This document shows positions 1 to 64,000 of a stretch of DNA of 64,000 nt, one piece after another (position 1 is the first letter of the stretch; every line of letters starts with the position of its first letter). The notes under the pieces are model-generated. The model was given only the letters and a program-made list of their open reading frames with translations. It was not told the origin of the DNA and did not search any database. This DNA is from Ochrobactrum vermis (GTDB lineage Bacteria > Pseudomonadota > Alphaproteobacteria > Rhizobiales > Rhizobiaceae): contig NZ_PCOC01000002.1 in assembly GCF_002975205.1 (NCBI RefSeq), forward strand, positions 1,801,501-1,865,500. The letters are read 5' to 3'. A program made the translations under genes and the position numbers.

Positions 1-200
1 CCGCCAAGGAAAAGCCACAGGAAGGCGAAATCGTTGCTGCTGGCGCTGGCGCTCGTGACGAAGCAGGCAAGCTGATCGCTCTCGAAGTCAAGGCTGGCGA
101 CAAGGTTCTGTTCGGCAAGTGGTCGGGCACCGAAGTCAAGATCGGCGGCGAAGATCTGCTGATCATGAAGGAATCCGACATTCTTGGTATTGTCGGCTAA
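1..200 (+). CDS. groES: co-chaperonin GroES, 3' part
   Basis: The last 65 codons of the 10-kDa co-chaperonin that caps GroEL during ATP-driven protein folding in the cytoplasm. The window starts inside the gene; codons begin at position 3 and TAA ends at 200. Visible family features are the acidic-loop stretch [17 protein letters not shown], the [17 protein letters not shown] strand and the C-terminal ESDILGIVG. groEL follows 103 bases downstream on the same strand, the usual groESL operon. The promoter and any CIRCE or RpoH site lie outside the window. Confidence 0.97.
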
Positions 201-273
201 CACCTCCAGCTCGGTATCATCGGCTAATTCAGCCGGGGCGATTTCGCTCTTACCGGAAATCAATTCACCATAA

Positions 274-2034
<1,761 letters not shown>

Positions 2035-2053
2035 ATTTCGATGAGAATACGAG

Positions 2054-2082
2054 AAAGGCGGCCCTTGGCCGCCTTTCTTTTT
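2054..2082 (+). terminator. groESL Rho-independent terminator
   Basis: The stem AAAGGCGGCC / GGCCGCCTTT with a 3-base loop is followed by CTTTTT. It lies 110 bases after the groEL stop codon and is the first clear intrinsic terminator after the operon. Confidence 0.9.
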
Positions 2083-2317
2083 ACGTTACGTAACCATTTG
2101 TGATTTATGAAAAATTTACTCTGCTCGCGCTTTGCGGCGACGAAGCTAGTATTTTAGAAACTTCTGATTGACTCCCAGCCGCCAATCATGGTCAATCCCG
2201 AATGACATAGAGATGGACTTCCTGTTTGCCCCCGCACTTTGGAAGTCCTGTCTCAGGCAACAGGAAAGGCAGGCTTCGGCCTGTCTTTCCACTTGCACTC
2301 CTTTAAAGGTTCAGCCC

Positions 2318-2713
2318 TTATTCCGCGGCGTCGATCTGTGCCTTGCCTGATGACAGGGCATCATAACGAGCACGCGCCATCATTACTTTTGCTTCATTGG
2401 CTGTCGCCCATTCGCCCAGCGCACGCACGGGTCGCAAAAGATCACGCCCCATTTCTGTCAGTTCATATTCGACCTTGGGCGGAATTGTCGGGAAAACCGT
2501 ACGTGTAACGAAGCCGTCCCGTTCCAGATTACGCAATGTCGTCGTCAGCATTTTCTGAGAAATACCGTCTACGGTTCGGCGCAATTCATTGAAACGCATT
2601 GGGTGATTGCCGAGGTAACTCACCACAAGCACTGTCCATTTATCACCAACGCGGGACAGAATTTCCGTTACGGTTCTGCACGCACTGGTTTCCTTGAAGT
2701 CACCGGGTTTCAT
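2318..2713 (-). CDS. HxlR-family transcriptional regulator
   Basis: A 131-aa winged-helix DNA-binding protein of the HxlR family (YodB, HypR, QorR relatives). The ATG at 2713 is chosen because AGGAGG lies at the right distance before it; an upstream in-frame extension would run into the neighbouring gene's start. The core VTEILSRVGDKWTVLVVSYLG and FNELRRTVDGISQKMLTTTL is the wing-helix domain. A cysteine at position 12, before the first helix, sits where redox-sensing HxlR proteins carry their reactive thiol. It is divergent from the flavin reductase gene with 82 bases between start codons, so it probably controls that gene. Confidence 0.9.
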   Translation of the reverse strand: MKPGDFKETSACRTVTEILSRVGDKWTVLVVSYLGNHPMRFNELRRTVDGISQKMLTTTLRNLERDGFVTRTVFPTIPPKVEYELTEMGRDLLRPVRALGEWATANEAKVMMARARYDALSSGKAQIDAAE

Positions 2714-2795
2714 AAAAGTGCCTCCTTGCGCCGTGAATAGGTCACTTATATAGCGTCGGTTTCCAACGGTTACCACTCGAATAAAGGTGCTATCA

Positions 2796-3356
2796 ATGTC
2801 TAAGCTCAAAGTCGCCGTTATTGTCGGCAGCACACGCGAACAGCGTTTTGCTCCTGTTCCCGCGCAATGGATTGCGAAACTGGTTGCTGAACGGCCGGAA
2901 TTGAATGTGGAGATTCTCGATCTCGCCGACTATCCGATGAGCTTTTATGGCGACACCTCGACCACGACCGCTCAAGCCGAAACCGCCGACAAATGGAAAA
3001 CAAAGCTGCGCGAATTCGATGCCTACATTCTGACTGCAGCTGAATATAACCACGCTCCTACTGCCGTTCTGAAGAACGCCATCGACTATGGTGACTGGAT
3101 TCAGAAGCCAATGGGATTTGTCGGCTATGGTGGCGTCGGCGGCGCTCGCGCTGTTGAGCAGTTGCGAATGATTGCAGTCGAAATGTCTTCGATGTCGGTC
3201 AAAACCGGCGTCCATATCCTTTTTCCTGATTATCTCGCTGTTGTTAAAGGCGAGAATACGCTCGACGATCTCCCTCATCTGGCTGAAGCTGCCAAGAATA
3301 TGCTGGATCAGCTAATCTGGTGGGGCAAGGCACTTAAGTCTGCTCGCGCCGTATAA
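2796..3356 (+). CDS. NADPH-dependent FMN reductase family protein
   Basis: A 186-aa flavodoxin-fold oxidoreductase of the FMN_red family (azoreductase / quinone reductase relatives), likely a soluble NAD(P)H-dependent flavoenzyme. The phosphate-binding loop is GSTREQRFAP near residues 11-20, and the family motif PTAVLKNAIDYG is near 88-99. The ATG at 2796 is preferred over a GTG nine bases upstream because AAAGG then sits at normal spacing. Divergent from the HxlR gene, which suggests induction by electrophile or oxidant stress; the true substrate is unknown. A strong 10-bp hairpin without a T-run follows (3369-3398). Confidence 0.9.
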   Translation: MSKLKVAVIVGSTREQRFAPVPAQWIAKLVAERPELNVEILDLADYPMSFYGDTSTTTAQAETADKWKTKLREFDAYILTAAEYNHAPTAVLKNAIDYGDWIQKPMGFVGYGGVGGARAVEQLRMIAVEMSSMSVKTGVHILFPDYLAVVKGENTLDDLPHLAEAAKNMLDQLIWWGKALKSARAV

Positions 3357-3453
3357 GCAACGCGTAGAGCAAGCCGGAGCGCTAGAATTCCGGCTTGCCG
3401 CCAGCATTGCCTGCCCTATGATTATCCTCAGTCATAATGGAACGGATAGTCAT

Positions 3454-3711
3454 ATGCCCAAGGAACTTCCCATCGCCACAGCCCCGAAAGATGGTCGCAA
3501 GATAACGGTCGTCTGGACCGATGAAGACGATCAGCGCAACGAGTCTATCGCACAGTATCGAACGCTTGCTCAGTTGCAGGCTGGCGGCGGGCAATGGGAC
3601 GAAACCGATACTGGCTGGTGGACTTTCACCGACAGCAAAACCCAGCGCAAAATAGAACCTACCGCCTGGATTTCCGAGACGGATGACGGCGACGAAGAAG
3701 ACGATGCGTGA
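3454..3711 (+). CDS. small conserved-looking hypothetical protein
   Basis: 85 aa, acidic (ends ETDDGDEEDDA), rich in Trp and Thr, with no membrane segment or signal. The pattern PKELPIATAPKDGRKITVVW...W.ETDTGWWTFTD...PTAWIS resembles small phage-like or tail-associated hypothetical proteins seen in Rhizobiales, but I recognise no named domain. ATG at 3454 has GGAACGG upstream; another ATG at 3418 lacks a ribosome site. An inverted repeat GACCGGG / CCCGGTC overlaps the stop codon and may help end transcription. Confidence 0.65.
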   Translation: MPKELPIATAPKDGRKITVVWTDEDDQRNESIAQYRTLAQLQAGGGQWDETDTGWWTFTDSKTQRKIEPTAWISETDDGDEEDDA

Positions 3712-3874
3712 CCGGGAAATCCCGGTCAACAAAAATTGACTTTTTCAATCATATTTTATCAAATGATTGCATACTAAATGTTTCACAGAGAAACATTGGC
3801 CCGCCAAGGCTTTGGCGGTGCTATATTCAATCTGAAAGGCTCGGTTCCGAGTCCAAGTTAGCCGGAGAACTGAA

Positions 3875-5266
3875 ATGACTGCTACGCGTACCGAAACAGA
3901 TACTTTCGGACCGATCGATGTTCCCGCAGACCGTTATTGGGGCGCGCAGACACAACGCTCTCTGCAAAATTTCAAGATCGGCGGCGAGCGCATGCCGCTG
4001 CCGTTAGTTCACGCATTAGGTGTCGTTAAGCGTGCGGCAGCGGAAACCAATATAGCACTTGGCAAGCTCGACCCGGTTCTGGGCCAGGTCGTCGCAGTTG
4101 CGGCATCCGAAGTCATCGAGGGTAAACTCGACGATCATTTCCCGTTGGTCGTCTGGCAAACTGGTTCGGGAACACAGTCGAACATGAACGCCAATGAAGT
4201 GATTTCCAATCGTGCGATCGAACTGCTTGGCGGCGAGAAAGGTTCCAAGAAGCCGGTTCATCCGAACGACCACGTCAATATGAGCCAGTCGTCCAATGAC
4301 AGTTTCCCAACGGCAATCCACATTGCCACGGCGGTTGAAGCGGTTAATCGCCTTTATCCAGCATTGGAGCACCTGACCAAGGCGCTCATGGCCAAGGAAG
4401 AATCATTCAAGGACATTATCAAGATCGGTCGTACCCATACACAGGACGCAACGCCGGTTACTCTTGGACAGGAATTCTCCGGTTATCGCGCCGCCTTGGA
4501 ATATGCGCGTCTTCGCATCGAACAGTCACTCGCAGACGTCTTTCTGCTCGCACAGGGCGGCACCGCCGTCGGTACGGGTCTGAATGCGCCGCTTGGCTTC
4601 GATACGGGCTTTGCCGAAGCCGTAAGCGAGATTACAGGCCTCACTTTCAAAACCGCGCCCAACAAATTCGAAGCTCTTGCCAGCCACGGTGCTATTCTCA
4701 ACTTCCATGGTAGCCTGAATGCCCTGGCGGCAGACCTTTTCAAGATCGCGAATGACATCCGCTTCCTCGGCTCCGGCCCGCGTTCCGGGCTCGGCGAACT
4801 GTCATTGCCTGAAAACGAACCAGGGTCCTCCATCATGCCGGGCAAGGTCAATCCGACCCAGGCCGAAGCAATGACCATGGTGGCAACGCAGGTATTCGGC
4901 AACCAGACGACAGTAACGGTTGCCGCAAGCCAGGGCCATTTCGAACTGAATGTGTTCAAACCGGTAATCGCATACAATGTCCTGCAATCGATCCGCATTC
5001 TCAGCGACGCCATGGTGTCATTTGCCGATCATTGTGTAGAGGGCATCGAACCTAACTTGAGCCGCATCAAGGAACTGCTGGATCGCTCGCTGATGCTCGT
5101 GACCGCGCTGGCCCCGGCTATCGGTTATGACAATGCAGCCAAGATTGCCAAGACTGCTCACAAGAACGGAACCACCTTGCGCGAAGAAGCCTTGGCAAGT
5201 GGACTGGTGTCGGAAGAAGACTATGAACGGCTGGTGCGAGCGGAGAGAATGATTGCACCAGAATGA
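3875..5266 (+). CDS. fumC: class II fumarate hydratase
   Basis: 463-aa iron-independent fumarase of the aspartase/fumarase superfamily, converting fumarate to L-malate in the TCA cycle; acts as a cytosolic homotetramer. Seen: [13 protein letters not shown] (substrate site), [19 protein letters not shown], and the superfamily signature [13 protein letters not shown] near residue 318, whose first serine region is the catalytic loop. Full length. ATG at 3875 follows GGAG at 8 bases. It stands alone between short intergenic regions and shows no sign of transfer. Confidence 0.97.
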
Positions 5267-5368
5267 ATTGGTATTCATACTGTAAACAAACTGTCGAGGA
5301 TTAGACGGCTTTCCTTGACAGTCAGCAATCGTTAATTGATGCCTCAGTTCAACAGGAGATAGCCCCGC

Positions 5369-5770
5369 ATGTCCTCTATCACTCCACAGTCCAACGGCGC
5401 TGTAACGCTCATCGCCCGCATCTTTCTTTCGATTCTCTTTATCATCGCCGGCTACGGCAAGCTGACCGCCATTTCGGGTACCGCAGGTTATTTCGCCGGA
5501 ATCGGCCTTCCGGTTCCAATCGTTACGGCTGTTATCGTCGGTCTGGTAGAATTTGTCGGCGGCCTTGCAATTCTCGTTGGCTTTCAGACCCGCATTGCTG
5601 CGGCCATTGTCGGTCTCTTCACCATTGGCGCAACACTTGTTGCCCATATGGACTTCTCGCAAGGCATGAATGCCATGATGGCCCAGAAAAACCTCGCAAT
5701 TGCCGGTGGTCTCTTCATCCTCGCCCTGCACGGCGCGGGTTCGCTTTCGATTGACGCCAAGCGCGGCTGA
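5369..5770 (+). CDS. DoxX family membrane protein
   Basis: 133-aa integral membrane protein with four predicted helices (about residues 12-32, 48-68, 74-94 and 104-124), matching the DoxX/YphA family. The first helix ends with YGKLTAISGTAGYFAGIGLP, the typical DoxX loop. The family is linked to membrane redox or quinone-related functions, without one agreed reaction. AGGAG lies 10 bases before the ATG. A strong terminator follows at once, so it appears to be a single-gene transcript. Confidence 0.9.
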   Translation: MSSITPQSNGAVTLIARIFLSILFIIAGYGKLTAISGTAGYFAGIGLPVPIVTAVIVGLVEFVGGLAILVGFQTRIAAAIVGLFTIGATLVAHMDFSQGMNAMMAQKNLAIAGGLFILALHGAGSLSIDAKRG

Positions 5771-5795
5771 TCGAGCAGTATCAATGGCACATAAA

Positions 5796-5832
5796 GAAAC
5801 CGCGCCATTCTTATGGCGCGGTTTTTTCTTTT
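5796..5832 (+). terminator. terminator after the DoxX gene
   Basis: AACCGCGCCAT / ATGGCGCGGTT (11 bp, TCTT loop) followed by a run of T. The opposite strand also has an A-rich flank, so it may work for both converging genes. Confidence 0.9.
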
Positions 5833-5854
5833 CTAGGTTTTGCCGTCAATGCAC

Positions 5855-6265
5855 TCATAAGGCAGGATGCTCTTCGAACTGAGGAAGATCATCCAAAATG
5901 TCATACCATGCCGCTTTCGAGCCAACAAAAATATGTGCAGACGGCTTCAGACCTGGCTCATCAGCCAGCGCACCGAAATTGACATGTACATATTCGCCGT
6001 CGCGAACAATTGAATACAGATAAGAACCACAAAAGGCGCATCGCACGTCGTGATCGGTCTCGTTGCCAACGAGCATGAGAGACGCTTTATCCTGCGTCTC
6101 GTCCAATGCATTCGTTCTTACTCCACCGAAGGCCTTGAAAGCGCTGCCCGTGGACCGGCGGCACAACGAACAATGGCAATTCAGAGCATATTCGAATTCA
6201 TCTGATACGGTGAAGCGAACTGCTTCACACGCACAACGGCCATTCAATCTGCGCGCACCATTCAT
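5855..6265 (-). CDS. GFA (CENP-V/GFA domain) family protein
   Basis: 136-aa zinc-binding protein of the glutathione-dependent formaldehyde-activating enzyme family. The cysteine pattern is complete: GRCACEAVRF near residues 9-18, NCHCSLCRRSTGSAF near 29-43, and RCAFCGSYLY near 75-84. The family includes real Gfa enzymes, but most members have no proven substrate, so only the fold is assigned. Single gene facing fwd-strand neighbours. The start at 6265 is the only suitable ATG. Confidence 0.88.
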   Translation of the reverse strand: MNGARRLNGRCACEAVRFTVSDEFEYALNCHCSLCRRSTGSAFKAFGGVRTNALDETQDKASLMLVGNETDHDVRCAFCGSYLYSIVRDGEYVHVNFGALADEPGLKPSAHIFVGSKAAWYDILDDLPQFEEHPAL

Positions 6266-6333
6266 CCATACTGTCCCGAATTTTGATTATGAAATCCTAT
6301 TCCGCAACAGCATAAGACAAAACTCGAAATTAT

Positions 6334-7029
6334 CTACCCGTCCAATCCCTTACGGATGCGTGTCGCAACTTCTGCAACACGCGGGTTCACGTGGCTGCGG
6401 CGCGCCGAAACAAGGCACGCCTGCGAGCGCAGGATGATGCCGTCTTCCAGCACCTTGAGCCGGTTGGCGCGCAAGGTTGACCCCGTCGAGGTGATATCGA
6501 CAATCATATCAGCAGAACCTGCCGCCGGAGCGCCCTCGGTCGCACCGAGACTTTCCACGATGCGGTAAACCTGAATGCCGTGTTTTTGCGAGAAGAACTG
6601 CTGCGTCAGACGCCAATATTTGGTGGCGATGCGCAGGCGGCGACCATGACGCTGGCGGAAATCGGCAGCCACGTCGTCAAGATCGGCCATGCTGGTTACA
6701 TCACGCCAGACTTCCGGCACGGCCACAACCACATCGGCGTGACCGAAACCCAGTTCCGCCTCGATGGCCACACGCTCATCGGCATGGGCCAGTGTTTCGC
6801 GCACGAGGTCTTCCCCCGTGACGCCCATATCAACGCTGCCATAGCCCAGTTCGCGCGCAATTTCGGAAGCCGAAAGAAACAGAATATCGAGATCGTCTTC
6901 ACCTTCGACGCGCGCGCGATAATTACGGTCGTCGTCCGGCAGGATCACTTTGTATCCGGCCTTTTCGAGAACGGCGAGCGTCTGTTCCTTCAGCCGACCC
7001 TTGGACGGCAATGCCAGTGTGACGCTCAT
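6334..7029 (-). CDS. hisG: ATP phosphoribosyltransferase, short form catalytic subunit
   Basis: 231 aa, the short HisG type that lacks the C-terminal histidine-binding domain. It catalyses the first step of histidine synthesis (ATP + PRPP) in complex with HisZ. The start [17 protein letters not shown] and the PRPP-site region [19 protein letters not shown] are clear. The ATG overlaps the hisZ stop by four bases (ATGA), showing translational coupling in hisS-hisZ-hisG. Residues near the C-terminus ([14 protein letters not shown]) are as in rhizobial HisG. Confidence 0.97.
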
Positions 7030-8168
7030 TTCGTTGCTCCCGCCAGCACTTGCAGCCGGTCCAGCCAGATGGAGAAGCCGACGCCGGGAATGTTTTCGGA
7101 AGCACCGAGCATGGTCAAAAGCCGATCGTAACGGCCACCGCCTGCCAGAACCGCATCCTTTTCCACGCCAGCGGCGCGGATTTCATAGACAAGGCCGGTA
7201 TAATAATCGAGCGGACGCCCGAACGATGCGTCATAGACAATATCGCTGGTCTTGATGCCAGCCGCAGCAATCGCTTCGGCACGAGCTTCGAATTTCTGAA
7301 GCACAGCGCCAAGATCGAGCGCGTTTTCGGATGCGAAGGCGCGCAAGGTCACCGCTGCGGAATCGAGCGTGACATGGGTTTCCAGAAACTGCTTGAGCAG
7401 ATCGAGCGCCGAAGCGGGGAACCGTGTCGCGGCCAGATCTTCCTTTTCGATCAGGCGACGGGCGATTTCCGCAGGCGAACGGCCAGCGCCCGGCGATATG
7501 CCAGCTTCCAGCATTTCGGTTTCCAGCGTGCGCGCAAGGCCGGTTTCGTCACCTTCGGCAACGAGAACGGCCAGCGTTTCCGGCAGGGAATCGCGCAGCT
7601 TGTCGCCCGTCAGTTCAGCCAGAGCCAGTTGCATGGAATGCGCATCACCGAAGGAACGCAGCAGCTTCTTGCGCCAGCCCTGCGGGAGACCCAGCGCCTT
7701 GAGCATGCCTGCGAAAACCGACTGGTCGCCCAGCACGATTTCGAGCTTGGCTTGCGGAACGACAGAGCGAACGCAGGACAGCGCATCGGCAATCGAGCGT
7801 GCATCCGAAGCCGCCTCATCGGCAGCACCCAAATCCTCGATGCCTGCCTGAAGAAACTCAGCCGCGCCATCACGACGCTGGCGGAACACTTCGCCAAGAT
7901 AGGCGTAACGCTTCGGCGTGGCCGCATTGAGCGCAATATGGTTGCGGCAGACTGGAATCGTGAATTCCGGTCGCAGGCACAGGCTGTCGCCATTTTCATT
8001 TTCGGTGAGGAAAATACGACGGCGCAAATCTTCGCCAGCCATATCCAAAAATGGATCGGCAGGCTGGATCAGCGGTATTTCCACCAGATCGGCATCGCGC
8101 GCATCAAGCTCAGTGCGAAGCGCGTTGAAAACCGGCGATGTGCGCGTTGCGGCCATGGTTCCGATCAC
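7026..8168 (-). CDS. hisZ: ATP phosphoribosyltransferase regulatory subunit
   Basis: 380-aa histidyl-tRNA synthetase-like protein without aminoacylation activity; binds short HisG and gives it histidine feedback control. Class II synthetase motif 2 is seen as [20 protein letters not shown] and [21 protein letters not shown]. The C-terminal [20 protein letters not shown] and [15 protein letters not shown] are also present. I take the GTG at 8168, which overlaps the hisS stop (GTGA); an ATG four codons later is possible. Middle gene of the operon. Confidence 0.95.
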
Positions 8169-9673
8169 TTTGCGGCTTGAGCGCGGTCCTGCGCCTGACT
8201 GCTGAGAATTTCCCGAACCGCTTCGACCAGACCGTCTTCCTTGACGGTGATCTGCGCCGGACGGCTCTCGCGCCAGGTCACATTGTCCTCGATCTCGGCG
8301 GAAAGGCGCTTGCCCTCGACCAGATCTTTGATCTGCACTTCACCGGCTTCGCGCTCCTGCGAACCCTGAATGATCACGCATGGCGCATCGCGACGGTCGG
8401 CATATTTCATCTGCGCCTTCATGCCGGAACCGCCGACATACATTTCAGCGCGGATGCCCTGCTGGCGCAGATCGGAGACCATCTTCTGATAGCGACCGAG
8501 GCTTTCCGTGTCCTTGTCCATCACCAGCACGACAACCGGGCCGACGACATCGGATACGTCCAGCTTGCCGAGGTTTTTCAGCGCCGTCATCAGGCGCGAA
8601 ACGCCGATGGAGAAGCCCGTCGCCGGAACCGGCTCGCCACGGAAACGCGACACGAGGCCGTCATAACGACCGCCGCCGCCAACCGAACCGAACACGACCT
8701 TCTGGCCGTCTTCATTGGTCACGTCGAACAGAAGCTCGGCTTCGAAAACCGGGCCGGTGTAATATTCAAGACCGCGCACCACGGACGGGTCGATCTTCAC
8801 GCGGCCGTCATAGCCGCCTGCCGAGAACAGCGCCTGCATGTCGGAGAGTTCGGTGACACCTTCCTCGCCCTTGGCGTTGCCCGCAACGACAGCGCGAAGA
8901 TTGGCAATCGTATCGGCACCCGTCGCACCGCCAGCGGCGGTGAAGGCCAGCACTTTTTCAATTGCAGCATCGGCCAGTTCAGCGCCCTTGGTAAAGTCGC
9001 CGCTTTCGTCGAGGCGACCCTTGCCGAGCAGAAGGCGCACGCCCTCCGGGCCGAACTTGTCGAGCTTGTCGATGGCCCGTAGTACGTTCAGGCGCTTGGC
9101 GGCATTGCCCTCGCCTTCAAGGCCGATCGCATCCAGCACGCCGTCCAGAACCTTGCGGTTGTTGACGCGGATCGCGTAATCGCCGCGACGAATGCCGAGA
9201 CGCTCCAGCGTGTCGGCCATCATCATGCACATTTCGGCATCGGCGGAGACGTTCGGCGCACCGACCGTGTCGGCGTCGAACTGCATGAACTGACGGAAGC
9301 GGCCCGGGCCCGGCTTCTCGTTGCGGAACACCCAGCCATTGCGATAGCTGCGATAAGGCTTCGGCAACTGCTCGAAATTTTCGGCCACATAACGCGCCAG
9401 CGGCGCGGTCAGATCATAGCGCAGCGACAGCCACTGCTCATCGTCGTCCTGAAAGGAAAACACGCCTTCATTCGGACGGTCCTGATCCGGCAGGAACTTT
9501 CCAAGCGCGTCGGTATATTCCACCAGCGGCGTTTCCACCGGCTCAAAGCCATAGAGGTCATAGACTTCGCGGATGGTCGCCATCATTTTTTCGGCGGCGC
9601 GCAAGTCGTCCGGAACCCGATCGACAAACCCGCGCGGCAGCCGCGCCTTCATCTTGTCCGCTTTATCGGCCAT
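8165..9673 (-). CDS. hisS: histidine--tRNA ligase
   Basis: 502-aa class II aminoacyl-tRNA synthetase charging tRNA-His. Motif 2 is [15 protein letters not shown] and [21 protein letters not shown]; the histidine signature [16 protein letters not shown] is near residue 290 and [13 protein letters not shown] follows. ATG at 9673 is chosen because AGGA precedes it; a longer form from 9703 would add ten poorly coded residues. First gene of a hisS-hisZ-hisG operon joined by 4-base overlaps, linking tRNA charging with the pathway's first enzyme. Confidence 0.97.
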
Positions 9674-9713
9674 TTTTCCTGCCTGATCGCTAAATATATA
9701 CAATACATGCCGG

Positions 9714-9744
9714 AAAAAACCGGCAGCAAACCCGTTGCCGGTTT
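9714..9744 (-). terminator. terminator of the LysE-family gene
   Basis: Read on the minus strand: AAACCGGCA, a 10-base loop, TGCCGGTTTTTT. It lies between the LysE-family stop codon and the hisS start. Confidence 0.8.
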
Positions 9745-9786
9745 CCTAACCGATCAAGCCCGTTGCGGCAAGTGCAGGAAGCGTGT

Positions 9787-10404
9787 TCAGCGTGCGGCAA
9801 TGGCGACGGCGGCGCCCGCCATCACGCCAGCGCTGGTTCGATTGGCGATGCGCATCATGCGCGGACTGCGCAAAACGCGCCGGGCCTGCGCGGCCAGCAC
9901 CACCCATGCGGTGTCTACCGCCGCCAGAACGACAAACATGACAGCTAGCAGTTCTGCCCAACCAACCAGCGAGACATGGGTGATATTCACGACCGTCGGC
10001 AAAATGGCGATGTAGAAGACCATGATCTTCGGATTGCCGAGCGTGACGGCAAGTGCGCTGAGGAAAAGCTTCCGCCCTTCGCCCTCGCGCGGAATGGCGT
10101 TTTCATCCGCTTCTTCGGCCGCCGGCGCGGTCCACATTTTCCAGGACAGATAGATCAGATAGGCCACGCCAGCATATTTCAGCACCAGAAAGGCAGTGTG
10201 GAAGCTGTTGGCGAGCGCCGACAGGCCCCAGACGGCAAGCGACAGCCATATGGCGTCGCCGAGCCAGAGGCCAAACATGAATGGAAAGACGCCCTTGTGC
10301 CCACGGCTGATGACGCGCGCCACCAGCGCGCCGACATTCGGCCCCGGCGTGCCAGCGGCTACGACCAGGATACCCGCGAAAGCAATGAGCGACGTCAAAT
10401 CCAT
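9787..10404 (-). CDS. LysE/RhtB family amino-acid exporter
   Basis: 205-aa inner-membrane protein with about six hydrophobic segments. The family hallmark GTPGPNVGALVARVISRG near residues 18-35 is present, followed by GLWLGDAIWLSLAV, and the mid-protein TLGNPKIMVFYIAILP is also typical. Likely exports an amino acid or derivative by proton exchange; the substrate cannot be told. GGAGG lies 8 bases before the ATG. It is followed by its own terminator, so it is probably transcribed alone or with tag upstream. Confidence 0.9.
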   Translation of the reverse strand: MDLTSLIAFAGILVVAAGTPGPNVGALVARVISRGHKGVFPFMFGLWLGDAIWLSLAVWGLSALANSFHTAFLVLKYAGVAYLIYLSWKMWTAPAAEEADENAIPREGEGRKLFLSALAVTLGNPKIMVFYIAILPTVVNITHVSLVGWAELLAVMFVVLAAVDTAWVVLAAQARRVLRSPRMMRIANRTSAGVMAGAAVAIAAR

Positions 10405-10479
10405 GGCTGTTCCTCCGAATGAATACTGCTTTTCGCAGAAAGATCGCCGGTTATCAATCTCCGGTTTATTGGGCTTCGC

Positions 10480-11127
10480 TTATTGGGGTCGCTTGAATGA
10501 CAGCCGCAGTTTTTCGATATGGGCGCGGCAATGGCAGCCTTCGATATGGTCGTTGACCAGCCCCATGGCCTGCATGAAGGCATAAACCGTTGTCGGCCCG
10601 ACGAAGGACCAGCCGCGCTTCTTCAAATCCTTGGAGATGCGGATGGACGTATCGGTTTTCGGATTGGCTACCAGCGTCGGATAATCGACCACGGCAGGGC
10701 GGTCCGCCGCGCCCGGCTCGAACGACCAGAAATAGGCCGCGAGCGAGCCTTTTTCCGCGACCAGTTCAATAGCGCGGTTTGCATTGTTGATGGTCGATTC
10801 GATCTTGCCGCGATGGCGCACGATACCCTTGTCGGCGAGCAGGCGTTCCACGTCTTTTGCGTCATAGTGTGCAACGCGGCGGAAATCGAAGCCATCGAAA
10901 GCGGCGCGGAAATTCTCGCGCTTGCGCAAGATGGTGAGCCAGGACAGGCCTGACTGGAAACCTTCAAGGCATATCTTCTCGAACAGCCGGTGATCATTGG
11001 AGACCGGCACGCCCCATTCATTGTCGTGATAGGCGAGGTAATCCGGCAAGACGCCCGGCCAGAAGCAACGGGTCTTGCCATCTTCGCTGACGATCAAACC
11101 TGTCTTGACCTCGGCAACATCACTCAT
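10480..11127 (-). CDS. tag: DNA-3-methyladenine glycosylase I
   Basis: 215-aa base-excision repair enzyme that removes 3-methyladenine. Seen are the N-terminal CFWPGVLPDYLAYHDNEWGVP region with its zinc/base-pocket residues, the FEKICLEGFQSGLSWLTILRKRENFR helix with the recognition glutamate, and the C-terminal GCHCR zinc ligands. Length is slightly above E. coli Tag (187 aa) because of N- and C-terminal tails. GGAGG precedes the ATG closely. Stands alone, upstream of the LysE-type exporter with 75 bases between. Confidence 0.95.
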   Translation of the reverse strand: MSDVAEVKTGLIVSEDGKTRCFWPGVLPDYLAYHDNEWGVPVSNDHRLFEKICLEGFQSGLSWLTILRKRENFRAAFDGFDFRRVAHYDAKDVERLLADKGIVRHRGKIESTINNANRAIELVAEKGSLAAYFWSFEPGAADRPAVVDYPTLVANPKTDTSIRISKDLKKRGWSFVGPTTVYAFMQAMGLVNDHIEGCHCRAHIEKLRLSFKRPQ

Positions 11128-11447
11128 TTTCCCGCCTCCATTTTCCTGCTCATGACGCTATCCGAAAACTGTTTCCCACTTTTCGGGGACATGCGCAAAG
11201 CTTCATCGATCATTAAACATGTGACGCAACCTGACGCTAACCACAACTCTACTTAGAGCTTCAGGCAGGCAGAACACGCGACCGAAATTTACCTTTACGA
11301 TTCCATTGGGGCGCACAATCCCGTCATGAAATTGAATGCTGTTCTCCTGACAGTGCATGTCAGGAAGCGCAGCCAGGCAACCGCGCCAACGGACCCAAAC
11401 TGGTCAAACAACCGGGATGATGGCGCAAAGAGAGACGGATCTGGACC
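11128..11447. other. intergenic region with a degenerate repeat fragment
   Basis: About 320 bases between the divergent tag and L,D-transpeptidase genes. Bases 11161-11195 match the tail of the AGAGCG-type palindromic repeats elsewhere in the window (CCGAAAACTGTTTCCCAC, then CTTTTCGGG), with an insertion before the end. This is a decayed or partial copy. No small ORF with a ribosome site is apparent; the promoters of both neighbours should lie here. Confidence 0.6.
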
Positions 11448-12221
11448 ATGAAACCACGTCATCTTCTTTTGATCGGATCGCTTGCGGCGATTGCCGTTTC
11501 CGTCGTCAGTACCGGCATGGCTTTCGCCAATGAACGTTATGCGACCTTGCCGCCAGTCGCCGTCAGCCCCGACCTGTCCGCGCCCTGGGTTGCTCAACTG
11601 CACGGCCAGCCTGCCTGCATGCGCCAGATGCCGGATGGCACCGTCCAGCAGCCCGTGCGCCGCACGACGGTCAAGCAGCGCCAGAAGCAGAAGTCGAACT
11701 ATCGTCAGGTTTCCTACCAGCGCCCGGCACAAAACCCGGCCGCAGTGCCGACCAAGCGCCAGATCGACCCGATCTATCTGCCGCAGAGCGTTTCTTACTC
11801 CGGCAAGGAAAAGCCCGGCACCATCGTCATCGATACCGGCAAGCGCTTTCTCTATCTCGTGCAATCCGATGGCAGGGCCATGCGTTACGGTGTTGGCGTC
11901 GGCAAGCAGGGTTTCAGCTGGAAAGGTTCACAGCGCATCAGCCGCAAGGCCGAATGGCCAACCTGGACACCGCCGAAGGAAATGATTGCCCGCGAGCGCC
12001 GCAAGGGTCGCATCCTGCCTGCGCGCATGGATGGCGGCGTCAATAATCCGCTCGGCGCGCGCGCCCTTTATCTCGGCTCCACGCTTTACCGCATTCACGG
12101 CACCAACCAGCCATGGACCATCGGCAAGGCGATGTCTTCGGGCTGCATCCGCATGCGCAATGAGGACGTCACCGATCTTTATGAGCGTGTTCCGGTTGGT
12201 GCAAAAGTAGTTGTCCGCTAA
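11448..12221 (+). CDS. periplasmic L,D-transpeptidase (YkuD family)
   Basis: 257 aa with a signal peptide (cleavage near residue 27, after GMAFA). It has a basic linker rich in Gln/Arg (residues 60-95) and a C-terminal YkuD catalytic domain from about 120. The active site HGTNQPWTIG..SSGCIRM near residues 218-237 has the catalytic Cys, His and Arg. Such enzymes make 3-3 peptidoglycan cross-links or, in Brucella and Rhizobiales, also attach outer-membrane beta-barrel proteins to peptidoglycan; which role applies here is not visible. A hairpin with T-run follows at 12246-12282. Confidence 0.92.
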   Translation: MKPRHLLLIGSLAAIAVSVVSTGMAFANERYATLPPVAVSPDLSAPWVAQLHGQPACMRQMPDGTVQQPVRRTTVKQRQKQKSNYRQVSYQRPAQNPAAVPTKRQIDPIYLPQSVSYSGKEKPGTIVIDTGKRFLYLVQSDGRAMRYGVGVGKQGFSWKGSQRISRKAEWPTWTPPKEMIARERRKGRILPARMDGGVNNPLGARALYLGSTLYRIHGTNQPWTIGKAMSSGCIRMRNEDVTDLYERVPVGAKVVVR

Positions 12222-12245
12222 ACCAACCATCGTTCCGTGATATTT

Positions 12246-12282
12246 GCGACCGTCTTCTTCCACAGGCGGTCGTTTTGTTTTT
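12246..12282 (+). terminator. terminator after the L,D-transpeptidase gene
   Basis: CGACCG / CGGTCG around a 14-base loop, then TTTTGTTTTT. The rest of the 306-base gap to the next gene (12283-12527) shows no convincing gene, only a GGAGGG/AAAGGA ribosome site for the reductase. Confidence 0.75.
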
Positions 12283-12527
12283 ACAAATCTGAAAAGATCA
12301 AAATTTCTGCACAGAAAGAATGATTGCAGACTTACAAACATAGTTGAAAGGGCTTTTCCTTTTCCCCCGAACACCCATATGCTGACCATGGCAAAGTCCA
12401 AAGAGAGATGAGAAGGGCTGCCGGATGGCAGTTCGCGCCGGAGAAGGAACCGGCACGCAGGTTAATAGCATTTTTGTGCACCACGGGTCGCCCTTGCACA
12501 GAATGCTTCGGAGGGAAAGGATAAATC

Positions 12528-13358
12528 ATGACCGTACCGACGGTTAAACTGAACGACGGCAACCATATTCCGCAGCTCGGTTACGGTGTCTGGCAGGTTG
12601 GCAATGATGAAGCGGTTACAGCCGTCAGCGAAGCGCTGAAAGCGGGCTACCGGCACATCGACACTGCCGCCATCTATGGCAATGAAGAAGGCACAGGCAA
12701 AGCCATCAACAGTTCAGGCATTGCGCGCGGCGACATCTTCCTGACGACAAAACTCTGGAACAGCGAACAAGGCTATGAATCGACGCTGAAAGCGTTCGAC
12801 GCCAGCCTGAAAAAGCTCGGCACGGACTATGTAGATCTTTATCTGATCCACTGGCCTATGCCGTCAAAAGACCTGTTCATGGAAACCTGGCGCGCCTTCG
12901 TCAAGCTGAAGGAAGATGGCCTCGTGAGATCCATCGGCGTATCGAATTTCCGCACCGCCGATCTTGAGCGCGTTATCAACGACAGCGGCGTCACGCCGGT
13001 TCTCAACCAGATCGAGCTGCATCCGCAGTTCCAGCAGGACGAGTTGCGTCTGTTCCACAGCAAACACGATATCGCCACGGAAGCCTGGAGCCCGCTAGGA
13101 CAAGGCAAGATTCTGGAAAACGAGAAGCTGAAGGCCATTGCCGAAAAGCACGGCAAGTCCGTCGCACAGGTTATCTTGCGCTGGCATATCGAGACCGGCA
13201 ATATCGTCATTCCAAAATCGGTCACGCCTGCCCGGATCAAGGAAAATTTTGAGGTCTTCGATTTCAGCCTCAATGGCACCGATCACGATGCCATCACCAA
13301 GCTGGACAAGACCGACGGTCGCATCGGCCCGAACCCGGCGACGTTCTCGGCAGGTTGA
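12528..13358 (+). CDS. aldo/keto reductase
   Basis: 276-aa (beta/alpha)8 NADPH oxidoreductase similar to 2,5-diketo-D-gluconate reductases. The catalytic tetrad is visible: Asp and Tyr in GYRHIDTAAIYGNEE, Lys in LTTKLW and His in DLYLIHWP. The NADPH phosphate-binding end IPKSVTPARIKENFEVFDF is intact. Likely reduces small aldehydes or ketones; substrate not predictable. Strong GGAGGG ribosome site. Converges with glcF; a shared terminator lies between them. Confidence 0.93.
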   Translation: MTVPTVKLNDGNHIPQLGYGVWQVGNDEAVTAVSEALKAGYRHIDTAAIYGNEEGTGKAINSSGIARGDIFLTTKLWNSEQGYESTLKAFDASLKKLGTDYVDLYLIHWPMPSKDLFMETWRAFVKLKEDGLVRSIGVSNFRTADLERVINDSGVTPVLNQIELHPQFQQDELRLFHSKHDIATEAWSPLGQGKILENEKLKAIAEKHGKSVAQVILRWHIETGNIVIPKSVTPARIKENFEVFDFSLNGTDHDAITKLDKTDGRIGPNPATFSAG

Positions 13359-13390
13359 ACCAAGACGCATGCCAAAATGCATGAATGTAG

Positions 13391-13419
13391 AAGCCGGGCA
13401 ATTGCCCGGCTTTTCTATT
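13391..13419. terminator. bidirectional terminator between the aldo/keto reductase and glcF genes
   Basis: Perfect palindrome AAGCCGGGCAATTGCCCGGCTT (11-base arms; positions 13391-13412), then TTCTATTTT on the plus side. It ends the reductase transcript and may also act on glcF from the other side. Confidence 0.8.
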
Positions 13420-13420
13420 T

Positions 13421-14728
13421 TCAGGCCGCGATTTGCGACAGTCCTTGCGGCTTCGGCCCGCCATAGGCCCAATCGATCAGCTCCACCGTGTGGACAATCG
13501 GCAATTTGCTGCCAGTGGCGATCTGGGTCATGCAGCCGATATTGCCGGTTGCAATAAGGGCGGCGCCCGTTGCCTCGATATTCTTCACCTTGCGGTCACG
13601 CAGCTTGGCGGCTATCTCCGGCTGCATGATGTTATAGGTGCCAGCCGATCCACAGCATAGATGCCCTTCCAGCGGTTCCTTCACCGTAAAGCCCGCCTTC
13701 GAGAGCAGGTCTTTCGGCTGTCGCACAATTTTCTGCCCGTGCTGCATCGAGCAGGCCGAGTGATAGGCAACTGTTAGCGCCAGTGGCACATCGGGGTCCG
13801 GCAGATCGATGCCAGCGAGATATTCGGTGATATCCTTGGCCAGCGCCGAAACCCGCGCAGCCTTGTCCTGATAGGCCGGATCGAGCCGCAGCATATAACC
13901 ATAATCCTTGATCGTCGTGCCGCAGCCGGACGCCGTGACAATGATCGCATCGAGACCGCCCGCTTCAATCTCGCGCGTCCAGACATCGACATTGTGCCGC
14001 GCCTGTTCAAGCGCCTGCTCCTCGCGGCCCATATGGTGAACCAGCGAACCGCAACAGCCTTCGCCCTTCGGTGTCACCACTTCGATGCCGAAGCGGTTCA
14101 AAAGGCGCAAGGTGGCGGCATTGATACCCGGATTGAGCACAGGCTGCGCGCAGCCGTTGAGGATTGCCACGCGACCGCGCTTTTCACCCTTGGCGGCGCT
14201 GACAGTTTCGATGGGAACTGCCGTTGGCAGGTTTTGCGGCGCGAGATCCAGCATAGCCGCCATGGGTTTCAGGGCATCGCTCTTGCGCAACAGTGGCGCG
14301 AACGGCTTGCCGAGCTTCGCCAGTTTCAGCGCTGCGCGGAAGCGGCCCGGATAGGGCAGCACCTGTGCCAGAACTCCGCGCAGGACGCGGTTCATGAACG
14401 GACGCTTGTAGGTTTTCTCGATATGGGCGCGGGCATGATCGACCAGATGCATGTAGTTGACGCCCGAAGGACAGGTCGTCATGCAAGACAGGCACGACAG
14501 GCAGCGATCGACATGGCGCACGACTTCCTCATCCGCAGGACGGCCGTTTTCCAGCATGTCCTTGATCAGATAAATGCGCCCGCGCGGGCTGTCGAGTTCA
14601 TTGCCCAGCGTCACATAGGTCGGGCATGTGGCCGTACAGAAGCCGCAATGCACGCATTTGCGCAGGATTTTTTCCGATTCCTGAACACCAGGATCACGCA
14701 GCTGATCGGGGCTGAAATGAGTTTGCAT
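13421..14728 (-). CDS. glcF: glycolate oxidase iron-sulfur subunit
   Basis: 435-aa electron-transfer subunit of membrane-associated glycolate oxidase. Two 4Fe-4S cluster motifs are seen: CVHCGFCTATCP near residue 27 and CLSCLSCMTTCP near 78. Two CCG domains follow (GCCGSLVHHMG and HLCCGSAGTYN), as in heterodisulfide-reductase-like proteins. The ATG at 14728 starts four bases after the glcE stop and has GGAG upstream; a start five codons earlier would overlap glcE. Third gene of glcDEF. Confidence 0.95.
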   Translation of the reverse strand: MQTHFSPDQLRDPGVQESEKILRKCVHCGFCTATCPTYVTLGNELDSPRGRIYLIKDMLENGRPADEEVVRHVDRCLSCLSCMTTCPSGVNYMHLVDHARAHIEKTYKRPFMNRVLRGVLAQVLPYPGRFRAALKLAKLGKPFAPLLRKSDALKPMAAMLDLAPQNLPTAVPIETVSAAKGEKRGRVAILNGCAQPVLNPGINAATLRLLNRFGIEVVTPKGEGCCGSLVHHMGREEQALEQARHNVDVWTREIEAGGLDAIIVTASGCGTTIKDYGYMLRLDPAYQDKAARVSALAKDITEYLAGIDLPDPDVPLALTVAYHSACSMQHGQKIVRQPKDLLSKAGFTVKEPLEGHLCCGSAGTYNIMQPEIAAKLRDRKVKNIEATGAALIATGNIGCMTQIATGSKLPIVHTVELIDWAYGGPKPQGLSQIAA

Positions 14729-14732
14729 CGTG

Positions 14733-15965
14733 TCACGCTCCAACCTGATGGGAATGCATGCGGCCCGGATTGAGAATGTTTTCCGGATCGAATTGCTGCT
14801 TCAACCGCTGCGACAAGGCCGCAAGGGCTGCCGGCTGCGGTTCGAACACATCGATACCAGCGCGGATTGCCTCCGGCGCGCGCACCAGCGTCGCATGACC
14901 GCCGCCATGTCTGGCGATCAGCTTGCGCAAGATTTGCGCTTCCGGATCGGCCTCCATCCGCATCCAGATCAGGCCGCCCTGCCAGTCGTAATAGGCATCC
15001 ACGCCCGCATGACGACGGAACTCGTCCACCATCTGCCAGCCTTGCATCGGCGTCATCGACACACGCCAGACGGCGCGATTGTCGCCCGCATTGGCATAAG
15101 GCAACACATCACGCACTTCGCGCCAGAGCTGATGCGATTGCGACCCGTCCAATGCTTCCACCGCGCCGGATTGGCGGAGCAACGCCTGCAATTGGCGGCT
15201 GCGATGTTCGACAGAAGGCGCAAAGCCCTCGAGCCGCAACACGGTCGCCGCTTCCCAGCCAAGCTTCCCGTCCAGGAAGCGATTGGCAACTGTCGGCGGC
15301 AAATGCGCTGCCGATGCAACTTCCTCGCGTGATCCCATGGCCATGGCCATGACGCGCGCCGCCTGTTCGTCAGTCAACCCGCGCACGACAAGCGTCGCCG
15401 CCGTTTCCGGCTTCGGCAGAACCTTGAACGTTACTTCGGTGGCAACGCCCAGCGTGCCCCAGGAATTGGCCATGCCCTTGGACAGGTCATAACCCGTCAC
15501 GTTCTTGACCACGCGACCACCGGATTTGAACAATTCGCCGCGCCCAGACACAACGCGCACGCCGAGCACATGGTCACGCGCAGCGCCCGCCTTGAGACGG
15601 CGTGGACCGGACAAATTGGCAGCAAGCGCGCCACCAATAGTGCCGCGACCACCTTCGCCAGACAGCAACAGACCGTAATCCATTGGTTCGAAGTGAAAAC
15701 ACTGATTGTTGTCAGCCAGAAGCTTTTCGATCTCGACCATCGGCGTTCCGGCCTTTGCCGAAAGTACCAGCTCATCCGGCTCATACAATGTCACGCCCGA
15801 CAGCGCAGATACGTCCAGCACGTGGCCCGCATCGACCTTGTGTCCGATGCCGCGCTTGGAACCATGGCCGATGATTTCAAGCGAGGTGGAACGGGCCAGC
15901 GCATCCTGCACGACCTCCAGAACACCTGCTTCATCCTGCGGCTTAAAGATAATTGTATCACTCAT
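14733..15965 (-). CDS. glcE: glycolate oxidase FAD-binding subunit
   Basis: 410 aa with an N-terminal PCMH-type FAD domain (residues 1-180; GHGSKRGIGHKVDAGHVLDVS and GEGGRGTIGGALAANLSGPRR) and a C-terminal FAD-linked oxidase domain ending DPENILNPGRM. It pairs with GlcD and GlcF to oxidise glycolate to glyoxylate and pass electrons to the respiratory chain. ATG at 15965 is chosen; a GTG four codons upstream is possible. Stop of glcD lies 15 bases upstream. Confidence 0.94.
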   Translation of the reverse strand: MSDTIIFKPQDEAGVLEVVQDALARSTSLEIIGHGSKRGIGHKVDAGHVLDVSALSGVTLYEPDELVLSAKAGTPMVEIEKLLADNNQCFHFEPMDYGLLLSGEGGRGTIGGALAANLSGPRRLKAGAARDHVLGVRVVSGRGELFKSGGRVVKNVTGYDLSKGMANSWGTLGVATEVTFKVLPKPETAATLVVRGLTDEQAARVMAMAMGSREEVASAAHLPPTVANRFLDGKLGWEAATVLRLEGFAPSVEHRSRQLQALLRQSGAVEALDGSQSHQLWREVRDVLPYANAGDNRAVWRVSMTPMQGWQMVDEFRRHAGVDAYYDWQGGLIWMRMEADPEAQILRKLIARHGGGHATLVRAPEAIRAGIDVFEPQPAALAALSQRLKQQFDPENILNPGRMHSHQVGA

Positions 15966-15980
15966 AATCGTAACCACAGA

Positions 15981-17477
15981 TTAGAAACGGGGAAGATCCG
16001 GGAACGCCAGTTCGCCGCGATGCACATGCATGCGGCCAAGCTCGGCGCAGCGGCGCAATTGCGGAAAGACCTTGCCGGGGTTGAGCAGATGCTTGGCATC
16101 GAAGGCACATTTGACGCGCATCTGCTGGTCGAGATCGATGTCGTTGAACATTTCCGGCATCAGATCGCGCTTTTCAATGCCGACGCCGTGCTCGCCGGTG
16201 AGAACCCCGCCAACCTTTACGCAAAGACGCAAAATATCGGCGCCAAAATCTTCAGCCGCCTCCAATTCGCCCGGAATATTCGCATCATAAAGAATGAGCG
16301 GATGCAGATTGCCATCGCCTGCGTGGAACACATTGGCGACGCGCAGCCCGTACTTTTCCGAAAGTTCACGCATCCCCGACAGAACACGCGGCAGCTCTTT
16401 GCGCGGAATGGTGCCGTCCATACAAAGATAGTCGGGCGAAATGCGCCCCACCGCCGGGAAAGCCGCCTTGCGCCCGGCCCAGAAAGCCAGACGCTGTTCT
16501 TCCGATTGCGACAGGATACAGGTGGTGGAACCGTTTTGCAGTGCCAGTGCTTCGACCCGACCGATCAGGTGATCAACCTCCACCGGCGGGCCGTCGAGTT
16601 CGACGATCAACAGCGCTTCCACATCGAGCGGATAGCCAACGCGCACAAAATCCTCCGCCGCTTTGATGGCTGGCCGGTCCATCATCTCCATGCCGCCGGG
16701 GATAATGCCTGCGCCGATAATATCCGCCACGCACTGGCCGGCCTGTTCGCTGGATGGAAAGCCAACCATGACTGCGCGCGCCGTTTCAGGCTTTTGCAGG
16801 ATACGCACCGTGATTTCCGTCACGACGCCAAGCAGACCCTCCGAGCCGGTCATCAACCCCAGGAGGTCATAGCCCTCGCTATCGAGATGCTTGCCACCGA
16901 GGCGCAACACCTCGCCGGTAATCAGCACCATTTCGATGCCAAGCACATTATTCGCCGTCAGTCCGTATTTGAGGCAATGCACGCCACCGGCGTTTTCCGC
17001 CACGTTGCCGCCGATGGAGCAGGCAATCTGCGACGACGGATCGGGCGCATAATAAAAGCCCTCATGCTCGACGGCTTTGGTAATGCCGAGATTGGTCACG
17101 CCCGGCTGCACCACGGCAACGCGGTTTGGATAGTCGATTTCGAGAATACGGTTGAAGCGGGACATGCCAAGCAGCACCGCATCCTGCAACGGCATGGAGC
17201 CGCCGGACAGCGATGTGCCCGCACCGCGCGGCACGACACGAATGCCGTTGTCGTAACAATAGCGCAGAACCTTGGAGACCTGATCGACCGTTTCCGGCAG
17301 CACGACCACCAGAGGCAGTGAGCTGTGCGCCGTCAGACCGTCGCTCTCGAACACCCGCATTGCGTTGACTGTATCGACCACGCCCTCGCCTGGCACGATG
17401 CCGCGCAGATCAGCAACGATCTGCTCACGTCGCTGCATAACGGACGCGTCCGGCTCTGGCATGATGAGACCGCTCAT
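15981..17477 (-). CDS. glcD: glycolate oxidase subunit GlcD (FAD-linked oxidase)
   Basis: 498-aa catalytic flavoprotein. FAD-binding sequences VVPRGAGTSLSGGSMPL and GGNVAENAGGVHCLKYGLT, and the C-terminal HAGDGNLHPLI, GEHGVGIEKRDL and FDAKHLLNPGKVFP, are the GlcD / D-lactate dehydrogenase signature. GGAGGA lies 6 bases before ATG. First gene of glcDEF, with a palindromic candidate operator upstream and a divergent LysR gene. Activity on glycolate versus D-lactate cannot be separated by sequence alone, but the glcE-glcF context favours glycolate. Confidence 0.95.
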   Translation of the reverse strand: MSGLIMPEPDASVMQRREQIVADLRGIVPGEGVVDTVNAMRVFESDGLTAHSSLPLVVVLPETVDQVSKVLRYCYDNGIRVVPRGAGTSLSGGSMPLQDAVLLGMSRFNRILEIDYPNRVAVVQPGVTNLGITKAVEHEGFYYAPDPSSQIACSIGGNVAENAGGVHCLKYGLTANNVLGIEMVLITGEVLRLGGKHLDSEGYDLLGLMTGSEGLLGVVTEITVRILQKPETARAVMVGFPSSEQAGQCVADIIGAGIIPGGMEMMDRPAIKAAEDFVRVGYPLDVEALLIVELDGPPVEVDHLIGRVEALALQNGSTTCILSQSEEQRLAFWAGRKAAFPAVGRISPDYLCMDGTIPRKELPRVLSGMRELSEKYGLRVANVFHAGDGNLHPLILYDANIPGELEAAEDFGADILRLCVKVGGVLTGEHGVGIEKRDLMPEMFNDIDLDQQMRVKCAFDAKHLLNPGKVFPQLRRCAELGRMHVHRGELAFPDLPRF

Positions 17478-17530
17478 TTTTATCCTCCACCACTTATGTC
17501 GTCAAAGTGCACTCCGGATCATTTTCGTCA

Positions 17531-17553
17531 AGTGGTAAATCATTTTTACCACT
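17531..17553. promoter_or_regulatory. palindromic candidate operator between glcD and the LysR gene
   Basis: The inverted repeat AGTGGTAAA, 5 bases, TTTACCACT (9-base arms without mismatch) lies 54-76 bases upstream of the glcD start and 126 bases upstream of the LysR gene start. A half-site-like CCACCAC sits next to the glcD ribosome site. TGGT...ACCA symmetry is common for FadR-subfamily GntR sites, and LysR proteins also bind imperfect dyads, so the regulator is not certain. Confidence 0.6.
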
Positions 17554-17678
17554 CTAGTCGGCAGTTAAACAGTTTCCACGCTGCGGCATAATTGCTTGCC
17601 TAGTTTCCCAGCGCTCGGCTAGATGCTTTAAAACCCAACGCTTTAGCAAAAGCACGGCAGGGAGTGAGATAACAGAAC

Positions 17679-18608
17679 ATGATGAGCAGCCTGGCAGATA
17701 TGGAAATCTTTGCCCGCGTCGTGGCAACGGGCAGCATGTCGGCAGCCGCTCGCGATCTGGGTCTTTCGCCTGCGGTCGTTTCAAAACGCCTCGGGCGGCT
17801 TGAAGAGCGCCTCGGAACCCGACTGATGCAACGCACAACCCGCCAGATCGCGCTTACCGAGGCAGGTCACGGTTATCATGAGCGAGTTCTGGCCATTCTC
17901 TCCAACATCGAAGAAGCGGAAGCCTTTGTCGCCCGCCGTTCGGCCGATGCGCGCGGCACATTGAAAATTTCAGCTCCGACGACCTTCGGACGGATGCATA
18001 TTGCACCCTATCTCGTGCCATTCATGCGCGCTAACGCCGATCTCACCGTCAATATGCAACTTACCGACGAGATGGTCGACATTGTCGGCGACGGTTATGA
18101 TCTTGCTATCCGTATTGCAGAACTTTCAGATTCAACCCTCGTGGCGCGCCGTCTTGCGCCTGTGCGTCGTATCCTCGTTGCTTCCCCCGGCTATATCGCA
18201 GAACGCGGCACACCACAGACGATTGAGGATTTACAGGATCACATCTGTCTAGCCCCGCACAACAACGACCCCTGGCGACTGGAAGGGCCAAAGGGCCCAA
18301 TTGTCATACGCCCGGCAGGTCCGCTGCAAACCAATTCCAGCGAAATGGTGCGCGAAGCAGTACTGGCAGGCCTCGGCATCGCGCAACGCTCCACATGGGA
18401 TATCGGCCCGGAACTGGCTGCAGGCAAGCTGGTACAGGTGCTGCCCGATTACGCTGCCTCCCGCAACGTGGCAATTCATGCCGTCTATCCGTCAAAACAA
18501 TTCCTCCCGGCAAAAGTCCGACTGTTTATAGACTATCTGGCCGATCTCTATGGCCCGGTTCCTTATTGGGAGAGCGGCGCATCTCCACAGGAAGTAGCAA
18601 GAAAATAG
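17679..18608 (+). CDS. LysR-family transcriptional regulator
   Basis: 309-aa LTTR: N-terminal winged helix (MEIFARVVATGSMSAAARDL...SKRLGRLEERLGTRLMQRTTR, residues 7-60) and a C-terminal effector-binding domain. It is of the CrgA/DsdC-like subgroup that begins MxDMExFARVV and has the conserved APTTFGRMHIAPYL stretch near residue 100. GGGAGTGAG precedes two possible ATGs (17679 and 17682). Divergent from glcD, so it may control glycolate oxidation, but the distance allows it to act only on itself. Confidence 0.9.
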   Translation: MMSSLADMEIFARVVATGSMSAAARDLGLSPAVVSKRLGRLEERLGTRLMQRTTRQIALTEAGHGYHERVLAILSNIEEAEAFVARRSADARGTLKISAPTTFGRMHIAPYLVPFMRANADLTVNMQLTDEMVDIVGDGYDLAIRIAELSDSTLVARRLAPVRRILVASPGYIAERGTPQTIEDLQDHICLAPHNNDPWRLEGPKGPIVIRPAGPLQTNSSEMVREAVLAGLGIAQRSTWDIGPELAAGKLVQVLPDYAASRNVAIHAVYPSKQFLPAKVRLFIDYLADLYGPVPYWESGASPQEVARK

Positions 18609-18773
18609 ACTGGCTTTCGTTCGTCGGTTAATAAGCAGCGCGTTTTATATTAGCGACATAACATATAAAGCTGACTAAGCATTTGATTCCAAAACGCTTA
18701 GTTTTCTCACAATCCACCATTCAAGCGAATCGGATGGCATCCTTCCTGTTGTCCTGATTTCCTAGGAAAAATG
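18609..18773 (+). promoter_or_regulatory. upstream region of the small membrane protein gene
   Basis: 165 bases with no gene, AT-richer than the surroundings, containing runs such as TTTTATATTAGCGACATAACATATAAA cut into shorter near-palindromic pieces (18643-18668). Probably carries the promoter of the next gene. No clear terminator for the LysR gene is visible. Confidence 0.4.
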
Positions 18774-19061
18774 ATGAACACACCTGTACGCTTCATTCTA
18801 GCAATCATCGTTGCCCTCATCGTCGGCTGCGGCTTCATGTTTTATGACAAATCGCGCGGTGCCGAATGGGTCGTGTCCCCACAGCAGATCGAGCAGGCCA
18901 AAGCTGAAGGCAAGTCGGGCGTCGAAAGCCGTCCCGGCACGGTGACTGTGCTTCCGATCCGTAGCGAAACCGCTGACGCACTCCCGTTCAAATGGGCAAT
19001 GTACGGCGTCGTCGCTGGGCTTTTCGTGCTCGTTGCAACACGCAGGCGCAAAAAAACCTGA
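18774..19061 (+). CDS. small bitopic/two-helix membrane protein of unknown function
   Basis: 95 aa. Two hydrophobic segments (about residues 6-24, RFILAIIVALIVGCGFMF, and 72-88, WAMYGVVAGLFVLVA) flank a polar periplasmic-type middle part, and the tail is basic (TRRRKKT). No recognised domain. AGGA lies 6 bases before ATG 18774; ATG 18771 is directly upstream. A terminator follows, so it seems to be a single-gene unit. Function not known. Confidence 0.7.
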   Translation: MNTPVRFILAIIVALIVGCGFMFYDKSRGAEWVVSPQQIEQAKAEGKSGVESRPGTVTVLPIRSETADALPFKWAMYGVVAGLFVLVATRRRKKT

Positions 19062-19085
19062 TCATTTTTCAAGAATATGTTCAGG

Positions 19086-19118
19086 AAGCCCGGTTGCATC
19101 ATCGACCGGGCTTTCATT
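19086..19118 (+). terminator. terminator after the small membrane protein gene
   Basis: AAGCCCGGT / ACCGGGCTT with a 10-base loop, then TCATTTCC. The T-run is weak. Confidence 0.65.
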
Positions 19119-19191
19119 TCCAATATATTCCGTTGCCGGGCATCGGGCTAAAGGCTACTTTGCCGCCGTTATGGAGAGGGCTTCAGACGGC

Positions 19192-20004
19192 ATGGCCGAA
19201 ACGATTTTTTCCCGCATACAGGCAAGCCGCACGGCAGACGACGTCGTGCACCAGATCGAAACGCTTATCCTGGAAGGCGTTCTGCGCGGAGGCGACCGGC
19301 TTCCCGGCGAGCGCGAACTGGCGCGCCAGTTCGATATTTCCCGCCCGATATTGCGCGACGCGCTCAAGAGACTTGAGAACGCAGAACTGCTGATCTCCCG
19401 TCACGGTGGGGGTACATTCGTTGCAGATGTCATCGGGCAGGTATTCAGCGCCCCTGTGGTGAGGCTTTTTGCCGATCACCGCAAGGCAACTGCTGATTAT
19501 CTTGAATACCGCCGCGAAATCGAAAGCATTGCGGCGGAATATGCCGCCCTTCGGGCCACGCCAGCCGATAAGGCGCTTTTGACCGAAATCATGGATGCTA
19601 TGGAAAAAGCTCACGGCGTCAGTGACTTCGACACCGAGGCGCGTCTTGATGTTGAATTGCACAATGCAGTCGGCGAAGCGGCTCACAACATCGTGCTGCT
19701 GCATACATTGCGCTCCTGCTACCAGCTATTGAAAGACGGCGTGTTTTATAACCGCAGCCTCATCTATAGCTATCCCGGCGTCGCTGACATGTTCCTGTCG
19801 CAGCATCGCGCCATTTACGATGCCGTCATGGCCGGCAACCCGCAGGCTGCACGCGAAGCTGTCCAAAAGCACATTCGTTTCGTGGAACAGGCAACGCACG
19901 ATCGCGAGCTTCACGAAGAACGCGAACGTGTCTCGCGTCTACGCTATCGGCAGCGGGTTGGCCCGAAGACAGATAAAAATTCAAAGGAAGATGACGGCAA
20001 ATGA
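19192..20004 (+). CDS. FadR-subfamily GntR transcriptional regulator
   Basis: 270 aa. N-terminal winged helix (residues 8-75: GDRLPGERELARQFDISRPILRDALKRLENAELLISRHGGGTFVA) and an all-helical FCD effector domain whose metal-binding residues appear as DVELHNAVGEAAHN and FLSQHRAIYDAVMAGNPQAAREAVQKHI. ATG 19192 is used, with GGAGAGGG upstream; ATG 19171 is an alternative. Such regulators (LldR, GlcC, PdhR type) sense small carboxylates. Its stop overlaps the next gene's start by 4 bases, so the two are translated together. Confidence 0.9.
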   Translation: MAETIFSRIQASRTADDVVHQIETLILEGVLRGGDRLPGERELARQFDISRPILRDALKRLENAELLISRHGGGTFVADVIGQVFSAPVVRLFADHRKATADYLEYRREIESIAAEYAALRATPADKALLTEIMDAMEKAHGVSDFDTEARLDVELHNAVGEAAHNIVLLHTLRSCYQLLKDGVFYNRSLIYSYPGVADMFLSQHRAIYDAVMAGNPQAAREAVQKHIRFVEQATHDRELHEERERVSRLRYRQRVGPKTDKNSKEDDGK

Positions 20005-20732
20005 GCGTAGTTTTCAAGGATGCAGGAGGGCCGGACGGTATCCGCCTTTATGCCATTGGGGACGTCCATGGCCGTCTCGACTTGCTGCAGGATATGCATG
20101 GGCTCATCCGTGCTGACCTTGATCACCGCCCCGTTCACGACTGGCGTATCATTCATCTTGGCGACTATATTGATCGCGGCCCGAACTCAAAGGACGTGCT
20201 GGATTTCCTGATTGATGCGTCGCGTCGGGATCAGCGCATCATTTCTCTGCTTGGCAATCACGATGACGGCTTTCTTACCTATCTCGCAACTGGTGACGTA
20301 GCAGGCGTATTCGCACTGCATGGCGGTGTCGACACAGCTCGTTCCTACGGCGCAGACATTGATTTTGCTGACTCGGATTCGGCCCGCCGAGGTTATGCCG
20401 CGCTTGTCCGCGCCGTCCCGCAAGACCACATCGACTTCATTCGCGCCATGCCGCGCTCGGTCGCTTTTGGCGATTTCTTCTTCTGTCACGCAGGCATCAA
20501 CCCTGCAATGCCACTTGATGCACAAGACCCTGAAGAACTCATCTGGATCCGCACAGCTTTCCTCAAATGGATTGAACCTTTCGAAAAGGTCATCGTCCAC
20601 GGGCATACGCCACAAAGCGCTATCGACATTCAGCCCAACAGGGTTAATCTCGATACATATGCATGGAAAAGCGGTCAGCTTTCGGCCATCGTGATCGACG
20701 GCACGGAAAAGCGGTTTATTGAAACCAAATGA
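20001..20732 (+). CDS. PPP-family metallophosphatase
   Basis: 243-aa serine/threonine-phosphatase-like enzyme with all dimetal motifs in order: GDVHGRLD near residue 18, GDYIDRGPNS near 54, GNHDDGF near 87, and the later FFCHAGI and VHGHTPQ. Relatives include bacterial Ser/Thr phosphatases, ApaH-like and bis(5'-nucleosyl) hydrolases. Start overlaps the FadR-type regulator by ATGA. Substrate unknown; coupling with a transcription regulator is unusual for this family. Confidence 0.9.
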   Translation: MSVVFKDAGGPDGIRLYAIGDVHGRLDLLQDMHGLIRADLDHRPVHDWRIIHLGDYIDRGPNSKDVLDFLIDASRRDQRIISLLGNHDDGFLTYLATGDVAGVFALHGGVDTARSYGADIDFADSDSARRGYAALVRAVPQDHIDFIRAMPRSVAFGDFFFCHAGINPAMPLDAQDPEELIWIRTAFLKWIEPFEKVIVHGHTPQSAIDIQPNRVNLDTYAWKSGQLSAIVIDGTEKRFIETK

Positions 20733-20735
20733 TTT

Positions 20736-20873
20736 TTAATGGGCGCTGGAAATGCCGTAACCGTCGGTCGACATCGCGTTGTTGCCCGCGTCGACGGTGA
20801 ATATGCCGACCGCCATAAATACAATAGCGGAAACCATCAGAACGGTGAGAAGAGCGGCATGCTTGGCGGTCAT
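20736..20873 (-). CDS. small single-helix membrane protein
   Basis: 45 aa beginning MTAKHAALLTVLMV and containing one transmembrane helix (residues 6-27), then a small polar tail ending YGISSAH. A longer form from a GTG at 20927 adds 18 residues. Ribosome site weak (AAAGAG). Too short for family assignment. Its stop lies 3 bases from the convergent phosphatase stop. The upstream region has a structured leader (see next entry). Confidence 0.5.
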   Translation of the reverse strand: MTAKHAALLTVLMVSAIVFMAVGIFTVDAGNNAMSTDGYGISSAH

Positions 20874-20906
20874 ATTCGGAAACTCTTTCGACGGTGGCCG
20901 GATAAA

Positions 20907-21075
20907 GTTCGGTAGGCGAGCTGCCACACGGGAGCGTGGCGAACTGCCTTGCTCATTCGGTCGCTGCCCAGGGAGACGGCGTTCAGTTACACCCGAAAAA
21001 AGTTACCCGCAACTGAACGGTTCCAACGGGGTCACCGCTTTTTTCTGGAAAAGCCGAATTGCCTGTACGCTGTGG
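20907..21075 (-). ncRNA. candidate structured leader or small RNA
   Basis: About 170 bases without a convincing gene. On the minus strand the stem GTTCAGTT / AACTGAAC (20981-20988 with 21011-21018) encloses a loop, and several shorter G/C-rich stems follow toward the 45-aa gene (for example GCCACGC..CGTGTGGC near 20925-20936). The region could be its 5' leader. I match it to no known riboswitch class. The opposite strand has a partly symmetrical structure too, so direction is an inference. Confidence 0.35.
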
Positions 21076-21128
21076 CAAAGCAGCAACGCGAGACTTCGAC
21101 TTAAGGTTAAGGAGGGATTACAAAACCT

Positions 21129-21827
21129 CTAGACTTGGCTTATCCATGCCTTGGCAATTGCTGCGCCTGCAGCATCCGCCTGCGTTCCGAATTTCTTTGC
21201 AAGTTCAGGAAACTGCACTGCCCAATCCGGTGCAAATCCCAAGATCAGTTCGCTTAGCTGGCCGTTCCACTCGGCGACGAGTTGCGTGTCCGCTTCGAAA
21301 TGGAACTGTGTGCCATAGACTGCACGCCCGATGCGATAGGCCTGATGAGGCGTCATATCGCTCAACGCCATATGCAAAGCATTCTTTGGAAGCGAAAACG
21401 TATCTCGGTGCCAGTGAAAGATTGGAAAGGAATCGCCTGCTGCAGACAAAACCGGATCGCTTCTACCTTCCTCGGTAAGTCGAACTTCATGCCAGCCGAA
21501 TTCCATCGGGCGGTTCAGAATATTTTCGCCGCCGTAAGCGCGAGCTATGAGCTGACTACCCAGACAAATGCCGAGAACGGCTTTATCTCTGCCGCCAAAC
21601 CTGCGTATGAGTTCGAGTAAACGGGGGAAATAGGGAAACTCGGCATCGGCAAGCGCATTCTGCTCGCCGCCAAGAACGATCAAGGCTCGGTATCCATCAT
21701 CATCGGCGGGCAGTATATCACCGTCGTAGGGATGACGCAGATCAATAGAATAGCCCGCATTTGTTACAATGGGTTCGATCTGCCCCAGTCCAGACCCCTC
21801 ATAATTCTGAACGACCAGCACGCTCAT
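21129..21827 (-). CDS. class I glutamine amidotransferase-like protein
   Basis: 232 aa with the GATase1 triad: nucleophile in VLGICLGSQLIARAYGG (Cys near residue 87) and His-Glu in GTQFHFEADTQ (near 176). N-terminal VVQNYEGSGLGQIEP and the WHRDTFSLP motif resemble GuaA-like / YfeJ-type stand-alone amidotransferases with unknown acceptor. No synthetase partner is adjacent. GGGGG lies 7 bases before ATG. Faces the FUSC operon terminator. Confidence 0.85.
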   Translation of the reverse strand: MSVLVVQNYEGSGLGQIEPIVTNAGYSIDLRHPYDGDILPADDDGYRALIVLGGEQNALADAEFPYFPRLLELIRRFGGRDKAVLGICLGSQLIARAYGGENILNRPMEFGWHEVRLTEEGRSDPVLSAAGDSFPIFHWHRDTFSLPKNALHMALSDMTPHQAYRIGRAVYGTQFHFEADTQLVAEWNGQLSELILGFAPDWAVQFPELAKKFGTQADAAGAAIAKAWISQV

Positions 21828-21864
21828 AATAAACCCCCGACCGTTTTTATCTTTGCTAACATGG

Positions 21865-21895
21865 AAAAGGCCCGGACGACAGCCGGGCCTTTACA
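21865..21895 (-). terminator. terminator of the FUSC/HlyD efflux operon
   Basis: On the minus strand AAAGGCCCGG / CCGGGCCTTTT with a 7-base loop, directly after the HlyD stop codon. Confidence 0.85.
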
Positions 21896-22762
21896 TCAAT
21901 TCACCACTGAAACGCTGACCGTTCGGCCCGCAACCAGATGAACACCGTCAGGCACCTCTTCAAGCTTCACGCGAACGGGCACGCGTTGCGCAAGACGGAC
22001 CCAGTTAAAGGTCGGCGAAACATTTGCAAGCAAGCTGGAAGAATCGCTGCGCTCGCGGTCCTCAATCCCACCGGCGATACCTTCGACCTTTCCCTTGAGC
22101 TTCACTTTGCTGCCCATAAGATCAACCACTACCGGATCACCGATCTGGATACGTTCAAGCTTATTTTCTTCGAAATAGCCGGAGACGTAGAATGAGTCCG
22201 TATCAACAAGAGCAGTCACTGCCGAACCGGCTGAAACATAGTCACCCGGTTGAAGTGAGAAGTTAGTAATAACACCGTTGACGGGCGCCTTTACCGCTGA
22301 TCGGTCCAGATTGAGTGCAGCAAGATCACGATCCAGTTGCGCCTGGCGATAGGAAGCCTCCGCCTGCTGGGCTGTCGTTTCGATCTGCTCCAGTTTCTGG
22401 CGCGTCACCGTGGTGTCGTTGAGTTGGCGATAGCGGACCAGATCCCTGTTGGCCATATCGAGCGCCGCCTTGCTGCTATCAACCTTTGCGTCCGCTGTTT
22501 GCAGGGCAAGTTTGTAACGGGCCTGATCAATACGGAAGATTACTTCGCCCTCATGAACAGTCTCATTATCATGGACGAGCACTTCGCCGACAAGGCCCGA
22601 GACGTCCGGCGCAACACGCACGACATCCGCGCGAATCTTGCCATCACGCGTCCAGGGCGCATTCATATAGTAGTCCCATAAATGCCAGCCAAGAAGCCCC
22701 GCCATTGTGACCATGACGACGGTTACAAAGACACGGCCTGAATGGGCGAAGAGCTTTTTCAT
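21896..22762 (-). CDS. HlyD-family periplasmic adaptor (AaeA-like)
   Basis: 288-aa membrane fusion protein: N-terminal anchor (residues 10-30), biotinyl-lipoyl-like halves (VRVAPDVSGLVGEVLVHDNETVHEGEVIFRID), an alpha-hairpin (residues 80-140) and a beta-barrel with the second lipoyl half (SAVKAPVNGVITNFSLQPGDYVSAG). It links an inner-membrane exporter to an outer-membrane channel. ATG 22762 overlaps the DUF1656 stop by 4 bases. Together with FUSC and DUF1656 this is the aromatic-acid efflux arrangement AaeXAB. Confidence 0.92.
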   Translation of the reverse strand: MKKLFAHSGRVFVTVVMVTMAGLLGWHLWDYYMNAPWTRDGKIRADVVRVAPDVSGLVGEVLVHDNETVHEGEVIFRIDQARYKLALQTADAKVDSSKAALDMANRDLVRYRQLNDTTVTRQKLEQIETTAQQAEASYRQAQLDRDLAALNLDRSAVKAPVNGVITNFSLQPGDYVSAGSAVTALVDTDSFYVSGYFEENKLERIQIGDPVVVDLMGSKVKLKGKVEGIAGGIEDRERSDSSSLLANVSPTFNWVRLAQRVPVRVKLEEVPDGVHLVAGRTVSVSVVN

Positions 22763-22971
22763 AACGGTATTCCATTGAGAATGACGGCAGCAACGCCGAG
22801 AATGCAAAAATACATCGCAGCATCGAACAAAGGCCGATGCCATACGAAACGATAGAAGCGTATGCGTGCCAGAAGGCGCTGCATTATCGTGTTTGCGAAA
22901 TAAGCGCCGAGCGCCAGCACGCCGAGGGTCGGAATGTAGATTCCGTAGATGTCGAGTTCAGGTTGCATCAC
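22759..22971 (-). CDS. DUF1656 (AaeX-like) small membrane protein
   Basis: 70 aa, two hydrophobic stretches. The DUF1656 pattern MQPELDIYGIYIPTLGVLA at the N-terminus is typical of the short protein placed between FUSC and HlyD-type genes. Function unknown, thought to help the exporter. Overlaps the HlyD gene start and is 16 bases downstream of FUSC. Confidence 0.88.
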   Translation of the reverse strand: MMQPELDIYGIYIPTLGVLALGAYFANTIMQRLLARIRFYRFVWHRPLFDAAMYFCILGVAAVILNGIPL

Positions 22972-22987
22972 AAATCACATTGTTCTT

Positions 22988-25114
22988 TTAGGCTGCTTGC
23001 GGAAGTGCCATCGACGGACGCGGCGGCAAGGCAAAAGGCGCTGCCTTAGGGAAAAGATTGAAGCGAAGGGCGACCAGCGCCATCCTCGTGCGTTTGGCTA
23101 TTGCTGGTGATCCGCTCTCGATAATGATGGTGATCGCCGTATCGATAGAGGCGAGCAAGTTTCTGTCGATCTCGCCCGTTTCGTGAGGCTTGCTCGCCAA
23201 GGCACGGTAATGTGCACCAACGCCATCCAGCACCTGGTCAACAGCAAACCGACAGTCTTCGGGCAACTTGGAGCGATATTGCTGAAGATCGATCGTGTTC
23301 ATCCCGTTTCGCAAATCGCGCAACAGATCGATTTTCGCCATATCAGCCGCTGGGATCAATGCCAGGCGTGGCGTCATCATACCGATACGATCTATCATGC
23401 GGAGCAAGAGACGGTTCATGCGCTGGCGGCGATGACGTCCCGGGCGGCGTTCAGCAGCAAGCGCGATATCGTTCCAACCCGCCTTGATCAGGCGGCGCAC
23501 GCTCCATTCCGCACCTACCGATCGGACAATCGAGGTCACCACGGCAGCGATCACAATGCCCAGAACCGTGGCCAGATTGGCATTGGCAAAGCTGACAAAA
23601 TCATGCGTCAGATGCCCCTGCAGCATAAGCATGTTCGGCAGATTCACGCAGAGCACCATGCCCAGCAGAAACTGCGAAGGAATAGCGAGCAGCAAACCCG
23701 CCGGAATGAGGAAAAGCCCCAGCACCAGAACCAGCGGAAAGAAGCCGTCGACAAGCGGCAGCAACGCGAATTCGAAAATGAAAGCAGCAGCAATCACGAT
23801 CAAAAGCAGCCAGTTGAACTTGCGCATGACAGGCACCGGATCATCCATGGTTGCAAAGATGCAGCAGAAGATGCCAGCCATCATGGCCGCAGCGCTTCCC
23901 TGCGCCCAGCCGGTTGCAATCCAGAATGCGGTTGCCACACAGGTCGCCAGAAAAGCAGAAAATCCCGACAAAAATGCCATGCCATAGTCGCGGTGCATTG
24001 GACGGCTTTTCAGATGCGCATCATAACGACGCCAGCGCAGCGAATGCCGGGAACCGGACACGATATCCTGACGAAGCGTAATGCAATCACTCCAAATCTG
24101 AACCAGGTCGCGAACGCGTGCGGCCACATTGAAAGGCAGCAATTCGCCCCAACTTGTCGCATCCCTTCCATGCCGATCGATCTCTCCGATCAACTGCAAC
24201 AGAACGGCACGGCGTTCTTCCGTCAGGTTTTCGCCACCCTCGATCCAGTCACAGGCCTCGTCCAACAGCTTCTGGACGGCCGGATGCCAGGACCTTTCGT
24301 TTTCACCGGGCTTCAGTGCCAGCACATCGTGCAAGCTTGATATGATCGGGAGAACAGCCACCATGCGCTGTTGCAATACCTGAAGCAGCGTTCCGACATT
24401 CCTGATAGACGAGGTATCATAGGCAACGTGCGTGGTCAGATTGCGCAACTCAAGAGCATCGGCGGCAAGACGCTGGCGATCTCGCAAAAACTCTGGTGTG
24501 GCACCCTCGCCTCGCATACTCGCCAGCGCGAGTTTTGAACCGTCGCGGAGCCAATTATCAATACGACTGACGAGAACCGGACCGCTGTGACGTGGAAAAA
24601 CAAGACGATTGACGACGGCGGCGCAAATAATGCCGATCGCGATCTCTTCAACGCGACCAACCGCATAGTCAAACGTCGTTTCAGGCACGGAAACAACCGC
24701 AAAACTCGCGATTGCCACCGTATAGCCGGCAAGCATGAACAGATAACTGCGCGGCGTCCCATCAAGCAGGCTGATGGCAAGGCAGAGGCCCATCCAAAGG
24801 CCGATTGCCAGCGTCAGAATTTCAGGTGAATTGACCAGATGCGGAACGAACAGAATGGTCACTGCGCCGCCGATAATCGTACCGATCAGACGATAGAAAC
24901 CCTTTGATGTCGTCGCGCCTGACAACGGATGCGCAACGATATAGACCGCCGCGATTGACCAATAAGGATTGGGCAGGTTGGCCATCAGGCCAATCCACAG
25001 GGCGAGCATGGCCGCCGCGAAAGTCTTTAATGAAAAGACTACGTCCCAGAACTTCGGGGTTGTTTCGGCTGGCTTCGTCATAGCTTGTTGGGACACCGGT
25101 TGAATGCATTGCAT
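22988..25114 (-). CDS. FUSC-family inner-membrane exporter (AaeB-like)
   Basis: 708-aa fusaric-acid-resistance-type protein with two membrane bundles (about residues 30-170 and 380-530) separated by a soluble region, and a cytoplasmic C-terminal part. Likely a proton-driven exporter of aromatic carboxylates or related toxins. The start is uncertain: ATG 25114 has GGAAAG upstream, ATG 25081 lacks a site but begins at the usual MTKPAET-like head. Part of marR-FUSC-DUF1656-HlyD. Confidence 0.9.
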   Translation of the reverse strand: MQCIQPVSQQAMTKPAETTPKFWDVVFSLKTFAAAMLALWIGLMANLPNPYWSIAAVYIVAHPLSGATTSKGFYRLIGTIIGGAVTILFVPHLVNSPEILTLAIGLWMGLCLAISLLDGTPRSYLFMLAGYTVAIASFAVVSVPETTFDYAVGRVEEIAIGIICAAVVNRLVFPRHSGPVLVSRIDNWLRDGSKLALASMRGEGATPEFLRDRQRLAADALELRNLTTHVAYDTSSIRNVGTLLQVLQQRMVAVLPIISSLHDVLALKPGENERSWHPAVQKLLDEACDWIEGGENLTEERRAVLLQLIGEIDRHGRDATSWGELLPFNVAARVRDLVQIWSDCITLRQDIVSGSRHSLRWRRYDAHLKSRPMHRDYGMAFLSGFSAFLATCVATAFWIATGWAQGSAAAMMAGIFCCIFATMDDPVPVMRKFNWLLLIVIAAAFIFEFALLPLVDGFFPLVLVLGLFLIPAGLLLAIPSQFLLGMVLCVNLPNMLMLQGHLTHDFVSFANANLATVLGIVIAAVVTSIVRSVGAEWSVRRLIKAGWNDIALAAERRPGRHRRQRMNRLLLRMIDRIGMMTPRLALIPAADMAKIDLLRDLRNGMNTIDLQQYRSKLPEDCRFAVDQVLDGVGAHYRALASKPHETGEIDRNLLASIDTAITIIIESGSPAIAKRTRMALVALRFNLFPKAAPFALPPRPSMALPQAA

Positions 25115-25143
25115 CTTTCCGGTCAGAAGGCCGATCAGAAAGA

Positions 25144-25572
25144 CTATGTTTGAAATTTCTCATTCAGCTTGCGCAACACTTCCATGGCGACATCGACCAT
25201 ATCGGAATCGAAATCTCCAAGGAAAAGAGCGCGAAGACGGGCGGCAGACTTTTCCACCTTGGCGGCAAGAACGCGGCCGTCCTCTGTCAGTTGAATGAGC
25301 TTGACGCGACGATCAGCATCGTCGGCAACACGCTGGATCAGGCCATCCTTTTCCAGCTCATCGACAACCCGGACAATCGTTGCTCCCTCGATACCGACCC
25401 GTTCGGCCAGTACACCTTGTGGAACACGATCTCCGTGCCGCAACAGGGTCATCAGCGGAATGGCTTTCGCGTCGGAAAGACCATGTTCCGCCATCGCCGC
25501 ATCGAAAGCTTTCCGCCATCCTCTGGCGGTACTCGCGAGAAGCGGTGCGAATTCGACCCAAGCTTGTTTCAT
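25144..25572 (-). CDS. MarR-family transcriptional regulator
   Basis: 142-aa winged helix-turn-helix regulator. LTLLRHGDRVPQGVLAERVGIEGATIVRVVDELEKDGLIQRVADDADRRVK is cut here as the central HTH and wing (residues 45-95), with DxRxK ending the wing. ATG 25572 with GGAA upstream is used; an earlier in-frame ATG would extend into the divergent rsmE promoter region. First gene of the FUSC efflux operon and its probable ligand-sensing repressor. Confidence 0.92.
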   Translation of the reverse strand: MKQAWVEFAPLLASTARGWRKAFDAAMAEHGLSDAKAIPLMTLLRHGDRVPQGVLAERVGIEGATIVRVVDELEKDGLIQRVADDADRRVKLIQLTEDGRVLAAKVEKSAARLRALFLGDFDSDMVDVAMEVLRKLNEKFQT

Positions 25573-25746
25573 CACATCAATTCCATTCAAATAGATAGCT
25601 TCATACCTATATGGATACAATCTAATTAAATGCAACTGGCATGATATTCCTCATCAATTGTTTGTGTAGGAATGCTAATTAATTGTCTTACGATACGTTG
25701 CCAAAGCGCTTGACCGCCGCCCCTACGCTCTGCCATCGATGCTGAC

Positions 25747-26493
25747 ATGCGCGCAAACTATAAAATGCAGAGACTATACATTGAAGACGACCTTCAAACC
25801 GGGGGCCGGATAGAGGTTGCCTCGCAGGCAGCGCACTATCTCACCCATGTGCTGCGATTGAAGGACGGTGACGAAATTCTCGCCTTCAACGGACGTGACG
25901 GTGAATGGAAATCGCGACTGAAGCCGGAAGGCAAAAAGCGGCTTCTCCTCGAGCCCTCCGAACAGACGCGTCCGCAACCCTTGCCGAGCGATCTCGTCTA
26001 CTGCTTCGCCCCGCTAAAACAGGGACGACTGGACTATATGGTCCAGAAAGCGGTCGAGATGGGTGCGGGTATTCTACAGCCAGTCATCACACAGCACACT
26101 CAGGTACCAAAGCTCGGAGCTGACCGGATCAGAGCCAATGCGATAGAAGCTGCGGAACAGTGTGGTGTTCTTTCGATACCCGAATGTCGCGAGGCAACCC
26201 GCTTCGACCGCTTCATTGAGCAGTGGGACACATCGCGGCGCCTGATTTTCTGTGACGAAGGACACGAATCGGACGATCCGCTAACCATCCTGCAGGCATT
26301 GAAGCCCGGTCCTGCGGCACTATTGATCGGTCCGGAAGGTGGGTTTTCGGAGGACGAACGCCAAACGCTTCGCAAACTCCCATTCGTGACGGCCATTCCG
26401 CTCGGACCGCGAATCCTGCGTGCAGATACGGCTGCGGTCGCTGCAATGGCTCTGGTACAATCTGTCCTGGGAGACTGGCAGAACGCAGGATGA
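25747..26493 (+). CDS. rsmE: 16S rRNA (uracil-1498-N3)-methyltransferase
   Basis: 248-aa SPOUT-family RNA methyltransferase. N-terminal PUA-like domain ([10 protein letters not shown]...[15 protein letters not shown]) and a C-terminal trefoil-knot domain with [24 protein letters not shown] and the SAM-binding loop. The first ATG (25747) has no strong ribosome site; the one six codons later (25765) is possible. Neighbour gshA follows with 98 bases between. Confidence 0.95.
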
Positions 26494-26591
26494 CATTCTC
26501 GAAATTTGATGTTCAATGGAATTGACTTGCGTGATTTGACAAATTTGTCCAATCACGCTGAGAAGCGAAAAATCGACTAGGGATACACTGC

Positions 26592-27965
26592 ATGGCGCGC
26601 GATACGACTGATGAAACGGCACTGACGGGCGTTGAACAACTGGCAGATTATCTGGCTGAAGGGTGCAAGCCCAAGGATGCCTGGCGCATCGGTACAGAGC
26701 ATGAGAAATTTCCGTTCTATACAGCGGACAACAGTCCAGTTCCCTACGAGGGACCGCGCGGTATCAAAGCCATTCTGGAAGGCATGCAGAGGACGCTCGG
26801 CTGGGAGCCTATCATCGACGAAGGCAATATCATCGGCCTGGTGGAACCGACCGGACAGGGCGCTATTTCGCTGGAGCCCGGCGGCCAGTTCGAGCTTTCC
26901 GGAGCACCACTTTCCACGATCCATCAGACATGTCGTGAAGTAAATGCGCATCTGTCTCAGGTCCGTGAAATAGCAGAACCTTTGGACATTCGCTTTCTGG
27001 GTGTTGGCGGCAGTCCGAAATGGACCCTGGCAGAGACACCCGTCATGCCGAAATCACGCTACAAGATCATGACCAACTACATGCCGAAGGTCGGGCATGA
27101 AGGTCTGGACATGATGTATCGCACGTCGACTATTCAGGTTAATCTCGACTTCAGCTCGGAACGAGACATGCGTCGCAAGATGCAGGTTTCGATGAAACTG
27201 CAATCAGTGGCCACTGCACTTTTTGCCAGTTCTCCGTTCACCGAAGGCAAGCCGAACCGTCTTCTGTCGTGGCGCTCGAGTATCTGGCGCGATACCGACA
27301 ACCAGCGTTCAGGCGTTCTGCCTTTTGTCTTCTCGGAAAACTTCAGTTTTGCCGACTATGTCGAATGGGCGCTCGATGTGCCGATGTACTTCATCCTGCG
27401 CGACGGCCATTATCACGATTGCACACATGTCACTTTCCGCCAGTTCATGAATGGCGCATTGAAAGGCGAAGTGAGCGACCCGGTTCCCAATATGGGCGAC
27501 TGGACCAATCATCTTTCGACCCTTTTCCCTGAAGTACGTTTGAAACGCTTCCTCGAGATGCGTGGTGCCGACGGTGGCCCGTGGCGCCGCATCTGTGCCC
27601 TCCCTGCCTATTGGGTTGGGTTGCTTTATGACGAAGAGGCTCTGACCGCCGCGGAGCTTCTGACCAAGGACTGGACTTATGAAGAGGTTCTCACGCTTCG
27701 CAATGAAGTTCCTGCCAAGGCTTTGAACACGACCTTCCGTGGCAAGCCGCTGGAACAGATCGCTCGCGAAACTTTGAAAATCTCCCGCCTCGGCCTTCTG
27801 AACCGCAACAAGTTGAACAGCGAAGGCCATGACGAAACGCACTTCCTTGCACCGCTCGAGGAAATTGTTGCGGCTGGCGTCACAGACGCTGAGCGTATGC
27901 TGAAGGCATATAACAGCGTCTGGGCAGGATCGGTCGATCCAATCTTTCTGGAATATGCTTATTGA
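26592..27965 (+). CDS. gshA: glutamate--cysteine ligase (plant/alphaproteobacterial type)
   Basis: 457-aa GCS2-type ligase making gamma-glutamylcysteine, first step of glutathione synthesis. GTEHEKFPFY near residue 34 (Mg/glutamate site), PGGQFELSG near 97, and the RTSTIQVNLDFSSE region are visible. AGGGA precedes the ATG. The length and sequence match the Rhizobiales/plant group rather than E. coli GshA (518 aa). A strong terminator follows. Confidence 0.95.
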   Translation: MARDTTDETALTGVEQLADYLAEGCKPKDAWRIGTEHEKFPFYTADNSPVPYEGPRGIKAILEGMQRTLGWEPIIDEGNIIGLVEPTGQGAISLEPGGQFELSGAPLSTIHQTCREVNAHLSQVREIAEPLDIRFLGVGGSPKWTLAETPVMPKSRYKIMTNYMPKVGHEGLDMMYRTSTIQVNLDFSSERDMRRKMQVSMKLQSVATALFASSPFTEGKPNRLLSWRSSIWRDTDNQRSGVLPFVFSENFSFADYVEWALDVPMYFILRDGHYHDCTHVTFRQFMNGALKGEVSDPVPNMGDWTNHLSTLFPEVRLKRFLEMRGADGGPWRRICALPAYWVGLLYDEEALTAAELLTKDWTYEEVLTLRNEVPAKALNTTFRGKPLEQIARETLKISRLGLLNRNKLNSEGHDETHFLAPLEEIVAAGVTDAERMLKAYNSVWAGSVDPIFLEYAY

Positions 27966-27989
27966 GCATTGAGCAGCAAATACATCCAA

Positions 27990-28024
27990 CAAAAAGGGCG
28001 CGTTATTCGCGCCCTTTTTGTTTT
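27990..28024. terminator. strong terminator after gshA
   Basis: AAAAAGGGCGCG / CGCGCCCTTTTT (12 bp, 5-base loop), followed by GTTTT; symmetrical enough to act on both strands, ending the convergent L,D-transpeptidase transcript as well. Confidence 0.92.
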
Positions 28025-28122
28025 AGAGCGCCGATCCGATTCAATCAGATCGGCGTTCTAACTGCTTGTTTTAACGTTCATCTGGTTCCGAAAGCCGTTT
28101 CACACTTTTCGGGATGCGCTCT
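28025..28122. repeat. AGAGCG-type intergenic palindromic repeat (copy 1)
   Basis: About 98 bases running from AGAGCG to CGCTCT, with internal dyad GCCGATCCGATTCAATCAGATCGGC split around 28030-28055, and the conserved tail (CCGAAAGCCGTTTCACAC, then TTTTCGGGATGCGCTCT). The same pattern recurs at 30625, 51071 and 52408, with partial forms at 11161 and 42575. Size and palindromic ends resemble Brucella Bru-RS / rhizobial RIME elements. Confidence 0.8.
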
Positions 28123-28124
28123 GA

Positions 28125-28871
28125 TCAGCTCGTAACCTGCTGGCCTTTACTTGGATCGGGTATCACAACAATCGTGCTGCCATCGCGCACATTGTTGTAA
28201 AGGTCGATCACGTCCTGATTGAGCATGCGGATACAGCCGGATGAAACGGACTTTCCAATGCTCCAGGCTTCTGGTGATCCATGGATACGGTATAACGTAT
28301 CACGCCCGTCCTTATGAATGTACATCGCGCGCGCACCGAGCGGATTCTTGATCCCGGGAGGCATTCCGCCATTGGCGATGCTGTAAGGTTCCAGTGAGGG
28401 TTGACGTGCGACCATCTCATCCGGCGGCGTCCAGCGTGGCCATTGGCGCTTATAAGCGATCCTCGCACGTCCGGCCCATGCAAAACCATCACGCCCGACA
28501 CCTATACCGTAGCGCATGGCCCGGCCATTGCCGAGAACATGATAAAGATATTTGTTCGGCGTATCGACGATAACAGTGCCTTTGACTTCGCTCGTCGGAT
28601 AGTCGACTTCCTGACGCCAGAATTTGGGGGCAACCTTGCTCGTATCGACAGCGGGGATGGGAAACTGTTCTTCCGGCATGGCCTGATACATAAGTGGCAC
28701 GGGCCGCAACGGCGCAGGCTCGGGCAGTTTCTTGGCTGGTTGGGGCGGTTGTGCCGTCGAAACGCAGCCTGACAACGCAACAGCGCTGACACCTACAAGA
28801 AAGCCCCGGCGGCTGAAAGCAGCCTTCGCAAAGCCGTGTGCAAGGTCGTCTTGGGATTTTTCTCGCGACAT
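28125..28871 (-). CDS. Tat-exported lipoprotein L,D-transpeptidase
   Basis: 248 aa. The N-terminus carries a twin-arginine motif (SRRGF, residues 20-24) followed by a hydrophobic core and a lipobox LSGC (cleavage before Cys36), so the protein is predicted to be folded before export and lipid-anchored. A YkuD domain fills the C-terminal part with the active-site string HGSPEAWSIGKSVSSGCIRM near residue 212. It is the second YkuD protein in the window. Possible role in anchoring or 3-3 cross-linking of peptidoglycan. Sits downstream of a palindromic repeat at its stop codon. Confidence 0.92.
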   Translation of the reverse strand: MSREKSQDDLAHGFAKAAFSRRGFLVGVSAVALSGCVSTAQPPQPAKKLPEPAPLRPVPLMYQAMPEEQFPIPAVDTSKVAPKFWRQEVDYPTSEVKGTVIVDTPNKYLYHVLGNGRAMRYGIGVGRDGFAWAGRARIAYKRQWPRWTPPDEMVARQPSLEPYSIANGGMPPGIKNPLGARAMYIHKDGRDTLYRIHGSPEAWSIGKSVSSGCIRMLNQDVIDLYNNVRDGSTIVVIPDPSKGQQVTS

Positions 28872-28981
28872 CCTGAATCTCTAACTGTGACAGATGCGTG
28901 AGAAAAAGAAGGTCAAGCTTAAGCCAGCCTTAAGGACAACACATCCCAACAAGACGAGGCGAAAACGGCTGCTAAGTGTTG

Positions 28982-30565
28982 CTAAAATAACGATCCCTGA
29001 TTTCCAGAGCCCGGCGACGTAGAGGTTTTCGTTTGTACGCGCCTTGCAGGCTCGCTCGCATCTTCGTCACTCGTAACAACGGCAATATCACCGTCGCGAA
29101 ACCGTATGGACAATGTGTCACCGACCGAAACGGATGCAGCCTGTTTCACTGGTTTTCCATCTGCGTCGAAGACAACCGCAAAACCGCGATCAAGCACACT
29201 TTCATATGAAAGCGTACGCATGAGACGTTCAAGCTCCTGCCCACGCCGTTTGGCTCTCTCTAATAAAAGTCGAATAGCTTGGTCGCGACGGCGATCGAGC
29301 TGTTCTATAGCGATGGTCGTAAGTTTCGTTCGCCGCAAAATAGGCTCAGCCGAAAGGCGATTTGCTCGATGAGCGAAAACTGTACGGCGTTCGCGCAGGA
29401 ATGCTTCCAGCGCCCGAGGCAACCTTTGTCCCAGAACGGACACCCCGCGCTCCAGCTCAAGAAACCGACGCTGCAGGAGACGCGGCGACAATTGTCGCGC
29501 GTGGCCTTCAAAATGAACCCGTTTCTTTTGCGTATTGACGAAAAGAGCCCGCGTAAGGCGCGAAGCTGCTTCATCGAAACGGCGACGCGGCAAAGCCAGC
29601 AACTGGTCGGCGGACGGAAGAGCACGCGATGCCGAACGGTGCGCTTGTCGTTTGAGGTCGATAAATCGGGACATGGCCGACGAAAGCCGCGCGGATTGTC
29701 CGGCCAGTGCCGCCAGCAGATCCGCCTTTACCGGCACTGCCATTTCAGCGGCACCTGTCGGCGTCGGCGCGCGAACATCCGCAGCCAGGTCAATTAACGT
29801 CCAGTCGGTTTCGTGGCCGACCGCCGAAATCACCGGTATATGCGACGCAGCAACAGCACGTACGACAATTTCATCATTGAAGCCCCACAGATCTTCCAGA
29901 CTGCCACCACCACGCGCCACAATCAGAACATCCGGCCTCGGAATAGGTCCGCCATCAGGTAGGGCGTTGAATCCATCCACGGCGGCGGCGACTTCCGGCC
30001 CGCTCGTCTCGCCCTGCACACGCACAGGCCAGACAATGACATGCAGCGGGTAGCGGTCTGCAATCCGGTGAATAATATCACGAATGACCGCTCCGGTCGG
30101 AGATGTCACCACTCCGATGACATGAGGCATATAGGGCAGGAGCTGCTTGACGGCGGGATCGAACAAGCCTTCCGAAGCCAGCCGTCGCTTTCGGTCCTCC
30201 AGAAGCGCCATAAGGGCACCGGCTCCCGCTGGCTCCATCTGCTCGATGACAATCTGGTATTTAGAAGAACCGGGATAGGTGGTGAGTTTGCCGGTAGCAA
30301 TGACCTCCATCCCCTCCTCGGGACGGAAGCGCAGGCGGCTCATTGAACCGCGCCAGATTACCGCTTCCAGCCGCGAGCGGTCATCTTTCAAAGCAAAATA
30401 AGCGTGTCCCGACGAATGCGGCCCCCGATAGCCGGAAATTTCGCCACGCACGCGTACATGTCCGAACGTATCCTCGACCGTACGCTTCAACGCGCCGGAA
30501 ATCTCGGAAACGCTATACTCAGCGACGTTAGACGACGCGCCGGTAAAACTCGAATCGGAAGCCAT
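28982..30565 (-). CDS. xseA: exodeoxyribonuclease VII large subunit
   Basis: 527 aa: N-terminal OB-fold ([24 protein letters not shown]), catalytic domain with [16 protein letters not shown] and [15 protein letters not shown], a long coiled region (residues 280-440) that binds small subunits, and a C-terminal tail. Degrades single-stranded DNA with XseB in repair. ATG 30565 is chosen because Brucella XseA begins MASDSS; an ATG two codons upstream also exists. xseB is not in the window. AGAGCG-type repeat lies just upstream. Confidence 0.95.
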
Positions 30566-30624
30566 GCTCATCCCATCATAGGCAACCAGGTGGCATGGCC
30601 GGTCAAGAAGCCATGCTGCGATTT

Positions 30625-30712
30625 AGAGCGCATCCAGAAAACTGTGAAACGGTTTTCGGACCAGATACGCGTGAGAACGCCGGTCTGAATCAATCAGATC
30701 GAACGCACTCTC
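30625..30712. repeat. AGAGCG-type intergenic palindromic repeat (copy 2, inverted)
   Basis: About 88 bases, AGAGCG to a degenerate CGCACTCT, in the opposite orientation to copy 1: it begins GCGCATCCAGAAAACTGTG, then AAACGGTTTTCGG, and contains the CAATCAGATC dyad. It lies between xseA and the LysR gene. Confidence 0.75.
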
Positions 30713-30720
30713 CTGTCCCA

Positions 30721-31677
30721 TCACCAGCCCGGCAGCAATTCGTTGGCTCGCACCCTCCTCGTGCGAACCGCCGGAAACGGTGAAATTTCCGCCGAAGCCA
30801 TCGCGCCGGGCTGCGGTGACGATATATTGTCTAGACTTTCGATAATGTGCTGCGCAAGTGCATCTACAACGGCGTTCTGTTTTGTATGGCCACGCATGAT
30901 GCCGATGCCGAATTCCGGCAACATTCCAAATCCATCAGCTTCACCAAGGACCCGCATACCGGGACGAAGTGCACATTCCGGAAGAACAGAGATCGCAAGC
31001 CCGGAAAGAACTGCTGCCGCCAGAACTGTCGCTGACCAGCTTGTGATGATGATGCGATAATCGCGTCGGGCCGCTTCCAACACGTCGATAGCTGCATGCC
31101 GCCAGATACAGGTTGGGCGTCCGACAGCAAGTGGCAGCACCGCCTCTTCGTGCACTGCATGGTTGGCAGAAGTCACCCAAAGCAAGGGTTCTGTGCGAAC
31201 CACTTCAGAACGGCGTTTGTCATCGCACTGGGTGACGAGGGCAATGTCCAGCGTTCCGCGACGAATCATTTCATCCAGATTTACGGTCGGTTCGCAGACA
31301 ACCGATAATTCGACCCGCGGGTTTGAACGCGCAAACCGAGCCATGATTTCCGGCAGAAACCGATCGGCATAATCATCCGGTGTGCCGATGCGCACGTGAC
31401 CTTCCAGTTGCGTGTCATCGAAGGCCGCGACGGTCTCACCATTGAGCTGCATCATGCGGCGCGCATACAGCAGAAGCCGTTCTCCGTCTTCGGTAAGACG
31501 ATTGGTTCGTCCGTCGCGTTCGAACAATGGTTTACCGATGCGCTCTTCCAGACGGCGCATCTGCATCGAAACAGCCGACTGCGTCTTGAAAACTGCGTCC
31601 GCTGCCCGCGTAAAACTGCCCATATCCGCTATGGCTATGAAAGTCTGCAATTGATCGAGATCCAGAGGCGCACTCAT
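30721..31677 (-). CDS. LysR-family transcriptional regulator
   Basis: 318-aa LTTR with an N-terminal HTH (LDQLQTFIAIADMGSFTRAADAVFKTQSAVSMQMRRLEERIG, residues 6-49) and effector domain. ATG 31677 is taken; ATG 31686 three codons earlier is possible. The long C-terminal tail (PFPAVRTRRVRANELLPGW) is unusual. Divergent from a DUF1127 gene, an arrangement reminiscent of Brucella VtlR, a LysR regulator of small DUF1127 proteins and AbcR2; orthology is not established. Confidence 0.88.
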   Translation of the reverse strand: MSAPLDLDQLQTFIAIADMGSFTRAADAVFKTQSAVSMQMRRLEERIGKPLFERDGRTNRLTEDGERLLLYARRMMQLNGETVAAFDDTQLEGHVRIGTPDDYADRFLPEIMARFARSNPRVELSVVCEPTVNLDEMIRRGTLDIALVTQCDDKRRSEVVRTEPLLWVTSANHAVHEEAVLPLAVGRPTCIWRHAAIDVLEAARRDYRIIITSWSATVLAAAVLSGLAISVLPECALRPGMRVLGEADGFGMLPEFGIGIMRGHTKQNAVVDALAQHIIESLDNISSPQPGAMASAEISPFPAVRTRRVRANELLPGW

Positions 31678-31844
31678 TGGCGTCATCCATCATTATAATT
31701 GAAGAATTACATTAAAAACATTCGTTGGAACAATCAATCCGATTGTTGGATAAAACGGCCATCGTAAAGGAAAAGGAGCCGCGAAAGCGAATGACCCTGA
31801 CGATAAGGATCCCATAGCCCCGCTAAAATCAAAGGAGAGCGGAC

Positions 31845-32147
31845 ATGACAGCGACAAGCAAGATAACGACAACGCATTTACCGGCAACGAGCGGACCGAC
31901 CTCCACGTTCGCGCAGATGGTGAAGGCCACATTTACGTCGATCATGCGTCGCTGGACGTTTTCCAATGGTCGGCGACAACTACTGAACCTGAGTGATTTT
32001 GACGATCACATGCTGCGCGATATCGGGCTCCGCCGAGAAGATATTTACACAGCGGTTCACTATCGCGGCATGGAGGACCCGACCCAGGTCCTCAGTGAAC
32101 TCGCAGATGCCCGCCTTCGGATCAAAGCGACGCGCCAGATCTGCTGA
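31845..32147 (+). CDS. DUF1127 domain protein
   Basis: 100 aa with the DUF1127 core LNLSDFDDHMLRDIGLRREDI (residues 46-66 approximately) after a polar, Thr-rich N-terminus and an RRW helix. The C-terminal extension (AVHYRGMEDPTQVLSELADARLRI) is longer than the minimal 45-aa family members. AGGAG precedes ATG by 8 bases. Small DUF1127 proteins are linked to RNA turnover (CcaF1) and stress in alphaproteobacteria. A C-rich-loop terminator lies downstream. Confidence 0.88.
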   Translation: MTATSKITTTHLPATSGPTSTFAQMVKATFTSIMRRWTFSNGRRQLLNLSDFDDHMLRDIGLRREDIYTAVHYRGMEDPTQVLSELADARLRIKATRQIC

Positions 32148-32210
32148 GAGGGAAGCTTTTTGCAGTTCAGCAAGGCGATAGCTCTTTTTGAACTCACAGA
32201 CTGATCATCT

Positions 32211-32297
32211 GGCAGGCGCCACCTTCACATGCCGGGTCCCCTCCCGGCCAGCCTGCCCCTTGCCCGGCCGCTCCTCCGCTGGCCGGGCTTTTTTTAT
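32211..32297 (+). ncRNA. hairpins and terminator downstream of the DUF1127 gene (cuckoo-like C-rich loops)
   Basis: First hairpin: GGCAGGC / GCCTGCC (32211-32217 with 32251-32257), enclosing CCGGG / CCCGG around TCCCCT. Second: GCCCGGCC / GGCCGGGC (32262-32269 with 32281-32288) whose loop shows TCCTCC, followed by seven T, a strong terminator. The C-rich loops and position after a DUF1127 gene recall CcsR / cuckoo RNAs, but the motif is shorter than in the arrays near 54 kb. Confidence 0.55.
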
Positions 32298-32517
32298 ACG
32301 CCGGCTTCAGGGAAGCACTCCACCGCATACCAATTTGCAACGCCACAGCTACTCGAATTCAGCAATCGCGGGATAACTGAAATCGCTTTGATTTTTTTCT
32401 AAGAAAAGTGTTGCGTTCGCTGTTTGAGTTCGCTAGATGGAGGCCGTCGACAAACGAAGCTTCATGCTTCTGTCGCAATCGCGCTTCAGCCGAATATGAC
32501 TGATACGCGGACCCTGC

Positions 32518-32591
32518 TGGGGAATAGTTTAATGGTAGAACGACGGACTCTGACTCCGTTAGTCTTGGTTCGAATCCAGGTTCCCCAGCCA
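32518..32591 (+). tRNA. tRNA-Gln (anticodon CTG)
   Basis: Acceptor stem TGGGGAA / TTCCCCA with GCCA end, D-arm TAGTTTAATGGTAGAAC, anticodon loop CTCTGAC with anticodon CTG, T-arm GGTTCGAATCCAGG. 74 bases, all four arms fold. Encodes the CAG-reading glutamine tRNA. Confidence 0.95.
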
Positions 32592-32936
32592 AATCTTCTT
32601 TTCTTCATAAAAAATTAGAAGAAAATGGCAAGTTAGGTCTTACCTCAACTTTTCTTTGTTGGATTCGACCAGACACAACTTCCAGGTATTCGGCTCTTTT
32701 GAAGACTTGTGCTTCCTGCGCACTAAAGACGACTGTGTGTCGTTGGCATTGCATTAAACCATTTTGAAACTGCGGCACGTACCGGATTTAAACATTACAA
32801 AAAATTCAGGTTCCACTCTTGAACTTGGCAACTGCATACACATTTGAAGAGATGCAGCGCCGGGCCCCTCTGGTCATGGTTTCCGCTATGGCGATGTCGG
32901 GGCTGCTCCACTTGTTCAAATGGAGATGGTCCGGCG
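32592..32936 (+). other. gene-poor interval upstream of the TerC gene
   Basis: About 345 bases between the tRNA and the TerC ATG. AT-rich at the tRNA side (TTCTTTTCTTCATAAAAAATTAG), then mixed composition. An open frame runs into it from the TerC gene but lacks a ribosome site and coding pattern. TerC genes are often preceded by a manganese riboswitch of the yybP-ykoY class; I looked and could not recognise its conserved core here. Confidence 0.4.
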
Positions 32937-33956
32937 ATGGATTCGCTTATTGTAGCCCTTTCGGGCGATTTTCTCGGCACACCTGTATATTTCTGGGCAG
33001 CATTTATCATTGTTGTCGTTGGCCTGCTTGTTTTCGACCTCGGCATTCTGCATCGCGACGAACACGAGATCGAAGCCAAGGAAAGCCTGCTGCTTTATGG
33101 TTTCTATGTCGTGATCGCGCTGGCATTCGGTGGCTGGGTATGGTGGCAGCGCGGCCCCGAGGCCGGTCTCGAATTTTACACCGGCTATTTGATTGAGCAG
33201 AGCCTTGCGATGGACAATATGTTTGTTATCGCGACGATTTTCGGCTTCCTTGCCATCCCCCGGCTTTACCAGCATCGCGTTCTGTTTTGGGGTATTCTGG
33301 GCGTTATCGCCTTCCGCGCTGTTCTGATTGGACTTGGCGCCGCGCTCGTACACGAATTTAACTGGATTCTCTTCCTCTTCGGCGCGTTCCTTGTTTTCAC
33401 AGGTTTCAAGATGTTCGGGCATCAGGACGAGACGCCCGATATCGAACAGAATGCCGTATTCAAGTTCCTGCGTCGGCGATTTAATATCACCCGCGAACTG
33501 CATGGGCGGCATTTCACAGTCAAGCAACCACATCCGAAGACCGGCAAGATGGTCACCTGGCTCACGCCGCTGGCAGTCGCTCTCATCATGGTGGAAACTG
33601 TCGACCTGATCTTTGCCGTCGACTCTGTTCCCGCCGTCTTCGCCGTCACTCAGGACACGTTCATCGTCTACACCTCGAATATCTTTGCGGTGTTGGGTTT
33701 GCGCGCACTGTATTTCGCACTTGCTGCGGCAATGAACCGGTTCCGCTATCTGCAGGTGTCTCTCGCAATCATTCTTGTGCTGATCGGCATCAAGATTTTC
33801 CTCGTGCCACTGGGTGTTCACATCAACACGCTGCTGTCGCTTGTCGTGACACTCAGCATCCTCGCAAGCGGTGTATTTTATTCGCTCTATAAAACCCGCA
33901 ATGAACCGGACATGAGTGTCGAGGAAATCGCCAAGCAACAACATGTTGAGAACTGA
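32937..33956 (+). CDS. TerC family membrane protein
   Basis: 339-aa integral membrane protein with about nine helices. Seen: FWAAFIIVVVGLLVFDLGILHRDEHEI, the acidic SLAMDNMFVIATIF helix and the repeat ETVDLIFAVDSVPAVFAVTQDTFIVYTSN that marks the LysE/TerC fold. Members (Alx/MntY type) export manganese or assist metal-protein assembly; older tellurite resistance names are historic. ATG 32937 follows GGAG. A terminator lies 24 bases after the stop. Confidence 0.92.
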   Translation: MDSLIVALSGDFLGTPVYFWAAFIIVVVGLLVFDLGILHRDEHEIEAKESLLLYGFYVVIALAFGGWVWWQRGPEAGLEFYTGYLIEQSLAMDNMFVIATIFGFLAIPRLYQHRVLFWGILGVIAFRAVLIGLGAALVHEFNWILFLFGAFLVFTGFKMFGHQDETPDIEQNAVFKFLRRRFNITRELHGRHFTVKQPHPKTGKMVTWLTPLAVALIMVETVDLIFAVDSVPAVFAVTQDTFIVYTSNIFAVLGLRALYFALAAAMNRFRYLQVSLAIILVLIGIKIFLVPLGVHINTLLSLVVTLSILASGVFYSLYKTRNEPDMSVEEIAKQQHVEN

Positions 33957-33979
33957 TAGAACATTTTTCCAACACGGAG

Positions 33980-34007
33980 AGGCCGGCCCTATGTGCCGGC
34001 CTTTTTC
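33980..34007 (+). terminator. terminator after the TerC gene
   Basis: AGGCCGGC / GCCGGCCT with a 7-base loop and TTTTCG after it. The next 190 bases (34008-34200) contain no evident gene. Confidence 0.85.
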
Positions 34008-34200
34008 GTCTGTAGCATCACTCGAGCGTACACCGATGCTCCGGGATACACTTTGTTCATCTGTGCACTGGCTCCGGGTCGACGACATGAACCATTGAGA
34101 GGGAAAGCATATCCTTTTGGTGAAGCTGCGCCCCACCTTGTGGATGTTATACTAGGCTTCAAAAATCAATTTACCCGAGAGCACGTCGCGGAAGTCGAAG

Positions 34201-34965
34201 TTGAACTCCTTATTGCTTGGCGCACTGGTATTCATCATTTTGATAGCGGCAACCATGCTGGGCATGTTTTGCCGAACGCGACTGCCTGAGCATCATCTCA
34301 GTTCCGAATCCAAGGATGTCATTCGCCTTGCCACTGCGGTTGTCGGAACGCTTTCCGCTCTCGCGCTCGGACTTCTTATCGCCTCAGCAAAAACCGATTA
34401 TGACGATGCGCAGGCCGAGATGAAAACATCTGCAGCACGCATCGTTCTTCTGGATCGAATTATGGCGCGCTATGGGCCCGAAACCGAACAACCGCGCGCC
34501 ATACTCAAGCAAATCATCCAAAAACGTCTCGATCGGTCATGGAACGCCGAGAGAGCAGATCAATTCTCTGGTGGCGCTCTACCGGAGTTCAAGGATATCG
34601 AGGAAATCCAGGCCAATCTACGCGCCTTGAAACCGTTGGATGCCGCGCAAAGCTCCCTGCAAGCGCGAGCACTTGAAGTCAGCGGCGTGATTGCTGAAGG
34701 TCATTGGCAATTGGTAGAAACAACCGATGAGGGTCTTCCCCTCCCATTTCTTATCGTGCTGATTTCATGGCTGGCACTTTTATTCGCTACTTTCGGGCTG
34801 CAAGCTCCAGTAAATGGCACGGCTATATTGATAATAATGGTGTGTTCACTGTCTGTTGCGGGTGCAATTTTCGTGATTTCGGATATGGCGAGCCCATATG
34901 CCGGGCTGATACACATTTCGGAAGCCCCGCTACGGACTGCGTTGAGCCGCCTCGGTGCACCATAA
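34201..34965 (+). CDS. bestrophin-like / DUF4239 membrane protein
   Basis: 254 aa with an N-terminal helix (residues 4-24), a second helix (residues 44-66), a coiled soluble middle part and two C-terminal helices (about 178-198 and 203-224). The central SESKDVIRLATAVVGTLSALALGLLIASAK is typical of DUF4239. TTG at 34201 is the most natural start, with GGAAG 6 bases upstream; the first ATG (residue 19) would cut the first helix. Function unknown. Its stop is 7 bases from the convergent ABC ATPase stop. Confidence 0.8.
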   Translation: MNSLLLGALVFIILIAATMLGMFCRTRLPEHHLSSESKDVIRLATAVVGTLSALALGLLIASAKTDYDDAQAEMKTSAARIVLLDRIMARYGPETEQPRAILKQIIQKRLDRSWNAERADQFSGGALPEFKDIEEIQANLRALKPLDAAQSSLQARALEVSGVIAEGHWQLVETTDEGLPLPFLIVLISWLALLFATFGLQAPVNGTAILIIMVCSLSVAGAIFVISDMASPYAGLIHISEAPLRTALSRLGAP

Positions 34966-34972
34966 CGCTGCT

Positions 34973-36808
34973 TTATAGCGCCACAAAGTGCAGAGGCGAC
35001 ACCTCACGATATTCACGTAAAGGCACGATGAAATCCGCTGGACGGATTGGGCTCTTGAGCTCGTCCGCTTCACTTGAAAGTTTGGCCCGTCGCCGATCAG
35101 GGTCCGGAACAGGAACAGCCGCCATAAGCTTGCGGGTATAGTCGTGTTGCGGATTCTCAAACACAGCCGACCTTGGCCCGATTTCTACGATCTCACCCAG
35201 ATACATGACAGCCACGCGGTGGCTTACGCGCTCGACAACTGCCATGTCGTGCGAGATGAACAGGAATGCGAGGTCAAGGCTCTGCTGAAGATCAAGCATG
35301 AGATTGATGACCTGTGCCTTGATCGAAACATCAAGCGCCGACACGCTTTCATCCGCAACGATAACTTTCGGCTTCAGGGCAAGCGCCCGTGCAATACAAA
35401 TGCGCTGCCTCTGCCCGCCAGAGAATTCATGCGGATAGCGCTTGGCCATATCCGGCGTCAGGCCGACCTTTTCCAACATGTCGGCAACAACGTCCTTTGC
35501 GTCCCGCGCGCTCCCCAGCCGGTGCTCGATATAGGGTTCCGCAATAGCGGCCCCGACTGTCATGCGCGGGTTCAGCGAGGCATAAGGATCCTGAAAGATC
35601 ATCTGAACCGACCGTCGCATTTCGCGCATAGCTTGTTTGTCGAGGGTCAGAATATTGCGGCCTTCCACAAAAACTTCACCAGAATCCGGTTCGGTCAGTC
35701 GCATGATGGCGCGCCCGGTCGTCGACTTGCCGCATCCGCTCTCGCCGACCAGCGACAGGGTTTCACCCTTGCGGAGCTCAAAGGATACATTCTCCACTGC
35801 GTGAACACGCCCGCTCAAGCGCGCCATGAAACCCGAGTAAATCTCGAAACGCTTGGTAAGGCCTTTGACTTCCAGCACCGGTCCGTCGGCCTTATCAACC
35901 GTATCCGCCACCTCGACCGGCTTCTCCGAAAGACCAGTCGCATTGTCTACGACCGGAAATCGCAACGGACGTTGATAGCCCTGCATGGAACCCAGCACGG
36001 GAACTGCCGAAAGCAGCGCACGGGTATAGGGATGCTTGCTCTGCCGAAAAATATCGGGCGTCCGTCCTGTCTCAACCTGCTTGCCACGAAACATGACGAC
36101 CGTACGGTCCGATATTTCAGCCACCACGCCCATGTCGTGCGTGATGAAAAGAACTGATGTGCCTTCTTCTTCCTGCAATGTCTTGATCAGATCGAGGATT
36201 TGTCCCTGAATAGTCACATCCAGGGCTGTGGTCGGTTCGTCGGCGATCAACAGTTTAGGTTTGGACGCCAATGCCATTGCAATCATCACACGCTGACGCA
36301 TGCCACCCGAGAAGCGATGCGGATATTCGTCGAAACGCGATACCGCCGACGGGATACGGACTTTTTCCAGCAAGCGGATCGTTTCAGCACGCGCATCAGC
36401 CTTCGACATTTGCGAATGACATAGCAGAGCTTCAGAAATCTGATCTCCAATTGTAAAGAGCGGATTGAGACTGGTCATCGGCTCTTGAAAGATCATGGCG
36501 ATTTCATTGCCACGTATCCGGCGCATTTCCTCTTCCCGCAGCGTCAGAAGCTCCCGATCACCCAGCGTGATACTGCCCTTGATGCGGCTTGTATCTTTCT
36601 GCAACAGCCGCATGATCGAAAGCGAAGTGACGCTTTTACCGGAGCCGGATTCTCCGACGATTGCTACAGTCTCTCCTGGATGGACATCGAAGGAAACATC
36701 ATCGACAACCGCCTTCCAGGCACCGTCGACCAGAAAGGACGTAGTCAGTCCTTGAACGGATAGTACAGGATCACCGTTTCCAACCTTTGCAATCTTTTCT
36801 GACGTCAT
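34973..36808 (-). CDS. fused dipeptide-type ABC transporter ATP-binding protein
   Basis: 611 aa, two complete ATPase domains in one chain (DppD-DppF fusion, as in GsiA). Domain 1 (residues 12-285): Walker A GESGSGKS, signature RFSGGMRQRV, Walker B LLIADEPTTALD. Domain 2 (residues 310-560): GESGCGKS, EFSGGQRQRI, VIVADESVSALD. C-terminal oligopeptide-transporter extensions (HPYTRALLSAVPV, HDYTRKLMAAVPV) follow both. It powers the importer whose permeases and binding protein are encoded at 40.7-44.2 kb. Lies 32 bases after the SelA-like gene. Confidence 0.95.
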   Translation of the reverse strand: MTSEKIAKVGNGDPVLSVQGLTTSFLVDGAWKAVVDDVSFDVHPGETVAIVGESGSGKSVTSLSIMRLLQKDTSRIKGSITLGDRELLTLREEEMRRIRGNEIAMIFQEPMTSLNPLFTIGDQISEALLCHSQMSKADARAETIRLLEKVRIPSAVSRFDEYPHRFSGGMRQRVMIAMALASKPKLLIADEPTTALDVTIQGQILDLIKTLQEEEGTSVLFITHDMGVVAEISDRTVVMFRGKQVETGRTPDIFRQSKHPYTRALLSAVPVLGSMQGYQRPLRFPVVDNATGLSEKPVEVADTVDKADGPVLEVKGLTKRFEIYSGFMARLSGRVHAVENVSFELRKGETLSLVGESGCGKSTTGRAIMRLTEPDSGEVFVEGRNILTLDKQAMREMRRSVQMIFQDPYASLNPRMTVGAAIAEPYIEHRLGSARDAKDVVADMLEKVGLTPDMAKRYPHEFSGGQRQRICIARALALKPKVIVADESVSALDVSIKAQVINLMLDLQQSLDLAFLFISHDMAVVERVSHRVAVMYLGEIVEIGPRSAVFENPQHDYTRKLMAAVPVPDPDRRRAKLSSEADELKSPIRPADFIVPLREYREVSPLHFVAL

Positions 36809-36840
36809 AATGTTCCTCCGATCTACTCAGGCTCTGCCAA

Positions 36841-38037
36841 TCAATCCGGCCAGCGCAGCAAGCCATCGAAGCGATGTCTGCTTCTATCCTCGAACGGCGT
36901 AGCGATAAGCTCGTTCGATGCCCGAGCCTTGTCGAGCTCCTCACCCAGACGCTGGGCAACGATGATTTCCTGACCGGGATGCAGATTGCAGGGATCGAGA
37001 TAGAAATAATTGTGTTCCACCTCATGGTCCCGCGTGATGATAGGCGGATTTCCGCGTGCTAGAGCCGTCACCAGATCCCAGGCCGTGATATGGGCGTCCG
37101 CTGCCGTCACGATAACTCGTAGGCGGTCAAGCGGATTGCTTGTCGGATCCGGCTCGATCAGAGCTGTAATGCCCGGGCGACCGTCTAGCGTCTTCTTCCA
37201 CAGTTCAAGATAGCTGGTCTCTCTCTCACGAATTCCGGCATGGTCGCGCTTTTCCCATGCTTCCAGCGCCGCCATAACGCCGTAGATGCTCTCTTTGCCA
37301 ACTTTCATGCCTCGCCCGATGCCGAGATTTTGCAGAAACGCATTGCGGACGAGTTCCTTCTTGCCCGCCACGATGCCGGATGTCGGGCCACCCAGAAACT
37401 TGTGACCCGAATAGATCACGACGTCGGCGCCCTTTTCCAGAAACAGCTTCAGATCGTATTCGGATGCGGCATCCACGATCACCGGCACGCCCTTTGCGTG
37501 CGCGATCTCGACAAATTCGCAGAGATGCAGCAGGCCGTAGTCGACGACGTGATGCGATATGACGTAAACTGCCGCGGCTGTCTTTTCGGTAATCGCATTT
37601 TCCATATGATACAGATGGGTCGATGTTGCCTGTCCGATCAGGACGGCCTTGCCACCGGCAAGCCGAATTGCCTGATCAACCGGGGCGCCGTAGCTGACCA
37701 CATGTCCCGTCTGCACAAGGATTTCGTTCCTTTCCGGCGTGACATCCGGCAATCTCTCAATCGCAAGAAGATTGTTACCCGTCATTGCACCGGCAACTGC
37801 AAGCGTGATGCCCGAGGAGCAAGAGGCCGTGACAAATCCAGCCTCGCCGCCCGTCAGACGCGCGATCACTTCACTCGCCTTGCGCTGCAGATCATTGATC
37901 TCGACGAATTGCGGCAGGATTGCTGCCATCGCCTCTACCGCTTCGGGCACGACAATGGATGCACCGAGCGATGTCATCGTGCCGGAAACATTGATGACCG
38001 GTCGAAGCCCGATCTTGCGGCGGATATCATCGGTCAT
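36841..38037 (-). CDS. SelA-like / DgaE-family PLP enzyme
   Basis: 398-aa fold-type I PLP protein of the SelA-like branch. The Schiff-base lysine lies in [17 protein letters not shown] near residue 220, and the aspartate in [13 protein letters not shown] near 190. The family has ammonia-lyase members for D-glucosaminate-6-phosphate and related amino acids. It begins [21 protein letters not shown] with GGGAGAA upstream. Together with the amidohydrolase and RidA proteins it suggests catabolism that releases an imine or ammonia. Divergent from the IclR gene. Exact reaction unknown. Confidence 0.82.
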
Positions 38038-38127
38038 TTCATTTCTCCCATTTCTTTCATTGCCTCAGCCATCGACACGTATGCCATAATAATGTAATAA
38101 CTTCTTGAATTCATATGGAGCACTTGC

Positions 38128-38955
38128 GTGAGCGTATCGTCATCCACCGACACCACCGAAACGTCCCTCGTGGACAACGCCGAAGCCAAGTCGGTACGCC
38201 GTTCGCGCGTGAGCGGCATCGACCGTGCGCTGCAGGTGATCGACTATCTTTATGAAACCGGTGCTCCAGCCGGTCCTTATGCGATTGCGAAAGCCATCAA
38301 GGCGCCTTTGTCGACCGTTTATGTGACCATCGATGATCTGGTTGAAAAGAATATGCTCGCCCGCAACGCGGATGGCGCAATCTGGCTTGGTGCCCGGCTC
38401 TATCATTACGGTCTTGCCTATGCGCGCTCGCTCGATTTCATGAGCGTAGCCACACATGAGATGCACGATCTCTGCCGCGAAGCGAACGAAGCTGTGCAGT
38501 TGTGCGGTCGGGATGGGGACCACATGCTTGTTCTGGCCATGGCGGATGGGCCGAGCCCGTTTCAGGTTGCCTCGCGTGTCGGCACCAGAGTGCCGTTGAA
38601 CTGGACGGCATCCGGTCGTCTTCTGGTCGGTCATTTGGCCGCTGATGAACGGGTCGAGCTTTTCAGGCGCTGTGCCAGGACGTCCCCGACCGGTCGAGCC
38701 GAAATTGACGCTACAAGCCTTTCGGAGGCTGCGGCCAAAGCGTTCGACGAGCGGCTCTCGATCCAGATTGCTGAATCCGACTATGCAGTTGCCTGTATCG
38801 CTTCCCCAATCTGCGACGGTGACGGGCAATGCGTTGCGACGATCTCCATCGTGCTCCCCGAACAGAAGGTGCTTTCCGACGAAGGTCGCTACACCAATCA
38901 AGTGCGTAGTTCGGCAGCAAAGATCGAAAAGCTGATGGGTTGGCGCAATCATTGA
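38128..38955 (+). CDS. IclR-family transcriptional regulator
   Basis: 275 aa. Start is GTG at 38128 with GGAG upstream. N-terminal winged helix (GIDRALQVIDYLYETGAPAGPYAIAKAI...PLSTVYVTIDDLVEKN, residues 30-78) and a C-terminal IclR effector domain (AVQLCGRDGDHMLVLAMADG; GTRVPLNWTASGRLLVGHL). Divergent from the SelA-like gene and convergent with ridA, i.e. central in the transporter/catabolic cluster, so likely its ligand-responsive regulator. Confidence 0.9.
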   Translation: MSVSSSTDTTETSLVDNAEAKSVRRSRVSGIDRALQVIDYLYETGAPAGPYAIAKAIKAPLSTVYVTIDDLVEKNMLARNADGAIWLGARLYHYGLAYARSLDFMSVATHEMHDLCREANEAVQLCGRDGDHMLVLAMADGPSPFQVASRVGTRVPLNWTASGRLLVGHLAADERVELFRRCARTSPTGRAEIDATSLSEAAAKAFDERLSIQIAESDYAVACIASPICDGDGQCVATISIVLPEQKVLSDEGRYTNQVRSSAAKIEKLMGWRNH

Positions 38956-38962
38956 CATTGTC

Positions 38963-39457
38963 CTAGTCGTTCAAAGCGACGATCGCTTCGATTTCGACCG
39001 TGATATTGCCGGGCAACGAACCAAAGCCGACGGCTGAACGTGCGTGCTGTCCGGCGTCACCAAAGACCTCGATGAACAGATCGGAACAACCATTGATAAC
39101 GTTGGGATGCAGTTCGAAATCCGGCACCGCGTTGACCATACCCAAAAGCTTCACAACCCGCTTCACGCGGGAAAGGTCGCCCAGCGCCTCGTGCATGACA
39201 GCCAGCAGATTGATACCGGTCAGGCGGGCGTCTTGATAGGCTTGATCGACGCCAATATCGCAGCCGACCTTACCCGAACGCAAATGACCGCTCTCTTCCC
39301 GAGGCCCCTGTCCTGAAAGATAGAGAATATTGCCCTCGCGAACATGCGTGACAAAATTTGCAATCGGCGGCGGGGGCGGCGGCAAAGTTATGCCGAGTGA
39401 TGCCAGCCGGTCGTAGGGAGAATGCTGTATTTCAGTCGTTTGGGGGGAATGAGCCAC
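38963..39457 (-). CDS. RidA (YjgF) family protein
   Basis: 164 aa, GTG start with GAGGAA upstream. It has the RidA core with the catalytic arginine region HARSAVGFGSLPGNITVEIEAIV near the C-terminus, and GNILYLSGQGPRE. The family deaminates 2-imino acids formed by PLP enzymes, which fits the SelA-like lyase nearby. The extra ~25-residue N-terminus with PPPPPP is unusual. Last gene of the SBP-to-amidohydrolase operon. Confidence 0.9.
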   Translation of the reverse strand: MAHSPQTTEIQHSPYDRLASLGITLPPPPPPIANFVTHVREGNILYLSGQGPREESGHLRSGKVGCDIGVDQAYQDARLTGINLLAVMHEALGDLSRVKRVVKLLGMVNAVPDFELHPNVINGCSDLFIEVFGDAGQHARSAVGFGSLPGNITVEIEAIVALND

Positions 39458-39518
39458 GAATTTTCCTCGTCATTCTGTTACGGGTCGTTCCCGCAAATTC
39501 AATGTTGTGCCGACAGTC

Positions 39519-40727
39519 TCAGCGCCACGAATAGCCATGGCTATGGCGAACGAGTTTACGCGCACGTGGGATATACCGGCTGGCCGTAATGGCCTCGGCA
39601 CCGATCACCGCGTAGCGCGGCTCGAAAAGCCTGTTCAGACGGGACACATCACCGTTGGAATCTGTCGCTTCCAGATCTGCATCGACCAGATCGAAGATCG
39701 TGAAATCGGCGCGCTGGCCAACTGAGAGCCGGTTTTCCATCGAAAGCTTGATAACCGACGCAGGATTATGCGTGACGGCTTCAATGACATTTTCGAACGG
39801 CATATTGACCGACAACAGTTTCGACATGGTCGTCGCCAGATCCCAAACCGGGAAATTCATCGAATGACCATGAAGGTCCGTCGAGATCGAAAAGGGAAGG
39901 AGACCGCGTTCAATTGCCGCTTCGGCAACTTTGAACGAGAAGGACGCACCGCCGTGGCCAATATCCAGTCGGATGCCCTCACCTGCACAGCGTTCCGCGA
40001 GGTTGAAGAGATCCTCGTCTTCCATGATGCTGGAACCGGACTTGCCGTTGAAGCAATGTGTGACGACATCGCCGGGGCCAAGGATTTCCAGAACTTCGTC
40101 ATAAAGCGCAGGCGGTTCGCCCACATGCACCATCATCGGCACTTTGAGTATTTTAGCAATCTTCTTGCCAAGCTTGACCGGTGTGACGCCCCAAGATCCG
40201 GTGATGACATGGCTGGCGCGGACCTTGATCCCGACAATATGCTCGCTGTTGGCGGCATAGCATTCGAGAATGCGATCAAGATCAATGTCCTTGATGTCGC
40301 GCAGTTCGGGTACCCGGTTGCAGGCGACGAGACCTATCGAACCAAGATTGAGGAAAGCCTTGATCCGTTCCTTGGCCGGCTCAATGATATATTCACGAAA
40401 GCCGTGGAAATTGGCCTCCCCCGCCGAACCGGCATCGACCAGCGTCGTCACCCCACGTTCAGCGCCGCACTCCGATGGGCGTATCGAAATGTCTGTACCG
40501 CCATGCCAGATATGAACGTGCAGATCGACCCAACCTGGCGAAATCCAGGCTCCTTTGCCATCGACGCGCTCGGCATCAGCCGGTGCGTTCAACGACTTGC
40601 CAATGGCGCTGATATTACCGTCTTTCCCTACCAGAATATCGGTTGTCGCATCGGCGTGTACCGTACCGAACGCTACCGGCTTTACATTGGTGATGAGGAG
40701 CGTTTTCGCCTGTTCACCGGAAACCAT
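39519..40727 (-). CDS. amidohydrolase / deacetylase family metallohydrolase
   Basis: 402-aa dihydroorotase-like amidohydrolase of the EF_0837/AHA_3915 type. Metal ligands are visible: HVHIWHGGTD near residue 70, VGIKVRAS with the candidate carboxylated lysine near 165, MMVHVGEPP, VVTHCFNG and STDLHGHSMN. Probably hydrolyses an amide of an amino acid or amino sugar imported by the ABC system. One base separates it from the upstream permease stop (TAATATG). Confidence 0.85.
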   Translation of the reverse strand: MVSGEQAKTLLITNVKPVAFGTVHADATTDILVGKDGNISAIGKSLNAPADAERVDGKGAWISPGWVDLHVHIWHGGTDISIRPSECGAERGVTTLVDAGSAGEANFHGFREYIIEPAKERIKAFLNLGSIGLVACNRVPELRDIKDIDLDRILECYAANSEHIVGIKVRASHVITGSWGVTPVKLGKKIAKILKVPMMVHVGEPPALYDEVLEILGPGDVVTHCFNGKSGSSIMEDEDLFNLAERCAGEGIRLDIGHGGASFSFKVAEAAIERGLLPFSISTDLHGHSMNFPVWDLATTMSKLLSVNMPFENVIEAVTHNPASVIKLSMENRLSVGQRADFTIFDLVDADLEATDSNGDVSRLNRLFEPRYAVIGAEAITASRYIPRARKLVRHSHGYSWR

Positions 40728-40728
40728 A

Positions 40729-41604
40729 TTACAAATCCCTTCGCAGTCTTGGGTCGAGCATGTCGCGTAGTCCGTCCCCCACCATCTGGAGCGAGAGGAC
40801 GGAAAGAATGATGGCGAAGCCGGGGAAATAGGTCATCCAGTCGGCCTGACCGATATATTGGCGTCCCGCGGCAATCATCGTTCCCCAGGTCGGAATTTCT
40901 GGGCTGACGCCAAGGCCGAGGAACGAGAGCCCCGCTTCAGCGAGCATTGCGCTCGCAAACAGGAAAGTGCACTGCACGATAATCGGCGAGATCAGGTTCC
41001 TCAGCACGTGCCGCGTCATGATGTGGAATGTCGAAATTCCAAGCGATTGAGCGGCTTCGACATAAGGCAGTTCACGGATCACCAATGTCGAGGCACGCAC
41101 GATACGCGCCAGCCTTGGTGAATAAACCACGGACAGCGCGACGATGACCGTCGCCAGCGAGGGGCCAAGCGCAGCAACCAATGCAATGGCCAAAAGAATA
41201 TCAGGGAAAGCCATCATCGCATCAATCAGGCGGGCAATAGGCGTGTCCAGACGCTGAAAGAAACCGGCGAGCAATCCGAGCGTAACCCCTATGATTGTTG
41301 ACAGGACAACAACCGCCGCTCCAACCATAAGTGACAGCCGCCCGGCGTAGATCGTGCGCGAAAAGACATCGCGTCCGAACTCATCCGTACCGAACCAGAA
41401 CATCTCGCTCGGTGGCTTGAGACGGTTGACGATTGAAAGCTTCGACGGTGAATAAGGCGCAATCCAGGGCGCAAGCAGCGCAAGGATAACGAAGACCGTC
41501 AGAACGATGATGCCTGCCGCCACGGTCTTACGCTTGAACAACCGACGAATGAACAACGCGCGTTCCGAAGGTGCTTTTTGTGTGGTCGCAACAAGATTGG
41601 TCAT
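40729..41604 (-). CDS. ABC transporter permease, DppC type
   Basis: 291-aa binding-protein-dependent permease with an N-terminal cytoplasmic tail (SERALFIRRLFKRKTVAAG), six helices and the EAA-loop YVEAAQSLGISTFHIMTRHVLRN near residue 180. OppC-type N-terminal domain present (PYSPSKLSIVNRLKPPSEMFWFGTDEFGRDVFSR). Start overlaps the dppB-type stop by one base (TGATG). Second permease of the importer. Confidence 0.93.
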   Translation of the reverse strand: MTNLVATTQKAPSERALFIRRLFKRKTVAAGIIVLTVFVILALLAPWIAPYSPSKLSIVNRLKPPSEMFWFGTDEFGRDVFSRTIYAGRLSLMVGAAVVVLSTIIGVTLGLLAGFFQRLDTPIARLIDAMMAFPDILLAIALVAALGPSLATVIVALSVVYSPRLARIVRASTLVIRELPYVEAAQSLGISTFHIMTRHVLRNLISPIIVQCTFLFASAMLAEAGLSFLGLGVSPEIPTWGTMIAAGRQYIGQADWMTYFPGFAIILSVLSLQMVGDGLRDMLDPRLRRDL

Positions 41605-42545
41605 CAGTAACGAACCCTCGGATCCACGAACAGATAAAGCATATCGATGATGAAATTGATCAGGACATAGAGCCCTGCAATGACGAGCAGCGCGCCCTGA
41701 ATTATGGGATAGTCCCGTCGCAGGACGGCAGACACGACAAGATTTCCGATCCCCGGCACACCGAACACAGTTTCCGTCACCACAGCGCCAGAGATCAGGA
41801 CGGCTGCGGTCAGGCCGATGACCGTCAGGATCGGGATCAAAGCGTTTTTCAAGGCATGTTTCATAATCACGCGCCGCTCGATCAATCCCTTTGCGCGCGC
41901 CGTGCGAATATAATCATCGCCAAGGACATCAAGCATCGAGGCACGCGTGAAACGCAGGATCAGAGCAGAGGAAACCAGTCCCAGCGCGAAGGCCGGCAGG
42001 ATGAGATGGTACATTCGATCCATAAAACTCGAACCCGGCCCGCCATAGCCGGATACCGGAAACAGGTTCAGCCGAACGGCAAAAAACTGCATGAGGATGA
42101 GCCCGAGCCAGAAGCTCGGTATGCTCGCTGCGAGCATGGCGACCGTTGTCGCCGCCTGATCGACAAAGGAACCGCGCCGGTAAGCGGCGTAAATCCCGAC
42201 CGGTAAAGCAATGATGCAGGCGATCAGAAGAGAAAGAACCGTCAGAAAGAATGTCGGTTCGGCTCGGTCCAGCAATGCTGCGCCAACCGGCATGTTGAGA
42301 AAGATCGACTGACCGAGATCACCCTTCAAGAGTTGGCCGATGTAATAGAAGTACTGAACGACCAGCGATTGATCGAGCCCCAGCCGGGAGCGCAGATCGG
42401 CAATGTCCTGCGCCGACGCATCCGGCCCGAGCATGACTGCGGCAGGATCGCCGGGTGTCACCCGAACGATCACGAATACAATCGTCACGACCAGAAACAT
42501 GACGACAGCCATGCCGACAAACCGCTGAAGGATGTAGCGCACCAT
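41604..42545 (-). CDS. ABC transporter permease, DppB type
   Basis: 313-aa permease. N-terminal MVRYILQRFVGMAVVMFLVVTIVFVI is typical of DppB. The EAA loop appears as DDYIRTARAKGLIERRVIMKHAL near residue 220. Six helices are predicted. Joined to the DppC-type gene by a one-base overlap; a 173-base spacer with a hairpin separates it from the binding-protein gene. Confidence 0.93.
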   Translation of the reverse strand: MVRYILQRFVGMAVVMFLVVTIVFVIVRVTPGDPAAVMLGPDASAQDIADLRSRLGLDQSLVVQYFYYIGQLLKGDLGQSIFLNMPVGAALLDRAEPTFFLTVLSLLIACIIALPVGIYAAYRRGSFVDQAATTVAMLAASIPSFWLGLILMQFFAVRLNLFPVSGYGGPGSSFMDRMYHLILPAFALGLVSSALILRFTRASMLDVLGDDYIRTARAKGLIERRVIMKHALKNALIPILTVIGLTAAVLISGAVVTETVFGVPGIGNLVVSAVLRRDYPIIQGALLVIAGLYVLINFIIDMLYLFVDPRVRY

Positions 42546-42574
42546 GCGATCAGATTCTCCAGATTGACCCGTTT

Positions 42575-42614
42575 AGAGCGCCATGCGTCCATTTGGACGC
42601 ACATAGGTCGCTCT
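42575..42614. repeat. short AGAGCG...CGCTCT palindromic element
   Basis: 40 bases: AGAGCG, inner arms GCGTCC / GGACGC around ATTT, then CGCTCT. Shares the ends of the ~100-base repeats but not their centre. It lies between the binding-protein and permease genes. Confidence 0.6.
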
Positions 42615-42676
42615 AGCTCATTGAAGCTACGCATCGTGCTTCCCAAAATCGTTACCAATTTTAGGCCGATGCTGTA

Positions 42677-42706
42677 GCGAATGCCGACCATCAGATCGGC
42701 ATTCGC
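42677..42706 (-). terminator. hairpin between the binding-protein and permease genes
   Basis: GCGAATGCCGA / TCGGCATTCGC with an 8-base loop, without a T-run, 13 bases after the binding-protein stop. Such hairpins protect the abundant binding-protein mRNA and let less permease be made. Confidence 0.65.
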
Positions 42707-42718
42707 AGTGGCAGGAAG

Positions 42719-44245
42719 TTACTTCTTCAGCGAAGCGTTCCAGAAATAGGGCCACGGAGCCGTATCGACGCCCTCAAGTTTGGTCGACATGGCCGCAACA
42801 GCGTTGAAATCGCCGATCTTGATCAAGGGCAGTTCGTCATAGATGGTCTTCTGGACGTCTGCCCACAGCGCAACACGCTTTTCTGGATTGGATTCGGATG
42901 TGAACGCATCGACCACGGTTTTACGCGCAGGCGTATCCCACCAACCTGGCGAACTGGTCGACAAAGAGCCGATCAAGGCAGGTTCAGGCAGGAAAGGGCT
43001 ATGCGTTATGTAGATATCCCAAAGCTTGGGATCAGCACGGCGCTGCGTCAGTGTCGCCCAGTCGACAACCTGCAGGTCGACCTTGAACCCGGCAAGTTTC
43101 AGATATTCGGCAGCCACCTGCGCCATCTTGTAATGGAACTCATACTGGCGGCTGGTCAGGATACGCAACGGTTCGCCGTTGTAGCCCGCAGCCTTCAACG
43201 CTTCTGCCGCCACCTCGGGCTGAGCGACATTATAATTTCCTTCGACACCGGCTTCCGTATTCCAGACAAAATTGGACGGATAGAAAGCACCGTCCAGTGC
43301 GTAGAATTCCGTACTGCCAAATGCAGCAGCAAGCATGTCTTCCATGCTCAATGCCTGTGTCACGGCCTTTCGTACCGGCAGCTTTGACGCCACACCTTCC
43401 TTGGTATTGAACACAAAGACAGGATAGCCGAAGGGCTTCAGAACCAGCGGTTGGGAAGCAGTCGAAGACTTGATCTTGTCAAATGATTCCACTGGAATGG
43501 AATCGACATAGTCGTATTGTCCGGAAACCGCTGCTTCAACACGGGTATTTGCGTCAGGAACCGAGACAAACCGGATCTCATCGAGATATTGATGGCGCGC
43601 TCCACCGTAGCCGTCACTTTCGCCGTCGCGCGACTTGTAACCATCGAAACGCACGAGCTGAATGTACTGGTCCGCCTTGCGTTCCTTGAGCATGTAGGGC
43701 CCGGTACCGATAAACTCGTTCATCGGCTCTGCCTGCTTTTCCGACGGGATGATGATCGCCGCGGAATTGTTGAAAGCGAGCAGAGAAGTAAGCGGTGCAT
43801 AAGGCTGCTTCAGCGTAATGGTCACTGTAGCCGGATCAGTAGCCGCAATATTTTCGATGAAGGCTGATGCCTGTTTTCCGCGTGATGCCAGCTTCGTCCA
43901 ACGCTGCAACGACGCAACCACGTCTTCCGATGTCATGTCAGTGCCGTCATGGAACTTAACGTCTGAACGCAGCTTGATCGTATAAGTTTTTCCGTCTGCA
44001 CTGATTTCGGGCAGGCTTTCCGCTAGCAGCGGCGTCGGTTTCCATTCCTTGTCGAACGTATAGAGCGTTTCAAAAATATGCTGCGTGACGATGCCCACAA
44101 GATCGGCAGTGGATACCATCGGGTCAAGCGTCGGTGGCTCGCCAATGGTGGCGACATTGATGACGCCACCCTTGTCTTGCGCCAGCGAAACGCCGGGACT
44201 GAAGATCATGGCAGAAGCCAGAAGGAGTGCTAGTTTGATCCGCAA
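42719..44245 (-). CDS. ABC transporter substrate-binding protein (peptide/opine type, SBP_bac_5)
   Basis: 508-aa periplasmic binding protein. The likely start is TTG at 44245 with GGGGG upstream, giving a clean signal peptide (RIKLALLLASAMIFSPGVSLA, cleaved before QDKGG); a longer in-frame extension has no ribosome site. VATIGEPPTLDPM and the C-terminal IKIGDFNAVAAMSTKLEGVD are family-typical. First gene of the importer operon. The ligand is probably a small peptide, opine or amino-sugar conjugate. Confidence 0.92.
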   Translation of the reverse strand: MRIKLALLLASAMIFSPGVSLAQDKGGVINVATIGEPPTLDPMVSTADLVGIVTQHIFETLYTFDKEWKPTPLLAESLPEISADGKTYTIKLRSDVKFHDGTDMTSEDVVASLQRWTKLASRGKQASAFIENIAATDPATVTITLKQPYAPLTSLLAFNNSAAIIIPSEKQAEPMNEFIGTGPYMLKERKADQYIQLVRFDGYKSRDGESDGYGGARHQYLDEIRFVSVPDANTRVEAAVSGQYDYVDSIPVESFDKIKSSTASQPLVLKPFGYPVFVFNTKEGVASKLPVRKAVTQALSMEDMLAAAFGSTEFYALDGAFYPSNFVWNTEAGVEGNYNVAQPEVAAEALKAAGYNGEPLRILTSRQYEFHYKMAQVAAEYLKLAGFKVDLQVVDWATLTQRRADPKLWDIYITHSPFLPEPALIGSLSTSSPGWWDTPARKTVVDAFTSESNPEKRVALWADVQKTIYDELPLIKIGDFNAVAAMSTKLEGVDTAPWPYFWNASLKK

Positions 44246-44568
44246 GGCATAACCCCCATTTTTGATTTGTTCCACAATTATGTTATATAGGCTTTTATAA
44301 AAGAATAGCTGAGAACTTCGGGGTGTCAATCCATCAAAAAGCTTCGACTGGAATTCTTCATGCGATAAAATTGGAACTCCTTCCAAATCAAGGAGATACG
44401 ACGCGATAAAGTAGGAGGCGCCGCGGGGGGCATTCGCCTTTCGTTAGTTTTCAACTTTGGTGGCGGTGACGACAAAATGTCTCGACTGCGGTGTGGAGCG
44501 CCTAAACTATCCGCGTTTATCAGATTTTATGGGTGGCACCTCCGAAGCTGTATCGATAAGAGTGCGCC
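44246..44568. promoter_or_regulatory. divergent promoter region of the importer and the DMT gene
   Basis: About 320 bases with no gene. AT-rich near 44280 (TTATATAGGC, TTTTATAAAAG), which looks like a promoter -10 area for the importer operon. No clear palindrome for IclR is obvious. Confidence 0.45.
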
Positions 44569-45450
44569 ATGACACGCAAAGGCCAGGGCTACCTCTTCAC
44601 ACTTCTCGCAGTTACCATTTTTGCAACGCAGGACGGTATTTCGAAGTATCTTGGCACTCATTATTCGCCGATCCTGATAACGATGATCCGCTATTGGGTC
44701 TTTGCAGCTTTCGTTCTTCTGCTTGCAATGCGCTCCGGCGGCATCGCCAAAGCCGCAGCAACGAAACGCCCCTTTCTGCAACTTTTTCGCGGAATTTTGC
44801 TTGCAGCAGAAATCGTTACATTCATATTCGCTCTCAGTCGCGCAGGCATGGCAACAGCGCAGTCAATCTTTCAAGGTGCACCTTTATTGGTGACAATGCT
44901 CTCTGTGCCGTTCCTTGGTGAAAAGGTTGGCTGGCGACGTTGGACGGCGATCGTCGTCGGACTGATTGGCGTTTTGCTGATTATCAATCCTGTGAATGCG
45001 AAATTCGACGCAAGTCTGCTTCTGCCGGTGGCCGCGATGGTCATGTTCGCCGTTTATGCCGTTGCGACACGCGCTGTCAGCAAAAGTGACGATGCAATGA
45101 CCAGTTTCTTCTACACCGGCATAGCGGGGGCTGTGGCCCTCACCTTTGTCGGCAGTTTCTATCTGATGCCGATCGCGCGAAGCGACTGGTTCTGGATGGC
45201 AGCTCTTTGTGCCTGCGGCATCGCAAGCCACTACTTCCTCATCCGCGCCTACAACATTCTGGAGGCGGGAGAAGTGCAACCCCTCACCTATCTGCAGCTT
45301 GTTATCGGAGCATGTATCGCGGTCACGGTTTTCCACGAACAATTGACATGGAATATCGTCGCTGGCGCGATTGTCGTCGTTAGCGCTGGACTGTTCTCGG
45401 TCTTCCGCGAGCGGCAACTTGGCAGAAGCAAGCCGCCAGCGCTTGGGTAG
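44569..45450 (+). CDS. DMT superfamily (EamA) transporter
   Basis: 293 aa with ten predicted helices in two EamA repeats (residues 8-138 and 150-282). Conserved PLLVTMLSVPFLGEKVGWRRW and EVQPLTYLQLVIGACIAVTVFHEQL at the repeat ends. Likely exports an amino acid, nucleoside or drug-like metabolite; substrate unclear. Divergent from the importer operon; may or may not be related to it. Confidence 0.9.
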   Translation: MTRKGQGYLFTLLAVTIFATQDGISKYLGTHYSPILITMIRYWVFAAFVLLLAMRSGGIAKAAATKRPFLQLFRGILLAAEIVTFIFALSRAGMATAQSIFQGAPLLVTMLSVPFLGEKVGWRRWTAIVVGLIGVLLIINPVNAKFDASLLLPVAAMVMFAVYAVATRAVSKSDDAMTSFFYTGIAGAVALTFVGSFYLMPIARSDWFWMAALCACGIASHYFLIRAYNILEAGEVQPLTYLQLVIGACIAVTVFHEQLTWNIVAGAIVVVSAGLFSVFRERQLGRSKPPALG

Positions 45451-45587
45451 ATAACAAACCCAATATGGAAAGAGCAGATAAGTCAAAAAATGTTAAAGCG
45501 CTTTCCGCCAGTTTATTTCACGTCTCGGTTTATGATCTTTATGCCTTTCTATTCGGGGGCCTAACCGAATATTGAAAGGTTTTTATC

Positions 45588-45974
45588 ATGAAAAATGCAG
45601 GCCTAGGCACCTTTATGCTAGCTGTTCTTACCAGTGGAGGCGCGATGGCCCAAGGTGCGCCGCAAATTTCGCCTGAAGATCTGTACAAGGCCGCAACAAA
45701 TCAGCTTGGTATTGTCGAATACTGTAAGGATAAGGGCTTTGCCACGCAGGAGGATATTGACGGCCAGCAGTCGATCATGAAATTGATGCAGGCACCGGCT
45801 GACAAGGCAGGGCTCGACGCTACCCTCGAAGCAGGGAAGAAAGGTGTTGTCCAGTCGATGGGGCAGGAAACCGACGTCGAAAAATTTGCCAAAACATCGG
45901 GCAAGAGCGTGGAACCGTTCTGCCAGCAGATCACGGCTGCGATCAAGCAATCGGCGGCACAGATTCAGAAATAG
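45588..45974 (+). CDS. small secreted protein (pore-forming ESAT-6-like family by name)
   Basis: 128 aa with a signal peptide (cleavage near residue 22, after GGAMA). The mature helical domain contains a conserved pair of cysteines (EYC...PFC). Matches a widespread Rhizobiales periplasmic family that databases label pore-forming ESAT-6; true activity unknown. GAAAGG lies 8 bases before ATG. Stop is followed by GAACCCCC / GGGGGTTC, a likely terminator (about 46013-46043). Confidence 0.72.
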   Translation: MKNAGLGTFMLAVLTSGGAMAQGAPQISPEDLYKAATNQLGIVEYCKDKGFATQEDIDGQQSIMKLMQAPADKAGLDATLEAGKKGVVQSMGQETDVEKFAKTSGKSVEPFCQQITAAIKQSAAQIQK

Positions 45975-46133
45975 ACCGCCTCGGAATGATCTTCGACGTG
46001 TTTATCATCCAGAACCCCCAGTCCATCGAGATCGGGGGTTCCATGACACCAGACCGCAGAACAGATCTCGGTTTCAGCCACAACGTCACCGAAGGGAGAG
46101 TTCATCCCTCATCGAACAATAGCGCGCACTGAC

Positions 46134-46233
46134 TTGACAGATTAATCTTGATAATTTAGTTCATGTTTTGACCTCTAGTGGTCGCGTAGACTTCCAGCCG
46201 GCGCTTGACCTACCGAGAGCGCCGGTCTTTTTA
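46134..46233 (+). ncRNA. candidate short transcript with intrinsic terminator
   Basis: A TTGACA box at 46134-46139 is followed by AT-rich sequence and, 60 bases later, CCGGCGCT / AGCGCCGG with a TCTTTTT tail (46198-46232). No ORF fits. It lies directly upstream of the broken monooxygenase gene, so it may be a leader or a separate small RNA. The -10 element is weak. Confidence 0.35.
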
Positions 46234-46273
46234 TGTCTTGAGCACAACACAAGTGCGGTCGAGCGGGTATGTC

Positions 46274-46397
46274 ATGACGCAGCCAGTCACATCGAATAGC
46301 AGCCATATTGAAACCGATTGCGCGATAGCGGGCGGTGGTCCAGCAGGATTGATGCTGGGACTTCTGCTTGCACGCGCAGGCGTGAACGTCACTGTCC
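46274..46397 (+). pseudogene. FAD-dependent monooxygenase, 5' piece (interrupted by IS)
   Basis: First 41 codons of a FAD_binding_3-type oxidoreductase: MTQPVTSNSSH then the FAD Rossmann motif AIAGGGPAGLMLGLLLARAG and V-N-V-T-V, broken at the IS junction. Joining with the 3' piece at 47669 restores an uninterrupted 410-aa reading frame (…VTVLEKHSDF…). As present, translation stops soon inside the IS (TCH*). Confidence 0.93.
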
Positions 46398-46415
46398 TGA
46401 CCTGCCACTGAACTT

Positions 46416-47345
46416 TCATCCAACGGCCATTAGAGCCTCGGCGGTTTTGAATACGCCAATTGGCGTGTTGGTAGCAACCGGCGGAAACGCCAAGCTTTCA
46501 TATTGCGCAGCGTTGGAGCCGGTTGCGGCGATAATTCCGGCGTAGCATGCCGGTGTCTGATAACCGAGCGATGAGTGTGGCCGGAAATGATTATAATCCT
46601 CTGCCCATTCAGCGATGGCGCTTCGGGCATGTTCGAGGCCGAAGAACAGGCTTTCGTTGAGCAGTTCGTCACGCATTCGTCCGTTGAAGCTCTCGACATA
46701 GCCGTTTTGCATGGGCTTTCCCGGCGCGATGTAATGCCACTCGACCTTGTGATCCTTCGACCAGGCCAGAATGGCATTCGAGGTGAGTTCCGTGCCGTTA
46801 TCGGAGACAATCATCCCGGGCTTGCCGCGTCGTTCGATCAGCGTCGTCAGCTCCCGTGCGACACGGCGGCCGGAGATTGAGGTGTCCGGGATTGCTGCCA
46901 GGCATTCACGGGTCACATCATCAACGATATTGAGGACCCGGAACCGTCTCCCGCATGCAAACTGGTCGTGCACGAAATCGAGAGACCAACGGGCATTTGC
47001 CTTCGCCTCGACCAGGATCGGCGCACGCGTGCCGACGGCCCTTCGTCGAGCCTTCCGCTTGCGAACCGAAAGCCCTTCCTCGCGATACAGCCGATAGATG
47101 CGGTTGACGCCGGATGGCTCTCCGTCCCGCCTGAGCAGGACGAACAGCCGTCGGTAGCCGAAGCGCCGTCGCTCGTTGGCGAGATCGCGCAACTTTGCTC
47201 GCAATTCGACCTCCGGCGGTCGGCAGGACCGATAGCGGATCATCTTGCGATCAGCCGACACAATCTGGCAGGCCCGCCGCTCCGACAGACCCATGACGGC
47301 CTTCAGATGCATGACAGCTTCACGCTTGGCGGCAGGCCCTACCAT
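46416..47345 (-). CDS. IS3-family transposase OrfB (DDE integrase domain)
   Basis: 309 aa: N-terminal helix-turn-helix part ([23 protein letters not shown]_21 region [15 protein letters not shown]) and an rve integrase core with the DDE triad: D in [11 protein letters not shown] in [11 protein letters not shown], and E in [17 protein letters not shown] 47345 lies within the A-run shared with orfA; the natural product is the OrfAB fusion by -1 frameshifting. Confidence 0.95.
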
Positions 47346-47605
47346 TTTTTTGCGAGGAGCTCGCGGAGTGCGGCGGCATCGAGCATCTGCTCGGCCAACA
47401 GCTTCTTAAGCTTGGCGTTCTCTTCTTCGAGTGCCTTCAGGCGCTTCGCCTCTGACACCTCCATACCGCCGTATTTGGCTTTCCAGTTATAAAATGTTGC
47501 GTCCGAAATCCCATACTTGCGGCAAAGGTCGGCCACCTTCATGCCTGCCTCCTGCTCCTTCAGCACCGCAATAATCTGCTCTTCTGTAAATCGCTGCTTT
47601 TTCAT
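47339..47605 (-). CDS. IS3-family transposase OrfA (helix-turn-helix protein)
   Basis: 88 aa: [42 protein letters not shown] helix-turn-helix and a leucine zipper ([20 protein letters not shown]). Near its end the minus-strand run AAAAAAA (47345-47351) followed by TGG TAG offers a -1 slippage site into the orfB frame, as known for IS3 elements. Confidence 0.95.
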
Positions 47606-47668
47606 TCGTCCGTCCTTTATTGGGCCGGACTCTAATCCATTCTGGAGGAAATTCTCAGTGGCAGGTCA

Positions 47669-48781
47669 GTCCTCGAAAAACATTCCGATTTTCTGCGTGA
47701 TTTTCGCGGCGACACAATTCATCCCTCCACCCTGCAGATCATGCATGAACTAGACTTGTTGGACGGGCTCCTCGCTTTGCCTCATACCAAGGCGCATCAG
47801 CTGAATGCGGAGATCGGCGGCAAGGATGTCACGATAGCTGATTTTTCCAGAATTCCCGCTCAATGCCGCTTCATCGCTTTCATGCCGCAATGGGAATTTC
47901 TTGACTATATCGCGCGCGAAGCCGCGAAGTATCCAAACTTCAGGCTCATTATGTCAGCCAGCGTGACTGAGCTGACCGAACGGGACGGGAGCGTCACCGG
48001 TCTCCTCGCAACGACCCCTGATAAGGTGATCACAATCGATGCCAAACTCGTCGTCGGTGCAGACGGGCGAAACTCTGTGGTGCGCGCGAAAGCTGGCCTG
48101 GAGGTCGAAAGCTATGGTTCGCCAAGCGAGATTCTCTGGATGAAGCTGTCTCACGCCCTCAATGATCCGCCCTATACGATGGGCCATGGCGGGCCCAGAC
48201 AGGGTTTCGTCATGATTGATCGCGGCAAGTACTGGCAATGCGGTTACGTGCTTCGCCGACAAACTTTCACCGATGTGAAGCAAGAAGGGCTCGACGCATT
48301 CCGGGAAGCAGTCGCGAAAGTATCGCCATTGCCTGCAGAGCGAATGGACGAAATACGCACATGGGATGACGTCCATCTGTTGAGCGTACGCATCGACCGG
48401 CTGAAAACATGGTGGAAGCCTGGACTACTGTGCATCGGAGATGCTGCCCACGCCATGTCGCCTATCGGCGGGTTCGGAGTCAACCTCGCCATTCAGGATG
48501 CCGTTGCCGCAGCAAATATTCTGGCTCAACCGCTCAAGGGGAGCAGAGATTTGGCCCCGTATCTTGCCGCCGTCGAAGCACGGCGCCGCTTTCCGACAAA
48601 GGCAACACAGAAGCTGCAACTGATGATGCGCAGTGATCGCCGCAAACGTGAAACCAACTCTACCAGGCGCGATGGGCCACCAGCATTTATGCGTCATCTC
48701 GCACGTTGGCCCATTCTTGCACATCTGGCTGGCAGACTGATCGGGATGGGCTTTCGCCCGGAACACATCCGCAAGCTCTGA
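47669..48781 (+). pseudogene. FAD-dependent monooxygenase, 3' piece
   Basis: Continuation of the gene split at 46397. Residues 41-410: EKHSDFLRDFRGDTIHPSTL, the DG motif VVGADGRNSVVRAK, and the GD motif CIGDAAHAMSPIGGFGVNLAIQDA for FAD ribityl binding. Similar to UbiH-like or aromatic hydroxylases. A downstream start (ATG 47741, residue 65 of the joined protein) lacks the FAD dinucleotide motif, so a functional enzyme is unlikely. Substrate unknown. Confidence 0.92.
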
Positions 48782-48939
48782 ACGACGGATTCAGTCCACA
48801 TCGTTGAGTTCGTCGTGAATACCGGCGACGATCTTCAACTGCTGCCGCTCCAATTTTCCTACATGCGAAGCATAGGTCATTGCCAGAAGCCGGACGCATT
48901 TACCGCATCCGGCTTTTTAGTTTGGCGATCCTGAAATCG

Positions 48940-49548
48940 TTACATACCAATCACGAGCTTCAGCGCAATTGACCACATCGTAATGGCAATGACGCCTTCC
49001 AGAATGCGCCAGGAAGACGGGCGGGCAAAGATTGGGCGCAGCCAACGAGCGCCGAAACCAAGCGAAAAGAAAAACACGAAGGACGCAGTGACAGCACCCG
49101 CAGCGAAGGATGTTTCAAAGCCTGGAAACTGCGTGGAGATTGTTCCAAGCAGCATGACGGTATCCAGGTAAACATGCGGATTGAGCCATGTGAGCGCCAG
49201 ACAGGTCGCGAGTGTCCTGGTCAGGCTCACGGATACGCCGTTCGCCGTCGCCAGGATGGCAGACGAGGTGAATGCAGAATAGAGGCTCCGCGCGCCATAC
49301 CAGACGAGAAAAGCCGCACCACCATAACGCATGATGGGATCAAGCGCTGGCATGATGGCAGCGATTTTCTGGAAACTTGTTACACCGACAAGAATTAGGA
49401 TGGCATCCGATATGGCGCAAACGAGGCTTACGGCGAACACATGTTCGTCGCGCAAACCCTGTCGCAAAACAAAAGCGTTTTGTGCGCCAATGGCGACAAT
49501 GAGACTGAGACCCATAGTAAGGCCAGTTACGTAGACTGAAGGATTCAT
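48940..49548 (-). CDS. LysE/ArgO-family amino-acid exporter
   Basis: 202-aa, six-helix exporter: SLIVAIGAQNAFVLRQGLRDEHV near residue 14 is the ArgO/LysE signature, and LALTWLNPHVYLDTVMLLG near 115 is strongly conserved. Exports basic amino acids such as arginine or lysine. Divergent from an ArgP-type LysR gene with 98 bases between, the same arrangement as lysE-lysG and argO-argP control. Confidence 0.93.
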   Translation of the reverse strand: MNPSVYVTGLTMGLSLIVAIGAQNAFVLRQGLRDEHVFAVSLVCAISDAILILVGVTSFQKIAAIMPALDPIMRYGGAAFLVWYGARSLYSAFTSSAILATANGVSVSLTRTLATCLALTWLNPHVYLDTVMLLGTISTQFPGFETSFAAGAVTASFVFFFSLGFGARWLRPIFARPSSWRILEGVIAITMWSIALKLVIGM

Positions 49549-49646
49549 AAACGGTCGCTGTCTGTCTGGGAGTAAGTTGGCACTTGGATACAGGAGCGCA
49601 TTTCGTTAGAATACTTAATTCTGATAATTCCAGTTTAGGGAAACTA

Positions 49647-50558
49647 ATGATCGACTATTCTGCCCTGAGAGCAGTGGCGATGGTGGTCCAGACAGGCAGT
49701 TTTGAGAAAGCCGCCCGGGCTCTGAACGTGACCCCGTCAGCGATCTCGCAACGCGTCAAGCACCTGGAGGAGAGGCTGGGCGTCGTCCTGATTGAGCGAG
49801 GCTCCCCTTGTACGGCGACCGAAAAGGGTGACTGGTTGTGTCGGCATATCGAGCAGGTCGGTATGCTCGAACGCGAACTTTTGGCAGAACTACCTGCACT
49901 ATCCAGCAGCGAAAATTCTGCCCAGCGCGTAACACTCCATATAGCGACCAATGCCGATAGTCTGGGCACGTGGTTTCTCAAAGCGATTTCGCATTTCAGT
50001 GCGACATCGGATTATCTCTTCAATGTAGCGGTCGACGATCAGGATCATACTGCCGAATGGCTGCGGCGCGGGCGTGTCGTTGCCGCTGTAACCTCCCTGT
50101 CCAACCCCGTTCAGGGCTGTCGTCTCACCCCACTGGGTATTCTCCAATATCGGGCGACAGCTTCTCCGGAGTTTATCGCTCGGCATTTCCCGGACGGAAT
50201 AACGGGCGATGCCCTCGCCAAGGCTCCAGCGTTGACATTCAACCAGAAAGACAGATTACAGGATCAATGGGTGCGCGCCACGCTGAGGACTGACATAGTT
50301 TGCCCAACACATTGGCTTCCTTCGACACAGGCTTTCGTCGATGCGAGCTTGTCGGGCATGGGATGGGGCATGAATCCGGTGCAACTGGTCGACCGCCATT
50401 TGAAATCAGGGCAGCTTATTGAACTGATACCCGATGCGCCTCTTGATATTCCTTTGTACTGGCAAGTTAACCGTCTCGCAGCCGACACGCTTGCAGGGCT
50501 GACGCAGACGGTTGTGACAATAGCGCGGCAGGAACTCGCGCCTCATCTCCAAAAATGA
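49647..50558 (+). CDS. ArgP/LysG-type LysR regulator
   Basis: 303-aa LTTR. MIDYSALRAVAMVVQTGSFEKAARALNVTPSAISQRVKHLEERLG is the HTH (cut to residues 1-45), followed by LIERGSPCTATEKGDWLCRHIEQV, typical of ArgP. ATG 49647 with AGGGA upstream is chosen over an ORF start 63 bases earlier. Likely activates the exporter gene when lysine or arginine is in excess. Confidence 0.93.
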   Translation: MIDYSALRAVAMVVQTGSFEKAARALNVTPSAISQRVKHLEERLGVVLIERGSPCTATEKGDWLCRHIEQVGMLERELLAELPALSSSENSAQRVTLHIATNADSLGTWFLKAISHFSATSDYLFNVAVDDQDHTAEWLRRGRVVAAVTSLSNPVQGCRLTPLGILQYRATASPEFIARHFPDGITGDALAKAPALTFNQKDRLQDQWVRATLRTDIVCPTHWLPSTQAFVDASLSGMGWGMNPVQLVDRHLKSGQLIELIPDAPLDIPLYWQVNRLAADTLAGLTQTVVTIARQELAPHLQK

Positions 50559-50679
50559 AAACGAGCTGACCGCGTTAACGTTTGTTGAAACAAAAGACTA
50601 GGCAGAGTTTTCCCTACCCTAGCGGTCAATCACCATCTGTTTTCTTGAATGTGAACGGCGATTGAGCAATCGATAGATA

Positions 50680-50763
50680 ATGAAGCTCTTGTTCCTGATC
50701 GCGGCGCTAATCGCCCTTGTTTTCCTTGGCTGCTATTTGCAGATGTTCTTTGCCGTGCCGTGA
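50680..50763 (+). CDS. 27-aa hydrophobic peptide
   Basis: ATG at 50680 gives MKLLFLIAALIALVFLGCYL then QMFFAVP and TGA: one transmembrane helix. Weak ribosome site (GATAGATA). No homology can be claimed from sequence alone; the composition fits a small membrane peptide. Independent gene status uncertain. Confidence 0.4.
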   Translation: MKLLFLIAALIALVFLGCYLQMFFAVP

Positions 50764-50857
50764 AGCACAGCGATTTTGATCAGCACGCGACCGACCTGCT
50801 GAATGGACAGGCATGGTGCGATCAGAAAATCGCAGCCTTACAGGAAGAAAGGCAGGA

Positions 50858-51028
50858 TCAATGATCCTGCCCTGTTTGTGCAACACCTGCCGCCTCTTCG
50901 CAGACCCTGACATGCTCTGCCAGCGCGTCGAGTTGAAGGAAAGCGCTTATGGTACAGATATCCCGCTTCTGAAACTTCGGAAGCTCCTGAAGCTCCTTCA
51001 ATCTGGTGAGAAGTGCACCGCGGTTCAT
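50858..51028 (-). CDS. 56-aa conserved-looking small protein
   Basis: Short reading frame starting MNRGALLTRLKELQELPKFQ and ending AAGVAQTGQDH, preceded by a very good GGAGGG ribosome site 7 bases before the ATG. Helical, two-cysteine, no signal. Its ATG is 42 bases downstream of the palindromic repeat that follows minE, so it may be read from the min transcript. Function unknown. Confidence 0.6.
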   Translation of the reverse strand: MNRGALLTRLKELQELPKFQKRDICTISAFLQLDALAEHVRVCEEAAGVAQTGQDH

Positions 51029-51070
51029 GGTTTTCCCTCCATCTTTCTGGCTATCCGCAAGATTGGCGTT

Positions 51071-51173
51071 AGAGCGTGTTTCGATCTGATTGAATCAGAT
51101 CTGCGCGTCTCAACTTTTTGTTTTGATGCGCATCTTGTCCGAAAACCGTTTCACACTTTTCGGGATGCGCTCT
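51071..51173. repeat. AGAGCG-type intergenic palindromic repeat (copy 3)
   Basis: 103 bases from AGAGCG to CGCTCT, with internal GATCTGATTGAATCAGATC dyad and the conserved CGAAAACCGTTTCACAC tail. It abuts the minE stop codon. Same family as copies at 28025, 30625 and 52408. Confidence 0.85.
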
Positions 51174-51175
51174 AA

Positions 51176-51445
51176 TCAGGCTGCCCGCACCTTCGTTTTG
51201 CTTTTCAACGGGAGTTCGATATCGACTTCAAGTGTCGACATCTGGTCGCGCCGGTCCATTTTCACGCTGACCTTGTCGCGATCGATCTGGATATGCTTGG
51301 CGATGACGGCGAGGATTTCCTCCCGCAGCACTGCAACAAGGTCGGAATGCTCGTGTGAGGCCCTTTCATGGGCAAGCAAAACCTGCAACCGTTCACGCGC
51401 TTGCGGCGCGGAAGCAGGTTTGCTGAAGAAACGAAACAGGCTCAT
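51176..51445 (-). CDS. minE: cell division topological specificity factor MinE
   Basis: 89 aa: N-terminal [10 protein letters not shown] membrane-targeting helix, MinD-binding [13 protein letters not shown] (residues 18-30) and C-terminal dimer domain. Drives pole-to-pole MinD oscillation. Overlaps the minD stop (ATGA). minCDE are in the order minC-minD-minE. Confidence 0.96.
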
Positions 51446-52257
51446 GCCGCTCTCCTTCCGAAAAGTTTACCCAGAAGGCCGCGCTTTTCGGATGGAACAG
51501 TCATCGGCACTTCTTCGCCGGCGAGGCGGCGGGCTGCGTCGAGATAAGCCAATGCAGGCGCGCTGCGCTGATCGGCAAGGGTCACGGGCGAACCAATATT
51601 GGATGCCCGCAAAACGTCCTGGCTTTCCGGAATAATGCCGAGAAGCGGAATGGACAGAATTTCGAGAACGTCGTCGACCTTCAGCATGTCACCGCGTTCG
51701 GCACGCACCGGGTCATAACGGGTCAGCAAGAGATGCTTTTCCACGCGCTCGCCGCGCTCAGCCTTGAGCGTCTTTGCATCCAGAAGGCCGATGATACGGT
51801 CGGAGTCACGCACGGACGACACTTCGGGGTTCGTCACAACCACAGCCATATCCGCATGGCGCATGGCGAGCGTGGCGCCGCGCTCGATCCCCGCCGGGCT
51901 ATCGCAAATGATCCAGTCGAACTCTTTCTTGAGGTCTTCCATGACACGGTCGACACCGTCGGTGGTCAGATTGTCCTTATCACGCGTTTGGGAAGCAGGC
52001 AGCAGATACAGCGTCTCGAGGCGCTTGTCGCGGATCAGAGCCTGCGGAAGCTTTGCGTCGCCCTGAATGACATTCACCAGATCAAACACAACGCGACGCT
52101 CTGCCCCCATGACAAGGTCCAGATTACGCAAACCGACATCGAAGTCGATAACGACGGTCTTCTCGCCGCGTTGCGCCAGCGCTGCGCCAATTGCAGCAGT
52201 GGATGTCGTTTTGCCGACGCCACCTTTGCCGGAAGTTACAACAATTACTTTTGCCAT
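51442..52257 (-). CDS. minD: septum site-determining ATPase MinD
   Basis: 271-aa ParA/MinD ATPase. Deviant Walker [13 protein letters not shown] (residues 8-19), switch regions, and a C-terminal amphipathic helix ([12 protein letters not shown]) that binds membrane in the ATP state. Start at 52257 with AGGAGA upstream; an earlier in-frame start lies in the repeat-containing spacer. Second gene of minCDE. Confidence 0.97.
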
Positions 52258-52407
52258 ATTTGTCTCCTGTATCTCCCGCGCGCCTCCAGAGCATCCGTTA
52301 CCCGGGAATTGAAATGCTCTGCTTTTCTTTCGCGGCACTCAAAAGTGCCTAACATCTCGATTTGTCTTGGTTTCTCTCAAGGCAGAAACCTTTGAGAATG
52401 AGGGACT

Positions 52408-52511
52408 AGAGCGTTTCCCGCTTCGATTGAATCATTTGGAAATGCTCTATCTTTTTGCTTTTACGCGCATCTTGTTCCGAAAACCGTTTCACACTTTTCG
52501 GGATGCGCTCT
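52408..52511. repeat. AGAGCG-type intergenic palindromic repeat (copy 4)
   Basis: 104 bases from AGAGCG to CGCTCT in the minC-minD spacer. Its tail is nearly the same as copy 3 (CCGAAAACCGTTTCACAC and CGGGATGCGCTCT), while the left half differs (CCCGCTTCGATTGAATCATTT). Confidence 0.85.
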
Positions 52512-53238
52512 AATTCAGCGTTTCAGCCATCATGTAGTCGCCGTCGAGCCAAAGCTGCACAGCCTGCCCACGCAATCTGCTCTCCATGTCTTCGGCCGTC
52601 TTGTAGAGACCGTCGATAGCGACAAGCTCTGCCTCCATCTTGCGGCAAAAAATGCGCGCGTCGGCATTTCCAGCGGTTCCAGCCATCGCGCGACCGCGCA
52701 ATGCGCCGTAGACGTGGATCGAGCCGCCAGCCACCACCTCTGCGCCAGATGCAACCGAACCAACAATCGTTACGTCGCCATCGGGAAAATAGACGGACTG
52801 GCCGGATCGAACGGGCTCGGTCACGATCATGGAAGGGACAGCCTTGACCAGCTGCACCGATGTGGGCGCGGCCGGTGTACGCTCTTGCGGTTTCGACTCG
52901 GCAATTTCCGGATCGAAATCCGCAGCTGGCTGTCCGCCTCGCATCGCCGGCGGCATGCCGGGACCTAGCAGAGAAGGCCGCGCATTTTCGAAGCCGGTAA
53001 TCCAGACACCGCGGCTAACCAGATCCTCAAGCAACTGAACCAGTTGTGGGCGCTCAATCGAAATACTCTCCAGATCGAGAACGATCGGACGATTCAGGAA
53101 AAACCCTACTGAACGTGCTGCCAGATCATCCAGCTTGTCGAGCCAGCCATCGAGCGGCAGTTCGGGTGAGAGCACCAGCGCAAGAAAGGATCTCCCTTTC
53201 AAGCGGATTGGACGGGACTGTGTTAGCACTTGATTCAT
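52510..53238 (-). CDS. minC: septum site-determining protein MinC
   Basis: 242 aa. Start ATG 53238 (MNQVLTQSRPIRLKGRSF). N-terminal domain blocks FtsZ polymerisation; the middle linker is long and proline-rich; the C-terminal beta-helix (YFPDGDVTIVGSVASGAEVVAGGSIHVYGALRGRAMAG, residues 130-170) binds MinD. Separated from minD by 252 bases with a palindromic repeat, so coordination of expression may differ from minD-minE. Confidence 0.94.
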   Translation of the reverse strand: MNQVLTQSRPIRLKGRSFLALVLSPELPLDGWLDKLDDLAARSVGFFLNRPIVLDLESISIERPQLVQLLEDLVSRGVWITGFENARPSLLGPGMPPAMRGGQPAADFDPEIAESKPQERTPAAPTSVQLVKAVPSMIVTEPVRSGQSVYFPDGDVTIVGSVASGAEVVAGGSIHVYGALRGRAMAGTAGNADARIFCRKMEAELVAIDGLYKTAEDMESRLRGQAVQLWLDGDYMMAETLN

Positions 53239-53459
53239 CTTGGTTAAAAAACGGTTTATCCGGTCTATATGTGCAATGGTTAACAGATGGTTAATTTCTG
53301 AGCCTGAACGGTCCCGATTGCTGGAACAACCAGTCCTCTCGACGATCAGAACACAACTATCAGGGCTGAGATCAGCCTCCGGGCACAGAACGCAACATTG
53401 TGCCCGCATGAACGACCGAAGCCCCTTCCAACCTGGAAGCGACTCAGCCTATCCTTGAT

Positions 53460-54083
53460 TATAAACGAATATTTCCATCGAAAATTGTCGTTTCTTCGTC
53501 CTTCCACAGAAGACATTGCGGAAAATATAAACTTAAATTTCAATCAAATATGACGCTACGTAATGTATTATAATTTTATAATATATTTTGTTTAGTTAAA
53601 GGCACAACGTGTCTTGAGAAAAATAGAATGCTAGAGATCTTAATCATAATTCATTTTAAAATATACTTTTCGCAATGACCCCGCTTTCGTAGATGAATTG
53701 GAAAACTGCCGTGACTTTATCTGCACCAATCCAAGATTTGGATAAACAATGTGCATAACAAATTCAGCCCGCTCATTGAGCAACTTCACCAGCGCAAACG
53801 ATGAATGCACCCCGACAAAGCAATAGCTATTTTTCTGATCGCTTTCTTGCATCTTCGAACGCAGCCAGTTCGGGGCTGAAATGGTTCCGGCTGGAAACAC
53901 TTGAACACAAAAGTCTTGGAGGGTTCCGTTCAAAGGAACCGCCTCGCGTTTGGGCGGGGGGCTTAGGGGCGCGAGGCGGGCGAGCTCTCAGGAGTGCACG
54001 CACAGGGAAAATGGAACGTTAGCTCCGATTCTGGAACTAACAATACGTTCCAGCCTGAAAAATTACGTGACCATCATATAGAA
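53460..54083. other. AT-rich gene-poor interval with a G-rich-loop hairpin
   Basis: Bases 53460-53780 are clearly AT-richer than the rest of the window (for example TTATAATTTTATAATATATT at 53569). An open frame on the minus strand (53640-53933) has no ribosome site and no known domain. At 53939-53979 the stem CCGCCTCGCG / CGCGAGGCGG encloses a very G-rich loop (GGGCGGGGGGC). The reason for this structure is unknown. Confidence 0.45.
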
Positions 54084-54195
54084 AAGCCCGCAATGCTCGG
54101 GAGGAGGAGAGCATTGCGGGCTTAATCTGTAGCGCGATTGGGAGGAGGAGTATCGCGCCTGGAGTCCGGATCATGGGAGGAGGAGTGAACCGGAC
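54084..54195 (-). ncRNA. array of three CcsR/cuckoo-type small RNA hairpins (minus strand)
   Basis: Minus strand, 5' to 3': hairpin C (54195-54164; arms GTCCGG / CCGGAC plus 3 bp), hairpin B (54158-54132; GCGCGAT / ATCGCGC), hairpin A (54123-54084; 15-bp AAGCCCGCAATGCTC arms) ending in TTTTCTAT. Every loop contains TCCTCCTCCC. This is the anti-Shine-Dalgarno-like signature of the CcsR / cuckoo family, whose hairpins are processed from tandem precursors in alphaproteobacteria. No DUF1127 gene lies beside it. Confidence 0.88.
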
Positions 54196-54678
54196 GCATA
54201 TTTGATACCCCGTCCGCCCCGTTCTCTCAATCAACAAGCTTGCATTACTGATATGCAGTTTTAACAGGCTCAAATAGAAACCGCCTCGCGGCGAATGAAC
54301 GCGCTGAGGCGGCGAATCTCCTCCGAAAGCCCCAATCGAAGAAGATGATGGAACTTACCCACAGCTCCAGCGAAAATAAATAGACAATCTTCACACACAT
54401 TCGAAAATCCGGTGAACAATATCGTCCAGTGGTTGATAATCCTTTGATCAATCAAACCTTTACGCGTTTACGGCCCTCTTCACGAGAATTGATAAAGATC
54501 TGGTACATTTCAGCCTTGCAATATGCTCCTCAACGCCTTGTCAGAACGTGGAGATTAAAAGACCATTGCCTCATTAACGTACATAAATTTCAGTAATTTC
54601 TGAAAATTATAGAGTTCTATTAAGGGGTTGCTTTCTACATGAGCGGGGTTATTGTTCCTCTCACTTGGAGGAGGGAGT

Positions 54679-54720
54679 ACCGCCCCAGCGCGCTAGACCG
54701 CTGCGGGGCGGTTTCTTTTT
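54679..54720 (+). terminator. terminator of an unassigned transcript containing GGAGGAGGG
   Basis: ACCGCCCC / GGGGCGGT with inner AGCG / CGCT pairs and TTTCTTTTT after it. Immediately upstream (54666-54677) the transcript carries GGAGGAGGGAG, complementary over about 8 bases to the loops of the neighbouring hairpin arrays. No gene precedes it on this strand for over 600 bases. Confidence 0.75.
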
Positions 54721-54760
54721 CAGCCATCCAAAAATGCATATCTGCATTGCAGGATTGCCC

Positions 54761-54790
54761 CTTGTAAGTGGCCGCCCGTGCTCCTATTTT
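54761..54790 (+). promoter_or_regulatory. RpoH-like promoter of the plus-strand hairpin array
   Basis: CCCTTGTA (from 54759) and CCTATTT (54783-54789), about 18 bases apart, resemble the alphaproteobacterial heat-shock sigma consensus (CTTGAA with a CCTATNT-type -10). The expected start, near 54796, coincides with the base of the first hairpin (54797). The -35 is imperfect. Confidence 0.5.
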
Positions 54791-54796
54791 CACGTT

Positions 54797-54918
54797 GTTC
54801 GGTTTTACTCCTCCTCCCAAAAACCGAACTCAAAGCGCGATACTCCTCCTCCCAATCGCGCTTTACAGATCCGCCCACTGCACACTCCTCCTCCCAGTGC
54901 AGTGGGCGTTCTCTTTTC
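54797..54918 (+). ncRNA. array of three CcsR/cuckoo-type small RNA hairpins (plus strand)
   Basis: Hairpin D (54797-54829; GTTCGGTTTT / AAAACCGAAC), E (54832-54864; AAAGCGCGAT / ATCGCGCTTT) and F (54873-54907; GCCCACTGCAC / GTGCAGTGGGC, then TTCTCTTTTCT). The three loops are the same 13 bases, ACTCCTCCTCCCA. The core of E (54835-54861) matches hairpin B of the other array without mismatch, in inverted orientation. D and F match C and A in plan but have different, compensated arms. Strong CcsR/cuckoo signature. Confidence 0.9.
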
Positions 54919-55042
54919 TAGGACGCTTTACCCTCTATCGCTTTGCACCTTATGCCAAGTTCGGCACTCTTCCGGCTATTTCAGTAGTTTTAAGGGTTTG
55001 CGGGATAATTTCTGCGTACAGCGCAGCAGGGAGCGGGGTTCC

Positions 55043-56719
55043 ATGTCCTTCAGCACGATCTTCAAACCGGTCAGACCTTCGCTATTATGTTCTCCCCTGC
55101 TCTGGCTGGTTTGTGTTCTCATCCTGCTCGTCGCCCTTTTGTCATTCAGGCTCAGCGCTCCCATCGGGCCGATGTATTGGGACAGCTACATCTATTTCGA
55201 TGCGGCGCAGCGCATCAAAACAGGCCAGATTCCCAATGTGGATTTTTCAACGCCTGTCGGGCCGCTTGGTTATTATCTGTTTGCATGGGGACAATCATTA
55301 TTCCCGGAGGCACAACCGTTACTGCTCGTCCAATGGTCAATACTGGCCGTATCAGCACCATTAATGGCATGCGTACTGGCCGAACTTCAGCCCCAAAACC
55401 GGACGGTCGGCTTTCTTCTCCTCGTTCCATTTCTGGTTTTCGCGATCTTTCCAGCCAACACACAAAGCTTTTATCCCTATCCCGGACTGGACGGGTTCGG
55501 CATCTATAACCGCCATACATCGCTTCTGTTGTACGTGTTGATGTGTGGCCTGATGTTCATGCGAAACAGCGTGAGGCTCGCACTATTTTGCGCAGCAACG
55601 ATGCTCGCCCTGCTCTTGATGAAGGTGACGGGGTTTCTTACAGGAGGCTTATTCGGTCTAACGGCACTCCTGGCGGGACGCATCTCAACCCGCAATGTCA
55701 CACTGGCAACCGTCGTCACCCTTGCGGCTCTGCTGCTCCTTGAACTGCACAACGGGATTATCAGCGCATATAGTCGCGATATCACAACATTAATCGCGCT
55801 AAACGAAGAGGCTCTGCTCTCGCGTTTTCTTACCGTCATATCGCTGAAACTCGATGTCGTTTTACCGGCAGCGATCCTCATTCTTGCTCTTTTCTGGGGT
55901 GAACAGCGCCAACCCGGCGAACAAAGCCGTCTCTTTGATCGAAGCTCGGCCTGGCTTGCCATTGGCCTTTTGGGCGGCATCGTCCTTGAAACGCAGAACA
56001 CTGGCAGTCAGGAATTCATATTCCTTTGGCCCATTCTGCTCATGATCTTTCAGCGCCTGAAAACTGGCGACGAAAAGCTCAAGATCGCCTTCGTTGTGCT
56101 GGCCGCCTTTTGTGTCATTCCGACATTCACCAAGGTTGCACACCGAACCTTACGCGCCATCGCAGTCGCACCTACTTACGTCCAACCGTCTCTACCGGAA
56201 CTGAAAAATCTGGGACAAGTGTCGACCCGACCAGATTTCCTGCAGCGCGCGGAGCTTTTCGAAGCCCATTACCCGGAAAATAATGCAGCCTATGACGCGT
56301 TGGCAGCGCAAGGTCAGTTGCCAAGCTGGCAGCTTTATTCAGAAATCGATTTCCAGGTGTACTGGCTCGTTTCTGCAGAACAGATGGTGGAGGATTTGCG
56401 GGCCTTCGAGACACGAAACAACGTCCGCCTGCAAAGCATCATGTCGCTCGACTTCGTCAATCCGTTTGCATGGGTGTTGGACCGCGACGCCACGCGGCAT
56501 ATCCAGATCGGAGCTGACCCTTTCCGCACCGTCCCCGCTTTATCTGAGGAAGCGAAATCCGCCGTGGAAGCAACCGACGGCATATTGCGCCCGAAGTGTC
56601 CGGCGACGACCAACCGCCTCGCCTTGCAGAAAATATATGCCGAGGCGCTGCAAGATCGCACCGTTGTCGCTTTGAACCCCTGTTGGGATCTGCTCCTTCG
56701 TCCCGGCTTGCTTCCATAG
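55043..56719 (+). CDS. predicted GT-C-type membrane glycosyltransferase
   Basis: 558 aa, with an N-terminal helix (residues 18-36), about ten more helices to residue ~390 and a C-terminal soluble part. The first outer loop WDSYIYFDAAQRIKTGQIP then VDFSTPVGPLGYYLF is typical of GT-C enzymes that use polyprenyl-phosphate sugars, with candidate catalytic aspartates at 47, 53 and 67. ATG 55043 has GGGAG upstream; a longer frame from 54665 would translate the hairpin array and is rejected. It faces the polyprenyl-sugar operon, whose product it may use. No experimental homologue is named with certainty. Confidence 0.72.
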   Translation: MSFSTIFKPVRPSLLCSPLLWLVCVLILLVALLSFRLSAPIGPMYWDSYIYFDAAQRIKTGQIPNVDFSTPVGPLGYYLFAWGQSLFPEAQPLLLVQWSILAVSAPLMACVLAELQPQNRTVGFLLLVPFLVFAIFPANTQSFYPYPGLDGFGIYNRHTSLLLYVLMCGLMFMRNSVRLALFCAATMLALLLMKVTGFLTGGLFGLTALLAGRISTRNVTLATVVTLAALLLLELHNGIISAYSRDITTLIALNEEALLSRFLTVISLKLDVVLPAAILILALFWGEQRQPGEQSRLFDRSSAWLAIGLLGGIVLETQNTGSQEFIFLWPILLMIFQRLKTGDEKLKIAFVVLAAFCVIPTFTKVAHRTLRAIAVAPTYVQPSLPELKNLGQVSTRPDFLQRAELFEAHYPENNAAYDALAAQGQLPSWQLYSEIDFQVYWLVSAEQMVEDLRAFETRNNVRLQSIMSLDFVNPFAWVLDRDATRHIQIGADPFRTVPALSEEAKSAVEATDGILRPKCPATTNRLALQKIYAEALQDRTVVALNPCWDLLLRPGLLP

Positions 56720-56730
56720 TCAGAGTTTGC

Positions 56731-58146
56731 TCACCTGATCTGAGCTTTAACGAAATCCCGTACAATCCGGACAATGCCGCGTGAAAGAACCTCATCGAGC
56801 CCTTTGATGAACGCATCCACGTGTTCGCGCCCGCAGATCAGCGGTGGCTCCAGGCGAATGACATTTCGATTATACTCGGTGAAGGCGACCAGAACCCCAT
56901 GATCGCGCAGCAAATGACTGCCGATGAAACCGGGAAGCGAGCCTTTCAGCTTTTCGTCGAGCATTGCGAGAACAGGCCTCAGCACAACCGGCATGGTCTG
57001 GGAGAAGTCGTGAAACTCCAGCCCCACCATCATTCCTTTGCCACGCACTTCTTTCAAAAGCGCAGGATAACGACTCTGCAACTCATGCAGCCTGTCCAGA
57101 AGATAGTCACCGACATCGGCGGCGTTATCGATCAGGTGTTCATCGTATAGGACGTTCAAGGCTTCAATCGACGTGATGCAAGCCTCGCCGATACCGCCAA
57201 AGGTCGCCATGGCATGTATCATTGCCGTCTTGGGCGTGCCGTAGGCTTTCATATAGATATCGCGGCGGGCAATCATTGCAGCCATGGCCGTCTTTCCACC
57301 GCCCAGCGACTTCGCCAATGCGGTGACGTCAGGTATGACACCGTAATGCTCGAAAGCATAGAATTTCCCGGTCCGCCCCAATCCGCATTGCACTTCATCA
57401 GCAACCCAGATCACACCATACTGGTCGCAGAGGTGGCGCAACTTCTGCCAAAACTCCGTGTCAGCCTGAATGATGCCACCACCGCCCTGCACCGTTTCCA
57501 GCACAATCACCCCGATTTCCGGGTCAGAGCGAAATGCGCTCTCAATGGCCGCGATGTCACCGAAGGGCACACGAAGGGTGTTATCGACAAGCTTGAATTC
57601 GCCACGATAAAGCCCGCCATCCGTGATGGACAGGACACCCTTGGTCTTGCCGTGGAACGAATTTTCCGCATAGACGATCTTTGGCTTTTTCGGACCGGCG
57701 GCACGCTCTGCCACCTTGATCGCGGCTTCCATCGCCTCGGAACCGGAAGACCCCAGAAACACCATATCGAGATCGCCCGGCGAACAGGCTGCGATGTCAT
57801 AAGCAAGCGCGGTCGCATATTGCGACATAAAGGCGATTGCGATCTCGTGGCGCATCTCTTCCTGGAATTGACGCCGTGCTTCCAGAATACGCGGATGATT
57901 GTGACCGAAAGCCAGCGATCCAAAACCGCCGAAGAAGTCGAGAATCTGGCGCCCGTTCTGGTCGTAATAATACATACCTTCGGCACGCTCGACCTTCACC
58001 TTGTGAAACCCGAGCAACTTCATGAAGTGAAGCTGACCCGGATTGAGGTGAGCGGTGAACAGCTCCGTCATCCGTGGCAGGTCGAGCGCCTTCGCCTCGC
58101 TGACGGTGAGCAGTTTCGGCTTTGGCGTTGTGTTGGTCTTGTTCAT
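56731..58146 (-). CDS. class III PLP-dependent aminotransferase
   Basis: 471-aa fold-type I aminotransferase (ornithine / acetylornithine / putrescine-like group). Seen: GGFGSLAFGHNHP, FLGSSGSEAMEAAIKVA near residue 130, GVIWVADEVQCGLGRTG near 240 and the PLP lysine in AKSLGGGKTAM near 284. Last gene of the HAD-UbiA operon, 8 bases after the SDR stop. Its substrate may be a keto-sugar or a keto-acid; class III enzymes for lipid-linked sugars are unusual, so the link is tentative. Confidence 0.9.
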   Translation of the reverse strand: MNKTNTTPKPKLLTVSEAKALDLPRMTELFTAHLNPGQLHFMKLLGFHKVKVERAEGMYYYDQNGRQILDFFGGFGSLAFGHNHPRILEARRQFQEEMRHEIAIAFMSQYATALAYDIAACSPGDLDMVFLGSSGSEAMEAAIKVAERAAGPKKPKIVYAENSFHGKTKGVLSITDGGLYRGEFKLVDNTLRVPFGDIAAIESAFRSDPEIGVIVLETVQGGGGIIQADTEFWQKLRHLCDQYGVIWVADEVQCGLGRTGKFYAFEHYGVIPDVTALAKSLGGGKTAMAAMIARRDIYMKAYGTPKTAMIHAMATFGGIGEACITSIEALNVLYDEHLIDNAADVGDYLLDRLHELQSRYPALLKEVRGKGMMVGLEFHDFSQTMPVVLRPVLAMLDEKLKGSLPGFIGSHLLRDHGVLVAFTEYNRNVIRLEPPLICGREHVDAFIKGLDEVLSRGIVRIVRDFVKAQIR

Positions 58147-58154
58147 TTCTGCCT

Positions 58155-59180
58155 CTACGCCGCTTCGGAAGTCCGCGCATCCGACGATGCGGCTCCAATC
58201 TTTTTGCGATACTCACTATAGGCTGCGATCAGCATGTCCTCATCCCTGTATTGCGGAACCCAGCCAAGCTCGCGCTCCCCTTTCGAAACATCGAGCACAC
58301 ACATTTCATCAGCTATCAGATATTGCTCGGGATCCATGATTGGCATGTTGATCCAGTCCAACAGGTTCAGCGTGCGCTTCACCGCCCAGGCGGGTGTCGG
58401 CAGCAGGATGGACTTTGATCCAGCATGTTTGACCAGATCACCTAGCAGTTTTCGAACCGGGGGTGGATTGAGCGAACCGAGATTATAAACGTCATTGGGG
58501 ACACCGGCGTTGAAAGCGGCACGCGCCGCCTCTGCACAATCGAACACCGAAATGAACTGGTAGGGATTCCTGCCCGAGCCGATCATTGGTACCGGTAGAT
58601 TGTGATCAATCAGCTTGAACAGCTTTTCCAGAATGCCAAGACGGCCTGGACCGATGATAAGACGAGGACGAAACAGGGAAATATTCATGCCCCGTTTGCG
58701 CCATTCAATGGCGAGTTCTTCGGTTTTCAGTTTGGAAAGCCCGTATTCACCGAGCGGGTTGCACGGATGGTCCTCTTTCTGCGGCCAGACATAAGTGTGC
58801 CCGTACACCATATCGGTGGTGAAATGGACGAGCTTGTTGGCACCTGCCGCATCCATAGCCTTGATGATGTTCTCCGTTCCGTGGAAATTGACGGGAAAGA
58901 AGAAATCGTGCCGCTTCGCGCGAACCTGAATTGGCGAAAGCATCTTGGCGGACAGATTGTAGATCATGTCGTCGGCGCGGATTCCAAGCCTGCGGATTGC
59001 GTCCGGATCAGTTACATCGACCATGACGAAAGCGGCGTCCGCATAGTGCGGCAGATCGCTTTTCACGATATCTGCAACAATGACCTCATGACCATCGGCA
59101 AGGAGTTTTGGAGCGAGATAGCGTCCGACAAATCCGTCGCCACCGAAGATTATATGTCTCGTTGCGCGCGCCCCGTTCAA
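58155..59180 (-). CDS. extended SDR NAD-dependent epimerase/dehydratase
   Basis: 341 aa. Nucleotide-binding GGDGFVGRYLAPKLL at residue 13, and the catalytic YGLSK (Tyr-x-x-x-Lys) near 150 with Thr/Ser in VHFTTDMVYG. The start is probably TTG at 59180, overlapping the EmrE-like gene stop (TTGA); no ATG is available before the Rossmann motif. Might play the ketoreductase role of DprE2, although true DprE2 is a shorter classical SDR; or epimerise a nucleotide sugar. Confidence 0.88.
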   Translation of the reverse strand: MNGARATRHIIFGGDGFVGRYLAPKLLADGHEVIVADIVKSDLPHYADAAFVMVDVTDPDAIRRLGIRADDMIYNLSAKMLSPIQVRAKRHDFFFPVNFHGTENIIKAMDAAGANKLVHFTTDMVYGHTYVWPQKEDHPCNPLGEYGLSKLKTEELAIEWRKRGMNISLFRPRLIIGPGRLGILEKLFKLIDHNLPVPMIGSGRNPYQFISVFDCAEAARAAFNAGVPNDVYNLGSLNPPPVRKLLGDLVKHAGSKSILLPTPAWAVKRTLNLLDWINMPIMDPEQYLIADEMCVLDVSKGERELGWVPQYRDEDMLIAAYSEYRKKIGAASSDARTSEAA

Positions 59181-59596
59181 CTATGCGTCTGCTGGTTCAG
59201 GTTCGTATCCGCCTGCGGCTCGGAGGGCTTGCCGCTTTGTGCGATCAACACGGTTCCGATGCAGATGAACGCGATGCCTGCGATCTTGTATGCGCCCAGC
59301 TCCTCCTTGAACAAAAGCCATGCGAACAGAACGACCGCTACATAGGCAAGACTCAGGAACGGATAGGCAAAAGAGAGATCGACTTTCGACAATACGTAAA
59401 GATGCGATGCCATCGAGATCACGAAGGTCAACAAGCCGGCAAAAATCCAGGGATTGAAGACAATCTGGAACATGCGCTGGATCAATGTTTCGGCTGAAAA
59501 GCTGATCGGCCCCAGTGTCAGCATGCCATATTTCAGCATCAACTGCGCGGCGGCGTTGGTCATGACTGTAAACAGGATGAAGGGTATATATTTCAT
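59177..59596 (-). CDS. EmrE/ArnE-like small multidrug-resistance type membrane protein
   Basis: 139 aa with four helices (about residues 3-22, 47-66, 74-93 and 98-116). It begins MKYIPFILFTVMTNAAAQLMLKYG, similar to ArnE/ArnF, which flip undecaprenyl-phosphate amino-arabinose. Position between a DprE1-like oxidase and an SDR favours a lipid-linked-sugar flippase rather than drug export. Stop overlaps the SDR start. Confidence 0.85.
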   Translation of the reverse strand: MKYIPFILFTVMTNAAAQLMLKYGMLTLGPISFSAETLIQRMFQIVFNPWIFAGLLTFVISMASHLYVLSKVDLSFAYPFLSLAYVAVVLFAWLLFKEELGAYKIAGIAFICIGTVLIAQSGKPSEPQADTNLNQQTHS

Positions 59597-59605
59597 CGCA
59601 TTTTC

Positions 59606-60922
59606 CTAACCTGCCGAACCGAGCGTCAAAGCCGTTCGGCGCCAGAAATTGGAATTGAAAGTCTTGTCGCGAAAAGGTTCAAAATCGCGCCAGTGTGGAT
59701 AGCTGGCGGCAAAAATCTCCGCACTCATCCGCTGATCCTTATACGGATTGACCCGACCACCGGCCTCCATGGTCATCTGGTCCAGACGGCCCAGCAATTT
59801 CAGCGTCTTATGGCCACGATTGGGGAAATCCATGGTCAGCGTATATCCCGGCATCGGAAATGACATGAGGCCTGGAGATGCCATTGTTCCGAAACGTTTG
59901 AGCACCGTCAGGAACGAAACCTGCCCGGCGTTGCGGCTTGCCTCAAGCATCGCCGGAATGACCGCTCTGGCTGCATCGAACGGAATGACGCTTTGATGCT
60001 GGTAAAGCCCTGCCGGGCCATAAAGCCTGTTCCAGCTTCCGATGCCATCGAGTGGATAGAAGAAATTTTGATAAGGCGCTCTATGTGCTGCCGTCAGCCG
60101 TCTTTTGCGCTGAAAATAAGCTGCGTTAAACAGTGACAGGCTTGCCTTGTTCAACACGGAGAACGGCAATTCAAAAGGCACGTCAAACCGCGCAGCCGCC
60201 GAATTATGAGAGTCACCCGCGGCCGCAACATGATTGCCGACAATCAGCAGACCTCGACCATCGGAGAGCTGATCGACCCAGGCAACGGCATATTCATTCT
60301 CACGATCCTTGACCTCAGCCATACCGAAATATTCATCGAGATTGGCGAATGGCAGAACCTTCTCCTCCACATCGAGACCATCCACCCGCATAAGCCGAAT
60401 GGTTGTGCGAAGGATCACCCCGGTCAGGCCCAATCCGCCGATTGTGGCCCGGAACAGATCAATGTTCTCCTTATCAGAGCATTTGTAGTGAACACCATCC
60501 GAACGAAGCAGATCCAGTCCCTCGACGTGACACCCGAAAGTCCCCTGCCGATGGTGGTTTTTACCATGCACATCATTGGCAATGGCGCCGCCGAGAGTCA
60601 CAAACTGCGTACCCGGCGTGACCGGAAGGAAATAACCATGCGGCGCGACATAGGCGATGACTTCATTCAAAAGCACGCCGCTTTCAGCCGTCAGCAACCC
60701 CGTATCGGGATCGAAGTGCACTATCCTCTTTCGCTCCCGCATGGGCACAAGAAAGCCCGCATCATTATGGCAGCTATCCCCATAGGAACGGCCATTTCCG
60801 AACGGCAACAAACTCGCGTCTCTGGGTAGGGACTGCGCGAAATCAGCCTCCAGCCCATCCAGCGGAAGGAACTGACGCTTTCGCCGGTCAATACGCCCGA
60901 AACTGTCGAAGGCATATTCCAT
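59606..60922 (-). CDS. DprE1-like FAD-dependent decaprenylphosphoryl-ribose 2'-oxidase
   Basis: 438-aa oxidoreductase with an FAD_binding_4 domain: LLPFGNGRSYGDSCHN near residue 40 and GGAIANDVHGKNHHRQGTFG near 110, both DprE1-like. The C-terminal domain carries VSFLTVLKRFG and FPMPGYTLTMDFPNRG. Aligning that last motif with mycobacterial DprE1 (GWNICVDFP) puts a Thr where Cys387 would be. ATG overlaps the upstream stop (TGATG). Predicted to oxidise a lipid-linked ribose at C2 on the way to arabinose. Confidence 0.85.
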   Translation of the reverse strand: MEYAFDSFGRIDRRKRQFLPLDGLEADFAQSLPRDASLLPFGNGRSYGDSCHNDAGFLVPMRERKRIVHFDPDTGLLTAESGVLLNEVIAYVAPHGYFLPVTPGTQFVTLGGAIANDVHGKNHHRQGTFGCHVEGLDLLRSDGVHYKCSDKENIDLFRATIGGLGLTGVILRTTIRLMRVDGLDVEEKVLPFANLDEYFGMAEVKDRENEYAVAWVDQLSDGRGLLIVGNHVAAAGDSHNSAAARFDVPFELPFSVLNKASLSLFNAAYFQRKRRLTAAHRAPYQNFFYPLDGIGSWNRLYGPAGLYQHQSVIPFDAARAVIPAMLEASRNAGQVSFLTVLKRFGTMASPGLMSFPMPGYTLTMDFPNRGHKTLKLLGRLDQMTMEAGGRVNPYKDQRMSAEIFAASYPHWRDFEPFRDKTFNSNFWRRTALTLGSAG

Positions 60923-62361
60923 CAGCGCATTCCAGCCACAAGAAGCAGCATCGCACCAAGCGCAATGACAACCTGGCTGCGCCAATCCTTGGCGATGAAG
61001 AGGACCGGATCATCGTCCATGTCGCCCCGATGGGCCAATATCCACACGCGCACATTAATATAAAGAACGATCGGCCCAAGCGGCCATATCAGCCACGGAT
61101 AGGTATAGAGCGTCTTGACGGCATCGCTATTGATATAGAGCGCCAGAACCAACGCCGCAGTGAATGCCGCCGCCACACCGCACTGCCCGACAACATCGCG
61201 ATCTTCGGGGCGATAACCGCGCCCGGCAATCCGGTCCTTTTCGGTCACCGTCGCCCCCTGCAGCTCGACATATCGCTTTACCAATGCGAGCGAGAGGAAA
61301 AAGAACATGGCAAAGGCCATCAGCCAGAACGACAGTGGAATGTAAGATGCCGCCGTACCTCCCAGCAGCCGCAAGCTGTAAAGCCCCGCCAGGCAGATCA
61401 CATCACCCAGCAACATGCGCTTTATGGCAAAGGTATAAGCGGTCGTGAAAACCAGATAGGTGACAATTGCCAGCGTGAAAGCCGGTGGAAGGAAAAAGCA
61501 GACCAGACCCGCCAGAAGCAGCAGCAGAGCTGTAACGCTGAGGCCGAAGGGAATGGATATCTGTCCGCTCGCAAAGGGGCGCTGATTTTTTCGCACATGT
61601 CTTCGATCAACCGGAAGGTCGACAATATCATTGACGATATAAATCGCAGACGCCGTCGCACAAAAGGCGACGAATGCCAGGCAAGCCGCGGTAAACACCT
61701 CGGGCTTCATTATATCGTGCGCCAGAATGGCGGGAACAAAGACGAGCAGGTTCTTCAGCCACTGATGAACACGCAGCATCCGGGCATAGGTTCGGATGGT
61801 GGGTTTGTCTGCACTGAAGAGCTCGCAGCCGGTTCGCTTCTGGAAATGTGCCGCCGAACGGTCCGGTGCGACGACGATTGCCTGTCGTGCTGCACTGAAA
61901 ACCGGCAGGTCGTCGCGATCATTTCCCGCATAGTCAAACCCTTGTCGCCCGTATCGTTCGACAAGCAGATCAGCCTTGCGTTTTGCCGAAAGGTTGTCTG
62001 TGCCAGTTGTTGAATAGACAACACTGAAAATGCCAAGCTCCGACGCAACGGCCTTGGCCATCGATTCAGCAGCTGCCGTTGCCAGCACCAATGTTCGCCC
62101 TGATGCATGTTCGCTGCGCAGGTACTCCAGAAACTCTGTTCGATAGGGAAGCCTTGACGCGTCCAGCGTCACACGTTCCGCCACCTGCCGTTTGAGATAT
62201 GCTTTGCCTGAAAATAGCCATACCGGCAGCATGAAGACGAACAGGATGTTCTTCTTCAGAAGCAGAAAAATACCTTCCCACAGCAGATCGGTCGAAACCA
62301 GCGTTCCGTCCAGATCGACTGCGAGCGGCACATCCTTGCTATTCTGCCCCCGCGTGTCCAT
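60922..62361 (-). CDS. HAD phosphatase-UbiA prenyltransferase fusion (5-phosphoribosyl polyprenyl-phosphate synthase-like)
   Basis: 479 aa. N-terminal HAD phosphatase (DLDGTLV near residue 16; YAGNDRDDLPVFSAA near 165) fused to a UbiA membrane domain (NDIVDLPVDRRHVRKNQRPF near 250; eight or nine helices). The same two activities, DPPR synthase and 5-phosphate removal, are separate in mycobacteria (Rv3806c, Rv3807c) but fused in NoeC-like rhizobial proteins. ATG 62361 with GGAAAAGGG upstream. First gene of the operon. Confidence 0.88.
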   Translation of the reverse strand: MDTRGQNSKDVPLAVDLDGTLVSTDLLWEGIFLLLKKNILFVFMLPVWLFSGKAYLKRQVAERVTLDASRLPYRTEFLEYLRSEHASGRTLVLATAAAESMAKAVASELGIFSVVYSTTGTDNLSAKRKADLLVERYGRQGFDYAGNDRDDLPVFSAARQAIVVAPDRSAAHFQKRTGCELFSADKPTIRTYARMLRVHQWLKNLLVFVPAILAHDIMKPEVFTAACLAFVAFCATASAIYIVNDIVDLPVDRRHVRKNQRPFASGQISIPFGLSVTALLLLLAGLVCFFLPPAFTLAIVTYLVFTTAYTFAIKRMLLGDVICLAGLYSLRLLGGTAASYIPLSFWLMAFAMFFFLSLALVKRYVELQGATVTEKDRIAGRGYRPEDRDVVGQCGVAAAFTAALVLALYINSDAVKTLYTYPWLIWPLGPIVLYINVRVWILAHRGDMDDDPVLFIAKDWRSQVVIALGAMLLLVAGMR

Positions 62362-62403
62362 TTTCAGCCCTTTTCCGCTCAGGTGGGAATGCGGTTCGAT
62401 CAA

Positions 62404-62625
62404 CCTGTTCCACCCGAGCCCCCTCTCGTAAAGGGATAGAGGCAGAAACCAAATGAAAAATGAATATTCCTGTTACAATCGATGATTGATTTGTTGAATA
62501 AGATTTCTGCTTAAAATTTCGTCAACAACTAAAATACAGCATATTGCTGGCAGCTTGCATAGTTTCATGTTCGCCGAAAAGAATATCCGGCGAACATTTC
62601 GTAATTTAGATTTATCTAACTTAAA
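62404..62625. promoter_or_regulatory. upstream region of the polyprenyl-sugar operon
   Basis: About 220 AT-rich bases between the HAD-UbiA start and the NAGGN synthetase stop. An imperfect dyad TTCGCCG..CGGCGAA (62570-62595) could terminate the synthetase transcript. The operon promoter is expected here; no sigma-factor motif is certain. Confidence 0.45.
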
Positions 62626-64000
62626 TTATCTTGAGCCAGGGAACAGCAAATCGACAAATCTGGCGGCAGTCGGTTGCGGCTCATGATTGGCAAGACCCGG
62701 ACGCTCATTGGCTTCAACGAAGATGTAGTCCGGCTTTCCGGGCTGCTTGACCATGAAGTCAATGCCCACGACCGGTATACCAATTGCTTGGGCAGCCTTG
62801 CAGGCAGCCTTGACCAGGTCTGCATGAACCGTGGCGGTCACGTCATGGATCGTGCCGCCCGTATGAAGATTGGCCGCCTTGCGCACGGTTATTTCGCGAC
62901 CGTCGTCCAGAACAGTGTCGAGTGACAGAGCTTGTTCTTCAAGACATCTCTTCGTTTCCGCATCGACAGGAATACGGCTCTCTCCACCGGTCGCCGCAGC
63001 GCGTCTGCGCGATTGTGTTTCAATAAGCTTGCGGATGGTTGACCTGCCGTCTCCTATCACGCGTGGCGGGCGGCGAACCGCAGCCGCGACAAGCTGGTAA
63101 TCGATGATAACGAGCCGAAGGTCTTCACCTTCAAAACATGCCTCCAGCAGCACACGGTCGCACACGCTTCGCGCCTGTTTGATCGCAGTGCGCAGATCCT
63201 TCATAGTCGAAATACCGACGGAAATCCCTCGTCCCTGTTCGCCTCGAGCCGGTTTCACAACCAGCTTGCCGTGACGTTTCAGAAAAGCGTCCAGCGCGTC
63301 ATCACTCGCCTCCGCGGCGATTTGGTCCGGCACCGTCAGCCCGGCTTTCTCAACGACACGGCGCGTCACGGCCTTGTCGTCGCAGATCGACATCGCTACG
63401 CCCGACGTCATTTCAGACAGGCTTTCGCGACAATGAACCGAGCGCCCGCCATAGGAGAGGCGGAAAAATCCGCCCTCGGCATCGGTCACATCAACCTGAA
63501 TGCCACGGCGCACCGCTTCATCGATGATGATCCGGGCATATGGATTGAGCGCATCGAAGGATTCCAGGTGCGAGGCGAAAAACTTCTCGTTAATTGCATT
63601 CTTGCGTTTGATCGCGAAAAGCGGAACACGGCGAAACTTCAATTTTTCGTAGAGCCGTATGGCGTTCTCATTGTCATGCAGAACCGAAAGATCGATATGG
63701 CTTAGACCGCGAGCCTGAAAATGTTCGGCAAGTTTTCGCACCAGTTTTTCGCCGATTCCCGGCTGCCGTGCTTGCGGATGAACGGCGAGGCACCAGAGCG
63801 AAGCACCACAATCAGGATCATCGAAAAGACGCTGATGATCGATACCCGTCACCGTGCCGACGACTTCACCTGTGGCATCGTCCTGTGCCACGAAATAGGT
63901 AACGGCCCGGTTGTCTCGGTCAGACGAGAAAAAGTCCGGTCGCAACTGAACCATGCCGCAGGCCGCATAGACGGCATTGATGCCTTCGGCATCCACTTCC
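62626..64000 (-). CDS. ngg: N-acetylglutaminylglutamine synthetase, partial
   Basis: At least 458 codons; the 5' end lies beyond the window (the frame is open to 64000, and position 63996 is GTG within it). N-terminal GNAT acetyltransferase-like domain (residues up to ~130: LWCLAVHPQARQPGIGEKLVRKLAEHFQARG) and C-terminal ATP-grasp (GKLVVKPARGEQGRGISVG; VVGIDFMVKQPGKPDYIFVEANERPG). The family makes the osmolyte precursor NAGGN with an asparagine-synthetase-type partner (asnO), presumably upstream outside the window. Confidence 0.88.
   Translation of the reverse strand, partial: EVDAEGINAVYAACGMVQLRPDFFSSDRDNRAVTYFVAQDDATGEVVGTVTGIDHQRLFDDPDCGASLWCLAVHPQARQPGIGEKLVRKLAEHFQARGLSHIDLSVLHDNENAIRLYEKLKFRRVPLFAIKRKNAINEKFFASHLESFDALNPYARIIIDEAVRRGIQVDVTDAEGGFFRLSYGGRSVHCRESLSEMTSGVAMSICDDKAVTRRVVEKAGLTVPDQIAAEASDDALDAFLKRHGKLVVKPARGEQGRGISVGISTMKDLRTAIKQARSVCDRVLLEACFEGEDLRLVIIDYQLVAAAVRRPPRVIGDGRSTIRKLIETQSRRRAAATGGESRIPVDAETKRCLEEQALSLDTVLDDGREITVRKAANLHTGGTIHDVTATVHADLVKAACKAAQAIGIPVVGIDFMVKQPGKPDYIFVEANERPGLANHEPQPTAARFVDLLFPGSR

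What the first reader, a model, noticed from the sequence alone, without database searches (positions are those of the whole stretch)
54084..54918. Two divergent arrays of three cuckoo/CcsR hairpins with compensatory stem changes
Six hairpins show a common C-rich loop (CTCCTCCTCCC in D, E, F, B and C, and TCCTCCTCCC in A). Hairpins B and E are a 27-base perfect inverted duplicate (54132-54158 and 54835-54861). C/D and A/F keep the same plan and order while their arms differ by matched changes on both sides (GTCCGG/CCGGAC versus GTTCGG/CCGAAC). This covariation is direct evidence for RNA structure. Known CcsR/cuckoo arrays usually follow a DUF1127 gene; here none is adjacent, and two divergent arrays face away from each other between minC and a glycosyltransferase gene.
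Basis: partly seen in the sequence, partly recalled or inferred. Interest (0 to 1): 0.85.

Follow-up and report, generated by a model that had tools for sequence, protein, structure and literature searches.

The report
RNA arrays with candidate decoy RNA
Two back-to-back copies of a known bacterial regulatory RNA that blocks ribosome-binding sites each sit behind a short RNA-gene-like element, at least one of which looks built to soak that regulator up, a possible off-switch that has not been tested.

Summary
The six hairpins are real. They form two divergent members of the known alpha-proteobacterial sRNA family ar14 (Rfam RF02344, 82.3 and 75.5 bits, cut-off 58.8), the family of S. meliloti NfeR1. 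CcsR1 is far below its cut-off. Covariation over 32 arrays is strong. Lack of a DUF1127 neighbour is ordinary. The pair is an inverted duplication seen in 10-11 of 35 genus genomes.

The new part lies between the arrays. A ~58-nt element, X (54662-54721 +), has its own conserved palindrome, -35, -10, 5' core ACUUGGAGGAG and terminator, with freely drifting spacers: the footprint of a separate small-RNA gene. It matches 31 of 35 genus genomes; 42 of 43 copies examined stand 75-232 nt upstream of an ar14-type loop. In 16 of 16 X variants tested the core complements the CCUCCUCCC loops over 7-9 nt, in two registers, against 5-6 nt for the 16S tail; the degenerate copy before the other array does so less clearly. 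Best reading: X is a genus-restricted decoy (sponge) for anti-Shine-Dalgarno sRNAs. Transcription and binding are untested.

The parts
54084..54123 (-). hairpin A (third hairpin and terminator of the - strand array), loop UCCUCCUCCC
54132..54158 (-). hairpin B, exact inverted duplicate of E
54164..54195 (-). hairpin C (first hairpin of the - strand array)
54081..54203 (-). ar14 sRNA (RF02344), 75.5 bits
54202..54230 (-). putative promoter of the - array, TTGAGA-N17-TATCAA; several relatives read TTGAG...TATTAA
   Evidence: read by eye, inference
54242..54254 (+). match to the published VtlR box GCAT-N3-TG-N3-T, upstream of the - array
54271..54333 (-). X', degenerate copy of element X upstream of the - array (42.7 bits to model R1)
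54588..54605 (+). 18-bp palindrome TTTCAGTAATTTCTGAAA upstream of X; 94.3% mean pairwise identity in 19 loci
54628..54655 (+). putative promoter of X: TTGCTT-N16-TATTGT
   Evidence: not found by the consensus scan
54662..54721 (+). element X, predicted ~58-nt RNA: 5' core (C)ACUUGGAGGAG (54662-54673) and intrinsic terminator (54679-54720)
54736..54748 (+). VtlR box match GCATATCTGCATT upstream of the + array
54761..54789 (+). putative promoter of the + array, CTTGTA-N17-CTATTT
   Evidence: read by eye, inference
54790..54912 (+). ar14 sRNA (RF02344), 82.3 bits
54797..54829 (+). hairpin D
54835..54861 (+). hairpin E, exact inverted duplicate of B
54872..54908 (+). hairpin F (third hairpin and terminator of the + array)

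Best explanation
The locus is two copies of one cassette in divergent orientation: [element X] - [LsrB/VtlR-type box and promoter] - [ar14 array]. Each array makes an NfeR1-like RNA with three unpaired CCUCCUCCC loops that pair with Shine-Dalgarno sequences of many mRNAs, above all transport and catabolic genes, and block translation. X is a separate short RNA gene whose 5' end (ACUUGGAGGAG in the window) mimics a strong Shine-Dalgarno sequence. Made from its own promoter under its own, probably palindrome-binding, regulator, it pairs with the loops of the arrays next to it, of the other ar14 arrays and possibly of the ar15 (AbcR-type) RNAs, and so releases their targets: a dedicated sponge encoded beside its prey. 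Shown here: hairpins and covariation, family membership, cassette architecture, the footprint of X, its genus restriction in the genomes searched, its complementarity. Inferred: transcription, regulators, array action in this organism (from S. meliloti NfeR1), and the sponge step.
For: Arrays: ar14 over cut-off; covariation. The NfeR1 mechanism (LsrB-activated, aSD seeds silence ntrB) is in the abstract and passages of PMC10746234. TTGGGAGGA, the loops' complement, occurs 61 times in the genome against 8 for the reversed control. 9 of the 61 are ar14-type loops; of the 52 others 51 were fetched and 33 precede a possible start codon. Of 28 of those proteins scanned, 6 are solute-binding and 4 MFS transporters. 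X: in 19 loci mean pairwise identity is palindrome 94%, -35 100%, spacer 49%, -10 97%, -10-to-core 40%, core 98%, terminator 92%, upstream flank 40%. Terminator pairs form in 99.4% of cells. X matches 31 of 35 genus genomes, best E 5.2e-4 or better in each. Of 43 copies examined (of 56 hits at E 0.0014 or better) 42 are 75-232 nt upstream of an ar14-type loop, 34 of those 42 with a VtlR-type box between. The longest exact complement to the loops is 7-9 nt in 16 of 16 X variants, against 5-6 nt for the 16S tail; the duplex energy is matched by 0-51 of 1000 shuffles per variant. The register changes between lineages (GGAGGAG(G) versus TGGGAGG(A)) while complementarity stays. In one genome X is intact with no array in the 901 nt fetched (L199), and in another about 145 nt more separates X from its array (L208): both argue for a trans-acting unit. 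The two ar15 RNAs of this genome also carry CCTCCTCCCA.
Against: No expression data. The core is only about half unpaired in predicted folds of 8 variants (0.41-0.67), partly against its own U tract. The invariant ACUU 5' of GGAGGAG is not explained by pairing with the loops. The six X' sequences tested (window, L180, L182, L183, L192, L195) have only 4-7 nt of complementarity, in 3 of the 6 no longer than to the 16S tail, and 13-231 of 1000 shuffles do as well, so the second X of a pair may have lost or changed function. A purine-rich 5' end also suits ribosome binding or a terminator's upstream tract. The box consensus is weak in itself: 15 matches in the window, 12.8 expected. Terminator covariation rests on 2 of 13 pairs, and two of five measures are reached by most shuffles (410 and 460 of 500). 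The promoter hexamers do not pass the tool's sigma-70 consensus. The 43 copies and 19 loci are related sequences, some nearly identical, and include the model's training rows.
Confidence: 0.55

Rival explanations
1. X is a transcription-attenuation leader of the array: transcription from X's promoter stops at X's terminator unless the terminator is opened, perhaps by ar14 RNA pairing with the core (autoregulation).
For: X is on the same strand and just upstream of an array in 42 of 43 copies examined; its terminator lies between X's promoter and the array.
Against: 34 of 42 cassettes have a box of their own after X's terminator, and promoter-like hexamers can be read there by eye; the distance varies (75-151 nt, 232 nt in L208); X is kept intact without an array in the stretch fetched in L199. 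No antiterminator pairing was searched for systematically.
Confidence: 0.17
2. X is an ordinary trans-acting sRNA whose 5' seed regulates mRNAs with CUCCUCCAAG-like sites; its neighbourhood to ar14 arrays is an accident of duplication.
For: The full ACUUGGAGGAG is nearly invariant in 19 loci, more than the loops need. CTCCTCCAAG occurs 12 times in the genome (one being X's own reverse strand) against 4 in the control, one in a perfect hairpin loop between two open frames (L268).
Against: The ACUU is changed in other X lineages (UCUUGGGAGG, CUCUGGGAGG) while loop complementarity is kept. The 11 other sites show no common context by a quick look.
Confidence: 0.15
3. X is only a transcription insulator (strong terminator) with a purine tract, or a decoy for ribosomes rather than for sRNAs.
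For: The terminator is the longest conserved part; the purine tract can pair weakly with the U tract; the core contains GGAGG.
Against: An insulator does not need a conserved promoter, palindrome and 5' core set off from the stem by a few drifting bases. The core matches the 16S tail over 5-6 nt but the loops over 7-9 nt. No start codon is conserved after the core, by inspection.
Confidence: 0.13

Closest known systems
ar14 / NfeR1 sRNA family (Rfam RF02344; S. meliloti Smr14C2 = NfeR1; SmelA075 group)
   Same: three hairpins with CCUCCUCCC loops and variable covarying stems; several copies per genome; many stand-alone genes; LysR-type (LsrB/VtlR) box upstream
   Different: two arrays face away from each other as an inverted duplication; each has an X-type element upstream, which was not found at the 30 family loci outside the genus nor in the family and order searches
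CcsR1-4 of Rhodobacter sphaeroides (RF02791) and the DUF1127-linked 'CIN1' loci (PMC10253847, passages)
   Same: same loop motif and hairpin-array plan
   Different: below the CcsR1 cut-off (27.7 and 23.5 of 65.3 bits); no DUF1127 gene upstream; three hairpins, not four RNAs
ar15 (RF02345); that this family is AbcR1/AbcR2 is recalled, not from a call
   Same: anti-Shine-Dalgarno loop CCUCCUCCCA in this genome's two copies; LsrB/VtlR regulon according to passages of PMC10746234 and PMC12595884
   Different: different overall structure; no X hit near them in this genome
sRNA sponges, for example the mRNA-derived sponge of GcvB (title in the reference lists of PMC8844928 and PMC7143759; its name SroC is recalled)
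   Same: an RNA that titrates an sRNA acting on transporter mRNAs
   Different: that sponge derives from an mRNA; X would be a stand-alone gene next to its prey and would work by mimicking a Shine-Dalgarno sequence

Membership tests
ar14 (RF02344) | covariance-model score over the gathering cut-off | tested here: met
   82.3 and 75.5 bits against 58.8
ar14 (RF02344) | three hairpins, each with an unpaired CCUCCUCCC loop and variable covarying stems | tested here: met
ar14 (RF02344) | LsrB-type box and sigma-70 promoter upstream, as for NfeR1 | tested here: inconclusive
   box upstream of both arrays and in 34 of 42 cassettes, but the consensus alone is not enriched in the window (15 found, 12.8 expected) and the promoters fail the consensus scan; no binding data
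ar14 (RF02344) | expressed; silences mRNAs through the aSD loops | not testable with these tools
   only supporting site statistics
CcsR / CIN1 locus | CcsR1 covariance-model score over cut-off | tested here: not met
   27.7 and 23.5 against 65.3 bits
CcsR / CIN1 locus | co-transcribed upstream DUF1127 gene | tested here: not met
   none in 600 nt upstream; nearest DUF1127 match in the window about 31971-32048
CcsR / CIN1 locus | RpoHI/RpoHII promoter | tested here: inconclusive
   the + array hexamers CTTGTA..CTATTT could be read either way; by eye only
sRNA sponge (element X) | complementary to the seed of an sRNA | tested here: met
   7-9 nt in 16 of 16 X variants; weaker in 6 X'
sRNA sponge (element X) | transcribed as a discrete RNA | not testable with these tools
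   promoter/terminator footprint only
sRNA sponge (element X) | binds and titrates the sRNA in vivo | not testable with these tools
   none
any known RNA family for X | match in Rfam 15 | tested here: not met
   no match over X or X' at E up to 1

The most novel reading that the evidence does not exclude
X is the founder of a new family of stand-alone Shine-Dalgarno-mimic RNAs: a dedicated, separately regulated decoy that travels with ar14 arrays and can switch off the whole cellular pool of anti-Shine-Dalgarno sRNAs (six ar14 arrays plus two ar15 RNAs here), with its binding register re-tuned in different lineages.
Probability: 0.4. Interest if true: 0.8.

Novelty: new variant of a known kind. 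Interest (0 to 1): 0.55.

Why it matters
Anti-Shine-Dalgarno sRNAs of the ar14 and AbcR kind control nutrient uptake in alpha-proteobacteria, and how such promiscuous RNAs are turned off is open: the authors of PMC8844928 write that their data set can be inspected further for AbcR1/2 sponges (passage). A conserved, gene-linked candidate with a predicted seed and promoter makes that directly testable. The arrays alone would be an ordinary new copy of a known family.

Tried and rejected
Considered and dropped: (1) CcsR membership: below cut-off. (2) 'Absence of DUF1127 is unusual': not so for ar14. (3) A conserved peptide in X: no conserved start codon by inspection. (4) X outside the genus: 7 of 199 family genomes match, 4 of them of this genus and 3 weak with no aSD motif in the 3 kb around (L171-L173); in a sample of 297 genomes of the order only this genome matches. 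Both searches used stricter filters that lose weak matches. (5) SD-like 7-mers within 700 nt upstream of ar14 arrays at 30 family loci: 2 of 30, at -263 to -266 and -661. (6) A different target with CTCCTCCAAG: 12 sites, no pattern. (7) Two regular-expression searches for DUF1127 failed on known positives and were replaced by tblastn. (8) Alignment A2 had wrong coordinates and was replaced by A3. (9) sigma-70 scan: 4 found in the region (2.2 expected), none of them a promoter named here.

Literature: the cuckoo-RNA paper (PMC4615179) is not held. Searches showed no description of X among the papers listed (lists are capped; e.g. 15 of 19 listed); the library holds open-licence papers only.

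Row choices: one search used 22 hand-picked sequences (16 X, 6 X') of the 43 hits, mostly leaving out near-duplicates; it took the better of two loop variants, included a few bases of the terminator stem, and its shuffles keep base composition only. Searches cover 43 of the 56 hits at E 0.0014 or better. A5 used 32 of 36 triple arrays found (L185, L190, L002, L003 left out). Of 52 non-array TTGGGAGGA sites 51 were fetched; of 33 with a possible start codon (some weak: TTG, short frames) 28 were scanned in Pfam, 4 of them without a match.

Full report
What was checked. An Rfam scan places each triple over the gathering score of ar14, RF02344 (82.3 bits at 54790-54912 +, 75.5 bits at 54203-54081 -; cut-off 58.8). 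At a permissive threshold CcsR1 appears far below its own cut-off.

Structure. In an alignment of 32 genus arrays, 96.3% of cells form standard pairs and 15 of 31 pairs show changes on both sides. Shuffles reach the observed values 0 of 500 times for four measures and 44 of 500 for the number of pair types; sliding the partners by 1-3 columns drops pairing to 28-44%. The rows include both window arrays and paralogues, so they are not independent events.

Genome context. The window's genome (contigs of 2.83, 2.30 and 0.27 Mb) has six ar14 loci over cut-off. DUF1127 genes are directly upstream of three. In 30 best-scoring loci of other genera of the family 4 have one within 600 nt by tblastn, in 29 genus loci 15; these are best-scoring loci, not a random sample. 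Of the 63 MinC loci in named records, scanned for the CCTCCTCCC motif, 9 show both arrays next to minC (Brucella pecoris, pseudintermedia, tritici (two records), daejeonensis, oryzae, cytisi, Ochrobactrum sp. CGA5 and one unnamed isolate), some with a degenerate hairpin. Only the + array is present in 5 (L017-L021), no array in the other 49.

Element X. Aligning these regions showed a block of very strong conservation, 54587-54722, upstream of the + array. It contains, in order, a palindrome, TTGCTTT, TTATTGT, CACTTGGAGGAGGGAGT, and a GC hairpin followed by TTTCTTTTT. A covariance model (R1, built from 8 rows) matches 31 of 35 genus genomes, at more than 60 bits in 29 (the training rows come from this genus). 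At family level 7 of 199 genomes match, 4 of this genus and 3 weak ones without an array nearby. In 297 genomes sampled from the order only this genome matches. In 19 clear loci identity falls and rises as expected for a gene: flank 40%, palindrome 94%, linker 61%, -35 100%, spacer 49%, -10 97%, -10-to-core 40%, core 98%, core-to-stem 73%, terminator 92%, U tract 87%.

Architecture. 43 X or X' copies were examined, of 56 hits at E 0.0014 or better. 42 of the 43 have an ar14-type loop 75-232 nt downstream on the same strand, and 34 of the 42 have a match, in either direction, to the published VtlR box GCAT-N3-TG-N3-T between X and the array (box from passages of PMC7486931). The box consensus alone is not rare. 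The window thus holds two whole cassettes in inverted orientation. By X hits this divergent arrangement is present in 10 of 35 genus genomes (G000, G016, G119, G122, G127, G128, G130, G137, G148, G152), and in G138 by its loops (L206). In five others (G124, G126, G142, G146, G149) the second cassette's X lies about 23 kb away on the same strand. Some of these G genomes have contigs of the same length as named records, so the two surveys overlap.

Complementarity. The longest exact complement of X's 5' region to the ar14 loop is 7-9 nt in 16 of 16 X variants tested, while the 16S tail gives 5-6 nt. For the window the duplex is 8 nt, -19.4 to -19.8 kcal/mol, reached by 1 of 1000 shuffles; over the 16 variants 0 to 51 of 1000. 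Two registers are used: GGAGGAG(G) in one group, TGGGAGG(A), with a further 5' base in some, in the other. Six X' sequences are weaker (4-7 nt; 13-231 of 1000 shuffles as good; 3 of 6 no longer than to the 16S tail). Predicted accessibility of the core is intermediate in 8 variants (0.41-0.67).

How it probably works. For the arrays the precedent is NfeR1: LsrB-activated, N-stress induced, silencing ntrB and transporter mRNAs through redundant aSD loops (PMC10746234, abstract and passages; PMC7143759, passages). In this genome the loops' complement TTGGGAGGA is strongly enriched (61 against 8 reversed), as a Shine-Dalgarno-like word would be. Of 28 downstream proteins scanned, 10 are transporters or solute-binding proteins; no genome-wide baseline was computed. 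For X the sponge reading explains the linkage, the own promoter, the placing of the core at the predicted 5' end, and the change of register with complementarity kept. It does not explain the invariant ACUU or the weak X'. In B. melitensis VtlR controls AbcR2 and three DUF1127 genes (PMC12595884, abstract and passages).

Novelty. The arrays are known in kind (PMC3927594, section read). X is not in Rfam 15, and the searches named in Tried and rejected showed no description of it in an open-licence library. A sponge RNA is a known kind; a stand-alone Shine-Dalgarno-mimic linked to aSD sRNAs would be a new variant.

Noticed in passing
window 53933-54003: A GC-rich hairpin block (GGAACCGCCTCGCG...CGCGAGGCGGGCGAGCTCTCAGGAGTGCACGC) is nearly invariant in the 14 named relatives aligned, single copy in the genome, no Rfam match; partial copies (79-90% over 39-62 nt) lie near the cassettes of L181, L184-L186, L194, L196 and L207.
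   Followed up: partly
L268:1490-1520 (G000:C1 about 375020-375050): Between two open frames, a perfect 8-bp hairpin shows CCTCCTCCAAG in its loop, an 11-nt complement of the X core and following bases; no Rfam match there.
   Followed up: partly
L008, reverse strand about 1535-1562; L007:1523-1563: Single hairpins with aSD-type loops (ACTCCTCCCA; CCTCCCTCCTCCC) shortly after what look by eye like the stop codons of a binding-protein gene and a glycine-rich-protein gene; weak ar14 hits (25.8 and 28.1 bits).
   Followed up: no
window 32852-32909: terC RNA (RF03067, 51.4 bits) about 260 bases after a tRNA; a DUF1127 match (33.4 bits) lies at about 31971-32048.
   Followed up: no
L208, between X (558-622) and the array (220-343): About 145 nt more than in relatives separates X from its array; in L021 an extra stretch sits at the same place, just after the terminator. 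Its nature was not looked up.
   Followed up: no
window 55043-56719: 558-aa protein next to the + array has no Pfam match at E 0.001.
   Followed up: no
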